DNA of 64,000 nucleotides, taken from Carallia brachiata (Eukaryota; Streptophyta; Magnoliopsida; Malpighiales; Rhizophoraceae). The stretch spans positions 3,564,273 to 3,628,272 of the forward strand of contig JADCRB010000040.1 of NCBI GenBank assembly GCA_021464245.1, written 5' to 3'. A program made the position numbers and the translations under genes. Under the pieces are notes generated by a model. It ran no database searches. It was given only the letters and a program-made list of their open reading frames with translations, and was not told where the DNA came from. Below are positions 1 through 64,000 of this stretch, piece after piece (the stretch's first letter is position 1; every line of letters begins with the position of its first letter).

Positions 1-282
1 TCCCTTGAAAAAAAAAACCCCAAAAAAAGCAAGAACAATTACATGAATTTCTGGTGCAAAAACAGGAGGGAATCTATGTTATTCTGTGGGAAGACAAATG
101 ATTGCGGGACAACATCGTACAAGACTACAAAACTTTTCGATCAACCCAGTACTTGTCATAAACGGATTACAATTAAGAGTAGAAAAGAAAAAAGAGAACA
201 AAAAAAAAAAAGAAAGAAAGAAAGGATAGGCGATTGGAATTGGAAAACATAAGAAGAAAATAATAAAAGGAAAAAACATTAC

Positions 283-454
283 CTTTGGTGACAGTGAGAG
301 AACCCCAAACGAAAACGAGGAGGGCGAGGGCGACCAATAGCAGCATTGAAACCCTTCTCCGGCAGATTACAAGAGGGAGAAAGAAGAGGCGGTCTCTGTC
401 CCTGGTGGAACCACTGGACAACAGCATCTTCGACGACGACGGCTTCCGCCCCAT
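283..454 (-). CDS. First coding exon of a signal-anchored membrane protein (partial, runs off left edge)
   Basis: The exon encodes 57 residues plus one base. The chosen ATG (454-452) sits in GGCCATGGG, a strong plant start context; an in-frame ATG at 529 has weaker context. The protein opens with Gly/Arg/Lys/Ser-rich sequence, then a basic CRRR cluster, then about 18 hydrophobic residues (LLLVALALLVFVW). That layout is a type II signal anchor, N-terminus in the cytosol, as in Golgi glycosyltransferases. The exon ends at CACCAAAG followed by a GTAATG donor, so the remaining exons lie left of the window. Base composition is clearly more GC-rich than the flanks. I do not recognise the family; a Golgi enzyme is only a guess from topology. 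Confidence 0.65.
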
Positions 455-720
455 GGCCGACACTTTCGCCGCCGAAGGCTGCAACGATCCATAGCTCCCT
501 CTCAGACCCAATGACCATCCTCCAGTCATCGTCCTCTCTCGTTCTGTATTCCTGCTGCTGCTGCTGCTCCTCCTCCTCCTCTCTTTTTCATCTCCTTCAA
601 TCTCTCTCTCTCTCTCGCTCTCAATCCGCGAACAGAGACGATTTTTTTTTTGTCAATCGGCTCTGAAAGACAGTGATAAAGAGAGTGTCAAGGGAACGAG
701 AGTGACTTCAAATTCTATAA
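455..720 (-). promoter_or_regulatory. Probable 5' UTR/core promoter of the left-edge gene
   Basis: Upstream of the start codon the coding strand holds GAG and CAG trinucleotide runs (about 549-590) and an AG dinucleotide tract (601-616). Purine-rich microsatellites of this kind are common in plant 5' UTRs. No clear TATA box was assigned. The stretch then passes into AT-rich DNA. Confidence 0.4.
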
Positions 721-1706
721 AGTGAGATTAGATTAGACAGATTGTAATTTGTAACTATTTTTCTCACATTTGTTAATACATTATATAAAAAAAAATTTAG
801 TTACTTCACTTCGAGAGACTTGTTTGGAGATCGACAGTCTCAAAGTTGAAGGAACAACTCCAATATTTTGTTTAAAAAATCCTTTTATTAAATTTTTATC
901 TAAAAAAAATGTTGACCCATATTTATATTAATATTAAAACTGCGCAATACACTAATTTGTCATATTTATTAAGAATATAATATTGAGTAAGAAGAAAATA
1001 AAATTAAGAATATATTTTTGTCTAAAAGAGAGTTAAATTTTGGGTAAGAAGAAAAAAAAAGAAGAAATTTGTATGTAGTTTTTTTTTCTTCTTCATCTCT
1101 CTAAATGATTAGGTTTTTTGTTCTTTGTCAAGAAAAAAATTTATTTTATTTTTTTTAATTATGCATATTTAAGTTACACTAGTTTTAAATGTATTTGAAT
1201 TAGAACTATTAAAAAACCGACCAATCCATCCTAAACTGGCCAATTTAATCCGTACGAACTAACATCCGTCAAAACTGTAAGAAATTAGATTAGTTGCAGT
1301 TTTAAAATTTTAAAATTCTCCAGAGGCAAATTTAGTGTGAATTGAGAGTTTTAAAATTCATCAAATCTAACATGATATGCCACTTTTAACTAGTTAAAAT
1401 CATTCTTACCATCTAATTCCAAAGTTCTACGTCGGTGAAGACAGGGCTAATTGCTCACTTCACTTTGGATGGGAAAAGCCTATGTGGTTGGGCATTGGGT
1501 GCTGGCCATATAATAATCTCATTCCATTTTTTGCCACTAAAGGAAGGTAATGGCATAGAGGCATATTCACATAAAAGAAGAAGACATGGCCAAGTTTGAA
1601 AAGGACAATGAGCTTGCTGCAATACAGTCTTCAATTTCTCATTTTAATAAATGTGCATTATAGGAAGCTGGCTTTTTCTAAATTGAGGAGCAGAGTTATC
1701 TAAATG
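721..1706. other. AT-rich intergenic DNA
   Basis: There is no open frame with coding character. The stretch holds long A and T runs and no recognisable transposon terminus. Nothing else is supported. Confidence 0.6.
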
Positions 1707-2149
1707 TGATGTAGGATGAAGAATGGAACTAACGAACAGTTTAAGAATCCACCCAAAATATAGAAAAATAACAGGAATTCACCGAAAAATAGGGAAAATT
1801 TTCAGAATTTACCCGTAACACACGCATGAATCTATCTGCAAATTAACGAAAATTCATTCGTTCAAAAACTTAACATCAAATTATCAATTTTCATAAGCAA
1901 TGTCTCAATAATAAAACTGAAACTCAAACCTATTTATAAAGTTATACTGACGAAACTAAATAAGACTATAGTTAGAATTCTAACTAGAAAAGAACTCTAA
2001 GTAAGAAAATAACTTTAAATAAGATTCTAACTAGAAAATATTTGAAATAATATAATATCTAATCTAATAAAATATAAACTATAATTATTAACATAAAACA
2101 TTAATAGATTTATAAATAATAGGAATCTTCTTTTTTTATTCCTCATAAA
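1707..2149 (-). mobile_element. Solo LTR of the same family as the PDS5-carrying element
   Basis: Read on the minus strand this aligns along its whole length with the two LTRs at 18715-19166 and 21622-22074. It starts TGATGTAGGA and ends near TTCCTCATAA on the plus strand. It includes the TATA-like block CTATTTATAAAG and the shared AATCCACCC and AGAAAATATTTGAAATAA blocks. The 5-bp sequence AAATG lies immediately on both sides (1702-1706 and 2150-2154), which fits a target site duplication. No internal retrotransposon sequence is present. The usual origin is recombination between two LTRs that removes the interior. Confidence 0.85.
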
Positions 2150-2159
2150 AAATGTTTAT

Positions 2160-2225
2160 GTATATATATACTAAGGAAATGCCCACGTGTTACGTGGGTT
2201 ATAGTATTTTTGTATCTAGTTTTAA
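2160..2225 (-). mobile_element. Helitron-like 3' terminal hairpin (candidate)
   Basis: An inverted repeat CCCACGT-gtt-ACGTGGG (about 2183-2199) lies beside TTTCCTTAGTATATATATA on the minus strand. Many plant Helitrons end in a short GC-rich hairpin, a 6-12 base spacer, CTRR, and insertion into AT-rich DNA. Here the terminal tetranucleotide is imperfect (CTTAG). No 5' end was identified. The hairpin also contains two ACGTG cores, so a G-box-like site is the alternative. Confidence 0.35.
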
Positions 2226-3898
2226 TTCAAAATTTTTTTTTTTTTACATTGTGATGTCGACTGTATTTTAAAGTAGTGTTTTGCATGAAGAAATTGTAAT
2301 TTGCTTAGTAGGCCCATTTGATCATTGAAAGTTTATGTTATTTACCTCTTGATTGTTAGATACTAAAAATATGGAAGATGTCAATTGCTGGCAACCACAT
2401 TGATATTGAGTATTTTAACTTATAGGTTCGTTTTGTTTGCGGCAGTCTGCTGTTGTTTTTATCATGCTGTACATGCCTTTTTCTTCATTGTTTTGTTAAT
2501 TACAGCCTTTCCTTTTGAGAAGCCATAATTGAGGGACAAATAATTAGGCAAATAATTATATCTCAAATCGGTAATGATTCAATAATTACGTGATTTCCGT
2601 TACTTTCCATCTCTGTTGTTTTGTTAATGATATCCGTTAGCATGCAGAATCAAAGAGGGTGGAATCATTTAATTAATTGTTCCCTTTGTTCAACTGTATC
2701 TTCTTCCTTTCATCTGTCCTTAAATATTGTATGATTTATAAAATATCCGTTAACCTGTCAATAATTAGGCTGAAGTTATGGTCATCAAGTTACTTGATTC
2801 AATTTAGCCAACCTAGTTACAACTGTTTTTTTTTGTTTTTTTTTTTTTTTGTCGTTACATTTTAATAGAAAGTTTAGATGGAGCAATCAAGTTTCATAAT
2901 CCGGGCCTTTTTTATTGTAAAAAAATCTGTGACTCAAATAGTGACATTTTAGCTGTAATATTGCACATAAAAGTTTTATTTTTTTTAAAAAAAGTGTGAA
3001 TTTTTCATTTATATGCAGTAAGTCTAGCAAATAAATGGGATTATCTGGTTTTATATGTTAGATAATAGTTAATAGTATTGCTTCCCGTTAAAAAAAAATG
3101 TAGTTAAATCCCATGGTTTGGAATTACTATATTAACCACGATTCAAAGTGTAAAATGCAAAAAGATTGGTTTTGTACCATAAGAAAATTGCAAAAAGACG
3201 GGCTGAAGCTGTCTTTGTGGGTTTTCGCTTGCATTATCATAAAAAAAAAAAAAAAAGAGAAAGTACCATGATCGATGGTAGAACCCTTAAGGCATGAAAG
3301 GGCTATTGAGAACCAGCTTTCGCCAAGCTTCTAAAGAAGCTTCGGACAACATTGCTCGTCACTCTATCAGTGGCAAAAATTCTCCAAATCATGATGTCCA
3401 TTGAATCCAATTTACAATACTTCCAGAATACTGTTTCTTTGCCTGTAGATCCAAACTTCAAGTTTGAATGAAAACTCCTTGAACTTATACAAAGATGGAT
3501 ATGATAAGTGTGAACAAATCTTACGATCAGAAGCATCCACAAATATCATTTGAAGCACTCTGCCTGCGAAGTGAGAGCATCGCAAGAGAGTGAGGCGATA
3601 TTAGGAAATTGTTTTTCTTGTGCTTCTTCATTTGCAGCCACTCTGCTCTTGCTGTCTGTGCGGACTGCCCACGAAAGTCCCGCTGCAATCTGCATTAAAT
3701 CAGAGTAATATTTGGACTCAAAGTGCCAACAGAATAGGCTATTTAAATTTGCAGAATTTTGAAAAGCCAAAAAGGGGTGAAGGCTTACACAGGAACGGAA
3801 AATGATTGTGTGCTGCCATCTAATCGGTTAGACGTTGTTAATTCAACCCAAACTGTTTGTCCGTTGCCAATCTCTTTAACTTCGTATCTTTGAGTTAT
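2226..3898. other. Intergenic DNA with weak coding-like fragments
   Basis: The first kilobase is T-rich with homopolymers. From about 3300 to 3805 base composition is more balanced. Two short minus-strand frames (3546-3770 and 3303-3542) follow one another, broken by a stop. I do not recognise them; they may be a decayed exon or chance. Confidence 0.4.
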
Positions 3899-4256
3899 TG
3901 ACGTAGGATGAGTAACGAATAACAACCTTAAGTCAGAAATCTACCTACAGGACATTCAGGAATCCATCCAAAAAGTACGAGAATTCATTTGAAAAATATT
4001 CTGAAATCAATATTTAACTAACATAACAAGTCTGAAAAAATAACAAAAGCTTAGGCTCTATATATAGAGCTTAACATATAAAAACAAAATTTAAATAGAT
4101 ATGGAAAAACTGCTAATAGATAAACACGATATAATTAAATAGCTGAAATACAACATAAACTAAGATAACAATTAAATAACTAACAATATATCGTACGTGA
4201 ACCGAAACTTTCAGAATTTCTTTCGAGAGAAGAAATTTTTATTAGCAACTGCATAA
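3899..4256 (-). repeat. 3' LTR of chromovirus copy 1
   Basis: The plus strand starts TGACGTAGGATGAG and ends GCAACTGCATAA. It aligns with the LTR at 60188-60558: shared AAGTCAG, AATCCA and CCGAAACTTTC blocks and the same end. The core promoter is a perfect 16-bp palindrome around TATA, GCTCTATATATAGAGC, at 4055-4070. The adjoining purine tract on the minus strand (TTGGAGAGGAA) is the expected polypurine tract just upstream of a 3' LTR. Confidence 0.8.
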
Positions 4257-4296
4257 TTCCTCTCCAATTGAAAAAACTCGACTCTGTCAAGGAAGA

Positions 4297-5845
4297 CGCT
4301 AAGTAAGCATGAAGGAGCTCAAGATCCATCAATCAAAGATCATTCGAAACCCAAGAAATTCTCCTTGAGAAGAAGCAACGCATTCATCATTCAAGATAGT
4401 CTCGATATCCTCAGCATGTAGAGAAAAAGTAGGCGCCTTGGACACAACAGTACGTATAGACAGACTAGAAGGTAAAGATGGAGGATCGAAAGTGCCTCAG
4501 TGAGGTATCAAATCCTTCACATTAAAAATAAGACTAATATTCAAGTCAGCTGATAAATCAAGTAAATATGCATTATGTCCAAACTTTTCAATAATGAAGT
4601 ATGGGTCAATGGCTAGGGCTTGCAACTTTTTGGGCTTGTTTTTGGGGAATCGCTCTGGATGAATGTAAACCATGACAAAATCCACATTAAAATGTTTATC
4701 TCGACGATGCACATCAACAACAAATTTATAATCAACATTACTTAAAACAATCGTGCGTATAATCTCAGCATGCAAGTTATGAATGTGTGTAACAAATTTT
4801 TCAACAGGCTTAGAAGATTGAAGATCATAAGAAAGGGGAACAAAGTTAACAGGTATGCGATTGGTATAACTATGAACAATCTCAAAAGGACTCTTACCAG
4901 TGGATTGATTAATAGAATTGCTGCAAGCAAACTCAGCTGTTGGTAAAATCAAGTTCCATTTACCTTGTTTCTCACCCACTAAATACCTAAGTAAATCTCT
5001 CAAACTTCAGTTAACTATCTCATTTTAATCATTTTTTTTAGGATGAAATGCATACAAAAATTTCAAACAAGTCCCAAATAATTTCCAAAGTGTCTTCCAA
5101 AAGTAACTAACAAATTTAACATCTCTATAAGATATAATAGAAACAGGCAAACCGTGCAATCTAACAACTTCTCTGAAAAACAACTTTGCAATATGAGATG
5201 CATCAAGTGGACTTATTACATAGAATGAAGTGAGCCATTTTAGAAAATCTATCCACAACTAGAAAGATACAATCATGACCACGAGCTGTTCTAGGCAAAC
5301 CAAGCACAAAATTCATACTAACATCATGCCAAGGTGCATGCGGAATAGGAAGTGGTGTGTATAAACTAGTGTTATGCTTTTTAGCCCAAGCAACTTGACA
5401 AGTGTGACACTATGACACAATGCTGACACATCTCTCTTTAAGGAAGACCATTAAAACTTATCCCCAATAAGTGCAATAGTCTTATCCTCTCTAAGTGACT
5501 AGCTAACCCATCAACATGTATTTCCCAAACCAAAAAGTCACAAAGTGATATACGTAGAATGCACAACTTGTTAGCTCTAAACAAAAATCTATCATGCACA
5601 ACAAAATCAACATAGTCCCTACGATTTTCATCACTAACCGACTGAAATATAAGACCAAAATTAGGATAAGTAGGGTAATCATCATGCAACCTCTCAAAAC
5701 CTACAACATGAGCATGTAACTTTTGAAAGACACACACAACTTGACTTAGACTATTAGCAGCTTTATTTTCCATACTAGAACAATGTTTAAGTACAAAAAA
5801 ATAATTCTTTAGGAATTCAATCCATTTAGTATGCTTAGAATTCAA
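4297..5845 (-). pseudogene. Integrase and deleted chromodomain region of chromovirus copy 1
   Basis: The integrase core and C-terminal region lie in broken minus-strand frames: 5438-5845 (RNase H end and N-terminal integrase), 5025-5258 (core, [18 protein letters not shown]) and 4497-5003 (C-terminal half ending NVKDLIPH). In copy 2 this tail continues into a chromodomain. Here about 46 bases are missing around 4351, which removes the FLVQWKG core and shifts the frame. The remainder, EDIETIL, and the later DLRL-like tail are still recognisable. Confidence 0.75.
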
Positions 5846-6880
5846 TTTATTTTGAATTCAAATAACGCAATGCCAAATGGTCAAAAAACAAAACAAACCA
5901 TTTTGGAAGTAAATAGTACCTCCAATGATGCAGAGACAAAACAATAGCATAAAACTCCTTATCATATGTAGAATACTTATGCTTTGCTTTATTGAGTTTT
6001 TTGTTGAAAAAAGCAATGGGGCGTCCTTCCTAACTCAGAACTCTTCCAATGCTAACTCCCAAAGCATCACAAGCAACTTCAAACACCTTGTTGAAGTTAG
6101 GATGGCTTAGAATGAGAGTTTCACTGATTTGTTTTTTAATGTCTTTCAAAGCTATGGAAGCTTTCTTAGACCACTGGAAATCTCTTTTTTTTCAAGCAAT
6201 CAATGACAGGGGTCATAATAGTACTGAATCCCCTAATGAACCTTCGATAGAAAGAGGCAAAACCATGGAAGCTACGGGCATTAGTAAGAGACTTAGACTT
6301 AGGCCACTCTCGAATGACTCAAACTTTTTCAGAATTCACAGCTATACCATGGGCAGAAATAATAAACCCTAAGGATAATACCTCAAGTTGCAAAATGTAC
6401 ACTTTTTAAGGTTAGCATATAGTTTAACTTCCCTAAGAGTGAGGAAAACTAACTGCAAGTAATCCAACTGTTCTTTTTCAAACTTACTGTAAATTAGGAT
6501 ATCATCAAAGCGGACCACTAGAAACCGATTTATGAATGGCTTCAGGACATGAGTAATAACCCTCATAAATGTACTGGGAGCATTTGACAACTCAAAAGGC
6601 ATGACTAGCCACTCATATAGTCTAGTCCATCATGCGTCTTAAACGCAGTCTTCCACTCATCCCTACGCTGAATGCGTATTTGATGATACCCACTGCGAAG
6701 GTCTATCTTGAAATACCAATTAGAACCAATTAGCATATCCAATATGTCCTCTAGCCTAGGAATGGAAAATCAGTAGTTGATATTAATCTGGTTGATAGCC
6801 CGACTTTCAATAGACATCCTCCATGAACTATCTTTCTTAGGGGTCAACAAAGCAGGGACAACAAAAGGACTAAGGCTATG
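5846..6880 (-). pseudogene. Reverse transcriptase/RNase H of chromovirus copy 1
   Basis: The frame 6369-6602 reads [13 protein letters not shown]...FDDILIYS, the palm of a Ty3/gypsy reverse transcriptase. The catalytic YFDD box of the sister copy is RFDD here, losing the aromatic residue before the two aspartates. RNase H follows toward lower coordinates but is broken by stops. Further N-terminal RT blocks (fingers, [13 protein letters not shown]) are recognisable at about 6650-6850 in shifted frames. Confidence 0.75.
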
Positions 6881-7594
6881 TCACACAAAACCCTTAGACA
6901 GTAATGCTTCCACTTGCCTATTTAACTCTTCATGTTCTTTTGGGTTCATCCTATAATGTGGAAGATTAGGCAGTTGTGAACTAGGAACTAAGTCAATGAC
7001 ATGCTTTATGTTCCGTATGCGTGTTAGCTCATTGGGAAGGTCATCAGGCACAATGTTCATGAATTTCTCTAGCAATTTATCAAAAGTAGGAGGAATATCA
7101 GCTCGAGGTATGCTAGACTGTGGACTGACCTCTTTAGAAACAACAACCTCCAAGTAGTCATTATTCCCTAACGCCCTTTCAAAGCCCTTATGGTCTAAAA
7201 TGTGATGGCCTTTATTGGCAGAAACTAGGGGAAGAGATTTGAGTTTTAACCTCGTGTCCTTAATAGAGGGCTTAGTTGAGTTCAAGATGATGTTTTTGCC
7301 TTCATACTTGAAGATATAGGTATTCTTCTGACCATAATTGGTCACATTAAGGTCGTAGAGCCAAAGACGGCCTAGGAGAATATAGGCTACATTCATAGCC
7401 AAAACATCACAATAAACCTTATCCTTATAATCAACTAATTGAATGGGAACTAAGCACCGCTCAGTGACTGGCAATGTGGTTTTATTCACCCAAGCTACAC
7501 TAAATAGTCGCAGCTGTGGTTCTGCATCAAGGTTCAATCTTGGAAGGGCATAATTCCCAACAACATTCATGGTACTCCCTCCATCAATAACCAT
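6881..7594 (-). pseudogene. Protease and N-terminal RT of chromovirus copy 1
   Basis: The 237-residue frame starts MVIDGGSTMNVV. It holds the aspartic protease active-site loop (D-G-G here and in copy 2), then a block with LLGRLWLYDLNVTN and a linker. It ends in the N-terminal RT segment [25 protein letters not shown], which marks the start of the polymerase in this lineage. The frame is open but isolated by stops at both ends. Confidence 0.8.
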
Positions 7595-7662
7595 CTTACA
7601 ACTACGATCTCTAGATTTAATGTAGGTGTGGAATATGCTTGTACGTTTTCACGTATCATTGT

Positions 7663-9010
7663 CTACAATAGTAACAAAACACACCTAACAACAGTGTAGT
7701 GCTGGTCATCATCATCGAAGTCCTCTATGAATTTATCATCTTCACTAGAGTACTTTAAAGGATCAAGAACATGATTTTCACTCTTTAAGAGATCATCAGA
7801 CTCTTTCTCCATAACGAGAGCATGGTCAGGACAATGAGAGGCAATAGAACCCTTTTTATGACAACGAAAACACTCAACAGGAGAGTTAATCGCACGAGAT
7901 TCAAAAGTAGAGCCTACTGGATGAGAAGTGGTAGGACTGGAATGCAAAAGAGTGAACAGATTGACAGATTTGGATTAAGCAGTGAAACCAAAAGAAAATG
8001 AAGTTTTGGTTGCACATGCTTCAATAGAGGGGGACGAGAGCATGAATGAAGAGGTCTTGATGTACTTGTCAACCTCTAAGGCTTTGTGATAGGCCTCTTC
8101 CAAAGAACTAGGCCCAAACAAAAGAACTCACTTTTGGATCTCAGGCTTGAGACTGTTAACAAAATGATTGACAGTAAGGTAAGGTTCTTCATACGACTCA
8201 TATACAAGGAGAAGCTCTTTGAATTTAGACATATAGGCAATGACACTAGAAGTAGTTTGCCTAAGATTTAAGAGTTGAGTATATAACCGATTCTTATGAT
8301 AGGTGAGGACATATTTAGCTTTGAGTTTCATTTTCATGACTTCTTATAGGATAATGAGAGGCTCATCTAAATGCTTAGACTTACGAAGTTCATTCAGCCA
8401 AAATTTTCCAGTTGACCCTGCAAATTTTATCTTTGCAAAATGGACACGATCAAGATCATTTATGCCATATGACTCAAAATAATCCTCTAAACTATCAAGC
8501 TAGTCCATAAACACTTCAGCATTCAATTCACCATTATATTCAGGAGTATCTAACTTGATATTTCCAGTGATGTCACCGTGATCTGGACGTGCATGTATGT
8601 GTTGTGGCCTATGATACCCATCATGAACTCGGGTATGCACATCGTCACGCAAATCATAAATAGGATGCCTACGTGTACCTCTAGGGATTTGTCGACTAAG
8701 CGATGAATCATGATAAAAATCACCTTCATCAATATGTTCATGCAGGTTTCCATAAGGGGAAAACCTAACAGTTGGTCTCGAGGTGACTAAATTCTAAGGC
8801 ATAGGAAATTGGGCATTGATAGAACCCTCAACATGGGTTGCCCCAATTGGCTGTCCAACAAAGTCATCCACTGGTTGTTTGTCCAAACATTTTAAAATAG
8901 CATTTAATTGGGTAGACAAATTGGCAAAATCGTTTCTAAGATTGTTCATGTTAGACTGGTGGGCCGATTGTGTGACTTGAATTTTAGCTCGAAGCTCATC
9001 TATTTCAGAG
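7663..9010 (-). pseudogene. Gag of chromovirus copy 1
   Basis: Broken frames encode a typical plant gag: an N-terminal coil, the capsid-like core at 8128-8337 (KYVLTYHKNRLYTQLLNLRQ) and a zinc knuckle at about 7828-7869. The knuckle reads CFRCHKKGSIASHC; the expected histidine is serine, so only three of four zinc ligands remain. An acidic linker then leads toward the protease. Several stops (for example near 8340 and 8500) interrupt it. Confidence 0.75.
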
Positions 9011-9060
9011 GTGGGTTAAGTGGCAGATTTGGTGGTTTCTTTGGTGCCAACAATGTTTTG

Positions 9061-10231
9061 TGAAAAAAGTTATGTTGAGAAGTCGCAAAAAGTAATAAAA
9101 ATTATAATTACTACGAATGCACACAATTAGAATTAAATAATAATGTGAATGATAATAAAGTAAGGTATGGTTAAATTAAAACTGGTGAAAAAGTGGACAG
9201 TAGAAAGTGTGGCAGTGATGTGAATAAAAAAAAAAAATATGGGAGATTATTTGATAGTGTGTAGGTGACAGTAAAAACAAAAGCAGCGTTTTTTTTTTTT
9301 ATATATATAAGACCTAAAAACAAATTACTTAATATAAGAATTAACTAAAAATATTAATCGAATTTTCAAAAATAAAGGAAATTATACCTCAACCCTAACA
9401 TACAAAAACTTCAAAAATTCTCATAATTCTCCACCGATTCTCGAGTTAGAGGCTCTTGTGCCGTGAAAAAGGAGTGTTATCCACTTATGATATCACTCAG
9501 ATCGCGAGAGAACAATCGAAGCCAGTAATCAGTCTTCTGTTTTCGATCCGAAATTATTTTCAGGTAATTGTACGCTTCCTATTTATTTCCTTTCAAGAAC
9601 ATTACCTAATTTCAATGCAACTGGTGCCTTTATACCTCCACTGCTCCTTCCAGAAGACCTAGTCCATGTTAATAAGCCCAAGCTACACGAATAGTAAAAC
9701 ACTCATTCCAGCATCCAATCTTTCTGGCCTCTCTAAAACAAACCCACATACACATCAATCCTATGTTCCCAAGGTCACGAGATCATAACAATGAATAAAA
9801 TCATGAAATCAAACATCAAAATCCCTTCTTACAATGACCAAAAGTTGAGACCCACAACCAAAATCACCGCCATTCATGACAACCACTTCGTTCTCTTGAG
9901 AATCAACGAAGACGAATCTAAAAAAATGTGAGTTCTGGCTGTCCAAAAAGATAGATTGTTGGACAATTCTCCGTTACTTAACAAAAACTCTAAAACTATT
10001 GTTGGGTCGCATAATCGTGGAAACAAACAACAACAAAAATATAGAACTGCAAGGAAAAGAAAAATAGAAACATAGTTATAATATGGTTGGGCTTAAAGTC
10101 TATGTTCACAGGCAAAGATAACTAAAAATATTTATTGACAAAGCAAATAAAAAAATTACAATGTATCACAAAAGACTCAATATATGCAAAAGTCCAATAA
10201 ACCTAAATAGACATCCACTTTATTTACACAA
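9061..10231. other. Possible retroelement leader, then intergenic DNA
   Basis: Sequence to about 9500 (minus strand) sits where a gag leader would be, but no LTR end or convincing primer-binding site was found. The rest, 9500-10231, shows no gene and no recognised repeat terminus. Confidence 0.4.
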
Positions 10232-10750
10232 ACGTCACGACACAATAAATATACAAGAGTATAAGACTTAATACAAGAATAAGTGACAAAAGCCTCTCTT
10301 CCTCTTGCTATATATCTCACAAACCTATCTGCAAACTCAGTGTCAAACCAACACAGGATACCATAATAACATATGGCTATAATACATAAATGATACTGTC
10401 AAGCTAGTACCTCTCGATACCCTAAAATGGTATAACTCTTCCTACTAATAAAACTCATATTTATATATAGAAAAGTTAAACAAAAATAGAGACGTCACGA
10501 CACAATAAATATACAAGAGCAAAGACTTAATACAAGAATAAGTGACAAAAGCCTCTCTTCCTCTTGCTATATATCTCACAAACCTATCTGCAAACTCAGT
10601 GTCAAACCAACACAGGATACCATAATAACATATGGCTGTAATACATAAATGATACCATCAAGCTAGTACCTCTCGATACCCTAAAATGGTATAACTCTTC
10701 CTACTAATAAAACTCATATTTATATATAGAATTAAACAAAAATAGAGACG
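10232..10750. repeat. Tandem duplication, two ~260-bp copies
   Basis: Copy A is 10232-10491 and copy B 10492-10750. Both begin ACGTCACGACACAATAAAT and are nearly identical. The few differences include TATAAGAC/CAAAGAC near the start, CTATAAT/CTGTAAT, ACTGTC/ACCATC, and a short indel near the end. No coding capacity was seen. Confidence 0.92.
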
Positions 10751-11640
10751 AATGACTCTTAAAAAAAGAGTAATAATTTAAGGAGTAATAAATATATATT
10801 TTCAATCCTTTTTGGTTTTTTTTTTCTCTCACTTCATGCTTTTGTTGTCCTCACTCCACACATTGCATTTATTTCACAATTCAATTTGGGTTTGATCCTA
10901 ACATAAATAGGATGGAAAGAACAAGGAAAGTGCAGATTTGCCTAAGAGATGCAAGAACTAAAATTATAGGTGCTTACTAATCTTACTCCTATAAAATGAG
11001 AGTATACTAAACTCCCCCTAAATTAGCAAGGAAACCGGTTGTATAAGTTAGATTTTTTTTTTGAAGTAACTTTAATACCGGGTAAGGAAGTAAAATGAAA
11101 AAAAATATTATAATGTTTAATTACCAAATGACCTATATGTCCCTAAGTTTTATACTGTAAACTTTTATTTTATTGCCCACATCGTGTTTCTTCTTCTCCC
11201 AAATAAAAATCCCTAAACGCCCAATTTGCTAGTCGCTCTGGTTTTGCTTCTTCATTGATACAGCAAAATCACAATCCCTAAACGCCCTAATCTCCTAGCT
11301 CCAAAAACCAGGTCCTGCTTTTTGTTCTTCATTGTTTCAGAAAAATTGCAATCACTAAATGCCCAAATCTTCTAGCCCCTAAATGTGCAATCCCTAAATG
11401 CAGGTTTCTAGTTTTCTTTCTTCATTGATTCAGCGAGTACCGTGATAAGATTCCACCGATAGTGCCAGAGACCTTCATTCTACATCCTCTGGCGACGACG
11501 ATCCATCCTCTCCTCTTCTTCAGACGACAACGATTGCGTCCTCGTTCTCCCCAATAAAAACTCCTCCTCCAGCTATTATGATATTATGCCAGGAAGGCAA
11601 CATCGAATACATTGATCTGTCCACGAAGGAGTACATACGG
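10751..11640 (+). promoter_or_regulatory. Upstream region and putative 5' UTR exon of the 12050 gene, with leader repeats
   Basis: From 11211 to 11440 three imperfect units of about 65-80 bp each begin near CCCTAAACGCCC and end near CTTCATTGATTCAG. A GC-richer, CT-rich stretch follows (11450-11640) ending in a potential donor (TACGGTATAC). The only ATG-initiated reading there does not join in frame to the exon at 12050, so I treat it as noncoding leader. The tripled segment could be a promoter or UTR repeat. Confidence 0.4.
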
Positions 11641-12049
11641 TATACTCTCTCTCTTTTTTACTTTTTTTTTAATTTTTGTTTTATAAAATAAAATTTGAAC
11701 ATAATTTTGATGCTACAGTTTGTATTGTATTTTTGTTTAGCCCATTTGTTAACTCAAACACTGTCTTCCTTATTTTCTCCTTATTCTTGAAAATAAAGAC
11801 CGATTTATTATTATTATTAGCATTGGTTTTGTTCTCTGTTGCGTCAACTGGGCTATGCCACTCGACTTCATCATTGTTGCTAACGTTCCTTTTTGGCTGA
11901 TATCATTTATTATTCCCAAAAAAAAAAAATCTGATACATAAGTAGGTAAGAATTAATATACCACGGGATTGAATATTGTTTATCAATGAACAAGCTTCAT
12001 TGATACGTTGATTGATTGTTTTTTTTTTCAACAACCATAGAGCAAGAAA

Positions 12050-12845
12050 ATGGGTGTTAACGGCCAATCAAAGGAGGTTGAAGGCAATGTAGATGAACTT
12101 GGAGAATTCGGAAGGCGCTCCCCACTAGATGATGGTGGTCAGAGCAGTGATCATACGGTTAATCCAATTCAAACCAAAGGGAATTCAAGCATGCGCAATA
12201 AACGAAAGCTCGATAAAGAGAACTTGGTGACCGATGAAGAAGAGAACTTGGAAATGAAGGTACAGTGATTGAGTTGTTTATAAGTAGTAAGCTGTCTGAA
12301 TTGATATTTGGAAAAGGTCCAAATTAAAAAGTTGATTAATATAAAATGGATGGTAACTTTTAAGATTGCAATGCAATGTGGTTTCATATATGTTTTCTAT
12401 TCACCATTTTTACTGTTCATATAGACTAACTCATATAGATGTATTTTTTTTGTTTTTTGGTCTTTCTTGAATGATACAGAAGTATCTTCAATCCAGGTGT
12501 GCAATCCATCACTTTGTTGAAACAATAAAGTCATTTAATGAATGCAAGAAGATGGCAGCCAAAGAACTTGGATTTGGTGGCTTGGTAAGGCTCCAACTAA
12601 CCAAGTTGGATCTCAAAGTGATTGAGGTTTTGGCAAAAAACTTTGATTCTACATTTTCAAGTCTAAATGTGCACGGACATAAGCTGATGCTATCCCCTAA
12701 TAAAGTTGAATGGATACTTGGACTTACATCCAACGGAGTAGATGTTGAAAACTTCTTAAGCAAAGATATAGATGTCCGTAAAGTGTTTAATTTGCCACAA
12801 TCAAGGATCACAGTTTCCAAGCTAGTAGAAGATTTAACTTGGTAA
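12050..12845 (+). CDS. Spliced gene or gene fragment resembling N-terminal region of plant Ulp1/transposase-associated proteins
   Basis: Exon 12050-12259 (70 codons, MGVNGQSKEVEG...LEMK) ends at a GTACAG donor in phase 0. Exon 12480-12845 begins after ATGATACAG and reads KYLQSRCAIHHFV..., giving 191 residues to the TAA at 12843. The second exon has the pattern SRC...LGFGGL..L...VL...FD...S.NVHG..L.LSPNKVEWILGL. In plant proteins this pattern precedes Ulp1-type protease or plant mobile-like domains and is common in MULE-derived genes. The stop overlaps a possible donor (TTGGTAACC), so a longer spliced protein is possible, but no downstream protease domain was found. A transposon-captured or truncated gene is likely. 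Confidence 0.55.
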
Positions 12846-13641
12846 CCGGGTTCTTGTTAATTTGGGGCACAGGTAGTGACGTTTTTTTTTAATTCATAAA
12901 TTGAAATACAAAACTTGCAGCCTTGAAAACCGATTGCACAGTGCATTTATATCCTGTACTTATAGGGTTGGAGAAAAAAAAAAACATTGCACTATATGTC
13001 TAATTGTTTTGGAGCTGTTGTTAAGACTGTAAATTTTAAGTTCTCTAAAAAAATTTTGTTAGGCTTTCCCCGACCAGAATATATTACACGAAAGTAACAG
13101 TAAAGCAAACTTGTCAACATTTTCTTAATGCCTATGGCATTATTTTTTTTTTGGTTTGGAGGGAGTGAAAATAACAAATTAATTTATATAAAAATAAACG
13201 TTAAATACAAACTAATTTTGTATTTTGTAGGTCCAAGCACTATTTTTTTAGTAATTTTGTAAAATTTCTTTAAGAAATTAAAAATAACTTTTTCCTTTTT
13301 AGGTAAACAAATTTGCGAGTATTGAATCCTAATTCTAATTCTAATATCATTTTCATAAGTATATGCATTCAGAAAAATATATGCATATAATAATTAAATT
13401 GTGCGTATGAAAATCTCGTATCATTTTTGAGGAACAGAAAATTTGTTTTAGTTTTCAAACTATTTCGTGTCTTTTTGAACCTCATCATGGGAATATTCAA
13501 TGTTTGCCATGGACCAAACAAAAAAAAAATGGAAAACCACAATTAATCTCTATCAGTCTAAGTTGCAGTGCAATTTACAAAGCATTAAAGTAATGCGGTT
13601 TTCCAAAGTAATAGGACTATAGCAAAACATTAATAACAGCA
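12846..13641. other. AT-rich intergenic DNA
   Basis: No coding frame or repeat terminus is supported. It leads directly into the satellite array. Confidence 0.55.
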
Positions 13642-15155
13642 TTATTTCACATACCTTACGAAAAGCAAAACAAAATGTTAATAAAAAGATTGGACTGAGT
13701 AAAAGAGGTCATAAGTGAATTAAATTCATGAATTGAGTAATTGAAAAAATTGATTCAAAAGTTATTTAAATTTGGAGTATTTCACACGTAACATGTCAAT
13801 ATTAAGTAATTTGTTATTAGAATTTTATACCTACGTTAAATCAGTCCGAATTAAATTAAAAAATGAGCTGCTTTTAGTAACTGCAAAAAACATGAAAAAG
13901 GTCGTAGAAGGCTAGAGTATTTCACGTAACTTGCAAAAAATAAAACAAAATGTTAATAAAAAGATTGGAATGCGTAAAAGAGGCCATATGTGAATTAAAA
14001 ATTCATGAATTGAGTAACTGCAAAAATTAATCCAAAAGTTATTTAAATTTGAAGTATTTCACACGTAACATGTCAATATTAAGTAATTCGTTACTAGAAT
14101 GCTATATTTACATGAAATCAGTCCGAATTAAATTAAAAATGGGCTGCTTTTAGTAACTGCAAAAAACATGAAAAAGGTCGTAGAAGGTTAGAGTATTTCA
14201 CGTAACTTACAAAAAACAAAACAAAACGTTAATAAAAAGATTTGATTACGTAAAAGAGGTCATATGTGAATTAAAAATTCATAAATTGAGTAACTGTAAA
14301 AATTGATCCAAAAGTTATTTAAATTTGAAGTATTTCACACGTAACGTGTCAATATTAAGTAATACGTTACTAGAATGCTATATTCACGTGAAATCAGTCG
14401 AATTAAATTAAAAAATGGGCTGCTTTTAATAACTACAAAAAACATGAAAAAGGTCGTAGAAGGCTAGAGTATTTCACGTAACTTACAAAAAATAAAACAA
14501 AATGTTAATAAAAAGATTGGATTACAGAAAAGAGGTCATATGTGAATTAAAAATTCATAAATTGAGTAACAGCAAAAATTGATCCAAAAGTTATTTAAAT
14601 TTGAAGTATTTCACACGTAACATGTCAATATTAAGTAATTCGTTACTAGAATGCTATATTTACGTGAAATCAGTCTGAATTAAATTAAAAAATGGGATGC
14701 TTTTAGTAACTGCAAAACACATGAAAAAGGTCGTAGAAGGTTAGAGTATTTCACGTAACTTACCAAAAACAAAACAAAACGTTAATAAAAAGATTGGATT
14801 ACGTAAAAGAGGTCATATGTGAATTAAAAATTCATAAATTGAGTGACCGTAAAAATTAATCCAAAAGATATTTAAATTTGAAGTATTTCACACGCAACAT
14901 GTCAATATTAAGTAATACATTAATAGAATGCTATATTCACGTGAAATCAGTCCGAATTAAATTAAAAAATGGGCTGCTTTTAGTAACTGCAAAAAACATG
15001 AAAAAGGTCGTAGAAAGTTAGAGTATTTCACGTAATTTACAAAAAACAAAACAAAACGTTAATAAAAAGATTGGATTACGTAAAAGAAGTCATATGAAAA
15101 TTAAAAAGGTTGTACAAGTATGAAGTATTTCACGTAATTTTATAATTTTAAAACA
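13642..15155. repeat. ~276-bp tandem satellite array, about 5.5 units
   Basis: The landmark AAAAAGATT recurs at 13683, 13958, 14234, 14510, 14787 and 15064, a spacing of 275-277. Each unit also has TATTTCACACGTAACATGTC and, about half a unit later, AGTATTTCACGTAACTT, so the monomer may itself derive from a duplication. The first and last units are partial and more diverged. Confidence 0.93.
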
Positions 15156-16484
15156 TTAATTTTTGACTAAAAATTGTTTCTCTAATTTTTTAAAAAAATT
15201 ACAATCATCATTATAGCATTGAAATTGATTTTAATATTGTTACGTTTATATTTTTTAAGAACCATTTAATTTTAAAATCATCGTTTTTTCAAAATGAAAC
15301 ATCTATATGAATATACTTTTTTGTTTTTTGCCATCCATATGAATATCAATTTAGTAGAAAATAATCAACAAAAAATCAAATAGACCAAAATTTTAAAATA
15401 TTAAAGTGGGACAATATTGTAAATTCTTGTTAGTGGACATTGGAGGGAAATCTAAAACTAGATTCCCTCCAATATGGAAAAGGTTATAAAAAAAAAAAAA
15501 AAACTGGTGACCGGTGCCTCCCCTTTTTTTTTTTTTTTTTACTTTTATATGGTAACCTGCAACCTGAATAACTCATCACTCTCTTATATGAGTTAATTTA
15601 ACTCCCCTAAAAAAGGAGTAAAATTAGAAAACCCCAAAATTATAAATTAAAATCAAAGCACAAGTAGAAGAAGAGAGAAGAAGGGGGGGGGGGGGGTGGG
15701 AGGATTGGCCAAGAGAGAACAAAGAGAAGTTGGGGAGGATAATTTAGATGGGATATTGAAATTCTCTTTGTTTGGTAGCCAAGAGAGAAAGCACGAAGGA
15801 GGTCGGAGTAGGCAATTAAAGTGGGCCATTGAAATTAATTTATTGTTATTGTAGTATGGCAAACGGGCTTTGACAAAAAGGATTGCCAAAATTTGCAAGT
15901 TAATATCCTGGGGCAAGTGTACGGGTCTTCTTAAATCAACTTACTTGGGCGACAAAAGGTGTTCCCATCTATTAAGTTTATGGATCCTTTTCTTTGCGTA
16001 AAATTAGTGGCTCATAGCACATTGTCTTTAACCATAAGTGAATTTAAAGTGCATTTCTTTATTTTTAAATTCTTTTTTTCATCGTGCATATGGAAGACTT
16101 GTCCTTAGAATATTTGTTTGGAGGTTCCAAAAATATATGTCCATATTCGAAAGAGAAAAATCAAAGAAGATTTGTGTATATACGTCCTGAAAATATTGAG
16201 TTCAAGTATTCTATTTAAAGATCTAAAATCTTTTTATCTAGGGTAGGTGCATTTCTTTACCTGAAATAAAATTCTAAACCTTTAGCTGGTATATAAACTT
16301 TCCAGGTATTTTAGCAAAAATGACAAATTTCTTAAAAATAGGCTTTTTTTTTTTTCCAAATTTTTAAGTTTTTACTTAAAATCAAATTTTGTGAAGGTGT
16401 AAATATATCTAGCCTAAAATATGTTCAAAATCAGATCAAAATTTTTCCCAAAAAAAAAAAAAATACAAAGCGAGTGATCTTCGT
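15156..16484. other. Intergenic DNA with a G14 run
   Basis: Apart from the hairpins at 15439-15541, this holds a homopolymer of 14 G at 15683-15696 inside a purine-rich block, and AT-rich sequence. No gene is supported. Confidence 0.5.
15439..15541. repeat. Two adjacent hairpin-forming inverted repeats
   Basis: The first arm pair is ATTGGAGGGAAATCTA / TAGATTCCCTCCAAT (15439-15473). Then come 16 A residues (15488-15503), a GC-rich loop containing GGTGACCGGTGCC, and 17 T residues (15524-15540). Either could form a stable cruciform. They may be the end of a foldback element. Confidence 0.7.
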
Positions 16485-16492
16485 TAAAATTT

Positions 16493-17096
16493 TAGAGGTG
16501 GCAAACAGGTGTCGGTTTTAGGTCGAGTTATACGGGTTTCAGATTATCCGAGTTTATGGTTATTTGGGTCTCAAGTTATTTGAGTTTCTAGTTATTCGGG
16601 TCTCGAGTCATTCAAGTCTTGGTTTTATCAGGTCTCAGGTCCATCGGATGTCGGGTATTTTAGGTCTCGAGTATTTTGAGTTTTAGATTGCTTTAGGTCA
16701 AGTTACTTTAGGATTTGGGTCTGATTCAGATGAGTCTCGGGTTAAGCCATTGCATCATTTTTAACTTTTTCCCAGACTCGAAAATTAGATTTGCATGTTT
16801 TACCATAGTGCTTAAAATAATCAATCAAAACGTAAATAATTTAAATTTTAATTATTTGAAAATATTAAATGATATAATCCACTTAATAATATTTATAATT
16901 AATATAATATACATTTAATTAGTAGAAAACACATCATAATTAGGTGAATATTGTAGTATTTTACTTGCATTGAATGTTATAAGTATCAAGTTATCGTAAT
17001 TATAGACAATATGCCTATTTAAGTATATTGACAAAATATTAACTAAAATTACGATAAAATAATTTAATTTCATAATTACATATTTAAAAGAACAAC

Positions 17097-17135
<39 letters not shown>

Positions 17136-18061
17136 CACACACACACACACATAAAGATGTGTTTTCCATTTTCTCATTCATTTTTTCATTTCTAGAGTTA
17201 GGTGATTTTTGGTAATCACAATTCATAAGATTAATAAATTTAAGATTTTTCTGTTAATTATTACAATGACTAGATTATTGTGGTCATAAAAAACATACAC
17301 AATTATTTTCAAAAATTGTATTATCTAAAAATTTTATGAGCATTGAGTAAATTTTGGTTTATTTATAGTTCATTCACTTTATTTCTTAAAAATATCTATA
17401 TAAAAAATTTATTTCATGTTAGTTGTATGACAATTATTTTTCTTTCACTTTTTTTTAAGGTTTCTTTAAAATGAAAAATTATTTTTATTCTAATTAACTT
17501 TCTGAGAATTTAACAACTTTCATTGAAATTAGAATTTTTTTGTATTTTTCTTTATCTTTATTTTTTTTATTCTATTTGGTATATAATTATTTTGGGAGTT
17601 GACTATCCGAAGAATATATAAGCTATATTAAACTTAATCAATTAGAAAAATTAAAATTGAATAATTGATAATTGATATATTTGAACAAACAAGTCGTATA
17701 GTTATATAATAATCTAAATATTTAGAGAGTAATTAAAAAATAATTATTATTTAAAATAAAAAGTAAATCAAACAAAAAATTAATTAAAATTTTGGGTTGG
17801 GTTAAATTAAGATTTGTTTGGATTATTGTAGGTTTTAGGTTTTACGAGTTCGAGTTATTCGGGTTTTGGGTCTTCTGAGTTTCAGATTACTCAAATTTCA
17901 GATAATTCGAGTTTTGGTTCACTCGGGTTTCAGGTTGTTTCGATTTCAAGTTCCTTGGATTATAGGTCGTTGACTATTTCAATCAAAGTAAGTCAAGTTA
18001 AGTCGGGTTTCGAATGAGTTAAGTCGGATGATTTGGATCGTGTCAACTTTTGCCACCTCTA
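16493..18061 (+). mobile_element. Non-autonomous hAT-type element, copy 1
   Basis: The ends are TAGAGGTGGCAAA and its inverse TTTGCCACCTCTA. Subterminal regions are built of GGGTT/CGAGTT-like repeats on both sides, and the middle is AT-rich. Its inner sequence matches, in reverse, the element at 32668-33953. Flanks are AT-only (TAAAATTT and AAATTTAA), so a target duplication cannot be read safely. No transposase is present. A dinucleotide tract (AT then AC) occupies 17098-17151. Confidence 0.8.
17098..17151. repeat. Compound (AT)n(AC)n microsatellite
   Basis: About 14 AT units are followed directly by about 12 AC units inside hAT copy 1. The related element at 32668 keeps only an AT tract (about 33239-33261), so the AC part is specific to this copy. 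Confidence 0.95.
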
Positions 18062-18709
18062 AAATTTAAAATCATCCTGATCCATTTTTTGTTTTTTCTT
18101 TTTAAAAGAATCAAATCCAATCCATTTGTCAAAAATAAGTTCTGCTAATTAATGTTTCAAAAACAATCAATCCAAATTTATTTAAAGAAAAAAATAATCA
18201 TTCCTAATCCACTTTTAAAAATCAAAATAAATTCATTTTTATTTTTTTTAAAGTAATCAATCTAAATCAATTTTTTTAAAAAAAATTATCAATCATAATC
18301 AATTTTTCAAAAAGCAATAGTCAATCTTTATCCATTTTTCCAAACATAATTAATCCTAATCCATTTTTTTAAAATAATCAATCCTAACACATTTTTAAAA
18401 AATATTTAACCCCGACTCACCTTTCAATCTCAATTTATTTTTAAAAAATATGCAATCTCAATCCATTTTTCAAAAATCATCAAACCCTATCCATTTTTTA
18501 AGGCAGAATAATCATAATTTTTTTTGAAAATGATTAACCTATAATTTCCAACAATTGATCGATCTCAATCTTCAATCTTAATCCATGATCAATCTCAATC
18601 CCTAATCAATCTCATTCATAGTTGTTTTTTTTTCCAAAAAGGAATTTTGATCTGATTTCAATTCACAATTTTTAAATCAATCAATCCTAATTCCTAATTA
18701 ATCTAAATC
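18062..18709. repeat. Degenerate AATCCATTTTT-type repeat region
   Basis: Many loosely spaced units of the type AATCAATCCTAATCCATTTTT alternate with A-rich spacers. The pattern resumes after the LTR element (22080 to about 22130), so that element inserted into this tract. Confidence 0.65.
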
Positions 18710-18714
18710 CCTAT

Positions 18715-19166
18715 TGATGAGGAACAATGAAAGAATATCTCTATTATTTAAAAATTTATTTGTATCTCATATTAATAATTATATTTTATATTTTATTATG
18801 TTAGATATTATGTTATTTAAAATATTTTCTAATTAAAATCATATTATAAATTATATTTTTACTTAGTTAATATGTTTAGAATTATATTTTTAATCAGTTT
18901 CAAATTTTATTTATAATTGATTTAGTTAATCTAACTCTATAAATAGATTTTAATATTAATTTTATTATTCAGACATTACTTATAAAAATTAATTATTAAT
19001 GTCAGAATATTTTTCAAATAAATTTTCGTATTTTATGAGTGAATTCATAGGTTTGTTAAACATAAATTCCCTTAATTTCTCTATTTTCAGGTGGATTCCT
19101 ATTATCTTTCTATATTTTAAGTGGATTTTTAAGTTATTCATTAGTTCCGTTCTTTGTTCTACATCA
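18715..19166 (+). repeat. 5' LTR of the PDS5-carrying element
   Basis: It is 452 bp with TG...CA ends. A TATA-like CTATAAATAG lies about 230 bp from the start. It differs from the 3' LTR at many scattered positions, so the insertion is not recent. Confidence 0.9.
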
Positions 19167-19169
19167 GTT

Positions 19170-19182
19170 TGGTATTAGGACA
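19170..19182 (+). other. Primer-binding-site-like sequence
   Basis: TGGTATTAGGACA lies 3 bases after the 5' LTR. It resembles the initiator-Met tRNA complement TGGTATCAGAGC used by many plant LTR elements, with mismatches in its second half. Confidence 0.6.
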
Positions 19183-19229
19183 AAACTTCGATTTAAAACC
19201 CATGTTCGTTTTCAATCAAAAACTCGTTT

Positions 19230-19870
19230 TTGATCCTAAACTACACAAAACAAACATCCAAATCTTGTTCTTCACGTCAATTTTTGAAACAAATTGCAAA
19301 AAAAAAAACTTCAAAATTCACAAAAAAAAACCACCAAAAAAAGACCTTCTGCTCATCTGCTGCCAGCCACCACTGCTCGTCGGATCTCCGCCTTCACCGT
19401 CGGACCGTCGCCGTGGGCCGTCGTCTTCGGTCACCGGCCACAGCCCAAAACCACTCCATCAGACCTGCCGTCCCCCGATCTCCATACCCCCAGCCTCCAC
19501 GCACTGGACATCCCACCGAAAAATTCCCAAAACGCTGCCCTAAGTATCTGCCTTCTACTTCGCTTTGCCACCCTCCACTGCTCTATTCTCCGTCGCCGTG
19601 GAGTCCAACCGTTCTAGAAAGGTCCAGCGACCATCGATCTGTCCTTTCCAGCCATCAACGCCCCGCTTGGCAACCTCGGAATCGCCGTTCATCGACCTTT
19701 CGCCCAAGAGCCGTCGGTTCTTTCGTTGTTCCTCCGCGCCCAGGCCGCTACTCCTTCGCTGACGCGTCATCTGACCACTGAGGGACGCTCCCCTAGTCCC
19801 CTGCCCTTGCCAGCGCTCCCCTGACCTCGCTGGAGCGCACCGCCTCATGCACCGGAGTTCTGGAATCCGA
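19230..19870 (+). other. GC-rich leader with an open frame (19230-19781)
   Basis: This block is far more GC-rich than its surroundings. It is rich in CCG, CGG and TCG and holds overlapping frames in all three phases. The longest, 183 residues, is Ser/Pro/Arg-rich with no recognisable domain. That composition is typical of retroelement 5' leaders rather than a real protein. Purine-rich sequence follows from 19920 to 20270. Confidence 0.5.
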
Positions 19871-20270
19871 CTCTCCAGCGCTCCTTTTTCCTATTTTCTT
19901 TAATTATTTTTGATATTTTAATCAAACTATTTTCAGAGTAAAAAAAACAGAGAGAGAAAGTCAAAAAAAAAAAAAAGAAAAAGAAAAGGTGAGAAGAAAG
20001 AGTGATTTATTTTTTCAGTCCAGGCTTTCGAGTTAAAATTCAAATTTGAAGTGTCATAGAGTGTCTGTGAAAAAAAAAAATAAAGAAGAGTGATTTGTCT
20101 TCTAGTTTTAGAGTTCGGTTAATTGAGTGAGTGTTTTGAGCGTCTTTGAAAAAAATATATCTAGTGTGTTTTGTCAGTCAAAATATGTTTCGTTTTTAGT
20201 CAGTGAGTGTTTTATCTTTCAAAAAAAAGATTGAAAAAAAAAATCTATTATTGTAGAAAGATAAATTTGG

Positions 20271-21066
20271 TATGTTGGACAAAGGCTACAAAGTCCTCCC
20301 ATTTCCGCTAGAAGCTTGCGATCTCTTCTGCAACAAATTGAAAATTATTTGAGAAGAATGAAGCATTCAAGTACATTACCAATGGTTTTAAATCGGTTGA
20401 TAAAAGCATTTATCGAGCATCAATTTTTTCAACATTATGATGCTGATGTGAGAGTCTCAGTTGCTTCATGTCTAAGTCAGATTTTGAAGATTACTGTTCC
20501 GAATTATTTTTCTTATGATGACGTAATGAGAGATATTTTTGAGCTAATTATATCGTCATTTGAGAATTTATGTGACGATACTAGTCTTTCTTATAGTAAG
20601 AGAATATCGATTTTTTAAACTTTTGCAAAGATGCAATTTTATTACATGAAGATGGATCTTAGCCGTGACTCATTGATTATTGAGATGTTTCACCGCTTTA
20701 TCACTGGTATAAGGAATTATCACTTATGGAGAATTCTTATGCTAATGGAAGAAATTGTGATATGTGTGCTAGTAGACAGTAAGAATATCTCTTAGTTTAC
20801 TTTTCCCGCTATTGTATAGTTTGGATATGGTTTGTGCTAAGATTTGTCCTATGTCTTATAAGTTGGAAGAACGAGTATTTAGAAGTTGTGCTTTTAAGAT
20901 TCCGCTATACTTGGTATATACTTTCAATTTTTTTGGTCTATCGTTGAATCGTTAGAGTAATGTTGTTACTACCATATGCCAAGATATGTTGGAAATTGAT
21001 GAACAACTTGATGTTCATGGTGATCGATATAAAGTTGTTGCTCATGTTGATGATGGTACAAGCTGA
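20271..21066 (+). pseudogene. PDS5-like (sister chromatid cohesion cofactor) fragment, intronless and broken
   Basis: PDS5 proteins are HEAT-repeat cohesin regulators. The frame from about 20271 reads VGQRLQSPPISA then LLQQIENYLRRM, LIKAFIEHQFFQHYDADVRV, ASCLSQILKITVPNYFSYDD and FELIISSFENLCD. These match the N-terminal HEAT region of plant PDS5 in order (opening SPP motif, DxDVRVxVASCLxEIxRITAP, the Y-D-D block). After a TAA at 20616 the same frame continues TFAKMQFYYMKMDLSRDSLIIEMFHRFI. After a frameshift near 20790, LSLLFPLLYSLD and KLEERVFRSCAFKIPLYL follow. A last piece ends VAHVDDGTS. Plant PDS5 genes have many introns; none are seen here, so this derives from an RNA copy. The premature stop and shift make it a pseudogene. 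Confidence 0.8.
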
Positions 21067-21610
21067 TTTTTGTATTCCAATTAGTACATTTGATGAGGTC
21101 ACTCAACTTGCAGTCGACTTAGTCCATATTGGTATTTTAGAATTGGCATCTGATGATCGTCCTCTTCCCATTGAGGATAAGCTAGAAATAGTAAAGTTAA
21201 AATTGTCAAATGAAGTTGCTTAATTAGAAGAAGTTGATCACATCATTGATGAAACGACAATAGATGCATCTTTACCTCTAGAAATTGATTTGATTGTTGA
21301 TGAATCTATCACACCAATTGTGAGTAATGAGACTACAGATGTTAAAAGTGTTGATATTTTATCATATATTGTCAGACCAGCTGCGACTGAAGAGGTTACA
21401 CAAATTGTGAGTGAAGAGGTTATACAGATTGCACTGAATGCATAGATTGTGGAAGAAATTGATTTTGTCATTCCTTTGTAGAGTCAATTTTTGATCTTTT
21501 CTTGAAGTTTGTTTCATTGCTATAGCCTCCTAATTTTTCTGAAGATTTTTCTCTTGTTTGTTCTTTCTCATTCTTTTGCACTTTAAAATTCGAGGACGAA
21601 TTTTTTTCAA
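21067..21610 (+). pseudogene. Acidic C-terminal coding-like tail of the LTR element
   Basis: Frames from 21067 read FCIPISTFDEV...KLEIVKLKLSNEVA, a stop, then LEEVDHIIDETTIDAS... with recurring (I/V)DE and EEV(T/I)QI units. A further frame ends KFEDEFFSNRGE immediately before the polypurine tract. The terminal motif resembles the last codons of other plant LTR-element ORFs. The acidic repeats match no family I know. Several stops break it. Confidence 0.45.
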
Positions 21611-21621
21611 ACAGGGGAGAA
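21611..21621 (+). other. Polypurine tract
   Basis: ACAGGGGAGAA directly precedes the TGATG start of the 3' LTR, the expected place for plus-strand priming. Confidence 0.8.
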
Positions 21622-22074
21622 TGATGGGGAACAAGGAAAGAATATTCTTATTATTTAGGAATTTATTCATATCTTATATTAATAATTATATTTTATATTT
21701 TATTATGTTAGATATTATGTTATTTAGAATATTTTTTAATTAAAATTATATTACAAGTTATATTTCTACTTAGTTAATATGTTTAGAATTATATTTATAG
21801 TCGATTTCAAATTTTATTTATAGTTAATTTAGTTAGTATAGTTCTATAAATAGATTTCAATGTTAGTTTTATTATTCAGACATTGCATATGAAAATTAAT
21901 TATTAATTTTGGAATATTTTTTGAGTTAATTCTCGTATTTTGTAGGTAGATTCTTGCGTTTGTTATAAGTGAATTCTCGTAATTTTTCTATTTTCGGGTG
22001 AATTCCTGTTATTTTTCTATTTTTTTTGGTGAATTCCCGAATTATTTGTTGATTCTGTTATTTGTTCTACATCA
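21622..22074 (+). repeat. 3' LTR of the PDS5-carrying element
   Basis: It is 453 bp, starts TGATGGGGAAC and ends TTCTACATCA, and is collinear with the 5' LTR. Compared with the 5' LTR it has a longer T run near the end and scattered substitutions. Confidence 0.9.
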
Positions 22075-22079
22075 CCTAT

Positions 22080-22418
22080 TTTTCAACAATCTATCAATTC
22101 TAATCCACGATCAGTCTTAATCGAATGTTCAATTTTTGAAATTTCATCTTCACAAAAGATCACTGTAAAATCCTCGGTGACCTTCAACCAAAATGCAACG
22201 TTTTGTGCTTACTTTGAGATGACAAGAGAACTTTAGGGCTTTTAAATAAGAAAAGTCAAGCAATTCAATAGACAACTCAAATCCAATATTTTGGGTAGAT
22301 AGCTATTCCTAGCATTCTGTAAATAAGCACCGTGTGTAGTGACAACAGGGTCATGTAAAGAAAGGGAAAAGATAAAGAAAACATTATAATATGAAGAAAC
22401 CAAAAACACGACAAGTGA
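22080..22418. other. Short intergenic stretch between two insertions
   Basis: The first part continues the AATCCA-type degenerate repeat. No gene is supported. Confidence 0.5.
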
Positions 22419-23490
22419 ATGGTGGTATTGTCATATCCACTCAAAGGGTTGGAATTTGGGTACACTGATGCGAAGGGTTTTGATACACTGAAAGCTCTCA
22501 CAAAAAGCTCTCCGGTTTTTCAAAAAATCTCACCCTTTACTGGCCGACGGAGGATCCACCTCCGTCGACCAGTCACCAGAGCTCCTTGTCAGCTTCTAAA
22601 TCTATCATTTTCCTCTTTCTCCTAATCTTTTTTCTTCCCCTCTCCTCTCTTTTTTCACCGATTCTGAACCCCATATCTCCGTTTATGGGGCTCTTTAGCT
22701 TGCTTTCAGTTGGATTAGGCCTCAATAACAGCACCCATGGCTTCCTTGACGCCAGATATACTATCCCTGGTGTTCAGCAGCCACTTTTGCGTTTTCCGGC
22801 GACGGCGTCACCATCGGAGCCGCCACCTTAACCTCTGCCTCTGCTGCTAGCGCCGTCTTACCGGTTGCCGGCGCTACTTTCTTCGTTTCTGTTTTCGATG
22901 CCGGGGCTACTTTACCAGCCTCCAGCGAGACAGCCGGAGTCCACGTTGCTGCAGGGCGACCAGGCGCTGTCGGAGCCGCCTCTCCCGGAACAGTTGCCAC
23001 CACCGCCCTTATCTCTCCCCCGCTGCTGGCCTTGATGCGGCAGCTTTCGCGGTTCACCATCACCTCCTCTGTACTTATCAGAATTGGCATCTGTTTGTTT
23101 TTGCTTTTAGTTTGGGTGCTTTGGCTGTATTTTTATGTTGATGTTTGTTATATGACTGTGGTGGAACTTATTGTCAGAAGTTTCCGGTGGTTGTCTGTTA
23201 TCTGTCCGCCAACATGCGGTTTGTGTTGCATTATGCAACTTTCTTCGGGTGTAATAGATCTACCTAGTACTGTGCATCTAGATAGATCAGATTACAGTCC
23301 ATTTTATAGTCTTGGGTTTCGAGCCCAGCTTACTAATGATCGAGTTGACCAGATGTTGTGTAGGCCTTTGTGCCGTTATGGCCTGCTTCAAGTAGGTATC
23401 TTGGACGCTTTCGCGTCATATCGATGTATGTTTCTCACCGATTACTAATGCAATGATTCTCTTATGGTAAAAAAAAATGGTGGTATTGTC
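22419..23490 (+). mobile_element. Short non-LTR retroposon (LINE-like) with 14-bp target duplication and A tail
   Basis: ATGGTGGTATTGTC occurs exactly at 22419-22432 and 23477-23490. Between them lies 1044 bp ending ATTCTCTTATGGT plus nine A residues. These are the marks of target-primed reverse transcription. The insert begins with a moderately GC-rich 5' region and holds a GCC/GCG-rich middle (22780-23040), then T-rich sequence. The 3' end (TATGTTTCTCACC...ATGCAATGATTCTC, then A tail) resembles plant LINE ends. Frames 22586-22831 and 23032-23448 are open, but neither shows endonuclease or RT motifs. An internally deleted LINE or another retrocopy are both possible. Confidence 0.82.
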
Positions 23491-24440
23491 GTCCAGCCAG
23501 CTTTTACTGAGAATAGTTGTACTATCTAATTTCTAACAAGTCTTGATGATGTAGATCTAGAGTCCCATTAATTTAAAAAAAAGTAAGATAACTTTTTTAT
23601 TTAATAATTTATAATATATTAATCATACTTTAAATAATTAGTGATGACTCTAGTCACATCTCGCACCTCGCAAAGCAAACTCCTTTTCCCAAGGATTAGT
23701 GTCCACCGCATTTTTCTAGACCTCATGGCCTCGGGAGCGCTTGGCGAAAAATGCAAACATGAAGTAAACCAAAAAAAAAAAAAGAAAATGTAAACATGAA
23801 AATTGCATAAATGCAATTTAGAAAAGGACCAGTAACAGTGTAGTTGCATAGGGGTTTTTTTAATTATTATTTTTAAGGATTATTACATTGACACCCCTAC
23901 TCACGGCCCATGTCCATCTAATTTATTCCCCTTATTTCCTGTCCACGGTTGGCTTTAAGGTTGTGATTGGATAGCGAGAATTTGAGTAGAAAGTAAATAG
24001 AAAAGAAAAGGAATAAAAAATAGTAAAGTAATGATGATATTATAATTGATAAAATATAATGATTAAAAAGTTACAAAAAAGAAAATAAATAGTAATTTGT
24101 AAGAGAAAAAGTAAAAAGTAATTATTTGGATATATATAAAATGAATAAAAAAGAAAATGAATAGAAAATTTTAAAATTTTTCTTTTTTTTTCCTTTTTCA
24201 TAAAATTTTGCCAAACATGGTGTAAAATTCTCTATTGACTCTCAGGCAATTCCTTTTTTTTTTTGTTTGGCTAATTCAGGGAAATTCCTTTTAGTTAATA
24301 GCTGCCTCCTTTTCTTTTTCTTTTTCTTTTCTTTACAATATTGTATTTGCACATCGATCCCTAACAATTTGAGGTTTTCCTTTTTTTTCCCGCATCCAAC
24401 AAATTAATGAAATACCCTTATATTATAGTTTAATAGAAGG
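23491..24440. other. Intergenic DNA upstream of the O-fucosyltransferase gene
   Basis: AT-rich and purine-rich (about 23990-24190) sequence. A minus-strand frame at 23619-23849 has no recognisable homology. No transposon terminus was identified. Confidence 0.5.
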
Positions 24441-24587
24441 TCTCTCGGGCTTCCTGTGGGATGTTGTTGATTGATGTTAGGTTTGGAGAAGCTAAGTAGC
24501 AAACCAATTGGAGAAAGAGTATCTCAACTTTGTGTCTGTCCTTGCGTTGAAGCCCAGATTTCGGTTGCTACCTCTTGATCCAAAAAG
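24441..24587 (+). other. Probable 5' UTR exon of the O-fucosyltransferase gene
   Basis: A less AT-rich stretch ends CCAAAAAG before GTGCGC, a plausible donor. The coding exon is preceded by GTGTGCCTGCAG directly before ATG, a good acceptor. Together these suggest a leader intron from 24588 to 25424. That intron holds a G13 run at 25341-25353. The exon start is not determined. Confidence 0.45.
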
Positions 24588-25424
24588 GTGCGCGAGGTTT
24601 ATTTTGCTAGCTACATTATTTTTATTACCATTTTGAGGTTTGAATGAAAATGATGTAGTTAATAACATTGAGGTTTTGTTGTTTTAAGTGAAATAGAATT
24701 TGGGGTTTTGCATGAAGAGAAAGACGTTTGATGTTTTGGCAGCATTTAGGGGTCTCTTAGTTTGCTTGATCTAATGAGAAAATTGGGATTTTTTTGACGT
24801 GTTGAAAGGTAGCTGCATCTTATATGGTCATGTACAGATTCTATAAATAATGGGAATTAGGAGAATTCTCCTCTCCGGTATCAAAAGAAGTGATGTGATT
24901 GGTGATTGGTGATTGGTGATTGTTTAGAAGGGCCTTGTAGTATTTGAAAAAGTGTATCTTAGGCTGGTAAACATGTACAATATGGAAGCTATATTAGTGC
25001 ATTAGGGACTTTAATTTGAACAGCTGAAGGGACAAATAATGGGGTTGTGTATGGGGAATGTCTTCTGCCATTCATGTATTGCGAGATGAAATTTATTGAA
25101 TGGATAAATTAAAAAGTTGAAGAGTGTGAGTGACAAACATGGAAGTTTTCTTTGGGGAACTTAGAGGCTGTTATACCATAAGTATAGAGGAGAAGTTCTG
25201 GTTAGTATGGGAGGAAGCAGAGCTGAAAATGTTGGTGTCGTTGGGCAGTAAATGTCTGTTGCTGGGGATAATATATGAGCCTTGCATGTTGAGAGTACAT
25301 GGGTAATAAAATGGATTTTTTTTTTCCCCCAGTTCTAGGTGGGGGGGGGGGGGAATATTAGTTTTGTTGTTGCAGCAGTGGTTGGCTTATTTGTTTGTTA
25401 CTTCTTGGTAGTGTGTGCCTGCAG

Positions 25425-28400
25425 ATGGTAAACAGCAAGGGGTACCATTCGCATTACCATTCCAATTGGAATTCTCATGTGATGATGGTGAGAGGCTCTT
25501 CTTCTTCTTCAGCAGCAGCTGCCAGATCTCTCCTCAGACCACCCTCTCCTTCTGCTGTCGCCCGCTACATCATCCTTCTGTTTGCCTTTTCACTCTTCAT
25601 TTTTCTGCTCAGCACCAGACACGTTTTGGAAGATGAGTCAAAACCTCTCTTCTTTGCCAAATCTTCACCTCAGTCCCGATCCCAATCGCAGTTTCAATCT
25701 CTGGAGGTGTGTTGCTTTCTTTGTTTTTCATGATTCCTCCCCCACTCGCCCACAAATTTTTGATGGCGGGAAAATTTCAGATTGTGGTGTCTAGGAGATT
25801 CAATATTTGCTTTTGGTTGGTGGATTTGTTGACAAGGGTCATCAAATGATTGTTTTGTTTTTATGGTTAACCATTTCTGGTTTTTATTTTTTATTTTTGA
25901 TTTTCTATTTTAAATTGTAATCTTGGGTGGGTTTGTCTCTCTCTTTGATTTAAAAGACATTTTTCTAGGAGTTGGTTTCTGCAGTTACAGATGGGATTCA
26001 CTGCATATTTCCAAAGAGTGTTGCCATCTTGGGTTTATTGGTGCAGTTTCCTGTCTTTAGTTATGAGGAGCAATGCTGTTTAGTTATGATTGCTAAGTGT
26101 AAACATAGCGGGATTTGCTGCATATTTCCAAAGAGTGCTGCGATCTTGTGTTTGTTGGTGCAGCTTCCTGTCTTTAGTTATGAGGAGCAATGCTGTTTAG
26201 TTATGATGGCTAAGTGTAAACATAGCCTCCATGGTCACCACTCCTTCCATCTTTGAAGAGCAGATATTAAGTTCCTCATCCTCACATTTTTGGTTTCGTT
26301 CTAATCGTAGGAAGTCAGATTTTAATAGCTGGGAATTGGGTGGTGCTTTCAGTGATATGTTATCTGATAGCTAGTTATCTATTGTCCATTGGAATGGAGG
26401 CTTAACTCTTTGAATTTTCGTGTTTTCAGTTGATAGTATTGTGAGTTTGCAATCTGCATCTTTTGGAAAGTACGTTAATTGTCCTCTACATGTGTAATAC
26501 GTTGCCTTTCAAATTTCATATGGGAAATTCCAATAACCAAATATATAGAATGGAAAACATTGGCATTCGTGTAGATGTATAGCTATTATCATTTGGTGAC
26601 GAACAATTTCAATTTATTGTGGCTGCCTCTAAGTTGAAGTCATGAAAAAAATATACTATCACAGCAACGCATATGTAAAATAAGCTCAAAGAGTAAAATG
26701 ATGAAAAAGGATTACAACGCCAATTACTTCTTTTCTAAGGCTGGATTTCCTTGCCTTTGCATAAATAAAGTAAATATGTTCAGCAAAAGAAGTTTACATT
26801 TGGATAGAGAATTAAACAGGAAATAAAGTCACTCCACTATGCTGCTATCCTGCAGATGCAAGAAACATTGTGGAATTCTCCCCTCATCTATGGATTTCAC
26901 CCTTGTTTAAAGCCTACAACTAAATTCAAAGGTTAGGTTTATATACAACTTTGTCATTCCTTTTTTATTTTCGTGATCCATTCATTTGACCAATGTTTCT
27001 CTTTTAAAATAAGCACAATCCTTTTGACTTTCACTTGCCGGAGAAATGAATGCAGATCATTACGTGTTTGGGCATTCATGTTTGCTTTTATTTTGGAAAT
27101 CTATATGCATATATATATGTATGTAGGTATGTTTGCATGTTTGTATTTATGTATGTATACACATAAATTGTAAGAAAGTTGGAGAGTGGTATTCTTTGCC
27201 GAACTCTTTAATGAGAATAGTCAAGATGACCTGGTGAACTTAGCATACCAATGGAAAAAGTCATCTTCACAAGGGGAATTTGTTCCGTGGAGGCTAGAGA
27301 AGCCATAAAGAAATCAAAGGCGGGAAAGCATGAGTGAAATTTGATACTGATTGAAGTTTGAAAGTCTTTAGGGGAGGAGTGACTTGATTGACTAGGCTCT
27401 GTGATTGGATACTAAAGAAGGGGAAAATGCCTAATGAGTGGAAGATGGGGATACTTCCCATTGTACAAGAATAAGGGGGAATCCAATATGGCCTTAACTA
27501 TCGTGACATTAAACTAATGAGTCATTCATTGCTTGCATATGAAGGTATTCGTCTAGTAAATCAATGACTAAAGCTATCTCCCTTAAGGTTGGTGGAAAAT
27601 ATCAAGAAAAAGAAGCTTGATTTGCACAAGGTTTTTATTAACCTAGAGAACATATATGATATAGTTCCCAGGAAAGTGTTATGGTGGATAATGAATGGGA
27701 GGAAGGTTCCCATATTATGTAGTCATCTAGCAGGGTTATGTATGAACATGCCGTAACTTGTGATATTGCCTTGATAGATGAGACTAGGAATGGTTGCACC
27801 GCAAATTAGAATTATGAAGAGACACCCTAGAATTTAGAAGTTTTCAGTTGGTTACACAAAAACAAATGTATGCATTTTTATTTTAGTAATGCTAGGAGTG
27901 AGATAGGACATACTACTACAATAGATGGTACAATGAGCTTTCAATGTGATCGATTCACTTATTTATGTTTTATTATTTAGATGGATGGAAATATAGAGAA
28001 TGTTCTTCATAGGACCAGGGCTAGATGACAATTGGAGATGTGCGACTAGATGTTAGAATGACCCTAAAATTTTCATTATGTTGAAGGGTAAAATTTACAA
28101 ACAACGACTAGGTCAAAGGTTGTGAGTTTTAGGCTTTTAATAAACAACATGTGCAAAAATGAGTGGTAGAGAACAAAATGTATAGACGGATTTGTGGCTA
28201 CTCTGGAATGGATTAATAAGAAATGAGATTTTTTGTGGTAAAGGGGGTGTAGCTTTGATTGGAGGGAAGTTTAGGGGGTACCATTTGCATTGCTTTAGAA
28301 ATGTCCAATGCAGACGTATAAATATTCCAATCAAGATTGTACATGTCCAAAGTAGCCTTAAAAATATGACAATTAAGAGGGGGACAAATCTAGAAAGATG

Positions 28401-31400
28401 GTGAAAGTAGAGGGGGAGGGCAATCTAAATTACTTGGGGAATCTCTAGTCAGCAAGGATTTAGTATCATTACATCTCATGTCAAACTCAGTTGATAATAG
28501 AATGTAATACCCAAAAAAAAAAATATGTAGCTGACCCTAATTGACTTTGGACTTGACTCTTTTTTTTTTTTTTTTTGGTTGTATTGTTGTGTATGTATTT
28601 ATGTATGCACATACGCATACATATCAAACATCTCCTAGCTTGTGTATTTTAGTAATGCAAGTGTTTGAAGCCTTGTTTTCATGTATGATAATTTAGAGAA
28701 TCTCTCTTCCTCCACCCAACAAGGGGGGAAAATCTTTTCTAGTGTGAAAATTTACTCCATTCTGGTTTACCTTTGAAATAGCAGCTGCCCAAGGATCAGA
28801 ACATTATATAACTGTGAGAAGCAATGGTGGGCTAAATCAAATGCGCACTGGTGTAAGTTTGTATTATCTCCATTTAATTGACTGTCCAATGCATCTATCT
28901 TTTAATGGCCTATTTTGTCACTATGGCTAAATCTTGCATTTACATTGAGGCCACTACAATAATTTACTCTGTTCTGCCTCAGCATCCTTTATGTGTCATT
29001 AGAATGCCTATGTCTCTTTGCTTCTACACATTCACTCTAACTTGGTGAGAACAAGGTTTTAAAAACCGAATTGGTCATTGAACAGGGAATCTGTTTATCA
29101 AGCTAAAGGTGCTATACAAAGGCATGGAATTTAGGGGTGTTATATACTGCAAGTTTTTGGATAATTATTTGGGCGAGTTATCACTTCTAGTTACTTGTGA
29201 TCATATGTGCAATCCTGCTGGACAAAAACCAGTAGTTCTGCAAAATGTTAACTGTGTAAACTGAACAAAGATAAATTTCTTGCAGATCTCAGACATGGTG
29301 GCTGTGGCATACATCATGAATGCAACATTAGTTATTCCTCAACTAGACAAGCGTTCATTCTGGCAAGACTCAAGGTCTCAAGTGTTTGTTGTAATTTCCT
29401 GTATAGTTGGAAAGTGTAACTTGTCTTCATTTTCTTTTTCATGGTAATGATTTAATTTGCAACCTATTATGGGTCCCATGTGCAGTAAATTTTCAGATAT
29501 ATTTGATGAGATCCATTTTATCACAACCTTGAGAGATAACGTGAGAATTGTTAAGGAGCTCCCCACAGAGTTGGAATCTGTTCCTCGGGCCAGGAAACAC
29601 TTTATGTCCTGGTCTGGCGTTAATTACTATGAAGAGATGATGCAGTTGTGGAAGGACCATAAGGTATAGGATCTACTTGATTTCTGCTAATCGTGTCTCA
29701 TAAATGCTCCACCTACATACTGTTCTGAATTTCACATTAGCTTGTATAACAGATTTTGGCATTCATGTTTAAGCATGATGATTAAAGGGTACCATGGTAA
29801 AAGTTGCTTGGAACAAATTCTTTTTCAAATGACGGTATCTTCCTTTTCTTCTTCTCTTCTTTCATGAATCGGAAAACAACAGGTTTGCTGTTATGCTAAC
29901 TGATACACATATACTTTGTCTTTGTCTTGGATGTTGCATGCATCTTTTGATCTGATGGTCCTTGGCTTTTAGATTATAAAGGCACATGTTTTTGGATTTT
30001 CTTATGTCAAGAAATAGGTCAATTCTCTTAATTTGAGATTTGAAGAAGCACTTTGCTTCCATAAGTATTGGTCAAATATTGTGCCCTAAGAGCCACAATT
30101 TTTTATGGTGGTTCATAATGTTGACCCTGCAGGTTATTCATGTTCCAAAGTCTGATTCTCGTCTTGCAAACAACAATCTGCCTCTTGATATACAGAGGTT
30201 GAGATGTCGTGCTATGTATGCAGCTCTTCGCTTCTCTCCTTCAATTGAAGGCTTAGGAAAGGTTTGAAATATATATCCATTTTGATTAACTTCAATTATT
30301 GTCCAATAATAGAACTAGTTTTTGGGAAGTTGGCAAGTTTCAAATTGAATATTGGAATATCTGAATAAATTTTTGTTGAATTTATAGAATCTTTCTGCCA
30401 AAGTTTATAATTGTTTAGCGTTCCTGCATGTTATGCTGCAACACTATATGCATGATCCCTGAATTACAATCATTTCCAGCATTGCTGAATTGAGGTTTCC
30501 TATGGGATTCCTGTTAAATTAGCTTATGAGAATGCATGACGATGAAACAACAGAAGCTGGTCGAGCGGCTGAGATCACGAGGGGGAAAATACATTGCTCT
30601 TCATTTACGATATGAAAAGGACATGCTTTCTTTTACTGGTTGTACGTATGGCCTAAGCAAGGCAGAGTCTGAAGAGCTACGCATAATGAGGTTAGAATAT
30701 GCAACTTTGTGTTTCGTTTTCTCTATCCCTCTCTTCCCCCCTCGCACCCTACACAATGCATAGGGGAGGTATTAAGGTTTGACAAAGACGCACAATGCAT
30801 TTATATTGTAGTCAGCTTTGAAGGATGAAAATTTTAGACTTGCTTTCTCTGCATTTAATTTTTAATTTGTTTTCAGGTCTACAATTCCTAAAATGATGTT
30901 TGAACTTATAGTATTGGTGGTAACTTATTTGTCACAATGGTGGACAAGATAAGGAAATTATACTCTGATAGACTGGATTTGCACAAGTGCTTTAATTATA
31001 GATGAATAGGATTACTTATTAGAATTTTCTTTGATGGGGACTGTTCAATGCTCATCTTGAAGTAATCAAATCATGTTAGGTGACTTGGTGGCAGTGTAAT
31101 CTGCAATGGATAGTTGACGTCTGTTTTGTTTCTCAGAGAGAATACACACCACTGGAAGGTTAAAAAGATAAACTCAACAGAACAGAGGATGTCAGGCTCA
31201 TGTCCTCTAACTCCAGCAGAGGTGGGAATATTTCTTCAAGCTCTTGGTTACCCTCGAAATACAACAATTTACATTGCAGCTGGAGAAATCTATGGTGGTT
31301 TGTCTCGCATTTCAGGGCTCCAATATCGATTCCCAAATATCGTCTCCAAGGTTTGTCAATACACCACGAGCACTGGTTCTATCAAAAGTGCCCATATGTT

Positions 31401-32398
31401 ATTGTTGAACCGGTTGTGCTGCTGTAGGAAACATTAGCATCAGAGGAGTTAGAAGCATTTGCTAATCATGCATCTCAAACCGCGGCTCTTGATTATATTG
31501 TGTCTATAGAGAGTGATGTCTTCATTCCATCATATTCCGGTAATATGGCTAGAGCTGTCGAAGGCCACCGCAGATTCCTTGGGCACCGGAAAACAGTCAC
31601 CCCAGACAGGTATATATCTTTCTAATATGTAACATTTTTTGACTCCATTTCAATTTCTATTAATTGATAGGAATCATTGGCTGTTGGAGCAAGTGCTTTG
31701 GTCAGTCTCCTGGTATAAGCTAATTCAACACCTAGAAACTGTTTTTTTATGGCATCTCATTTAGTGTCATAGCTTTCTGAGATTCATGCTTAGGTTTTTT
31801 TCTTTTAGACCTCTATCATTGTATTTTAAGTGAATTTAGCGAGAGGCCATGGCCTTGGAGAAACAGAGGAACATACTATTTCAGTAATTTTCTTACCTTT
31901 CCCTGCCCATATCTTCATGTTTGGGTACCATTGGATGTTCTATGATTTGCTTTCTCTGTCGTTCATCTGCCACATTTTGCACTTTGTTTCATTGTAGACA
32001 AGGACTCGTTGAACTTTTTGATAAGCTGGAAAGTGGACAGATTGCAGAAGGTCCTTTATTCTCTTACCTCGTGCAGGAGATGCACAAGGACAGGTGACTT
32101 TGTTTAGTTTTGGTTTTCATGTTTAGTTCAATTGGTGTTTTGCATGCTATGGTTGCATTCCCTCTCGACTTTTTATGCACACCACATGTTTATTCTGTAG
32201 ACAAAGATTATGTGGGTACTAGAGACTAAACCTACATTTTGAATAATTGGTTTCAACTCAAATTGCAGGCAAGGAACTCCGAGGAAAAGAAGAGGCCCAT
32301 TGCCGGGCATCAAAGGACGAGCGAGATTCAGGACTGAGGAATCCTTCTACGAAAACCCATACCCTGAGTGTATATGCAGATCAAAAGGAGCAGTCTGA
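25425..32398 (+). CDS. O-fucosyltransferase family protein (11 coding exons, complete)
   Basis: Exons: 25425-25706, 26856-26931, 28782-28852, 29286-29374, 29486-29663, 30133-30261, 30554-30690, 31137-31350, 31428-31609, 31998-32093, 32269-32398. All have AG/GT borders and compatible phases, giving 1584 bases (527 residues plus stop). Residues 48-62 form a single membrane span after a His/Ser-rich cytosolic tail, so a Golgi type II enzyme is expected. Family motifs in order: [11 protein letters not shown] (133-143, nucleotide-sugar binding), [15 protein letters not shown] (292-299), [15 protein letters not shown] (366-375), ESDVF (420-424), [19 protein letters not shown], and a C-terminal basic patch before the [13 protein letters not shown] end. 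Length and motifs match the plant GT65/GT106-like family. Members with known function transfer sugars to cell-wall glycans or proteins; the acceptor here cannot be inferred. The alternative start at 25395 lies upstream of the acceptor and is unlikely. Confidence 0.93.
25995..26228 (+). repeat. 117-bp tandem duplication in intron 1
   Basis: Two copies begin near GGGATT(C/T)(A/G)CTGCATATTTCC (offset 117) and are about 93% alike by eye. Because 117 is a multiple of three, a spurious open frame runs through both. It has no start/splice context linking it to the gene. Confidence 0.9.
27185..28130 (+). pseudogene. LINE reverse transcriptase remnant in intron 2 of the O-fucosyltransferase gene
   Basis: Frame-shifted pieces read in order [50 protein letters not shown] and, farther on, a region equivalent to the PLKLKGKFYKT-like C-terminal block. 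These are conserved positions of plant LINE RT (motif order: NYR, then F.DLEKAYD.VPR, normally with aspartates). Here [11 protein letters not shown] lacks the first catalytic aspartate. Stops and shifts are frequent. It lies in the same orientation as the gene, so it would be spliced out with the intron. Confidence 0.75.
28131..28781. other. Remaining intron 2 sequence
   Basis: It continues weakly from the LINE remnant to about 28440, then intron sequence with a T run (28560-28577) and short ATGTATGT-type repeats. Nothing else is supported. Confidence 0.4.
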
Positions 32399-32659
32399 AT
32401 TTGGAATGAAGTATATATACTGCCTGCAGCTCCTTATTGCCTGCAGAAAATGGTTTCCACGCAACCGATCTTATCATAATTAGCATTATCACCCATTTTT
32501 GACCAAAAGTCGCTTTTTTTGATTGGGCTTCGACAAATAGACAAAATTCCCAAATGGGATGAGAATTTTACATTAAGGTGCCACGTCCAACTAGTGGGAT
32601 GCTTGTAAATGAAAGAGCTTAGGTTGGGGAAAAAGCTTTTCTTGTTACTCATTTGTTTC
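32399..32659 (+). other. 3' UTR/downstream flank of the O-fucosyltransferase gene
   Basis: This region follows the stop codon. It shows the short repeat TGCCTGCAG-ctccttat-TGCCTGCAG at about 32422-32446. No AATAAA signal was identified before the hAT insertion at 32660, so the polyadenylation site may use other signals or lie inside the element. Confidence 0.35.
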
Positions 32660-33961
32660 ATTGTCCCTAGAAGTGGGAAAAGTTGGCCCGACCGAATCAT
32701 TAGATTTAATTTGTTTGAAACTCTACTCAACTTAATTTGCTTTGATTGAAAAAATCAACTACCTGTTGAAGAACACGAACAAATCTTGACTTAATCTGAT
32801 TTGAAATTTTAATTAATTTTTTTATTTAATTTACTTTTATTTCAAATAATAATAATTTTTTAATTATCTCTAAATATTGAAATTATGATATAATTTTACA
32901 ACTTGTTAGTTTAAATATGTTAATTATTAATTTTTTAATTTTAATTTTTTTAATTAAGTAAATTTAATATAGTTTATATTTTCTTCATATAATTAACTTT
33001 CAAGATAATTTTATACAAATAAAATAAAAAAATGAAAATAAAGATAAATATAAAAAGTTATAATTTTAATGAATGTCGTTAAATTGTCAAAAAATTACTT
33101 AAAATAAAAATAATTTTTTATTGTAGAAAAACCTTAAAAAAGGTGAAAGAAAAATAATTGTCATATAACTAATATGAAATGAATTTTTTTTTTTATATAA
33201 ATATTTTTAAGTAACAAAGTGAATGAATTATAAATAAATTATATATATATATATATATATAGTTCATTTAAAATATGTAATTTCGAAATTGAATTGTTTT
33301 ATCGTAATGTTAATTAATATTTTGCAAATATATATAATCAGACATATTGTCTATACTTACTATAACATAACATTTATAACATTTAATGCAAGTAAAATAT
33401 TATAATATTCACTTAATTATAATGTGTTTTTTACTAATCAAATGCATATTATATTAACTATAAAATATTATTTGGTAAATTATATATTTGGTATTTTCAA
33501 ATAATTAAAATTTAAATTATTCACTTTTTTCGTTTTTTTAGAACTATTAATCCAGCGGTTGGGGATCGGGATGGAGAGTGTGAGGAGGAATTTAAGGTTT
33601 AAATCTCAGTTCTCTTAGTTAGAGACTACTACCTCTAACTACTTCAAGTATTGCTGAATCCTCAAATCATTATGCACATTTTGATTGATTATTTTAAGCA
33701 TTCTGATAAGATATGCAAACCTAATTTTCAAATCCGGTAAAAAAATTAAAAATGATGTAATGAATTAACTCAAAACCCGGCCGCATCAGACCTAAAACAC
33801 GAAGTAACCCGACCTAAAGTAACCTAAAACCTAAAATACCTAAGACATGAGACCTAATGGACTCAACACTCGAATAATCCGAAATCCAAATAACTCGAAA
33901 CTTGAATAACCTGATCTGAAACCAACCCAACCTCCCAATTTGCCACACCTCTAATTGTCCC
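32660..33961 (-). mobile_element. Non-autonomous hAT-type element, copy 2, with 8-bp target duplication
   Basis: The element is 32668-33953, with ATTGTCCC directly repeated at 32660-32667 and 33954-33961. An 8-bp duplication is the hAT signature. Ends are TAGAAGTGGGAAA and TTTGCCACACCTCTA. Its sequence matches copy 1 (16493-18061) in reverse orientation along most of its length. No transposase is encoded. It ends about 270 bp after the stop codon of the O-fucosyltransferase gene. Confidence 0.92.
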
Positions 33962-34730
33962 ATGCATAAAAAGGAGACATTATTTACATTGACTAAATTT
34001 TACCAACAAATCATGCATTTTGTTGGGTTTGGTTTTATAGTCCTGAATTTTGTCCCGATTCTTGAAAAGAGTAACCAACTGTAAATTGTTATAACTTTAT
34101 TGATAGAAAGAACAACAAAAGATTGAAACATAAACTCACTATATTCATATTACTCTTTTTTATCATGACAGTTGCAAAAAATTGACAGTTAGTTACTCTT
34201 TTCAAACAAAGACATTCAACTATCACTGTATTTTTTGTTATTCTTTTTTATCATAGCGGCTGCAAAAAGTTGGTAGTTGGTTACTCTTTTCAAACATATC
34301 GGGACAAAAATCGGGACACTTCCCTCGAGCTCCTAAACTTTTTCCTTTGTTGAAATATCATAGTGTGTCCTGTTTAATAATGTGCAATGCACGAAAAGAG
34401 AGTGATGTTTACATGAATGATGTAATGGATTAACTCGAAACCCGCCCGCATTATACCTGAACACGAAGTAACCCGAAACTCAAAATACCTAAGACCTAAT
34501 GGACCCGACACATGAATAACCTGAAACTTGAATGACCAAAAACCCGAATAACCTGACCTGAAACCGACCCAACCTATTCATTTGCCACCTCTAATTGTCC
34601 CTTGCTGAAAAAAGAGACAGTATTTGCATTAACTAAATTTTACCAACAAATCATGTATTTTGTTGAAATATCATAGTATGTCCTGTTTAATAATTTGCAA
34701 TGCATAAAAAGAGAGTGATGTTTCCATGTT
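33752..34730. repeat. Tandem segmental duplication spanning a hAT end, interrupted by a MITE
   Basis: 33752-34025 and 34416-34665 are similar from ATGATGTAATG(A/G)ATTAACTC through the hAT end, its target duplication ATTGTCCC and downstream flank. A second pair, 34350-34415 and 34660-34727 (TTGTTGAAATATCATAGT...GAGTGATGTTT), extends the same duplication. The duplication therefore happened after the hAT insertion. Confidence 0.85.
34019..34352. mobile_element. MITE of ~320 bp with TTTGTTG flanks
   Basis: The direct repeat TTTGTTG (34019-34025 and 34346-34352) brackets 34026-34345, absent from the second duplicate copy. The insert has inverted blocks near its ends (TTGTCCCGATTCTTGAAAAG versus CTTTTCAAACATATCGGGACAA) and an internal direct repeat around TATCAT(G/A)(A/G)C.G(T/C)TGCAAAAA. 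No coding capacity. Confidence 0.75.
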
Positions 34731-35880
34731 ACCAAATCTTGTGAACATTTCATGTGCATATATAAATCACAATATGTTACGAGTAACTAGCTGTAGGATC
34801 CACAAAAATGATCAAATTTATTGGTGTTGCCTATATTTGCAAGAAATGTCTGAAATTTGTTTTTAGATATATTATTTCCTGCTTCTAACTTTTCTTAACC
34901 AGAGCAACTATATGGGTGGTTTTTAGATATATTATTTCTAAACAAGAACGAAGGGTCGATTTCTTGGCCGATAATCTCTGTTGCATGGCATCCTTTTCTT
35001 TTTTATTATTATTTTTTTTTTTTGTGGACAAGAAAGGTACTCTTCATTTATTCAGCAAACTGAGCACTTCTTGTTTTATAAGAACTGAAACTTGGCTTAG
35101 ACAATGACTCCTGCCATACAGTCTCTCCACTAACCCTTGATGTTGTTTTCGCTAATGCATAATCAAACACCATTACCACTCTGTTTTAACATGTTGGATG
35201 CATAAACTAGAGAATTTGATAGATATTGCCTGCACATCCTTCGCAAATGAACCCATGCCGAACACTCTACTTGTGAAAAAACAGCCATAGGTGTCAAATT
35301 TTGACCCAATCAATTGGGTTAACCAGAACCCGCTTACAAAATGTGACACAAACTGGACTCGAAAGTTGTTTGACTAAAAAATGACCAGAACACAAAATGA
35401 TTTGAAAATTTAGTGTCAACCCGACTTGACCTTATACTACCCGCAACTCCACCTTTTTTTTGTTTTTTCAAAGAGAACAAAAAAACTAAAATAAAATATT
35501 ATAATATTTGAAGAATATCTTTATATTAGGAAAACATTTTTCAACTATTTTCAATATAAATTTTAACCATAAATTCTTTTCAAAATATTTTTTTTATTTT
35601 TATGAATTTTCAAATTTTATTTTGAGTTTTTAGATTTTTTTAAAAAAATTTGAATTATTTTTTTATTTTATAATTTTTGTTTAATTTTTAAGAATTTTTA
35701 CAATTTTTCCTGAAATTTTGAATTTTTTTTTTTATAAAAGTGTCACGTTATAAAAAAATAATGATAACATGGCCAACTTCCAAGTCAACTCAAATCTAAC
35801 TGAATTTGAAGTGACATAATCCAAAATCACCCAACACCTAGGGGTCACGGATCAACTTTAGAACCCTATTCAATAAATGG
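34731..35880. other. Intergenic DNA with hAT-like debris
   Basis: From 35288 the sequence TAGGTGTCAAAT... with ACCCG/GACTTGACC-type subterminal motifs resembles a hAT-like end, and CCCAACACCTA near 35840 could be the other. Flanking 8-mers do not match, so the limits are uncertain. Confidence 0.35.
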
Positions 35881-37789
35881 AAAGTATTAGCTGTCTACTT
35901 TCAAGTTAGGCAATAAGAGTGGAAGAAGGGCAATAACTTATTCTTATTCTTGAATCAGCATCTTAAGACTAAAGAGTGAGACAGAAAAGTGCCCTTTTTT
36001 CCAGTTCTTCTTCAATTGTTTCAAAGCAATAGAGCAAAAAGTTAGTCAGCAAGGATGTTTATATAACTGCTTTGGTATTTGCAGGGTATAGGTAAAGCTT
36101 GAAACTTAGTAATATATATATTTTGATATTTTCTATTTTTCTTATTTTTTTCTATTTTTATATATATTTATATAAATTTTATATAAAGTAGAAATAACAC
36201 ATGTTATGGCGCCTGCAGCTCTACCTAAGTGTCCACCCTTTCTACGTGTGATTTTTATGTTATGTATGGTCGTCGTGCTTAAGGACAGACTAACATGGTC
36301 AACCAATCAACTAATATTCATAAGCAAAATTAAATATCGTTATTGTATAAATAGTCTCATTGTTGTGAAAGATCTATTACCAATTGTCTTGACAGAAATT
36401 TGATATCTTTATTTCGTCTCAACAAATAATTTTGTTTCCACAACCAAGGTATAATTTTTTGATCTAAGGTTGAGACAATCATCAAAAGAAGAATTAGGAC
36501 AAAAATTAGGATACATTTTGGCAAAATAAAACTTGGGAATACAATTCGATTGATGAGAGAATTGTCTCACTTGCAAACATATCTAGTTGGGATTAAATAT
36601 ATGATAAGGTTACCTGATAGATAGGGGTTGCAATGGCTCTATTTGCGATATTGCTATCTATTATTTTGGAGATTTATAATTTTTTCGTTTTGGAGGGGAT
36701 TTCAATAGAGTAGATTTACAAGAATCATCAAGTTCTAGTTTAATGTGGTCGATTTCTCCTCTTTCGCAATCAGTTTTGTTAAAACACCTACAAATCTAGG
36801 GGTGACTGCTTATAGGCAAACCTTCTAGCTGTCTCTGCACCCTACCTCCTTAATCACTGAGAGGTCATTTAGGGGCCTTAGCTGGTGATCTGAGTTGTTT
36901 TTCTCTCGACAATGAAGCTTGTCGCTCATCGTCTCATTGGCCAAGCTTGAGATTTCAGTTCCAACAACATTTTTATTAGACGTCTTAGGAACCTTTTGTC
37001 TCTTCCTTCTCCGAGCTCGGGTAAAGAAAGAAGGAGAAGAAGGAGCCAAGAAAAAGGTATATAATGAAATAATATTCAAAAGGCATTCCTTTAATTAGAA
37101 TCCAACTATCCTTATTAATCAAAATAAACTCATGAGGATTTTGATCTCATTAATCAAATAACCACTGATAACAATAATCATGTACCTGGCTGATCAAATG
37201 GAGCCAAATGTCAGTTATCTGGAATAATGGCTCGGTTTTTCCATAATGTCAAAAGTCTCGTGAACGAACAAGTCAAAATAACCAAAAAAAAAAAAAAAAC
37301 CTAATCATACATTGAATTTTCTCACTTAATTTTTATTTTTTCAAACAACTATTAATATTTTCTACATAATAAAAAATATAATGTTTGAAATATTTTTTAA
37401 ATATCAATATTAATGAAAATTTGAAGTAAAAAAATATTTACGAATTATTAAAAAATAAAAGTTTTATATTTATATAAATATTGATGAAATTTAATAACTA
37501 CTAATAAATCATATTCAAGCGGTAAGTAAAAAAAATATGAATTTATATAAATATTATTTGAGGGTATTTTAGTTTATATGAATTATTATTAATATTAAAA
37601 ATTGAAAAGTAACTCAAAAAGCAGCAAAAAGTAACCTTAAGTTATTTTTCAATCAGTTACTTTTAGGATGTCATATAAGGAAATAAGCATAATCAAACAG
37701 CAGTTCAAAAAAATTAACCAAACACTCAACTCCCTACTTTTTGAAAATAAAATGCAAATGTATGCTCTTAAAAGCTAACCCAAATACCT
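35881..37789. other. Intergenic DNA without a supported gene
   Basis: Short frames at 36206-36403 (+) and 36825-37079 (-) show no known domain. About 37300-37780 is AT-rich and ends CCCAAATACCTCCTAA, which resembles a transposon terminus beside the LINE remnant. The other end was not found. Confidence 0.4.
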
Positions 37790-38655
37790 CCTAAGTCGCC
37801 CCGACTAGATAGAGCCTTTTTTGCCATTAAGTGAGCCACTGTGTTGCATTTGCGCTGAGCATAGGAAACAACAAAGCTAGAAACCTTTCTGCCATAGAGC
37901 AAACATCACTTGCAATCTGCCCTCCAGTGGAATGGTCCACCTTATCAAAAGATACAACTGTTAGCCAACAAGCAATCTATTTTTACAGGCAATTCTAGAC
38001 GTCTATGGGCAACAAATCTAATAGCCATAAATTCCAAGATTTCCAGTTGAAAACTTCTTTGAACAAAGCAAGTGAGAACCTTCATAGGGACTCCATTATT
38101 GTCCCTAACAATTACTCAATACTGCCAAACTCTACAACCATCACAGCATCAACATTAATTTTCACATCTTTAGGGCTTGGTGGACACCATCAATTCTGTA
38201 CAAGACCTGGCTCCGAAGGTGGTAGCTATCATTATTCTTCTTAAAATCATCATACAATGTCATAGCCATCCGTGTGATTTCCAACGGACCTGTGGACTTA
38301 TTTTGCATCACCAGCAAATTCTTTCCTTTCTAAATAGCTCATAACAGCATGACAATGACCTTCGCCAGCTGCTCGCCCCCATCTTCTATAATAGTTTGCA
38401 ACAATCTATCAGCGCAACAAGCCCATTATTTCTGACCCGCAGCCCCAACAAACAAGCGAACCAAATGGCAGTGGTCCGTGGGCATAACAACAAAGCATGA
38501 GAAACGCACTCAAATTCATGACCACAAAAGACATAAGAACCAGTAGCCGGAGCCCCCTTCTTAACCAAATTTTGCACTGTAGGAAGGAAGTCCATACAAG
38601 CACTCCACACTACATGTTTAACCTTACCCGGAACTGCTACTTTCCATACAGAATT
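37790..38655 (-). pseudogene. LINE ORF2 C-terminal remnant (zinc-binding RT-associated domain plus RNase H)
   Basis: On the minus strand, VKHVVWSACMDFLPTVQNLVKKG...YVFCGHEFECVSHALLLCPRTTAIW (to 38386) matches the zf-RVT domain found after the RT of plant LINE-like elements, with its C-x-H-x-H-x-C pattern. Downstream frames read KINVDAVMVVEFGS, IVRDNNGVPM, KIDCLLA and KCNTVAHLMAKKAL, in order, an RNase H-like (RVT_3) domain. Frames are broken many times. The upstream part is missing: homology stops where the next element's LTR begins (38664). Confidence 0.78.
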
Positions 38656-38663
38656 TCACCAAT

Positions 38664-39548
38664 TTTTAGCATGGGACTTTAGAGTGGCTGGGTACTCCTT
38701 GGACAAGGTAAAAGTTGAGATGGTCAGCATAGGCACAGGCCTACATGTGGGTCTCATGACGAACCAATGCTTGGGTTTGACAAACGATGTTGTGCTACGT
38801 GTTCATGGGCCCCATCACATGGGCCATGGGCTTGAGCCAAAAGGCCTAAAACACAAGAGTGGGTATTGGCCAAGTCTGTATAGCACTATATGGCACTGCG
38901 TGGTGTCGAGTCTCTTGCAACTTGTTAAACGTCGAGATGTGCGGGTTTGGCTTTATCCAGTTGGCCATGCATCAAGATAATGCTCATCAAATCGTGCATG
39001 GCTAAGGATCGTGGGTAGATAAAACATATCCAAATCAAGTGATAGATGATCATGGGAAGATAAGGCCTATTAGGATCATGTCATGGATAAGATCGCACGG
39101 AGATGAGGGTTACTAGGCCATGATAGAGGTCATGGGAAGATAATGGTTATCTCCAGGCCCTAGATACTGTGGTTGTCAATTATATATAGACCTTATGGGT
39201 TATCATTTGTACTCAGTGAGAGCGAAATCTCTTAGAGAGAAACAGTGAAACACCGTCGATAGTTCATTTGAATTTGTTTCTTTGTATTACTTTATGATAA
39301 GTAATAAAAGTTGGGAAAGGTTTCCATATGCTCTTGTGCCTCTCTTGAGTGTGTGAATTGTATGCATGTTTACAAAGTTCATTGTGTTAAATCCTTATGC
39401 ATGTGGTTGGCTGAGACTAAGTGCGGCTTAGTGCCATCACAAAGCAAAATTTTGAGTGAGAAAATTAGCGTTGTGATAGCTAGTATCAAAGTGGCTTAGT
39501 GCCATCACAAAGCGAAATTTTGAGTGAGAAAATTAGCGTTGTAGTAGC
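38664..39548 (+). repeat. 5' LTR of the Tekay-like element
   Basis: It aligns with 44028-44640 and 45940-46565. A TATATATAGACC promoter motif lies at about 39182. Its tail, together with the primer-binding site, is duplicated (68-bp units 39425-39492 and 39493-39560). Confidence 0.8.
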
Positions 39549-39560
39549 TAGTATCAGAGC
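39425..39560 (+). repeat. 68-bp duplication that doubles the primer-binding site
   Basis: Two units start GGCTTAGTGCCATCACAAAG and end TAGTATCAAAG and TAGTATCAGAGC. The second matches the canonical TGGTATCAGAGC primer-binding site better. Confidence 0.88.
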
Positions 39561-39829
39561 ATAAAGGTTCGACTAATAGTAGGTGGTTCAAGTCTTGATG
39601 CAGTATGTGACCACGTAGCCAAGCTCTTTAAGGTACTTGGTGAATTTTTGGAGGATCCACAGTTCATCGTGTTCCGAACGTTGACTCTTCATGAGTAATA
39701 CATCATCGATCTACTGCGGCAACAAAAGGAGGTGCCCTCTAAAAGCACAGCTTTTCGGCCTGGTGAGTTGGTAGCAGAAATAGTCATCCTCAATAAGGTT
39801 GTAAGCTCTTAACCAAGCAGAGGATTGAT

Positions 39830-40500
39830 GGATGGCTCGACCAAGATGAAGGTATCAGAGCTTAAAGCCTTCGAGGGAGCGACAGATACCAAGGAGATCA
39901 AGAATCTTCTGTAGGATATGGAGTAGTACATCAAAGCTACCCGAGTGCCAGAAGATGAGAAGGTCAATCTGACCAGCATATATCTAGCCAAGGATGCCAA
40001 GCTATGGTGGCAGACTCAATTTGATGGCAATGTGAATGCGAGCAGGCCTAAGATTGAGACGTGGGACAGCCTAGAGAAGGAGTTAAAAGACTAATTTTTG
40101 CACTGCAACAAGTCATGGGTTGCGAATGAGTCGTTGAAGAAGTTGAACAGAGTGGCATAGTGCTTGACTACATGAAGGAATTCAGTTCTTTAATGCTTGA
40201 CATCCAAAACATGTTGGGTCTAAAAGCAAGGTGTGAAGGACCTACCTTCTGCGATGGCTATTGCCGATGGTTTAGTTGATTTTTGGATAAACAAGTCCTC
40301 TTTTCAGTGCTAGGAAACAACCCAAGGATAAAGGCAAGAAAAAGAAGGAAGGCAAGAAGGATAAGCACAATGGTGGCAGTAAGGATAAAGGCAAAGCTGT
40401 CTACCAGGAACAAGGTAAAGGCAAAACTAATCTAGTTGTTTCATCTGTAATGTACCACATAGGGCCAACGAGTGTCCTAACATGGAGAAGTTAAGTGTCA
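39830..40500 (+). pseudogene. Gag of the Tekay-like element
   Basis: Shifted frames read KVSELKAFEGATDTKEI, EDEKVNLTSIYLAKDAKLWW, SRPKIETWDSLEKELKD and SLKKLNRVA, the retrotransposon gag core, followed by a Lys/Gly-rich stretch (about 40320-40420). A zinc knuckle CFICNVPHRANEC at about 40447-40485 follows, spacing C-x2-C-x3-H-x4-C. Multiple stops. Confidence 0.75.
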
Positions 40501-40960
40501 TAGTTATTGAGAAGAGTGGCATCTCAAATGATGTTGGCCCCTCTCATGTTAATCCTCTGCAGTTGATGAGTGTTATGCAAGCTGGACGTGCCCCACAATC
40601 AGGCTTGATGTATGTGAAGATTGGACTCAATAATAAAGAGTTGATGGCGATGGCTGACACAATTGCTACCTGAAACTTGTTGCTAAGAGGATGGTAGAGT
40701 CACTAGATCTGAAAGTCATTAAGACCAGAAGTTGAATGAAGGTAGTCAACTCGACAACCAGGGAGGTGATCCGTGTGGCACTTGATGTGGAGGCAACTAT
40801 GGGCCATTGGTCTAATTAGCTTAGCTTCACTGTAGTGCCTTGAGATGGCTTTGACAGAATACTGGGAGTTGATTTCTTTGTGAGTGCAAAGGTTACTCTG
40901 TTGCCTCACTTATGCGGTCTCATGGTCATGCATAAGGATCATCCACGTTTTGTGTCTGAA
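40501..40960 (+). pseudogene. Protease region of the Tekay-like element
   Basis: The frame 40482-40673 continues from the knuckle and ends at LMAMADTIAT. The aspartic protease loop, normally D-T-G-A-T, reads D-T-I-A-T, losing the essential glycine. Weak downstream pieces include FDRILGVDFF and AKVTLLPHL. Confidence 0.65.
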
Positions 40961-41229
40961 ACGTTTACTCCCTCTTCCAATATTGGTGGGAAGTTGGGTG
41001 GTCTACTGTCAGCTATATAGGTGTAGCATGGGCTGAAAAAGGGAGAAGTCACCTACCTTGCAGCTTTGATAAAGATCAAAGAAGGTGTTGTTGCGGAGAT
41101 GCCTGATAGTGTTGTCGATCTATTGATGAGTTCACTAAAATGATGCCTCCTGAACTTCCCAAGTGTCTTCCCTCGAGGTGTGCCACTAAGCACACAATCA
41201 ATTTGGTGCCTAGTTCCAAACCACCAGCA

Positions 41230-42460
41230 CAAGCGCCATACCGTATGAGTCTGTTCAAGTTGGCAAACTGAGGAAGCAGTTGACGGAGTTGCTAGATGTA
41301 GGCCTAATTCAGCCCTCCAAAGTGCCATGGTGCTCCAGTGTTGTTTCAAAGGAAATATGATGGCTCCCTATGGATGTGTGTGGATTATAGGGCATTGAAC
41401 TAGGTGACAGTGAAGAACAAGTACCCTATTCCATTGATAGAAGACTTGTTTAACAGGCTGGCCAAAGCCTCATATTTCACCAAGCTAGATCTACGATTGG
41501 ATATTAGCAAGTTAGGATTGCAGAATGAGATAAAGGGAAAACCACGTGCATCACTCGTTATGGTTACTAAAAATTCTTGGCAATGTCATTTGGTTTGACT
41601 AATGCCCCTGCTACTTTCTGTAATTTGATGAATGATGTGTTTTATGTTTTATCAATCGTTTTATGGTCATTTATTTGAATGATATTGTGGTTTATAGTGG
41701 GTTCTTGGAGGATCATTTGTCCCACCTAAAAATGGTGTTGTTAGGCTGAAAGAGCACCAATTATATGTAAAGAAAGAAAAGTGTGAGTTTGCGTGGTAAG
41801 AGATTATGTTCCTTGGGCACAAGGTGAGTCAAGGGCAGGTTAAAATGGATGAGAGAAAATTCCCAGCAATAGTGGAGTGGGCGGCCCCTACCAAAGTGTC
41901 TAAGTTGAGATCCTTTTTTAGTTTTTTTAACTATTACAAGAAGTTCGTGCAGGGTTACTCTAAAAATGCGGCCCCATTGATAGACTTACTCAAGAAGGAC
42001 AAACCGTGGAGGAGGGCCACTGATTGCCAAGAAGCCCTTGACAAATTGAAGGCAGCGGTGTCCATGGAGCATGTCTTGAGGCTGCCAGACTTTGAATTGC
42101 CTTTCTATGTGCTAACTGACGCGTCGAACAAAGCCATTGGTGGGGTGTTAGTGTAGGAAGGTTACCCCATTGCCCACAAAAGATGGAAGCTCAATGAAGC
42201 AGAGCAGCAATACTCAACCCACAAGAAGGAGATGCTGGCAATGATGCATTACCTTCATACTTAGAGGATATACTTGTTGGGTACCAGGTTCGTGGTTTGG
42301 ACCAACAATGTAGCTAACACATTCTTCCAAACTCAGAGGAATCTCTCTGCACTGCAGACGCTATGGCAGGAGTTCTTGGCTGAGTATGACTTTACATGAA
42401 ACACAAGCCAAAAGGCACAATAAGTTTGCAGATGCCCTAAGTCATCGACATGTGTAAGAG
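41230..42460 (+). pseudogene. Reverse transcriptase and RNase H of the Tekay-like element
   Basis: Pieces read [29 protein letters not shown] (41404 on), then NRFMVIYLNDIVVYS, where the second palm aspartate is replaced (YLND for YLDD). 41806-42156 holds MFLGHKVSQ...VLTDASNKAIGGVLV, the connection and start of RNase H. 42170-42260 continues with an EQQYSTHKKEMLA-like block. Stops separate the pieces. Confidence 0.8.
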
Positions 42461-42544
42461 ACAGTTGCTGCCCTCACTCACGTGCAGGGTGACCTGCTGA
42501 ACAAAATCAAGGTGTAGGCCTCTCATAACGCAATATATCCAGAA

Positions 42545-43790
42545 GTGGTACAGCAAGTCCAGGAGAGTGTGGTAAGGCGATACTGGCTAGATTATGACTT
42601 ATTACATGTTAAGGGCAATCATTTGTATTGTCCCGCTGATGCAAGCCTTGGGAAGGAGATACTACGGGAGTCCCATAATTCACAGCAGGTTGGTCATCTT
42701 GTTATTGAGAGGGTGATGGCCTTGCTGTCCCACAACTACAATTGGCCAAAGATGGAAGATGACGTCGAGACATATGTCAAGACGTGCATCACTTGTTAGT
42801 AGGACAAGGCAGAGCAACGAATGGAGGCATGCTTATTACAGCTACTACCTATTCCAACAAAGTCATAGGTGTCGGTTTCTACGGATTTCATTGGTAAGTT
42901 CCCAAAGGTTGATGGCATGGGATCTATCATGGTGGTGGTAGATCAATTCTCTAAGTATGCATTGTTCATTCTTGCCCCATCATCATGTCAAGTAGTGACA
43001 GCCGCTAAACTTTTCTACAAGCAGCCAGCGAAGTACTTTGGGTTTCCTTAAGATATTGTGAGTGATCGGGATCCTTGTTTCACTAGCAAGTTCTAGACCT
43101 CATTGTTCAATATGCTGGGTTTAGAGTTGAAGTTCTCTACTGGCAACCATACTCAAACAGATGGCCACAGTGCAGATCAATGGCCTACTAGAGGAGTATC
43201 TTTAGCATTATGTGACTACGAGTCAGAGGAATTGGCTTGAGTTGTTGGATTTGGCTCAATTCTGTTACAATCTTCACAAATCCTTTTCCACAAGTATGAG
43301 TCCTTTTAAGATAGCTATGGGACAGTAGCCCCTTACTCCTATCGATGTGGCCAGGACTAGCTCAAAAAAAGGATGTCCAGTAGCGCACCTGGTTTGCTCG
43401 TTCCCAGCAAGAGGAGGCCCAGGATAGCTTGAACAGGGCAGCCAAGCGAATAAGGAAGTATGCGGACCAAGGAAGGAGGAATTGTAGTTCCAAATTGGGG
43501 ATAAGGTGTTGTTGAAACTTACTCCCCCGATTTGGAAAAAGATTAACAGTAAGGCAGTGTATCGTGGGCTAGTTCCAAAGTATGACGGTCCTTTCACAAT
43601 GTTAGAGACAGTTGGTAATGTTGCTTACAGGTTGCAACTTCCAGAAAGGTTGAAGGTGCATCCAACCTTCCACATGAGTATCTTGATGCCCTTCCACAAG
43701 GAAGCAAGCAATGAGCCTCCAAGGAAACAAGCACGGGGTGCTCCTCCTACAATAGGACTAAGTTCTAGCGTGAAGTGGAAAGAATTATAG
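42545..43790 (+). pseudogene. Integrase of the Tekay-like element
   Basis: 42545-42799 carries the HHCC zinc-binding region (H..VGHL...VKTCITC). 42869-43051 carries the first catalytic block (VSTDFIGKFPKVDGMGSIMVVVDQFSKYA). The VSDRDPCFTS second block follows near 43060. 43506-43790 is the C-terminal domain (KVHPTFHMSILMPFHKE). Stops at about 42799, 43051 and 43096 break it. Confidence 0.8.
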
Positions 43791-43940
43791 ACCACCGAAT
43801 GCAGAGAAAAAAGAACAGGTGGGTTAAGTATCTAGTCAAGTGGAAGAATGCCCTAGAGAGTGAGGTGAGATAGAAAAAGATGTGACTCTTTGGCAGTTCA
43901 AGAAGTAGGTGGAAGACTACCTCTACCTTACCAACGAGGA
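43770..43940 (+). pseudogene. Chromodomain of the Tekay-like element
   Basis: The sequence reads VERIIDHRMQRKKNRWVKYLVKWKNALESEV, then, after a stop and shift, DVTLWQFKK. These are the chromodomain core (YLVKWK) and its terminal LWQF element. Chromodomains of these elements bind modified histone tails and direct insertion to heterochromatin. Confidence 0.75.
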
Positions 43941-43967
43941 CATTGGCTTCAACAGGTGGGGTTAGTT

Positions 43968-46940
43968 TGTTAGTCCCTTAAACACTTAGCATGTGGGAGT
44001 TAGCGGCACCTTACACTAATTATTAGCATGGGACTTTGGAGTGGCTAGGTACTCATTGGGGCAAGGTGAAAGCTGAGAAGGTCAAGGTAGGCACAAGCCT
44101 ACATATGGGTTTTAAGGCAGACCAAGGCTTGAACAAGATAAAAGATGCTGGACTATATGTTCGTGGGCTCTATCAGATGGGTTGTGGGCTTAGGCCAAAG
44201 GCCCAAAACATGAGACTGGGTATTGGCCAAGTCTACATGGCACTTCGTGGCACGAAGTATCCTGCGATGTGTTGAACGTGGGGATGTGCAGGTGTGGCTC
44301 TATCCTGTTGGTTGAGCATCGATATAATGCTCATCAATAAGACTTACCCAAATCAAGTGAAAGATGATCATGAAGAGAAGGCTTATCAGGATTATGTCGT
44401 GGATAAGATTATAGGGAGATTATAGGGAGATAATTGTTATCTCCAAGCCCTAAATAGCTGGGGGTGCCAACTATAAATAGACCCTATAGGTTGTCATTTG
44501 TAGTCAGTGACAGAGAAATCACTCAGAGAGAAAGAGTGAAATACCATCGAGAGTTCATTTAGCTTTGTTCCTTTGTATTACTTTGTGATAAGTAATAAAG
44601 GTTGGGAAAGGTTCCCGTATGCTCTTGTCCATCTTTTGAGGGCAGCAACGTTTGCAGAGCATGCTTGCTGGGCAGTAACTTGTGTGGAGCCAAGCAAGCT
44701 TCAAGTCTATTCCTTAGCCATTTTTAAGCCCACTTTGGTGGCCAATACCTTGGCCGATCTTCCCATAACCTCGCTTGCTGACTCAACAGGTCAGTGTAAG
44801 GGAATTGGTGCAAGGAGGAAGCAACTCTATCATGCTCTTTGGTCGAGAGATTGGGGCCTCACCTCTTCGCTGCCACCCCTTGTGACTATCGAGCATGTTG
44901 CGCTACGCAACAGATTATAGTGCTTACCCGTCGAACATCCTGTGCTAACCTACGTTACTGGCCTCCCATGCTAACCTCCTATGCTGGTGCTCAATAAGTA
45001 ACCTGCCACGTGCTTCAGTGTGCTACTAGGCAGGCGAGTAGGTCGTTGCACGCTCGCTGCTCCCTTCAACATGCTACTAGGCGGACGAACAATACCCTGT
45101 GCTTGCTCACTACTCCCTCCAGCATGTTACGTGCGCATTGCTAGCCAGATGACCAGCACGTCGCACACTGTTGGCCTGATGAGCAGCACGCTCCTAGCCC
45201 CCCTCCCTTGCTAGCCTCCCTCCCAAGCTTGGCTTACTAGCCTCTGTTGGTTAGCCTCTCTCCCTTGCTAACCTCTATTGGTTGGCCTCCCACCCTTGCT
45301 GGCATCTCTTCCTAGCTTGCCTTGCTAACCTTCCTTATAGGCACCAACATGTACAGCACGACAAGTAGCCTGCTGTGCACGCTGCTAGCCCGACGAGCAA
45401 TATGTTGCGCGTGCCCCGGCACCCTGCTAGCCTCCCTCCCTTACTCGTATCCCTTCCTCGTTTTTCCTTTTGAACCTCTCTTGCATGCAGTAATGTGTGC
45501 GGAGCATGCATGTAGGCAGTAGATTGTGTGAGGCTAAGCATGCTCCAAGTCTACTCCTTAGGTTTTTAAGCCCTCTTTGGTGGCCAATGCTTGCTACTCT
45601 TCCCATAACCTCGCTTACTGATTCAACAAGCCGGCGCAAAGGAGTTGGTGCAAGGTGCTAAACACTCTATCATGCTTTTTTTCGTTGTGGGACAAAGGCG
45701 TAACCTCTTCGTTGCCACCCCATGCAATTGTTGGGCATGTTGTGCAGCACAATGGTTAGAGTGCTACCCTGATAACATCCCTTGCTAGCCCACTTAACGG
45801 GCCTCCCTCGCAAACCTCTCATGCCAAGTGCTCGATAAACAGCCGTCGCACGAGCCAGTTCGCTACTAGGCAGACGAGCAACTCGCTGCGTGCACGTTGC
45901 CAGTCACATGAGCAGCACGTTGCACATTGCCAGTCACTACATGTTCGTGAGACTGGGTTTTGGCCAAGTCTGCATGCATTGCATGGCATTGTGTGGCACC
46001 GAATCTCCTGCAACATATTAAACGCGGGGGCGCGCGAGTGTGGCTCTATCCTGTTGGCCAAGCTTCGGGATAATGCTCATCAGATCGTGCATGGCCAAGG
46101 AGGGTGGGTAGATAAGACTCATCCAGATCACGTGATAGATGATCGTGGTAAGATAAGGCTTATCAGGATCATATTGTGGACAAAAACGTGGGAAGATGAG
46201 GGTTCATATGCCATGATAAAGATCATGGGGAGATAATGGTTATCTCCAAGCCTTAGATAGCTGGGGGTGTGAGCTAGATATAGACCCTATGGGTTGTTTT
46301 TTTACTTAATGAGAGAGAAATCACTCAAAGAGAGAGTGAATCACTGTCGAGAGTGAATTTGTCTTTGTTCCTATGTATTACTTTGTGATAAGTAATAAAG
46401 GTTGGAAAAGGTTCCAGTATGCTCTTGTGTTTTTCTTTAGAGTGTGAGTTGCGTGCCTATTTACAAAGTTCAGTGTCCAAAACCTTGTGCGTGCAGTTGT
46501 CTTAGACTAAGTTCGACTAGTGCATCACAAGACAAAAATTTGAGTGAGAAATTTAGTTATGTCAGCAGCTTGTCGCGCTTCAGCTCACTGGTAAGTAGTC
46601 AAAAAGCTCGCTACGCGCACTACACCCTCCAGTGTGCTGTTGGGTGGACAGGCTGCCTAATGGGCAAGCGCTGTGAGCTCTATCGCACTGGTGGGCAAAC
46701 ATACAACCTGTTGCGCGCACTCACTGCTCCCTCTACCATGCTGCAGGTGTGTTGCTGGCCAGACGAACAGCACACTGCACGCTGTTGGCCGACGAGATGC
46801 ACACTGCAGACCTCCCTTGCTAGCATCTTTCCCAATCTTTCCTTGCTAGCATCCCTTGGTTGACATCCCTCATTTGTTGGCTTCCCTTTCTAGCTTGCCT
46901 TGCTAACTTTCGTCATTTTCCTTGGTTCACTACGCATAAA
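43968..46940 (+). repeat. Rearranged 3' LTR with GC-rich duplicated inserts
   Basis: The purine tract AGGTGGGGTTAG (about 43954) precedes TGTTAGTCCC, the likely true LTR start. LTR sequence runs to 44640. A GC-rich block then occurs twice (44641 to about 45060 and 45487 to about 45900, starting GCAG(C/T)AA(C/T)GT), and LTR sequence from an internal point (45940) restarts to 46565. 45196-45340 holds ~32-bp units around CCTCCCTTGCTAGCC, repeated weakly at 46800-46900. No protein-coding region is supported. Confidence 0.7.
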
Positions 46941-47240
46941 TAGGCAATGAACCAAGCTCGGCGGGGCATTCAGAAAATATTTTGCAAAACAAAGCATTTA
47001 CAAAACATTTATAAACATTTTCTCCCTCGTCACGTTTTTGTATTTTAGGCGTATACTCTCTAAACATCATTAAAGGAGATATTCCAGATATAAAATTTAA
47101 AATATTTAATATACTCATTTTTAAGTATATTTTGGGTATATACTCTCTAGTAATCTTAGGTTGGGATCTGCGAAAGTAAAAATTCAAAATATTAAAATAT
47201 TAAGTTTCCTACAACTTTCAGCGAAGTCAGTCCACTTGAG
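46941..47240. other. AT-rich stretch before a tandem duplication
   Basis: The element TATACTCTCTA occurs twice about 100 bp apart (47051 and 47140). A TATA-like CATAAATAGGC lies at about 46934. It could be the left part of a diverged LTR. A minus-strand frame here has no recognisable domain. Confidence 0.35.
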
Positions 47241-48199
47241 AACAAATCTCTACAGCTCTCAGCGGAGTTAAACCATTCCAAGTGGAATCAAGCCTCAGCC
47301 CTCAAAGGAGTCAAACGAATCCATCTGAGATTAAGCTCATACAGCCCTCACCGAAGTTCCAACATCTATCTGAGATTAAACCTCCTATACCCTCAGTAAA
47401 ACTAGTCAGCTCATCCAAGAACATGCCTCTATGACTCTCGGTAAAATTAAGTCAGTTCGATCAAAATTAAGTCTCTACGGTCTTCACCCTAATCCAAGTC
47501 TCTGTTCGAGATCCAGTTTCAACTCTCAATAGAATTTATTCATTCAAGATAAAGTTGTGGAATTTATTTCTGTCAATTTCAAGCTCGCACAACGCTTGAT
47601 GGAATCACGAACGAACTTCAATTGGAGGATTCATACGAAGATCGATCCCACGTCAATTTTATTTTATTTTAAAATTTTTATTTGTAATTTGTATTTGTAT
47701 TTTCGAATCTAACTGAAACAAATCTCTACAGCTCTCAGCGGAGTTAAACCATTCCAAGTGGAATCAAGTCTCAGCCCTCAATGGAGTCAAATGAATCTAT
47801 CTGAGATCAAGCTCATATAGCCCTCATTGGAGTTTCAACATCTATCTCAGATTAAATCTCCTATAACCCTCAATAAAATCTAGTCAGCTCATCCAAGAAC
47901 ATGCCTCTATGGCTCTCGATAAAATTAAGCCAGTTCGATCGAAATTAAGTCACTACGGTCTTCACCCTAATCCAAGTCTCTGTTCGAGATCCAGTTTCAA
48001 CTCTCAATAGAATTTATTTAGTTCAAAATAAAGTTGTGAAATTTATTTATATCAAATTCAAGCTCGCACAGCCCTTGATGAAATCACGAACGAACTTCAA
48101 TTGGAGGATTCGTACGAAGATCGATCCCACATCAATTTTGTTTTATTTTAAAATTTTTATTTATATTTTGTATTTGTATTGGTATTTTCGAATCTAACT
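47241..48199. repeat. 476-bp tandem duplication made of ~46-bp subunits
   Basis: Copy 1 is 47241-47716 and copy 2 47717-48199. Both begin AACAAATCTCTACAGCTCTC and end TTTTCGAATCTAACT. Inside each, five or six degenerate units of about 46 bp recur, most with a CTCAGC/CCCTCA block and a following TCTGAGATTAA-like block. No open frame of note. It is likely untranslated retroelement or satellite DNA. Confidence 0.88.
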
Positions 48200-51100
48200 A
48201 TTGTAAGTTCGAAATTTACGACCCTTATAAGCACAAACTAGAACGAGACTGGAAGAACCAGCATGAAAAGTAGAGAAAAGACTCTCAACACACGGTAGCT
48301 CTTCCTTACATACAATAGCGTTATAAGCTTGAGTTACATCATAGTAAGGTAAGAATTGCATTTTCTTATTTTCCAAGTCTTGACATACTAGCTTGGTGTT
48401 TATTCGGCCTTTTTGGGTGAATGAGTATGGGATTTATATATGCTTTTTCTGTACTTTATTTTAAATAAATAAATACTGTAGTATGAATTTTTTGACTGAA
48501 TACTGTAGTATGAATTAACGATCGGATACTGGGGGGCATCTTTTATGACAAAATAAATAAGTAATCAATGTGAAGGAGCTACATTTATTTTAGAAAAAAT
48601 TCTCAATTCAACAATTACAATGAAAGGAAAATGTTAGCCCCGAAGCACAATCATCAATAATTGGAAAGCAAAGGACACTTTGTTGACTGGCGTCGTGGAT
48701 TCTTTAATACGCTTAGCTTTGTCTAATTATTGATTTGACCGGCTTGTTAGATATTTCAAAATGTTGACGTCAACGTACTATTTATACAATATTGACATTT
48801 ATAAAAGGAAGAACCCACCACTAGCAATGCCATATATCGCTGAATTGGATAAAGACTACTAGCCCTTTGGGAACAATGCACCAAAACTCCATTCAAAGTT
48901 GTATTGATTCTTCAAAGGGAAGATTAGACCCTTCAAATCACTTGCTTGGTATTACATATGCTGAGGTCATGTCCAGATTTTTGATTTCCTATAAAGAAGT
49001 CTATTTATTATGATTATATAATATATGTTAATTTTTTTTATTTTTTATAAATTCTTTCATACTTATTTTTTGAGATTAAAATTTTAAATTTTAAAATTAA
49101 AATTTAAAATTTTAATTACTAAAATACTCATTAAAAGATCTAAATAATAATTTATAATTATAAATGTTCCGTAAGTCTGCCATTAGTTGATTTAATATTA
49201 AATGTTCACGTACTGTCTAACTAAATTCCTTCTAGTTTTTAAATTCTAAAGAGACTGATTGATGGAAATTTTCATAAAGAAAAGTAGTCGGTGATATTTA
49301 ATATTTAATTTGAATTTTCTTTTTTATTCTGAAAAGACTATAAATTAAAGATATAATGTTAAGATTTTCCTCAAATTGAAGACTAAGCTTTTATGACGTC
49401 AATATTGATAAGAAAGGGGATTGGTTGAGAGGATTTGTGAGAAGTGAGGTCTGAATTTCATATTTAATGTTAAACAATTAGCAATGACAGTTAATAAGAC
49501 TAAGCTTTACCAATATTTGTAAGACTAAGCTTTATAATAAACTAACTCAAGAAGCATTGGAGTCGATCAATAAATCTGATAGGCAATCTTTGTAATGTTA
49601 AACAATCACCAATTAAACTTAATTTGCAGTCCGGATTCAGGCAATTACACTTAATGATGAAAAACAGTGTTTATTTATAGTCAGATTCTTTCTTGGTCAG
49701 AAAATATGCTGGAGATAGGACTACTCTGAGCAGTCCACATAAAGAAACAGACCATGACTGGTACAATTACATCTTGGAAAAATATGGGTGGATGGGAAAA
49801 GGTAGACGCAGAGGAGATAAAATATATATATTTTTTTTATAATTAGTTGAGTTATTTGTATAATAAAATATTGAATTATTATAATAAAATTTATAAGTAT
49901 TTTTTTACATATTTTTTGTTGTAAAAATTAAATATTTATTACAAAAATAAATTAATTAATTATAAAAAAAATTTATCTTTTTATATCTTTTTTCTGTCTA
50001 CGTAACTAGACTTTTAGATTTTTGGCTACTTTTTCGTTTAACTGACCAGCCACCATTTGTGACGCTATTCACATACACAAAAATGACAGTAAAACTTAAA
50101 AGAGAAGAGAATGGAAAAGCAAAGGAACATTTTCCCACAAATTTCCGCTTTTTGCTGTGGACTTTGCATCACGCCACATTTTTTTGGCCTTTTTCAATCA
50201 TCATCATAACAAGGACTCACTTTTTTTTTTTTTATCATCAATTGTTTTTTTTTTCCCCTCTAACCATTATTGTGTTTTCATTTCACAAGAAGTGGTCTCT
50301 TCCAAGTAAAAAAGAAAAAAAAGACTAGCCTATAAGCTAAAAAGAAAGAGAAAAAGTATATATTTGGAGATTTTTATCTCAATTAGTATCCGACTAATGG
50401 GTTGAAATATAATAAATTTTTAATTTTATGTAATTATATTAACAATAATTATATGTAAAGAAAAAGTAAGAGAAAAATAAAAGTATAATTATTATCATTT
50501 ACTTTTTTTTTATTTTCTTTCTCTTCACTTTTTACATCACTCCAAATAATTTTATTTTCTCTCTACTTTTTCTCTCACAAATTAATATTCATATTTTCTT
50601 TCATTATACTTTTTTTTTCTCACATTTTTCTACCACTCCAAATAATTTTATTTTCTTTCTACTTTTTTTTCTCATAAATTACTATTCATCTTTTTTTTTT
50701 CACTTACTTTTTTCTCTCAACTTTCTCTACCACTCCAAACAACTTTATTTTCTCTTCACTTTCTTTCTGTTTCTCTTCTTTTCCCTTCTTTTCCTCGCAC
50801 TCCAAACATATAAATGTAATAATAAAATAAAATAATAAGATTTATTTTTTTTATATTTTATGAGTGTAGTTACACAAAATTAAAAATTCTTTACATTATA
50901 AATATTTGTTTAAGCACAATTCTTTTTAGATATGTAACCGTATCCCAAACAAATATAAAAAAGGAAAAATTAATCTGCATGATTGTCTAACAGTTTAGAG
51001 TAATTTTTTTTTTCCTTTTTTTTTTCCCTGTTGATGATAGTTTTATGCAAAAGTACATGTTTAGCAAAATACTAAAACAAATCTAAGGATGCCCCAAATG

Positions 51101-52188
51101 AGTTTCGCTCGACAAAGTCGGGCACACAAGAATCTATGCAATCATGCTGCAAAAGCGTCTTTCATCAAGCAAATGCAGTTAACCAAAGTATCCAAAGAGC
51201 AAAAAAGCTAAAAATAATAATAATAATAAATAAAAACAGGAACCACACAAGAAAGTAATTAATAAGAGTAGCTAGCTACTACACTGTGACATTTATTTCT
51301 AAAACATTGGGCTATATAGAAGTTTCTCAGTTGTAGGTAATTTAGGTGGACTATGATGAACTTGTTGAAAGTATGGTTTGGTGGGCCATTCCGAAAAAAT
51401 ATATACCTTCCTTAGGTAGGAAAACTTTCCGTAAACAAAACAACATTCTAAAGTGGAAATTGACTTTGATTGAGCTACGAGACCACTGAAGTTTTCCCAG
51501 CTCCAAAGTAGCAAAACTTAGTCAATAGTCAGTCATCGTTGCAAGTTCGAATTTTCAAATTGAGTCCCAATAACAATTTGCCTTGCACATCATCGATATA
51601 TCAATTTGACAGTACAAAGTACTGTCAAAAAAAAAATGACAGTACAAAGTGGATCAGAATAACTTTAGTAGTGTGAATGGTCACAAACTTTTCCCTCCAC
51701 CCAGAAACATTCCCAAGTGCACTTAATTGTAAATTGTACTCTAATTAAAGGTAGTGGTCAACTTTTGATACCTAATCGGTGGTGATCATATGCACTCAGA
51801 GTCAGAGTAACACGGAAGGAGAAATGGAAGACTTTAAAGTGATTTATATTTATTCCTAGAGTAGGAACAAAATACAGTACCTTCAAACTCAATCCAAATG
51901 GGTATCAGCCACTATTGTGAAATTCTATGTCAGCGAAAACAAATAAAAATACAGTGTGCCAAACAAAAACAGAAAAGTCACTGGAAATTGTTGATAATTC
52001 TCAAAGCCGAAAATTCTCCGGAGAGATTTTATCTCATAATAATAGGCTACATTCATACAACAGAACGGATGATAGAAAGCGAAAAAAAAAAAAAAAAAAG
52101 TAAGAAAAGAAGAGAAAATTATTGAAAATTAAAAGAAAGAAGCTCAGATGAAATACTTTACCCCATATATCATGAAAAGAGAGATCAA
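48200..52188. other. Long intergenic region
   Basis: Mostly AT-rich with homopolymers. 50480-50800 holds four loose units around CCACTCCAAATAATTTTATTTTC in a T-rich stretch. A hairpin TTTGACAGTAC-aaa-GTACTGTCAAA lies at 51605-51629, and TGACAGTACAAAGT is repeated at 51637. No gene is supported. Frames of up to 89 codons have no recognisable domains. Confidence 0.5.
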
Positions 52189-52288
52189 ATTATACAATTG
52201 GACCAAGATATCTCTCTCTCTCTCTCTCTCTGGTAATCCAAGGCAAAACCCATCATCAATTCAATCCCCTTACTTAATTTGCTGCTCT
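52189..52288 (-). other. 3' UTR of the VQ gene with a CT microsatellite
   Basis: On the plus strand a (TC)n tract at 52210-52231 lies about 60 bp past the stop codon. It is likely transcribed as AG repeats. Confidence 0.45.
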
Positions 52289-53011
52289 TCAAGAAGAAGA
52301 CCCTGAAACTTTTGGTGAAGTCACAGGAAAAAGTGGCAATAACTGTGGCTCTGAATCTCTAGGAGTAGACATGGGCGACGGATGCAAGTAGAAGCCTTTC
52401 TCTGCGATTGCTCTTTCCTCCTCTGATGACGAATTCCCTAAAGATGGCGAGTTCCTGTTGAAAGGGTCTTCGTTTAATGGAGTTACAGGACTAAGAGTCA
52501 ACTTGGGGAAGTCAAGCAAGCTCGGAGACAAGATCTCCGGTTTATTTCTAGGGGAAAATCCAGTAATTGAGCTGCTATTTGCAAAACTGGGCAAAATAGT
52601 GTTGATCATGAGACTATTTTTGAGATTGCTGTTTCTTCTCTCATAGAGCTTGAAGCTGTTTTGCTTTTTTGGTGCGCTCTTGATGGGTGGGATGGCGAAG
52701 TTTCTTGAAGAAATTGGTGGTGGAGTTGTTGGTAAGGTTGGATCTTGGGAGGGTGTTATTCTTGAGGATGCTTGTTTTGCTGTTTCTGTTGACCCAGTGA
52801 GCATTTGGACTACTTGCTTGAAAGTGGAGGTGTCTGCCTGGACAAAGGTTGTTGGGTAAGGGTTGGTGTCAGATCTGGAGATGGGTATTGGAGTAAGTGG
52901 TGGGGTGGGGATTTGGACACCATCGTTGCTTCCACTTCCACTGCTGTTGCTGTGTGGGGAGTTTATTGGAGATGGGTTCTTGATTTCTTGAGCTCTTGCT
53001 GTGTTTTCCAT
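52289..53011 (-). CDS. VQ-motif protein, intact and intronless
   Basis: The 240-residue frame has the VQ motif FKQVVQMLTG at residues 64-73, preceded by the conserved YPTTFVQADTSTF segment. C-terminal blocks (KLYERRNS, PEILSPSLLDFPKLTLSPVTPL, EKGFYLHPSP, LLPLFPVTSPKVSGSS) match the VQ4/13/31/33-type clade of VQ proteins. VQ proteins bind WRKY transcription factors in the nucleus through the VQ motif; several clade members are phosphorylated by MAP kinases MPK3/MPK6 at Ser-Pro sites. This protein has many Ser/Thr-Pro sites (for example SPINSP, TPPLTP, SPVTP), consistent with that. The start codon at 53011 gives MENTARAQEI, as in relatives. A role in defence signalling is inferred from the family only. 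Confidence 0.93.
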   Translation of the reverse strand: MENTARAQEIKNPSPINSPHSNSSGSGSNDGVQIPTPPLTPIPISRSDTNPYPTTFVQADTSTFKQVVQMLTGSTETAKQASSRITPSQDPTLPTTPPPISSRNFAIPPIKSAPKKQNSFKLYERRNSNLKNSLMINTILPSFANSSSITGFSPRNKPEILSPSLLDFPKLTLSPVTPLNEDPFNRNSPSLGNSSSEEERAIAEKGFYLHPSPMSTPRDSEPQLLPLFPVTSPKVSGSSS

Positions 53012-53070
53012 TGAAGGGTGGGTCTAATTCAGCTCCCCTCCTCCAACCCCAACAACACACAACCCACCAC

Positions 53071-53102
<32 letters not shown>

Positions 53103-53288
53103 GAGGGAGAGAAAGTAGTGAAATTTTGAAGTGTGGATAATATGAGCGGAGATGGAAGAGTGAAAAACAAGGCTTGGTGAGAGTAGGGAGGGGTTAGAAA
53201 CTTAAAAACTCTTTCTTAAAGCAACTCTTTGCTTATTCTTTGCTCTGTTTTGTTTTTCTTTGTACTTATACCCCAAACACATTTCAAG

Positions 53289-53328
<40 letters not shown>

Positions 53329-53400
53329 CTTTTCTTCTAACTACAAATTGGGCCCATCTCCCTCTCTCTCTCTCCCTCTCTCTCTCTACACGTGTACTGG
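53012..53400 (-). promoter_or_regulatory. 5' UTR and promoter-proximal region of the VQ gene
   Basis: (GA)n at 53071-53090, long (CT)n tracts at 53288-53323 and 53360-53387 lie upstream of the start. GAGA/CT-rich tracts are common in plant core promoters. No TATA box was placed with confidence. Confidence 0.4.
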
Positions 53401-53662
53401 ATTTCTATGTTTTTCCTTGGTGCGGTGGGGTTGGCTAGGCAGAAAATGCCCAAATATTTTGGGATTATGGAGATTGGAAGGGCATTGGTTGCACTTGGAA
53501 TTTTTTGCCAGCAGAATCTGGGGGCAAAGTCTTTTCGGAATTAATGTGAGCATAGATTAGATAGGATATATTTCCTTCTACTCATGTGTGTTGTAAGTGT
53601 GGGTGTGTGGGTGTTATCCATTGACTTCAGTGCCTGACCGTAAAAGACTGTTTTGTGGGTGT

Positions 53663-53701
<39 letters not shown>

Positions 53702-53864
53702 TGCTGGGATTGGAGATGATGGCAACATTTGATCGGAAACTAAGCATTAGCATGCCCATCCCATTCATTACATTAATCATGAATCCAAGGCGCGTGGAAC
53801 ACCCTCCCATCAAATTGGGCGCAAAGAAAGCGTATAAGCATGTGCATGTACGCTCCAATTATGT
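53401..53864. repeat. Intergenic DNA with a (GT)n microsatellite
   Basis: About 17 GT units at 53665-53698 follow a diverged GGGTGT start. No gene. Confidence 0.8.
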
Positions 53865-54374
53865 GTGGCGAGTTGAAGTATTAAAAAAAAATTAAAAATT
53901 TTGATTAATTGACAAAATTAAATTAAATAAAATTAAATTTTTTATTAATCGAATAAATTTTATAATTGGTTAACTGAATCGAATAAAAATTAAAATATTT
54001 AGTTCGATTTTTAATATTAAAAAATTGTAATTAACTGAACCAAATTAAAATGTTGTTATGTAAATATATTTTTATTTTTTTTAATAATAAAAAAATATTA
54101 CTAATACATGAATTAATAATAAATAAATGTTAATAAAATATTATTATATCTTAAATAAACACTTATTTATATTATATTTGAAATTAGAATTTTAAATATT
54201 TTATTATTGAATTTTGTTAATCGAACTGTTAAAAAAAATAAATCGAAATTTTTGATTGGCCGAATTTTTGATTCAAGAATGATTTTCAATTTTGAATAAC
54301 CAAAAGTTTCGGCTCGAGAATGGTTATAGTGATTTGGTTGAGTTAATTAAATTATGAACACCTCTATTGGCGAG
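53865..54374 (-). mobile_element. hAT-type MITE with 8-bp near-duplication
   Basis: The element 53873-54366 is flanked by GTGGCGAG (53865-53872) and TTGGCGAG (54367-54374), 7 of 8 identical. Its right end is ...GAACACCTCTA, inverse of TAGAGGTGTTC, and the left end TTGAAGTATT is a degenerate match. The interior is AT-rich with TTCGGTT/AACCGAA-type motifs (GTTAATCGAA, GGCCGAA). No transposase. Confidence 0.68.
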
Positions 54375-54408
54375 TACATAATCTTGCAAACATTGATATT
54401 ATTTTATA

Positions 54409-54632
54409 AGGATAAGTTATTTTTTTCAGGTATAGTTTTTTTTTTTTTCGAATATTTGTCTAATTGAAATGAGTATGCAATTTTTTAAAATTATAATGAT
54501 ATTTTTGAATAAAAAAAATGTACTTTTTTTATTGCAAAAATATCACCGTGGTTTTGAAAAATAAGACACTCATTTCAATTGGACAAATATTCGGACAAAA
54601 AAAAAATCAGAATTTATACCTTTTTTCCTTTA
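54409..54632. mobile_element. Foldback MITE
   Basis: A near-perfect inverted repeat: CGAATATTTGTCTAATTGAA(ATGAGT) at 54449-54474 and its inverse at 54568-54593. Outer arms also pair (AAGGATAAG... with ...CTTTTTTCCTT). TA dinucleotides sit on both sides, compatible with a Stowaway-like duplication but not conclusive. Confidence 0.7.
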
Positions 54633-56404
54633 TTAATTGTAAAAATAATGAATCGTTGATATATAAATTATCACATCTGTGAGTCGAGATCATGAATCAT
54701 TTGTTAAAGTTCTCATTTAACTTTTATGATAAATATGATTCACCATCCAAATATTAATCAACTTAAGCACGATTTCGCTGTAACTCACTTAGTAATTATC
54801 AAATTTTAGATATGATATCCAACAGTCGGTAAATCCTTTAAACCCAACAGTACGGCGAGGACACATCATGTACATGCTAGGTGATTATTGCATCTGAATT
54901 TGGATCAAATATGTAGAAGCATGTCAAAACATCATCCATAATATTACCGTGGGTGGTATTTTATCGGAATGAGTTAGACTCGCGAATAACAAAATTTTCG
55001 ATTTTTCAAAATGAGGGATTAAACCTCTACATAGATATAAAATTATTTTATATTTTATATAAAATATTTCATATTATACAGATAATATTTTATTTTATAT
55101 AATATTAAAAAAAATTGTATTAATATCTACTATTTTACTGTAGAAATCTTTTATGTTGCATAAAATATTATCATTTAAAAAATAATTTTTATCAATAAAA
55201 TAATTGGTGATTACCATAAAAAAAACTGTAATCGGTGGTTAATGAAAAAATGAGCAAAGGCAGCCACTATTTTATTTATTTCGATGCTCTTATGTTCAAA
55301 GAAAGATTAGGTACATGTGATCACTTACCGATAAAATAAATTTATTATAATATAAAATCACTAATAATTTATATTCAAAATAAAAGATGAGTCAAATTGG
55401 ACATCATCTATATTTCTTTCTTTGCCATCTTGCAAATAAAAACTTGAGAAGGAGTTACAAAAAGAAAAGAAACGCAAGCACTGAAATCACCAACTAAAAT
55501 ATATATATATATATATACCATGGCTAATTCAATCAAATTTCTTTGCATCATTTTTTTTTTATATAAAATATCGCAAGTTAATTCTTTGCTCTGTGTTGAC
55601 TTCCTTGCTAAAATGAACACAAATACTACGTTAGAAGAAATGTTTTTCACCTCCCCCAACGAGTCTGTGTAGCTTTTTAGCTGCTTGATAGAGTTGAAAT
55701 GATGTTTGCAAGACTGTAATTTTTATTTTATTTTATCACAATAGTTTCCTTTGCACCAAAAAAAATAAAAATCCTGATATCAGTGGGTGATTCAATCACT
55801 CTACCATAATTGTGATATTACACCAATCAATGTTGTATATCTTTGTGACATACAATGAACTACTATAATGAAGATACATTCTAGACATTTAAAATGCATG
55901 CATGTTCTTAATCCCACCAAACTATCTTGTTATGTCATGACCAAAAAGATGATCACTAAAAAAAAATGTAATTATTTTGTGGGTGTGTATCTATTGGGAA
56001 AAAATCATAGAGGATACAAAAAAAAAAACCAAAAAGAACAGATTCCAGTTTTCATCATCAAATCAAAGTTTCAAAACGTTGTTCCGTGTCCGCATTAGCA
56101 AGATTCTTAATCATAGTTGGCAAACATATATATGGAATGGGGAAGAATAAAGAAGAATCATATTCCATATATGTTGGAAAGACGAGTGGGAAAGAAATAA
56201 AATTAATTGCGTAGGCAAGCAATAAGAAGGAAGAAAGAACGGTGGGAAACAAATGTTCCATCAAACACATTTGCTGCTCTAAAGGGATCATATTCTTTCA
56301 TAACCAAAATCATCGTTATGTCCGTTTGTCAATGCCCTAACATAACAAATTCAATTTGCAATGATAAAAGGGGAAATTTAGATAGACACAGAAAATGAAT
56401 GTAT
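54633..56404. other. AT-rich intergenic DNA
   Basis: No coding region or repeat terminus is supported. An AT dinucleotide run lies at about 55499-55517. Confidence 0.5.
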
Positions 56405-56580
56405 TTTTTATCTATAAAAGGGAATATAGGCACAGTAATCGATCGATTATTTTGTATAACTAGCTAATTAATATTTGTAACAAAAATGAACGTATTTTTT
56501 ATCGATTTTTTGTTACAAACATTAATTAGCTAGTTGCACAAACCAAGTGGTTGATTACTATACGTCTATTTCTCGTTTAC
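56405..56580. mobile_element. Foldback MITE (long hairpin)
   Basis: The inner arms AACTAGCTAATTAAT... (56458-56486) and the inverse (56507-56535) are 29 bases with one mismatch, around a 20-base loop. Outer sequence (AGTAATC...GATTACT) extends the pairing to about 60 bases per arm. No coding capacity. Confidence 0.65.
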
Positions 56581-59518
56581 GTAATAAGACTTTTTAATGT
56601 AAAATTCATTAATTAGCTTTAAGTCAGCACAGTGCCAATTTGATCAAATCACAGGCATGAAACCGCCAACTAAAGGTGGCTACTTCAATATTATATAGAT
56701 CAACATAATAGTATTAAAACAAAATAACTGGAATGTGAACTAATTAATTGTGTCATGCAAGTTGATCCAACTCTTCAACTAATAAATAATATAGTGTTAA
56801 CACAGTAATCTTTGATAAGACTACAGCTATTATTTAACTGTTCTTCCTAAATTTGACTGTGATATTTACTGAGATTTTCTCCTAATTTATTTTTGTCATG
56901 TGTAGCTTTTCTAGACTTATTCTCCAAGTTAGTTCCTCTTGTATTTATACGAGTATTGTGGTGAATGACATTCAAGCCTTGGAAAATAAATGATATTTCA
57001 TAATCTCTTTAATCTTTAGGTAGTTAGCCAGTTAGCCGAGAAATTTTGACCTCCCTAGGAAAAAAAAAGGGGTGGTTGAGCGCAGGCTCAAGTGGATGTT
57101 TAAATGGATATTATCCCCAGATAGGTCGAGGGCATATGGAAAAATGATCACATAATTGATAGCCAAAGTTTACATAATTATTATGTGGTTTTTCACCATA
57201 TTGGATGCATCGAGGCGGGAATGAGAATGACCGACTGGCTTTCCCATTCTATCTCGTAGATGAAATTTCGGTGTCAAATAATACTGGTGAATATTGCTTT
57301 TCCAATGCTGGACTTTGGTTAATCCTTGTCATGCTATAGTTGCTTGCAATAAAGCAAGTTGATGAGTGGGACATTTGGTTTGGAGATCTCTCTCAATGCG
57401 TTTTCCTCTGTTTGTCTCATTGATAAGTACTGCTTTTGTCGCCATGCATTGCATCTCCAAGTTTCGAGCAAAGCTTTGGAACTAATTTGCAGAGAAGAAC
57501 TCCGAGGGTTGGCCGACAGGCAGTTACGTAGCCAGGAAGTTCTAGCAGTAGAGGCGAAAATAAGAAAATTATGTGGCAAAAAAAAAAAAAAAGAGTTAGA
57601 CCAAATTGCAAATTTTAGCGGTGATAAACATAGAAAACAACGTAATGACCCCATCTTTTAATGTACTATCTTGCTCATATAGGTTCTTAATCAATTTATT
57701 TGATTTATCAAAAATAGATGTGTGTTAACATGCACGGTTTGGTGTTTGAATTAGCTGACTTTGTTTCTTGTTTTTTTTTTTTTGGGTTAATTAACTTCAA
57801 TTGGATTTCGCACTCGAGAAGACTCTAGTACCAATTAAACTGACTGAGTTGCATAAATAGTTTTTAGTTGATGTGGACAAATTTGGTTTGATGAAATAGA
57901 AACATTGAAAGAGTAAACCGTTGGAGATCTACATCCCAAAGGACCCAAACCAAAGTCAACGCTACTCAAGACCACGATAAATATTGATTGGACTAATTAT
58001 TTTATATTGTTTCTAGTATTTCGATTAAATAATTTTAAGAAAAGTTGCAGAGAAAATGCATATATATTCTGCAAAGAGTTATAAAACCATTCAAATAGAA
58101 AAATTTTACTTTCAAAGGGTTTGAGATACATAATGACTGTATATACTCGCCGGATCAAACTATCAATTCGAGTTACAACATTTTGAACTCGTAAACTAAG
58201 GAAGAAAGGTTCAAAAACGATTCAATGTTCATTTCCCTAACAGTACATTAGTTGTTTGGGCATGTTTACTATACTAATTTAAGTTTTTCATGCTGTTATT
58301 ACTCGGTCAGCCGGCTTGCCTAATTTCTTGAACAATTAATGTACGTATTAGTTTGGCGGCCTTAATAAGTCTTACATTGGTTATATTGACAACACGTGTT
58401 AATATCATATTTTGATTTCTGTTTTTTTTTTCCCTTGACTTTGCATCTCCCGGCAGAGCTGTAGACATTCTTTTTTTTTTATTCATTGATGCAGCCGCTA
58501 ATGTGGAACTCATTTGTAATGTTCCTCATTCGAAATGAGGGTAAATTTTACTATTTAATGCTCAGAGTGACGTGAAGAAGTTTGCTTAACTAGTGCAATG
58601 GCACGCCTAAACAAAGCAATTAAGGGATGTGCAAAAAATAAGACAATTTAAGAAATGGGTTTGGAGCGTGGACTTTGGACTGGTTCTTACTGATTGGAGT
58701 AATTTTCATTAATTTATTTTTTTATATGTACATATATGTACCTTAGACAGCCATTATATATGCTTGTCTAATTTTCTAGAGGCTTTGTTTGGAAAGAGAA
58801 AATAAAAAGAAAACTTTTCTCCCATGTCACTATAAGCTTGATCTTTAGTGAACTTACGTATTAGACTGAACTCCTTGTTCCGTGGTAAAATGCAATTTGA
58901 TGGCATATATGTTTGTAAGAACTTTCAGCGCATTTTCAACAAGAGTCCGGGTATTTTTTGACGTAGTTCAGCCACAAATGGTTAGCATGACGTCATTAAT
59001 AAAACAGATAGGATGTTCAACAACGTCGTTCAAAGTTTTGAACAATTATTATATATTTACTCAACATTATTATACATTTAATCAATCTTGTTGCATATTT
59101 AATCAATTGTAATGGAAAACTTACATTTTCATATAAAAAAAAGAAAAGAAAAAAAAGAAAATTGACATTATCTGTGACTTCATTGTCAAAGTAACTTTTG
59201 TCTACATACATTTTTCCTGACTTTCAACAAATATTGTGGAGATCGAAAGCTTTTGAAGGCCAGAGTAGGCACCTAACTAAGTTTACATATAATAATATCT
59301 TCGCAAGCAAAGAAATTTGCTCATTAGAAAAGAAAAGAAAAAAGCACATGATAGAGCTGTTATTTTTTGGCAAGAAATTTTAGAGAGCATAAATGAGACC
59401 ATACATAATATTTATATTTAGAATTTGTTATGTACAGTCACTTTTTTACATTCTCTTTTAAAATTCTTAATCAAACATCGACACATCATGATTTCTCAAT
59501 GACAAATTTGTAATATAT
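56581..59518. other. Intergenic DNA
   Basis: The frame 57359-57661 (+, 100 codons) includes SSKALELICREELRG... but has no recognised family; the base composition is slightly higher in GC there. Other frames are short. No RNA gene was identified. Confidence 0.45.
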
Positions 59519-60187
59519 TTAGGACCCGTTTACAGATGCTGTCAGTTTTTTGTTGCTGTTTTTTATTTTTTATTCTATTTCTTCTGTTTGCTGAATTTTT
59601 GTGTTTATTACTGTCAATTTCTGTTTTTTTTCAATAACAATAAAATTTTTTTCAATCAAAAAAATTTATTATAAAAGGGTATATGTTTGAAGAATTGTTA
59701 TTTTTATAAATTGTTAACAATAAGAGCAAGAGAAATCACATTTTGAGTCAAATTAAAATTAAAATAATATAAATATTATGCAAAAAGAATCATACTTTTA
59801 ATAACAATTACACATAATAAAGAGAATCTACTATGAAAAATAACATTCATACATCAAATATTACGTCGTTGCCATAAATCTCGTGCAATCCTATCTCGAA
59901 CACGACCCATTTGTTCCAGTTGCCTTCGACCAATATCAACTGTTTAATGGAATTCTGAAGTTGGGTCTTCATCAACATGTTCAACTTCAACATTCTCATC
60001 ATCATATTGTAAAAAAAGATCATCTAATTATCCATGCATTCTAATTAAAGTATGAATTACACAACAAGCAAAAACAATTTGCCTTTGCTTTTTAAATTGA
60101 TATGAAGACATCTGTGAAAGGATTGGAAATCTTGCTTTTAGCACTCAAAAGTATCTTTCAATCACGTTACATAGTGAGGAATGCGTG
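59519..60187 (-). mobile_element. PIF/Harbinger element remnant, truncated by a chromovirus
   Basis: TTA (59519-59521) followed by GGACCCGTTTACAGATGCTG is a PIF-type terminal repeat next to its trinucleotide target. The minus strand farther right encodes a Harbinger transposase end. The element stops exactly where an LTR starts (60188). Confidence 0.8.
59854..60183 (-). pseudogene. Harbinger (HARBI1-like) transposase, C-terminal fragment
   Basis: Starting at the broken end, the frame reads HSSLCNVIERYF, stop, VLKARFPILSQMSSY, FKKQRQIVFACCVIHTLIRMHG, stop, LDDLFLQYDDENVEVE and ends RVRDRIARDLWQRRNI, stop. The NVIERxFGVLKxRFPIL and ACCxxHN blocks belong to the DDE_4 nuclease of PIF/Harbinger transposases, including the region of the last acidic catalytic residue (the E in VIER). 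Three internal stops show it is dead. The upstream catalytic region is absent from the window. Confidence 0.85.
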
Positions 60188-60558
60188 TGATGTAGGACGA
60201 ATAGGAAGAACAACCTAAGTCAGGAATCCACCCGACAACTAATCACTCAGAAATCTACCCAAAAAGAAACGAGAATCCACTCGAGAGAAAATTTGTTGTA
60301 ATTAATATTCAATTGCATAAGTCTCGAAAATAATAAAGGTTCAAGCTCTATTTATAGAGCACAACAGATAAATCCTAAATAAAAATAAATAATTGCTAAC
60401 AGATAGTTACGGAAATAACTGAAAAATAAACACGTACTTAACACATCCTAAATAAGATAGAATCTAATAACTGAATAACAAATCCTATCCTACGTGGACC
60501 GAAACTTTCGAATTTCTTCCGGGAGAAGAAATCCCTATCAGCAACTGCAACTGCATCA
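60188..60558 (-). repeat. 3' LTR of chromovirus copy 2
   Basis: The plus strand starts TGATGTAGGACG and ends GCAACTGCATCA. The polypurine tract on the minus strand, CCGGAGGGGAA, abuts it. The core promoter is again palindromic around TATA: GCTCTATTTATAGAGC at 60345-60360. 60183-60187 (GCGTG) is the candidate left target repeat; the right one lies beyond the window. Confidence 0.88.
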
Positions 60559-61024
60559 TTCCCCTCCGGTTGAAAAGAACTCGACTCCGTCGAGAAGACG
60601 CCAAGTAAGCATCAAGCAACTCAGGATCCATCAATCGAAGATCATCCTTAGGAACCCAAGTAGCATCAGAGGCAGGACGACCTTTCCACTGAACAAGAAA
60701 ACGTCGAAATCCTCCATGAGAAGAAGCAACGTACTCATCATCCAGGATAGTCTCAATATCCTCGGCACGTGTAGCAAAAGTAGGCGCCTTTGGCACAGCT
60801 ATACCTGCAGAGAGACTAGAAGGCAGCGAAGGAGGCTCGAAAGTGCCTCGGTGAGGTGTCAAATCCTCCACATTGAAAATAGGACTAATATTCAAGTCAG
60901 CTGGTAAATCAAGTAAATATGCATTAGGTCCAAGTTTTTCAATGATGGAGTATGGGCCAATGGCTCGAGCTTGCAACTTTTTGGGCTTATTTTTAGGGAA
61001 TCGCTCAGGACGGATGCGAACCAT
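60485..61024 (-). pseudogene. Integrase C-terminus and chromodomain of copy 2
   Basis: The 179-codon frame begins at MVRIRPERFPKNKPKKL, passes the integrase C-terminal module (GPYSIIEKLGPNAYLLDL, NISPIFNVEDL) and ends in a chromodomain: EDIETILDDEYVAS, RRFLVQWKGRPASDATWV, DDLRLMDPELL. The W-K-G core and the following SDATWV helix start are intact. It is frame-shifted relative to the upstream integrase frame (overlap 60892-61024). Confidence 0.85.
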
Positions 61025-61951
61025 GACAAAATCACCACATGAAATTGTTTATCTCGACGATGTACATCAGCAGCAAGCTTATAATCAACATTACTTAAAG
61101 CAATCTTGCGCCTAATCTCAGCATGCAGGTTATGAATGTGTGTAGCAAAATTTTCAGCAGGCTCAGAAGAACGAAGATCAGGAGGAAGGGGAACGAGGTC
61201 AACAGGTGTGCGAGGGGTATAACCATGTACAATCTCAAATGGACTCTTACCAGTAGAACGGTTAACAGAATTATTGTAGGCAAACTCAGCTGTTGGTAAA
61301 ATCAAGTCCCAATTACCTTGTTTTTCACCCACTAGACACCTAAGTAAGTCTCCCAAACTTCGGTTAACTACCTCAGTTTGACCATCTGTTTGGGATGAAA
61401 TGCAGATGAAAATTTTAAACAAGTCCCAAACAATTTCCAAAGTGTTTTCCAAAAATAACTCACAAATTTAACATCTCTATCAGACACAATGGAAACAGGT
61501 AAACCGTGCAATCTAACAATTCTCTGAAAAATAATTTTGCAACATGAGATGCATCAGTGGACTTATTACATGGAATGAAATGAGCCATTTTAGAGAATCT
61601 ATCCACAACCACAAGGATGCAATCATTACCACGAACTGTCCTAGGCAAACCAAGCACAAAATCCATACTAACATCACGCCAAGGTGCATGTGGAACAGGA
61701 AGTGGTGTGTACAAACCAGTGTTATGCTTTTTAACCTTAGCAACTTGACAAGTGCGACACTGTGACACAATTCTAGACACATCTCTCTTCAAGGAAGGCC
61801 AGTAAAACCTATCCTCAACAAGTGCAATGGTCTTATCCCTTCCTAAATGACCAGCTAATCCACCAGCATGCATTTCCCAAACTAAAAAGTCACGGAGTGA
61901 TGTACGTGGAATGCACAACTTATTAGCTCTAAATAGAAATCCATCATGCAC
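60892..61951 (-). pseudogene. Integrase core of copy 2
   Basis: 61460-61951 holds the zinc-binding segment ([12 protein letters not shown]...CRTCQ) and the first catalytic aspartate block ([12 protein letters not shown]... [15 protein letters not shown]). 60892-61452 holds the later core with [18 protein letters not shown], the block containing the catalytic glutamate. The break at about 61455 lies between them. Confidence 0.85.
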
Positions 61952-62051
61952 AACAAAATCAACATAGTCCCTACATTGCCATCACAAACAGACTGAAATA
62001 TAAGACCAAAATCAGGACAAGTAGGGTACTCATCATGCAATCTCTCAAAAC

Positions 62052-62543
62052 CTACAACATGAGCATGCAACTCTTGAAGAACACACACAACCTACTCAGA
62101 GCATCAGCAGCTTTGTTTTCTATACCAGAACAATGTTTAAGCACAAAAGAATACTCATTAAGAAATTCAACCCATTTAGCATGCTTAGCATTTAATTTCT
62201 TCTGAGAATTCAAATAACGTAAAGCTTGATGGTCAGAAACAAACAAATCCTTAGGAAGCAAATAGTACCTCCAATGACGCAAAGATTGAACAACAGCATA
62301 AAACTCCTTATCATATGTAGAGTACCTTTGCTTCGCTTCATTGAGTTTTTCGCTGAAAAAAGCGATGGGGTGTCCTTCCTGACTCAGGACTCCTCCAATG
62401 CCAACTCCCGAAGCATCACAAGCAACTTCAAACACCTTATTGAAGTCGGGATGACTCAGAACGGGAGTTTCACTGATTTGCTTTTTGATCTTAAAAGCTA
62501 TGGAAGCTTTACTAGACCACTGAAATTCTCCTTTTTCAAGCAA
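62052..62543 (-). pseudogene. RNase H of copy 2
   Basis: 163-codon frame: [87 protein letters not shown]. These are the usual Ty3/gypsy RNase H blocks, including the catalytic aspartate of CDAS and the YDKE glutamate. Confidence 0.88.
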
Positions 62544-62642
62544 TCAGTAATAGGGGTCATAATGGTACTGAATCCCCTAATGAACCTCCGATAGAAGGAG
62601 GCTAAACCATGGAAGCTGCGAGTTTCAGTAAGAGACTTAGGC

Positions 62643-63503
62643 TCAGGCCACTCTCGAATGACCCAACCTTTCAGGATCCGCAGCTATACCACGAGCAGAA
62701 ACAATAAATCCTAAGAATAACACCTCAGACTGCAAGAATGTACACTTTTTAAGGTTAGCATACAGTTTAGCTTCTCTAAGAGTAAGGAAAACTAACCGCA
62801 AGTGATCTAAGTGTTCTTTCTCGGACTTACTGTAGATAAGGATGTCGTCAAAGTAGACCACTAGAAACCGATTTATGAATGGCTTCAGAACATGAGTCAT
62901 AACCTCATAAATGTACTAGGAGCATTTGATAACCCAAAAGGCATGACTAGCCACTCATATAATCCATCTGCGTCTTAAACGCAGTCTTCCACTCATCCCC
63001 AGGCCGAATGCGTATCTGATGATACCACTACGAAGGTCTATTTTAGAATACCAACTAGAACCAGCTAGCATATCCAACATATCCTCTAGCCTAGGAATGG
63101 AAATCGGTACTTGATGGTGATCTTGTTTAGCTCGACTATCAACACACATCCTCCATGACCCATCTTTCTTAGGGGTCAACAAAGCAGGAACAGCACAAGG
63201 ACTAAGGCTATGTCGTACAAAACCCTTAGACAACAATTCTTCTACTTGCCTATTTAACTCTTCACGTTCCTTTGGGTTCATCCTATAGTGTGGAAGATTA
63301 GGTAACTGTGAACCAGGAACTAAGTCAATGGCATGCTGTATGTCTCGCATGGGTGGGAGCTCCTTGGGAAGGTCATCAGGCATAATATCCACAAATTCCT
63401 TGAGTAATTTATCAAAAGCAGAAGGAAGAACAGCTCGAGGTGTGCTCGAATGTGGAATAACCTCTTTGGAAACAACAACTATCAAATAGTCATTACTCCC
63501 CAA
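62643..63503 (-). pseudogene. Reverse transcriptase of copy 2
   Basis: 62955-63503 holds [31 protein letters not shown] and [10 protein letters not shown], then shifts out of frame. 62643-62900 holds [11 protein letters not shown], the intact catalytic box. The frame break between 62900 and 62955 and another after DLRSG prevent a continuous polymerase. Confidence 0.85.
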
Positions 63504-63546
63504 CTCCCTTTCAAAGGCCTTATGATCTAAAATGTGAAGACCTTTA

Positions 63547-63996
63547 TTAGCAGAAACAGGGGGAAGAGATTTGGGTTTCGGCCTGTGTCCTTAACAGAGG
63601 GTTAGCTGGGTTCAGAATGATATTCTTGCCTTCATACTTGAAGACATAAGTATTCTCCCGACCATGATTGGTCACATTAAGGTCATAGAGCCAAGGACGA
63701 CCTAAGAGAATATGAGCCACATCCATGGGCAGAATATCACAATAAACCTTATCCTTATAATTACCTAACTGGATGGGCGCTAAATACCGCTCAGTGACTG
63801 GTAAGGTGGTTTTATTTACCCAAGCTACACGGAATGGTTGCGGATGTGGTTCTGCCTTAAGGTTTAATCGTGAAAGAGCAGATTTCGCAACAACATTCAT
63901 GGTACTCCCTCCATCAATAACCAACTTACAACTGCGATCTCCAGATCGAATGTAGGTGTGGAATATGCTTGTTCGTTTCCACGTATCATTGTCCAC
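63547..63996 (-). pseudogene. Protease region of copy 2 (partial)
   Basis: 149-codon frame with LVIDGGSTMNVVAKSAL (the active-site loop), VAWVNKTTLPVTE, AHILLGRPWLYDLNVTNHGRENTYVF. It is frame-shifted near 63547 from the RT frame. It is continuous to the window edge. Confidence 0.82.
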
Positions 63997-64000
63997 AACA

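Follow-up and report, generated by a model that had tools for sequence, protein, structure and literature searches.

A PDS5-like cohesin-cofactor sequence inside a dispersed family of LTR elements in Carallia brachiata

A PDS5-like cohesin-cofactor sequence lies inside an LTR element in the genome of Carallia brachiata, in a window of 64,000 nucleotides (assembly GCA_021464245.1, contig JADCRB010000040.1, positions 3,564,273 to 3,628,272 of the forward strand). The sequence derives from a spliced host PDS5 mRNA that was captured by the element, within which gag-pol was not found. Taken as a whole, the explanation which we consider highly probable is that a non-autonomous, probably gypsy-related family captured the spliced message, kept its reading frame open during amplification, and left each copy to decay after insertion.

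A preliminary description of the window, made from its letters, proposed that the insert follows the N-terminal HEAT region of PDS5, and profile and structure searches agree. The stop-free stretch at 20265-20618 matches the Pfam PDS5 family at E = 5.3e-16 (58 bits, cut-off 27), with all other Pfam families at 0.006 or worse, and the top match in a PDB search is a solved Pds5 structure (5frp, E = 2.8e-8). Pieces of two other copies match the same PDS5 model (PF20168) at E = 5.5e-27 (Pfam positions 27-198) and 1.8e-24 (positions 44-203). A generic HEAT identity is ruled out, at E = 0.2 vs 5e-16 for PDS5. The description had named a retroelement ORF and a generic HEAT repeat as the outcomes that would speak against PDS5; the top protein matches are instead PDS5, far above generic HEAT, and in the genome itself the closest intron-bearing matches compared are PDS5 genes. 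A protein search with 215 aa of one copy gave no match at E ≤ 0.001, full-length PDS5 being outside the length range searched. The breaks noted in the window copy are real and amount to seven stops and four frameshifts against the family frame. Its extent, first given as 20271-21066, does contain captured PDS5, but the true extent is longer, at about 20241-21460: the captured segment begins at the start of the host gene and runs some way into the region that follows the HEAT repeats.

The element occupies 18715-22074 on the + strand (Table 1), and both of its LTRs begin with TGATG and end with ACATCA (TG..CA). The pair is 83% identical over its full length and 88% across the first 300 positions. 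Repeats and flanking sequence together confirm the complete LTR pair and the CCTAT target duplication that had been reported; the duplication is perfect in the window copy, and one of five bases differs in the flanks of another copy (L009). The GC-rich block of the leader has 56-59% G+C vs 35% in the window. The primer binding site TGGTATCAGAGC, presumably of the tRNA-Met type (a tRNA-Met-like primer site), is found in four of 20 other copies, and the pattern TTTGGTATYA in 10 of 20, nine times after the 5' LTR; in copy L015 both are located after the 3' LTR. Pfam matches were absent from the five leader ORFs scanned, and neither gag nor pol, including an own reverse transcriptase (RT) and integrase, was detected in a scan of eight element ORFs that included these five. 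The window also holds a tandem array of units of about 277 bp, 64-96% alike, at 14000-15245 (the search began at 14000), and a 117-bp unit in two tandem copies (93% alike) at 25993-26226.

Table 1. Features of the PDS5-carrying element and related sequences in the window.
Feature	Positions	Strand	Basis or remark
Target site duplication, left copy (CCTAT)	18710-18714	+	sequence
5' LTR (TGATG..ACATCA), 452 bp	18715-19166	+	direct repeat of 21622-22074
Primer binding site TGGTATTAGGAC	19170-19181	+	sequence, three bases past the 5' LTR
Leader with GC-rich block (19315-19915); pieces common to other copies	19182-20240	+	
Captured PDS5 segment, beginning where the start codon stood (ATG lost here) and spanning the N-terminal HEAT region; frame decayed	20241-21066	+	
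Continuation of the same reading frame; part aligns with host PDS5 after the HEAT region	21067-21460	+	
3' untranslated stretch, ending in purine-rich AACAGGGGAGAA (21610-21621)	21461-21621	+	
3' LTR, 453 bp	21622-22074	+	direct repeat of the 5' LTR
Target site duplication, right copy (CCTAT)	22075-22079	+	sequence
Lone LTR of the PDS5-element family	1707-2148	-	73% to the 5' LTR
Decayed gypsy-type gag-pol element, ends TCCTACGTCA	3899-8075	-	candidate kin of the enzyme supplier
Second copy of the same gag-pol family, ends TCCTACATCA, runs off the window end	60188-63998	-	

The description also envisaged a dispersed, LTR-flanked family, and the genome (337.5 Mb in 164 contigs) supports this. 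Searching it with the insert DNA gave at least 42 matches of 70-100% identity, the window copy included, which merge to 40 places. A genome search with the Pfam PDS5 model gave at least 57 matches and added six places that are continuous across the host intron positions; sequence was read for L029, L032 and L035, whereas for the remaining three the lack of introns is judged from coordinates only. An intronless PDS5 piece is thus present at 46 loci or more, copy counts being lower bounds from the best candidates scored. Of the 39 other DNA-match places, 20 were read with flanks (three more in shorter loci), and paired direct repeats, 77-86% identical, surround the insert at 15 of these 20 loci as well as in the window copy; their ends are resolved in some of the 15. 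The remaining five, in which a paired LTR was not detected, count against the proposed explanation. The recurrent order is LTR, primer binding site, leader, PDS5, tail, 3' UTR and LTR, with some pieces absent in some copies. An ordinary processed pseudogene that landed once inside an LTR element would also be intronless, as the insert is. However, the same insert, tail, 3' UTR and LTR neighbours recur at many separate loci, and this shared order refutes the lone pseudogene, to which we give practically no credence unless the original capture itself is meant by it.

Some copies form near-identical pairs on different contigs (L010/L011 at 97.5%, L019/L020 at 98.6%, and C117:969010 with C132:415931 at equal scores), which are either recent segmental duplications or uncollapsed haplotypes. 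LTRs of the family also occur away from PDS5 copies. No PDS5 interior lies beside the lone LTR of the window, and two further such loci (L047 and L048) show only short interior stretches in 4.0 and 3.5 kb.

The source of the insert is seen in two host genes, L041 (contig C117) and L042 (contig C91), in which its sequence is split by introns and matches exon by exon; once its exons are joined, the L041 N-terminus gives a Pfam PDS5 match at E = 6.6e-54. Each of the 21 copies compared spans three L041 exon junctions, where the introns measure 176, 655 and 283 bases, with a longest insertion of 14 bases, and the first host intron appears to be absent from the copies too. Because the host introns are missing at three positions in all 21 copies, it was a spliced mRNA that was captured. 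Copying started from about the start codon, since the copies (MSTILERQIWYAG...) align with the host first exon (MATTEKELEKQLLETGHRL...) and the in-frame ATG is kept in 10 of 21. At the other end, comparison of five copies' tails with the host sequence after the HEAT region gave 0, 0, 0, 1 and 1 of 500 shuffles as good. The suggestion that a reverse-transcribed PDS5 segment replaced gag-pol is supported by both the lost introns and the lack of any gag-pol match. Identity to the copies is 66-70% for L041 and 54-57% for L043, a more distant host gene that is weakly aligned in two of four exons, while L041 and L042 are 88% identical to each other.

The host genes have two peculiarities of their own. 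In L041, the stretches at 2867-2926 and 3056-3115 are similar, successive and exon-like, possibly mutually exclusive exons, of which the insert matches the downstream one; L042 seems alike. Judged by eye, there are also apparent one-base frame breaks in L041 near 3870 and in exon 2 of L042, reflecting either assembly errors or loss of function. Since both genes show such breaks, some single-base indels in the copies may likewise be assembly errors, by which stops are less affected.

In the tree, the 21 copies stand apart from the host genes (100/100) on a host-to-copies branch of 0.33. L029 and L035 group as a subfamily of their own (100/100), which carries the LTR, tail and UTR pieces. This subfamily is read as an earlier branch because it is nearer to L041 than to the main copies, the trees being rooted by midpoint only. 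Together, the tree and the shared features favour one capture followed by two expansions, an early and a main subfamily. Across 16 LTR pairs, K2P divergence is 0.112-0.229 with a median of 0.160 (0.183 for the window pair), which at substitution rates of 7e-9 to 1.3e-8 per site per year suggests that the insertions are roughly 4-16 My old.

The long host-to-copies branch could also mean that capture took place not long before the burst, from a fast-evolving PDS5 paralogue that was not sampled, in which case the recency of the capture would by itself account for the open frame. The host genes compared were L041, L042 and the partly weak L043, with a further Pfam match on C133 outside the comparison, and such a paralogue might account for part of the branch, to the detriment of the explanation preferred here. 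Against it, the early subfamily with the same LTR, tail and UTR pieces branches before the main burst, and early and main copies share a two-residue shortening relative to L041 at one position. A recent capture of this kind therefore seems rather unlikely to us.

Evidence on the reading frame comes from an alignment of 1,357 well-filled columns (452 codons) in 19 copies, the near-duplicates L010 and L020 being dropped from the counts. The reading phase is unbroken over all 1,357 columns, and none of the 452 codons has a stop in at least half of the copies, the most widespread stop being in five of 19. Of such codons, the other two forward frames have 26 and 48, and each reverse frame has 20-25. 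Individually, all 21 copies examined are broken, with 0-13 stops per copy (mean 6.6; 126 in 19 copies) and a mean of 5.05 frame-shifting indels. Since no stop is shared by half of the copies and the phase is unbroken despite these single-copy lesions, the amplifying lineage very probably kept the frame open. This has statistical support: terminal branches have a median of 0.12 and the branch to the main burst measures 0.14-0.19, on which about 8-10 stops are expected at the rates of the single copies and no shared stop is seen (Poisson probability of zero, about 4e-4 to 3e-5). When random changes of the host sequence are used instead, which is a cruder approach, the probability comes to 0.12, 0.029 or 0.0016 for the different lengths assumed; at a looser threshold, one main-branch change would be a stop if placed alone in the L041 codon. 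Once inserted, the copies decay neutrally, judging by singleton variants that are spread evenly over the codon positions (224/229/223).

Whether the encoded protein mattered is a separate matter from the open frame. Changes on the main branch fall at 17/177, 10/183 and 16/145 sites of codon positions 1, 2 and 3, of which 15 are synonymous and 28 are not; all possible single changes of the host sequence give 3.57 non-synonymous to 1 synonymous. The stem ratio of positions (1+2)/2 to position 3 is 0.91 (0.58-1.51) vs 0.28 between host paralogues. Polarised with L043, stem changes are 21/151, 19/179 and 8/90, with eight synonymous and 40 not. Among shared variants, the third position is highest in the PDS5 part (p = 0.02) and lowest in the tail (p = 0.035), with no clear third-position excess overall (p = 0.076). 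We reject strong purifying selection for this protein, as the codon-position tests point to weak amino-acid constraint at most, and this weakness weighs against the main explanation as well.

An open frame with nearly unconstrained amino-acid changes, as the stem ratio indicates, is what would be seen if the frame were kept for reasons of the RNA, such as protection from nonsense-mediated decay or packaging, with no role for the protein itself. The main branch, with 28 non-synonymous to 15 synonymous changes, lies somewhat below the chance ratio, however, and many plant LTR elements that lack an ORF spread well. We regard this reading as a real contender, albeit one with less than an even chance of being correct.

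At the other extreme, the PDS5-derived protein of the element might have acted on cohesin, for instance by competing with full PDS5, loosening cohesin and easing integration. Ty1, for which a link with cohesin is reported, is a copia-type yeast element and not a plant gypsy element, and this distance, together with the weak amino-acid constraint, speaks against such an action. In its favour are the frame kept open, the capture of the N-terminal region only, and the increase of Ty1 transposition in several yeast cohesin mutants (PMC4378997). On balance an action on cohesin appears unlikely.

The regulatory proposal in the preliminary description, that the family serves as an siRNA source or decoy against host PDS5 genes, is unsupported at present. 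At least 46 loci do have sequence in common with host PDS5 exons, one review describes captured fragments of maize as reservoirs of siRNA (PMC13317346), and all 27 copies compared contain a 21-mer within two mismatches of L041 or L042, a count made without a shuffled control. However, identity to L041 is no higher than the 66-70% given above, an exact 21-mer is shared with L041 or L042 exons in just two of 27 copies, and an open frame would be unnecessary for such a role. A present siRNA role thus looks weak on these sequence comparisons, and we judge the proposal very improbable.

With no enzymes of its own detected, the family would have depended on another element, and candidates for relatives of this supplier are found in the window and beyond. 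The two gag-pol elements of the window are 83% alike, and both end in TCCTACRTCA, like the LTRs of several PDS5 copies. In the first (3899-8075), 85-119 bp near the 3' end match the PDS5-element LTR at 71-75%; the second (60188-63998) has no BLAST match to that LTR. At L015, TTTGGTATCAGAGC stands immediately after the 3' LTR of a PDS5 copy and leads into a decayed gag-pol interior. This interior has an RT of Ty3 type (7q5b, Ty3 Gag-Pol, E = 4.1e-13) and a match to an integrase zinc-binding domain that falls slightly short of the cut-off. Interiors of this type are abundant: among the best 40 of 282 candidates, the 39 others start past the LTR and primer binding site. The PDS5-element family is non-autonomous and probably gypsy-related, and cross-mobilisation by a related gypsy element fits the chimeric locus and the short similarity. 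Within the gypsy RT region of L015, 6561-7329 contains a 385-bp tandem duplication (94%).

The sequence of events that we propose begins with an ancestral element that would have taken up a spliced mRNA copy of a short PDS5 gene in place of gag-pol, beginning at the start codon, taking in the N-terminal HEAT region and continuing into the tail beyond it. The route may have been template switching between co-packaged RNAs, and the enzymes of a gypsy element with a related LTR may have done the copying, as suggested mainly by the one chimeric locus. The family would then have expanded as the early and later the main subfamily, with a frame of about 430-450 codons staying open in the amplifying lineage until each insertion, after which the copy would decay neutrally. 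A shortened PDS5-like protein was probably encoded and translated, since the frame stayed open, and the ORF was most likely kept because its translation or its product aided the element. That the family took over a cohesin cofactor and retained it as its sole protein during both expansions, with the shortened PDS5 acting on cohesin for integration or expression, is a tentative extension of these comparisons which we hold to be doubtful.

Among non-autonomous LTR elements, LARD and TR-GAG elements have a non-coding interior or one with gag, and take their enzymes from a related element. The PDS5 family resembles them in this dependence; unlike them, its interior is a host gene. Capture of host genes by plant LTR elements has already been described, and the review PMC13317346 covers Bs1, a TRIM with a P450 piece, tomato Rider/sun, rice and sorghum captures, and KIU. 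No capture of PDS5 appeared among the open-licence papers listed in the literature searches, and PDS5 and cohesin have 0 occurrences in that review. We place the PDS5 family as a new form of this known process.

As described there, Bs1 of maize is an LTR element with pieces of an ATPase and two other genes, and the PDS5 family is like it in being an LTR retroelement with transduced host pieces that form an open frame (PMC13317346). Unlike Bs1, the family has a single gene, no gag-pol found and dozens of old copies, and its frame appears to have stayed open over two expansions. The captures in rice and sorghum likewise place host sequence within LTR pairs, with selection reported on some, but they come from genome-wide surveys of many captures (surveys cited in PMC13317346). 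The Arabidopsis TRIM with a cytochrome P450 fragment is also a short non-autonomous LTR element with a host fragment; in the passages on it, it is described as a 3' transduction and no kept frame is reported (PMC13317346). KIU, an Ulp1 domain in the VANC genes of Vandal MULEs, is similar as a captured host domain that an element family has kept, its function being unknown, and differs in that it sits in a DNA transposon with the domain inside an element gene (PMC13317346).

How and why plant LTR elements retain captured genes is described as open in the same text (PMC13317346). In Carallia brachiata, a single captured gene segment supplies the one ORF that can be recognised in a family of at least 46 loci, and its frame very probably stayed open along a branch on which neutral copies would gain some dozen lesions or more. 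Because PDS5 regulates cohesin, and cohesin mutations raise Ty1 transposition in yeast (PMC4378997), the matter lends itself to a direct test. The PDS5 family hence lets one ask whether elements retain captured host genes for their own use.
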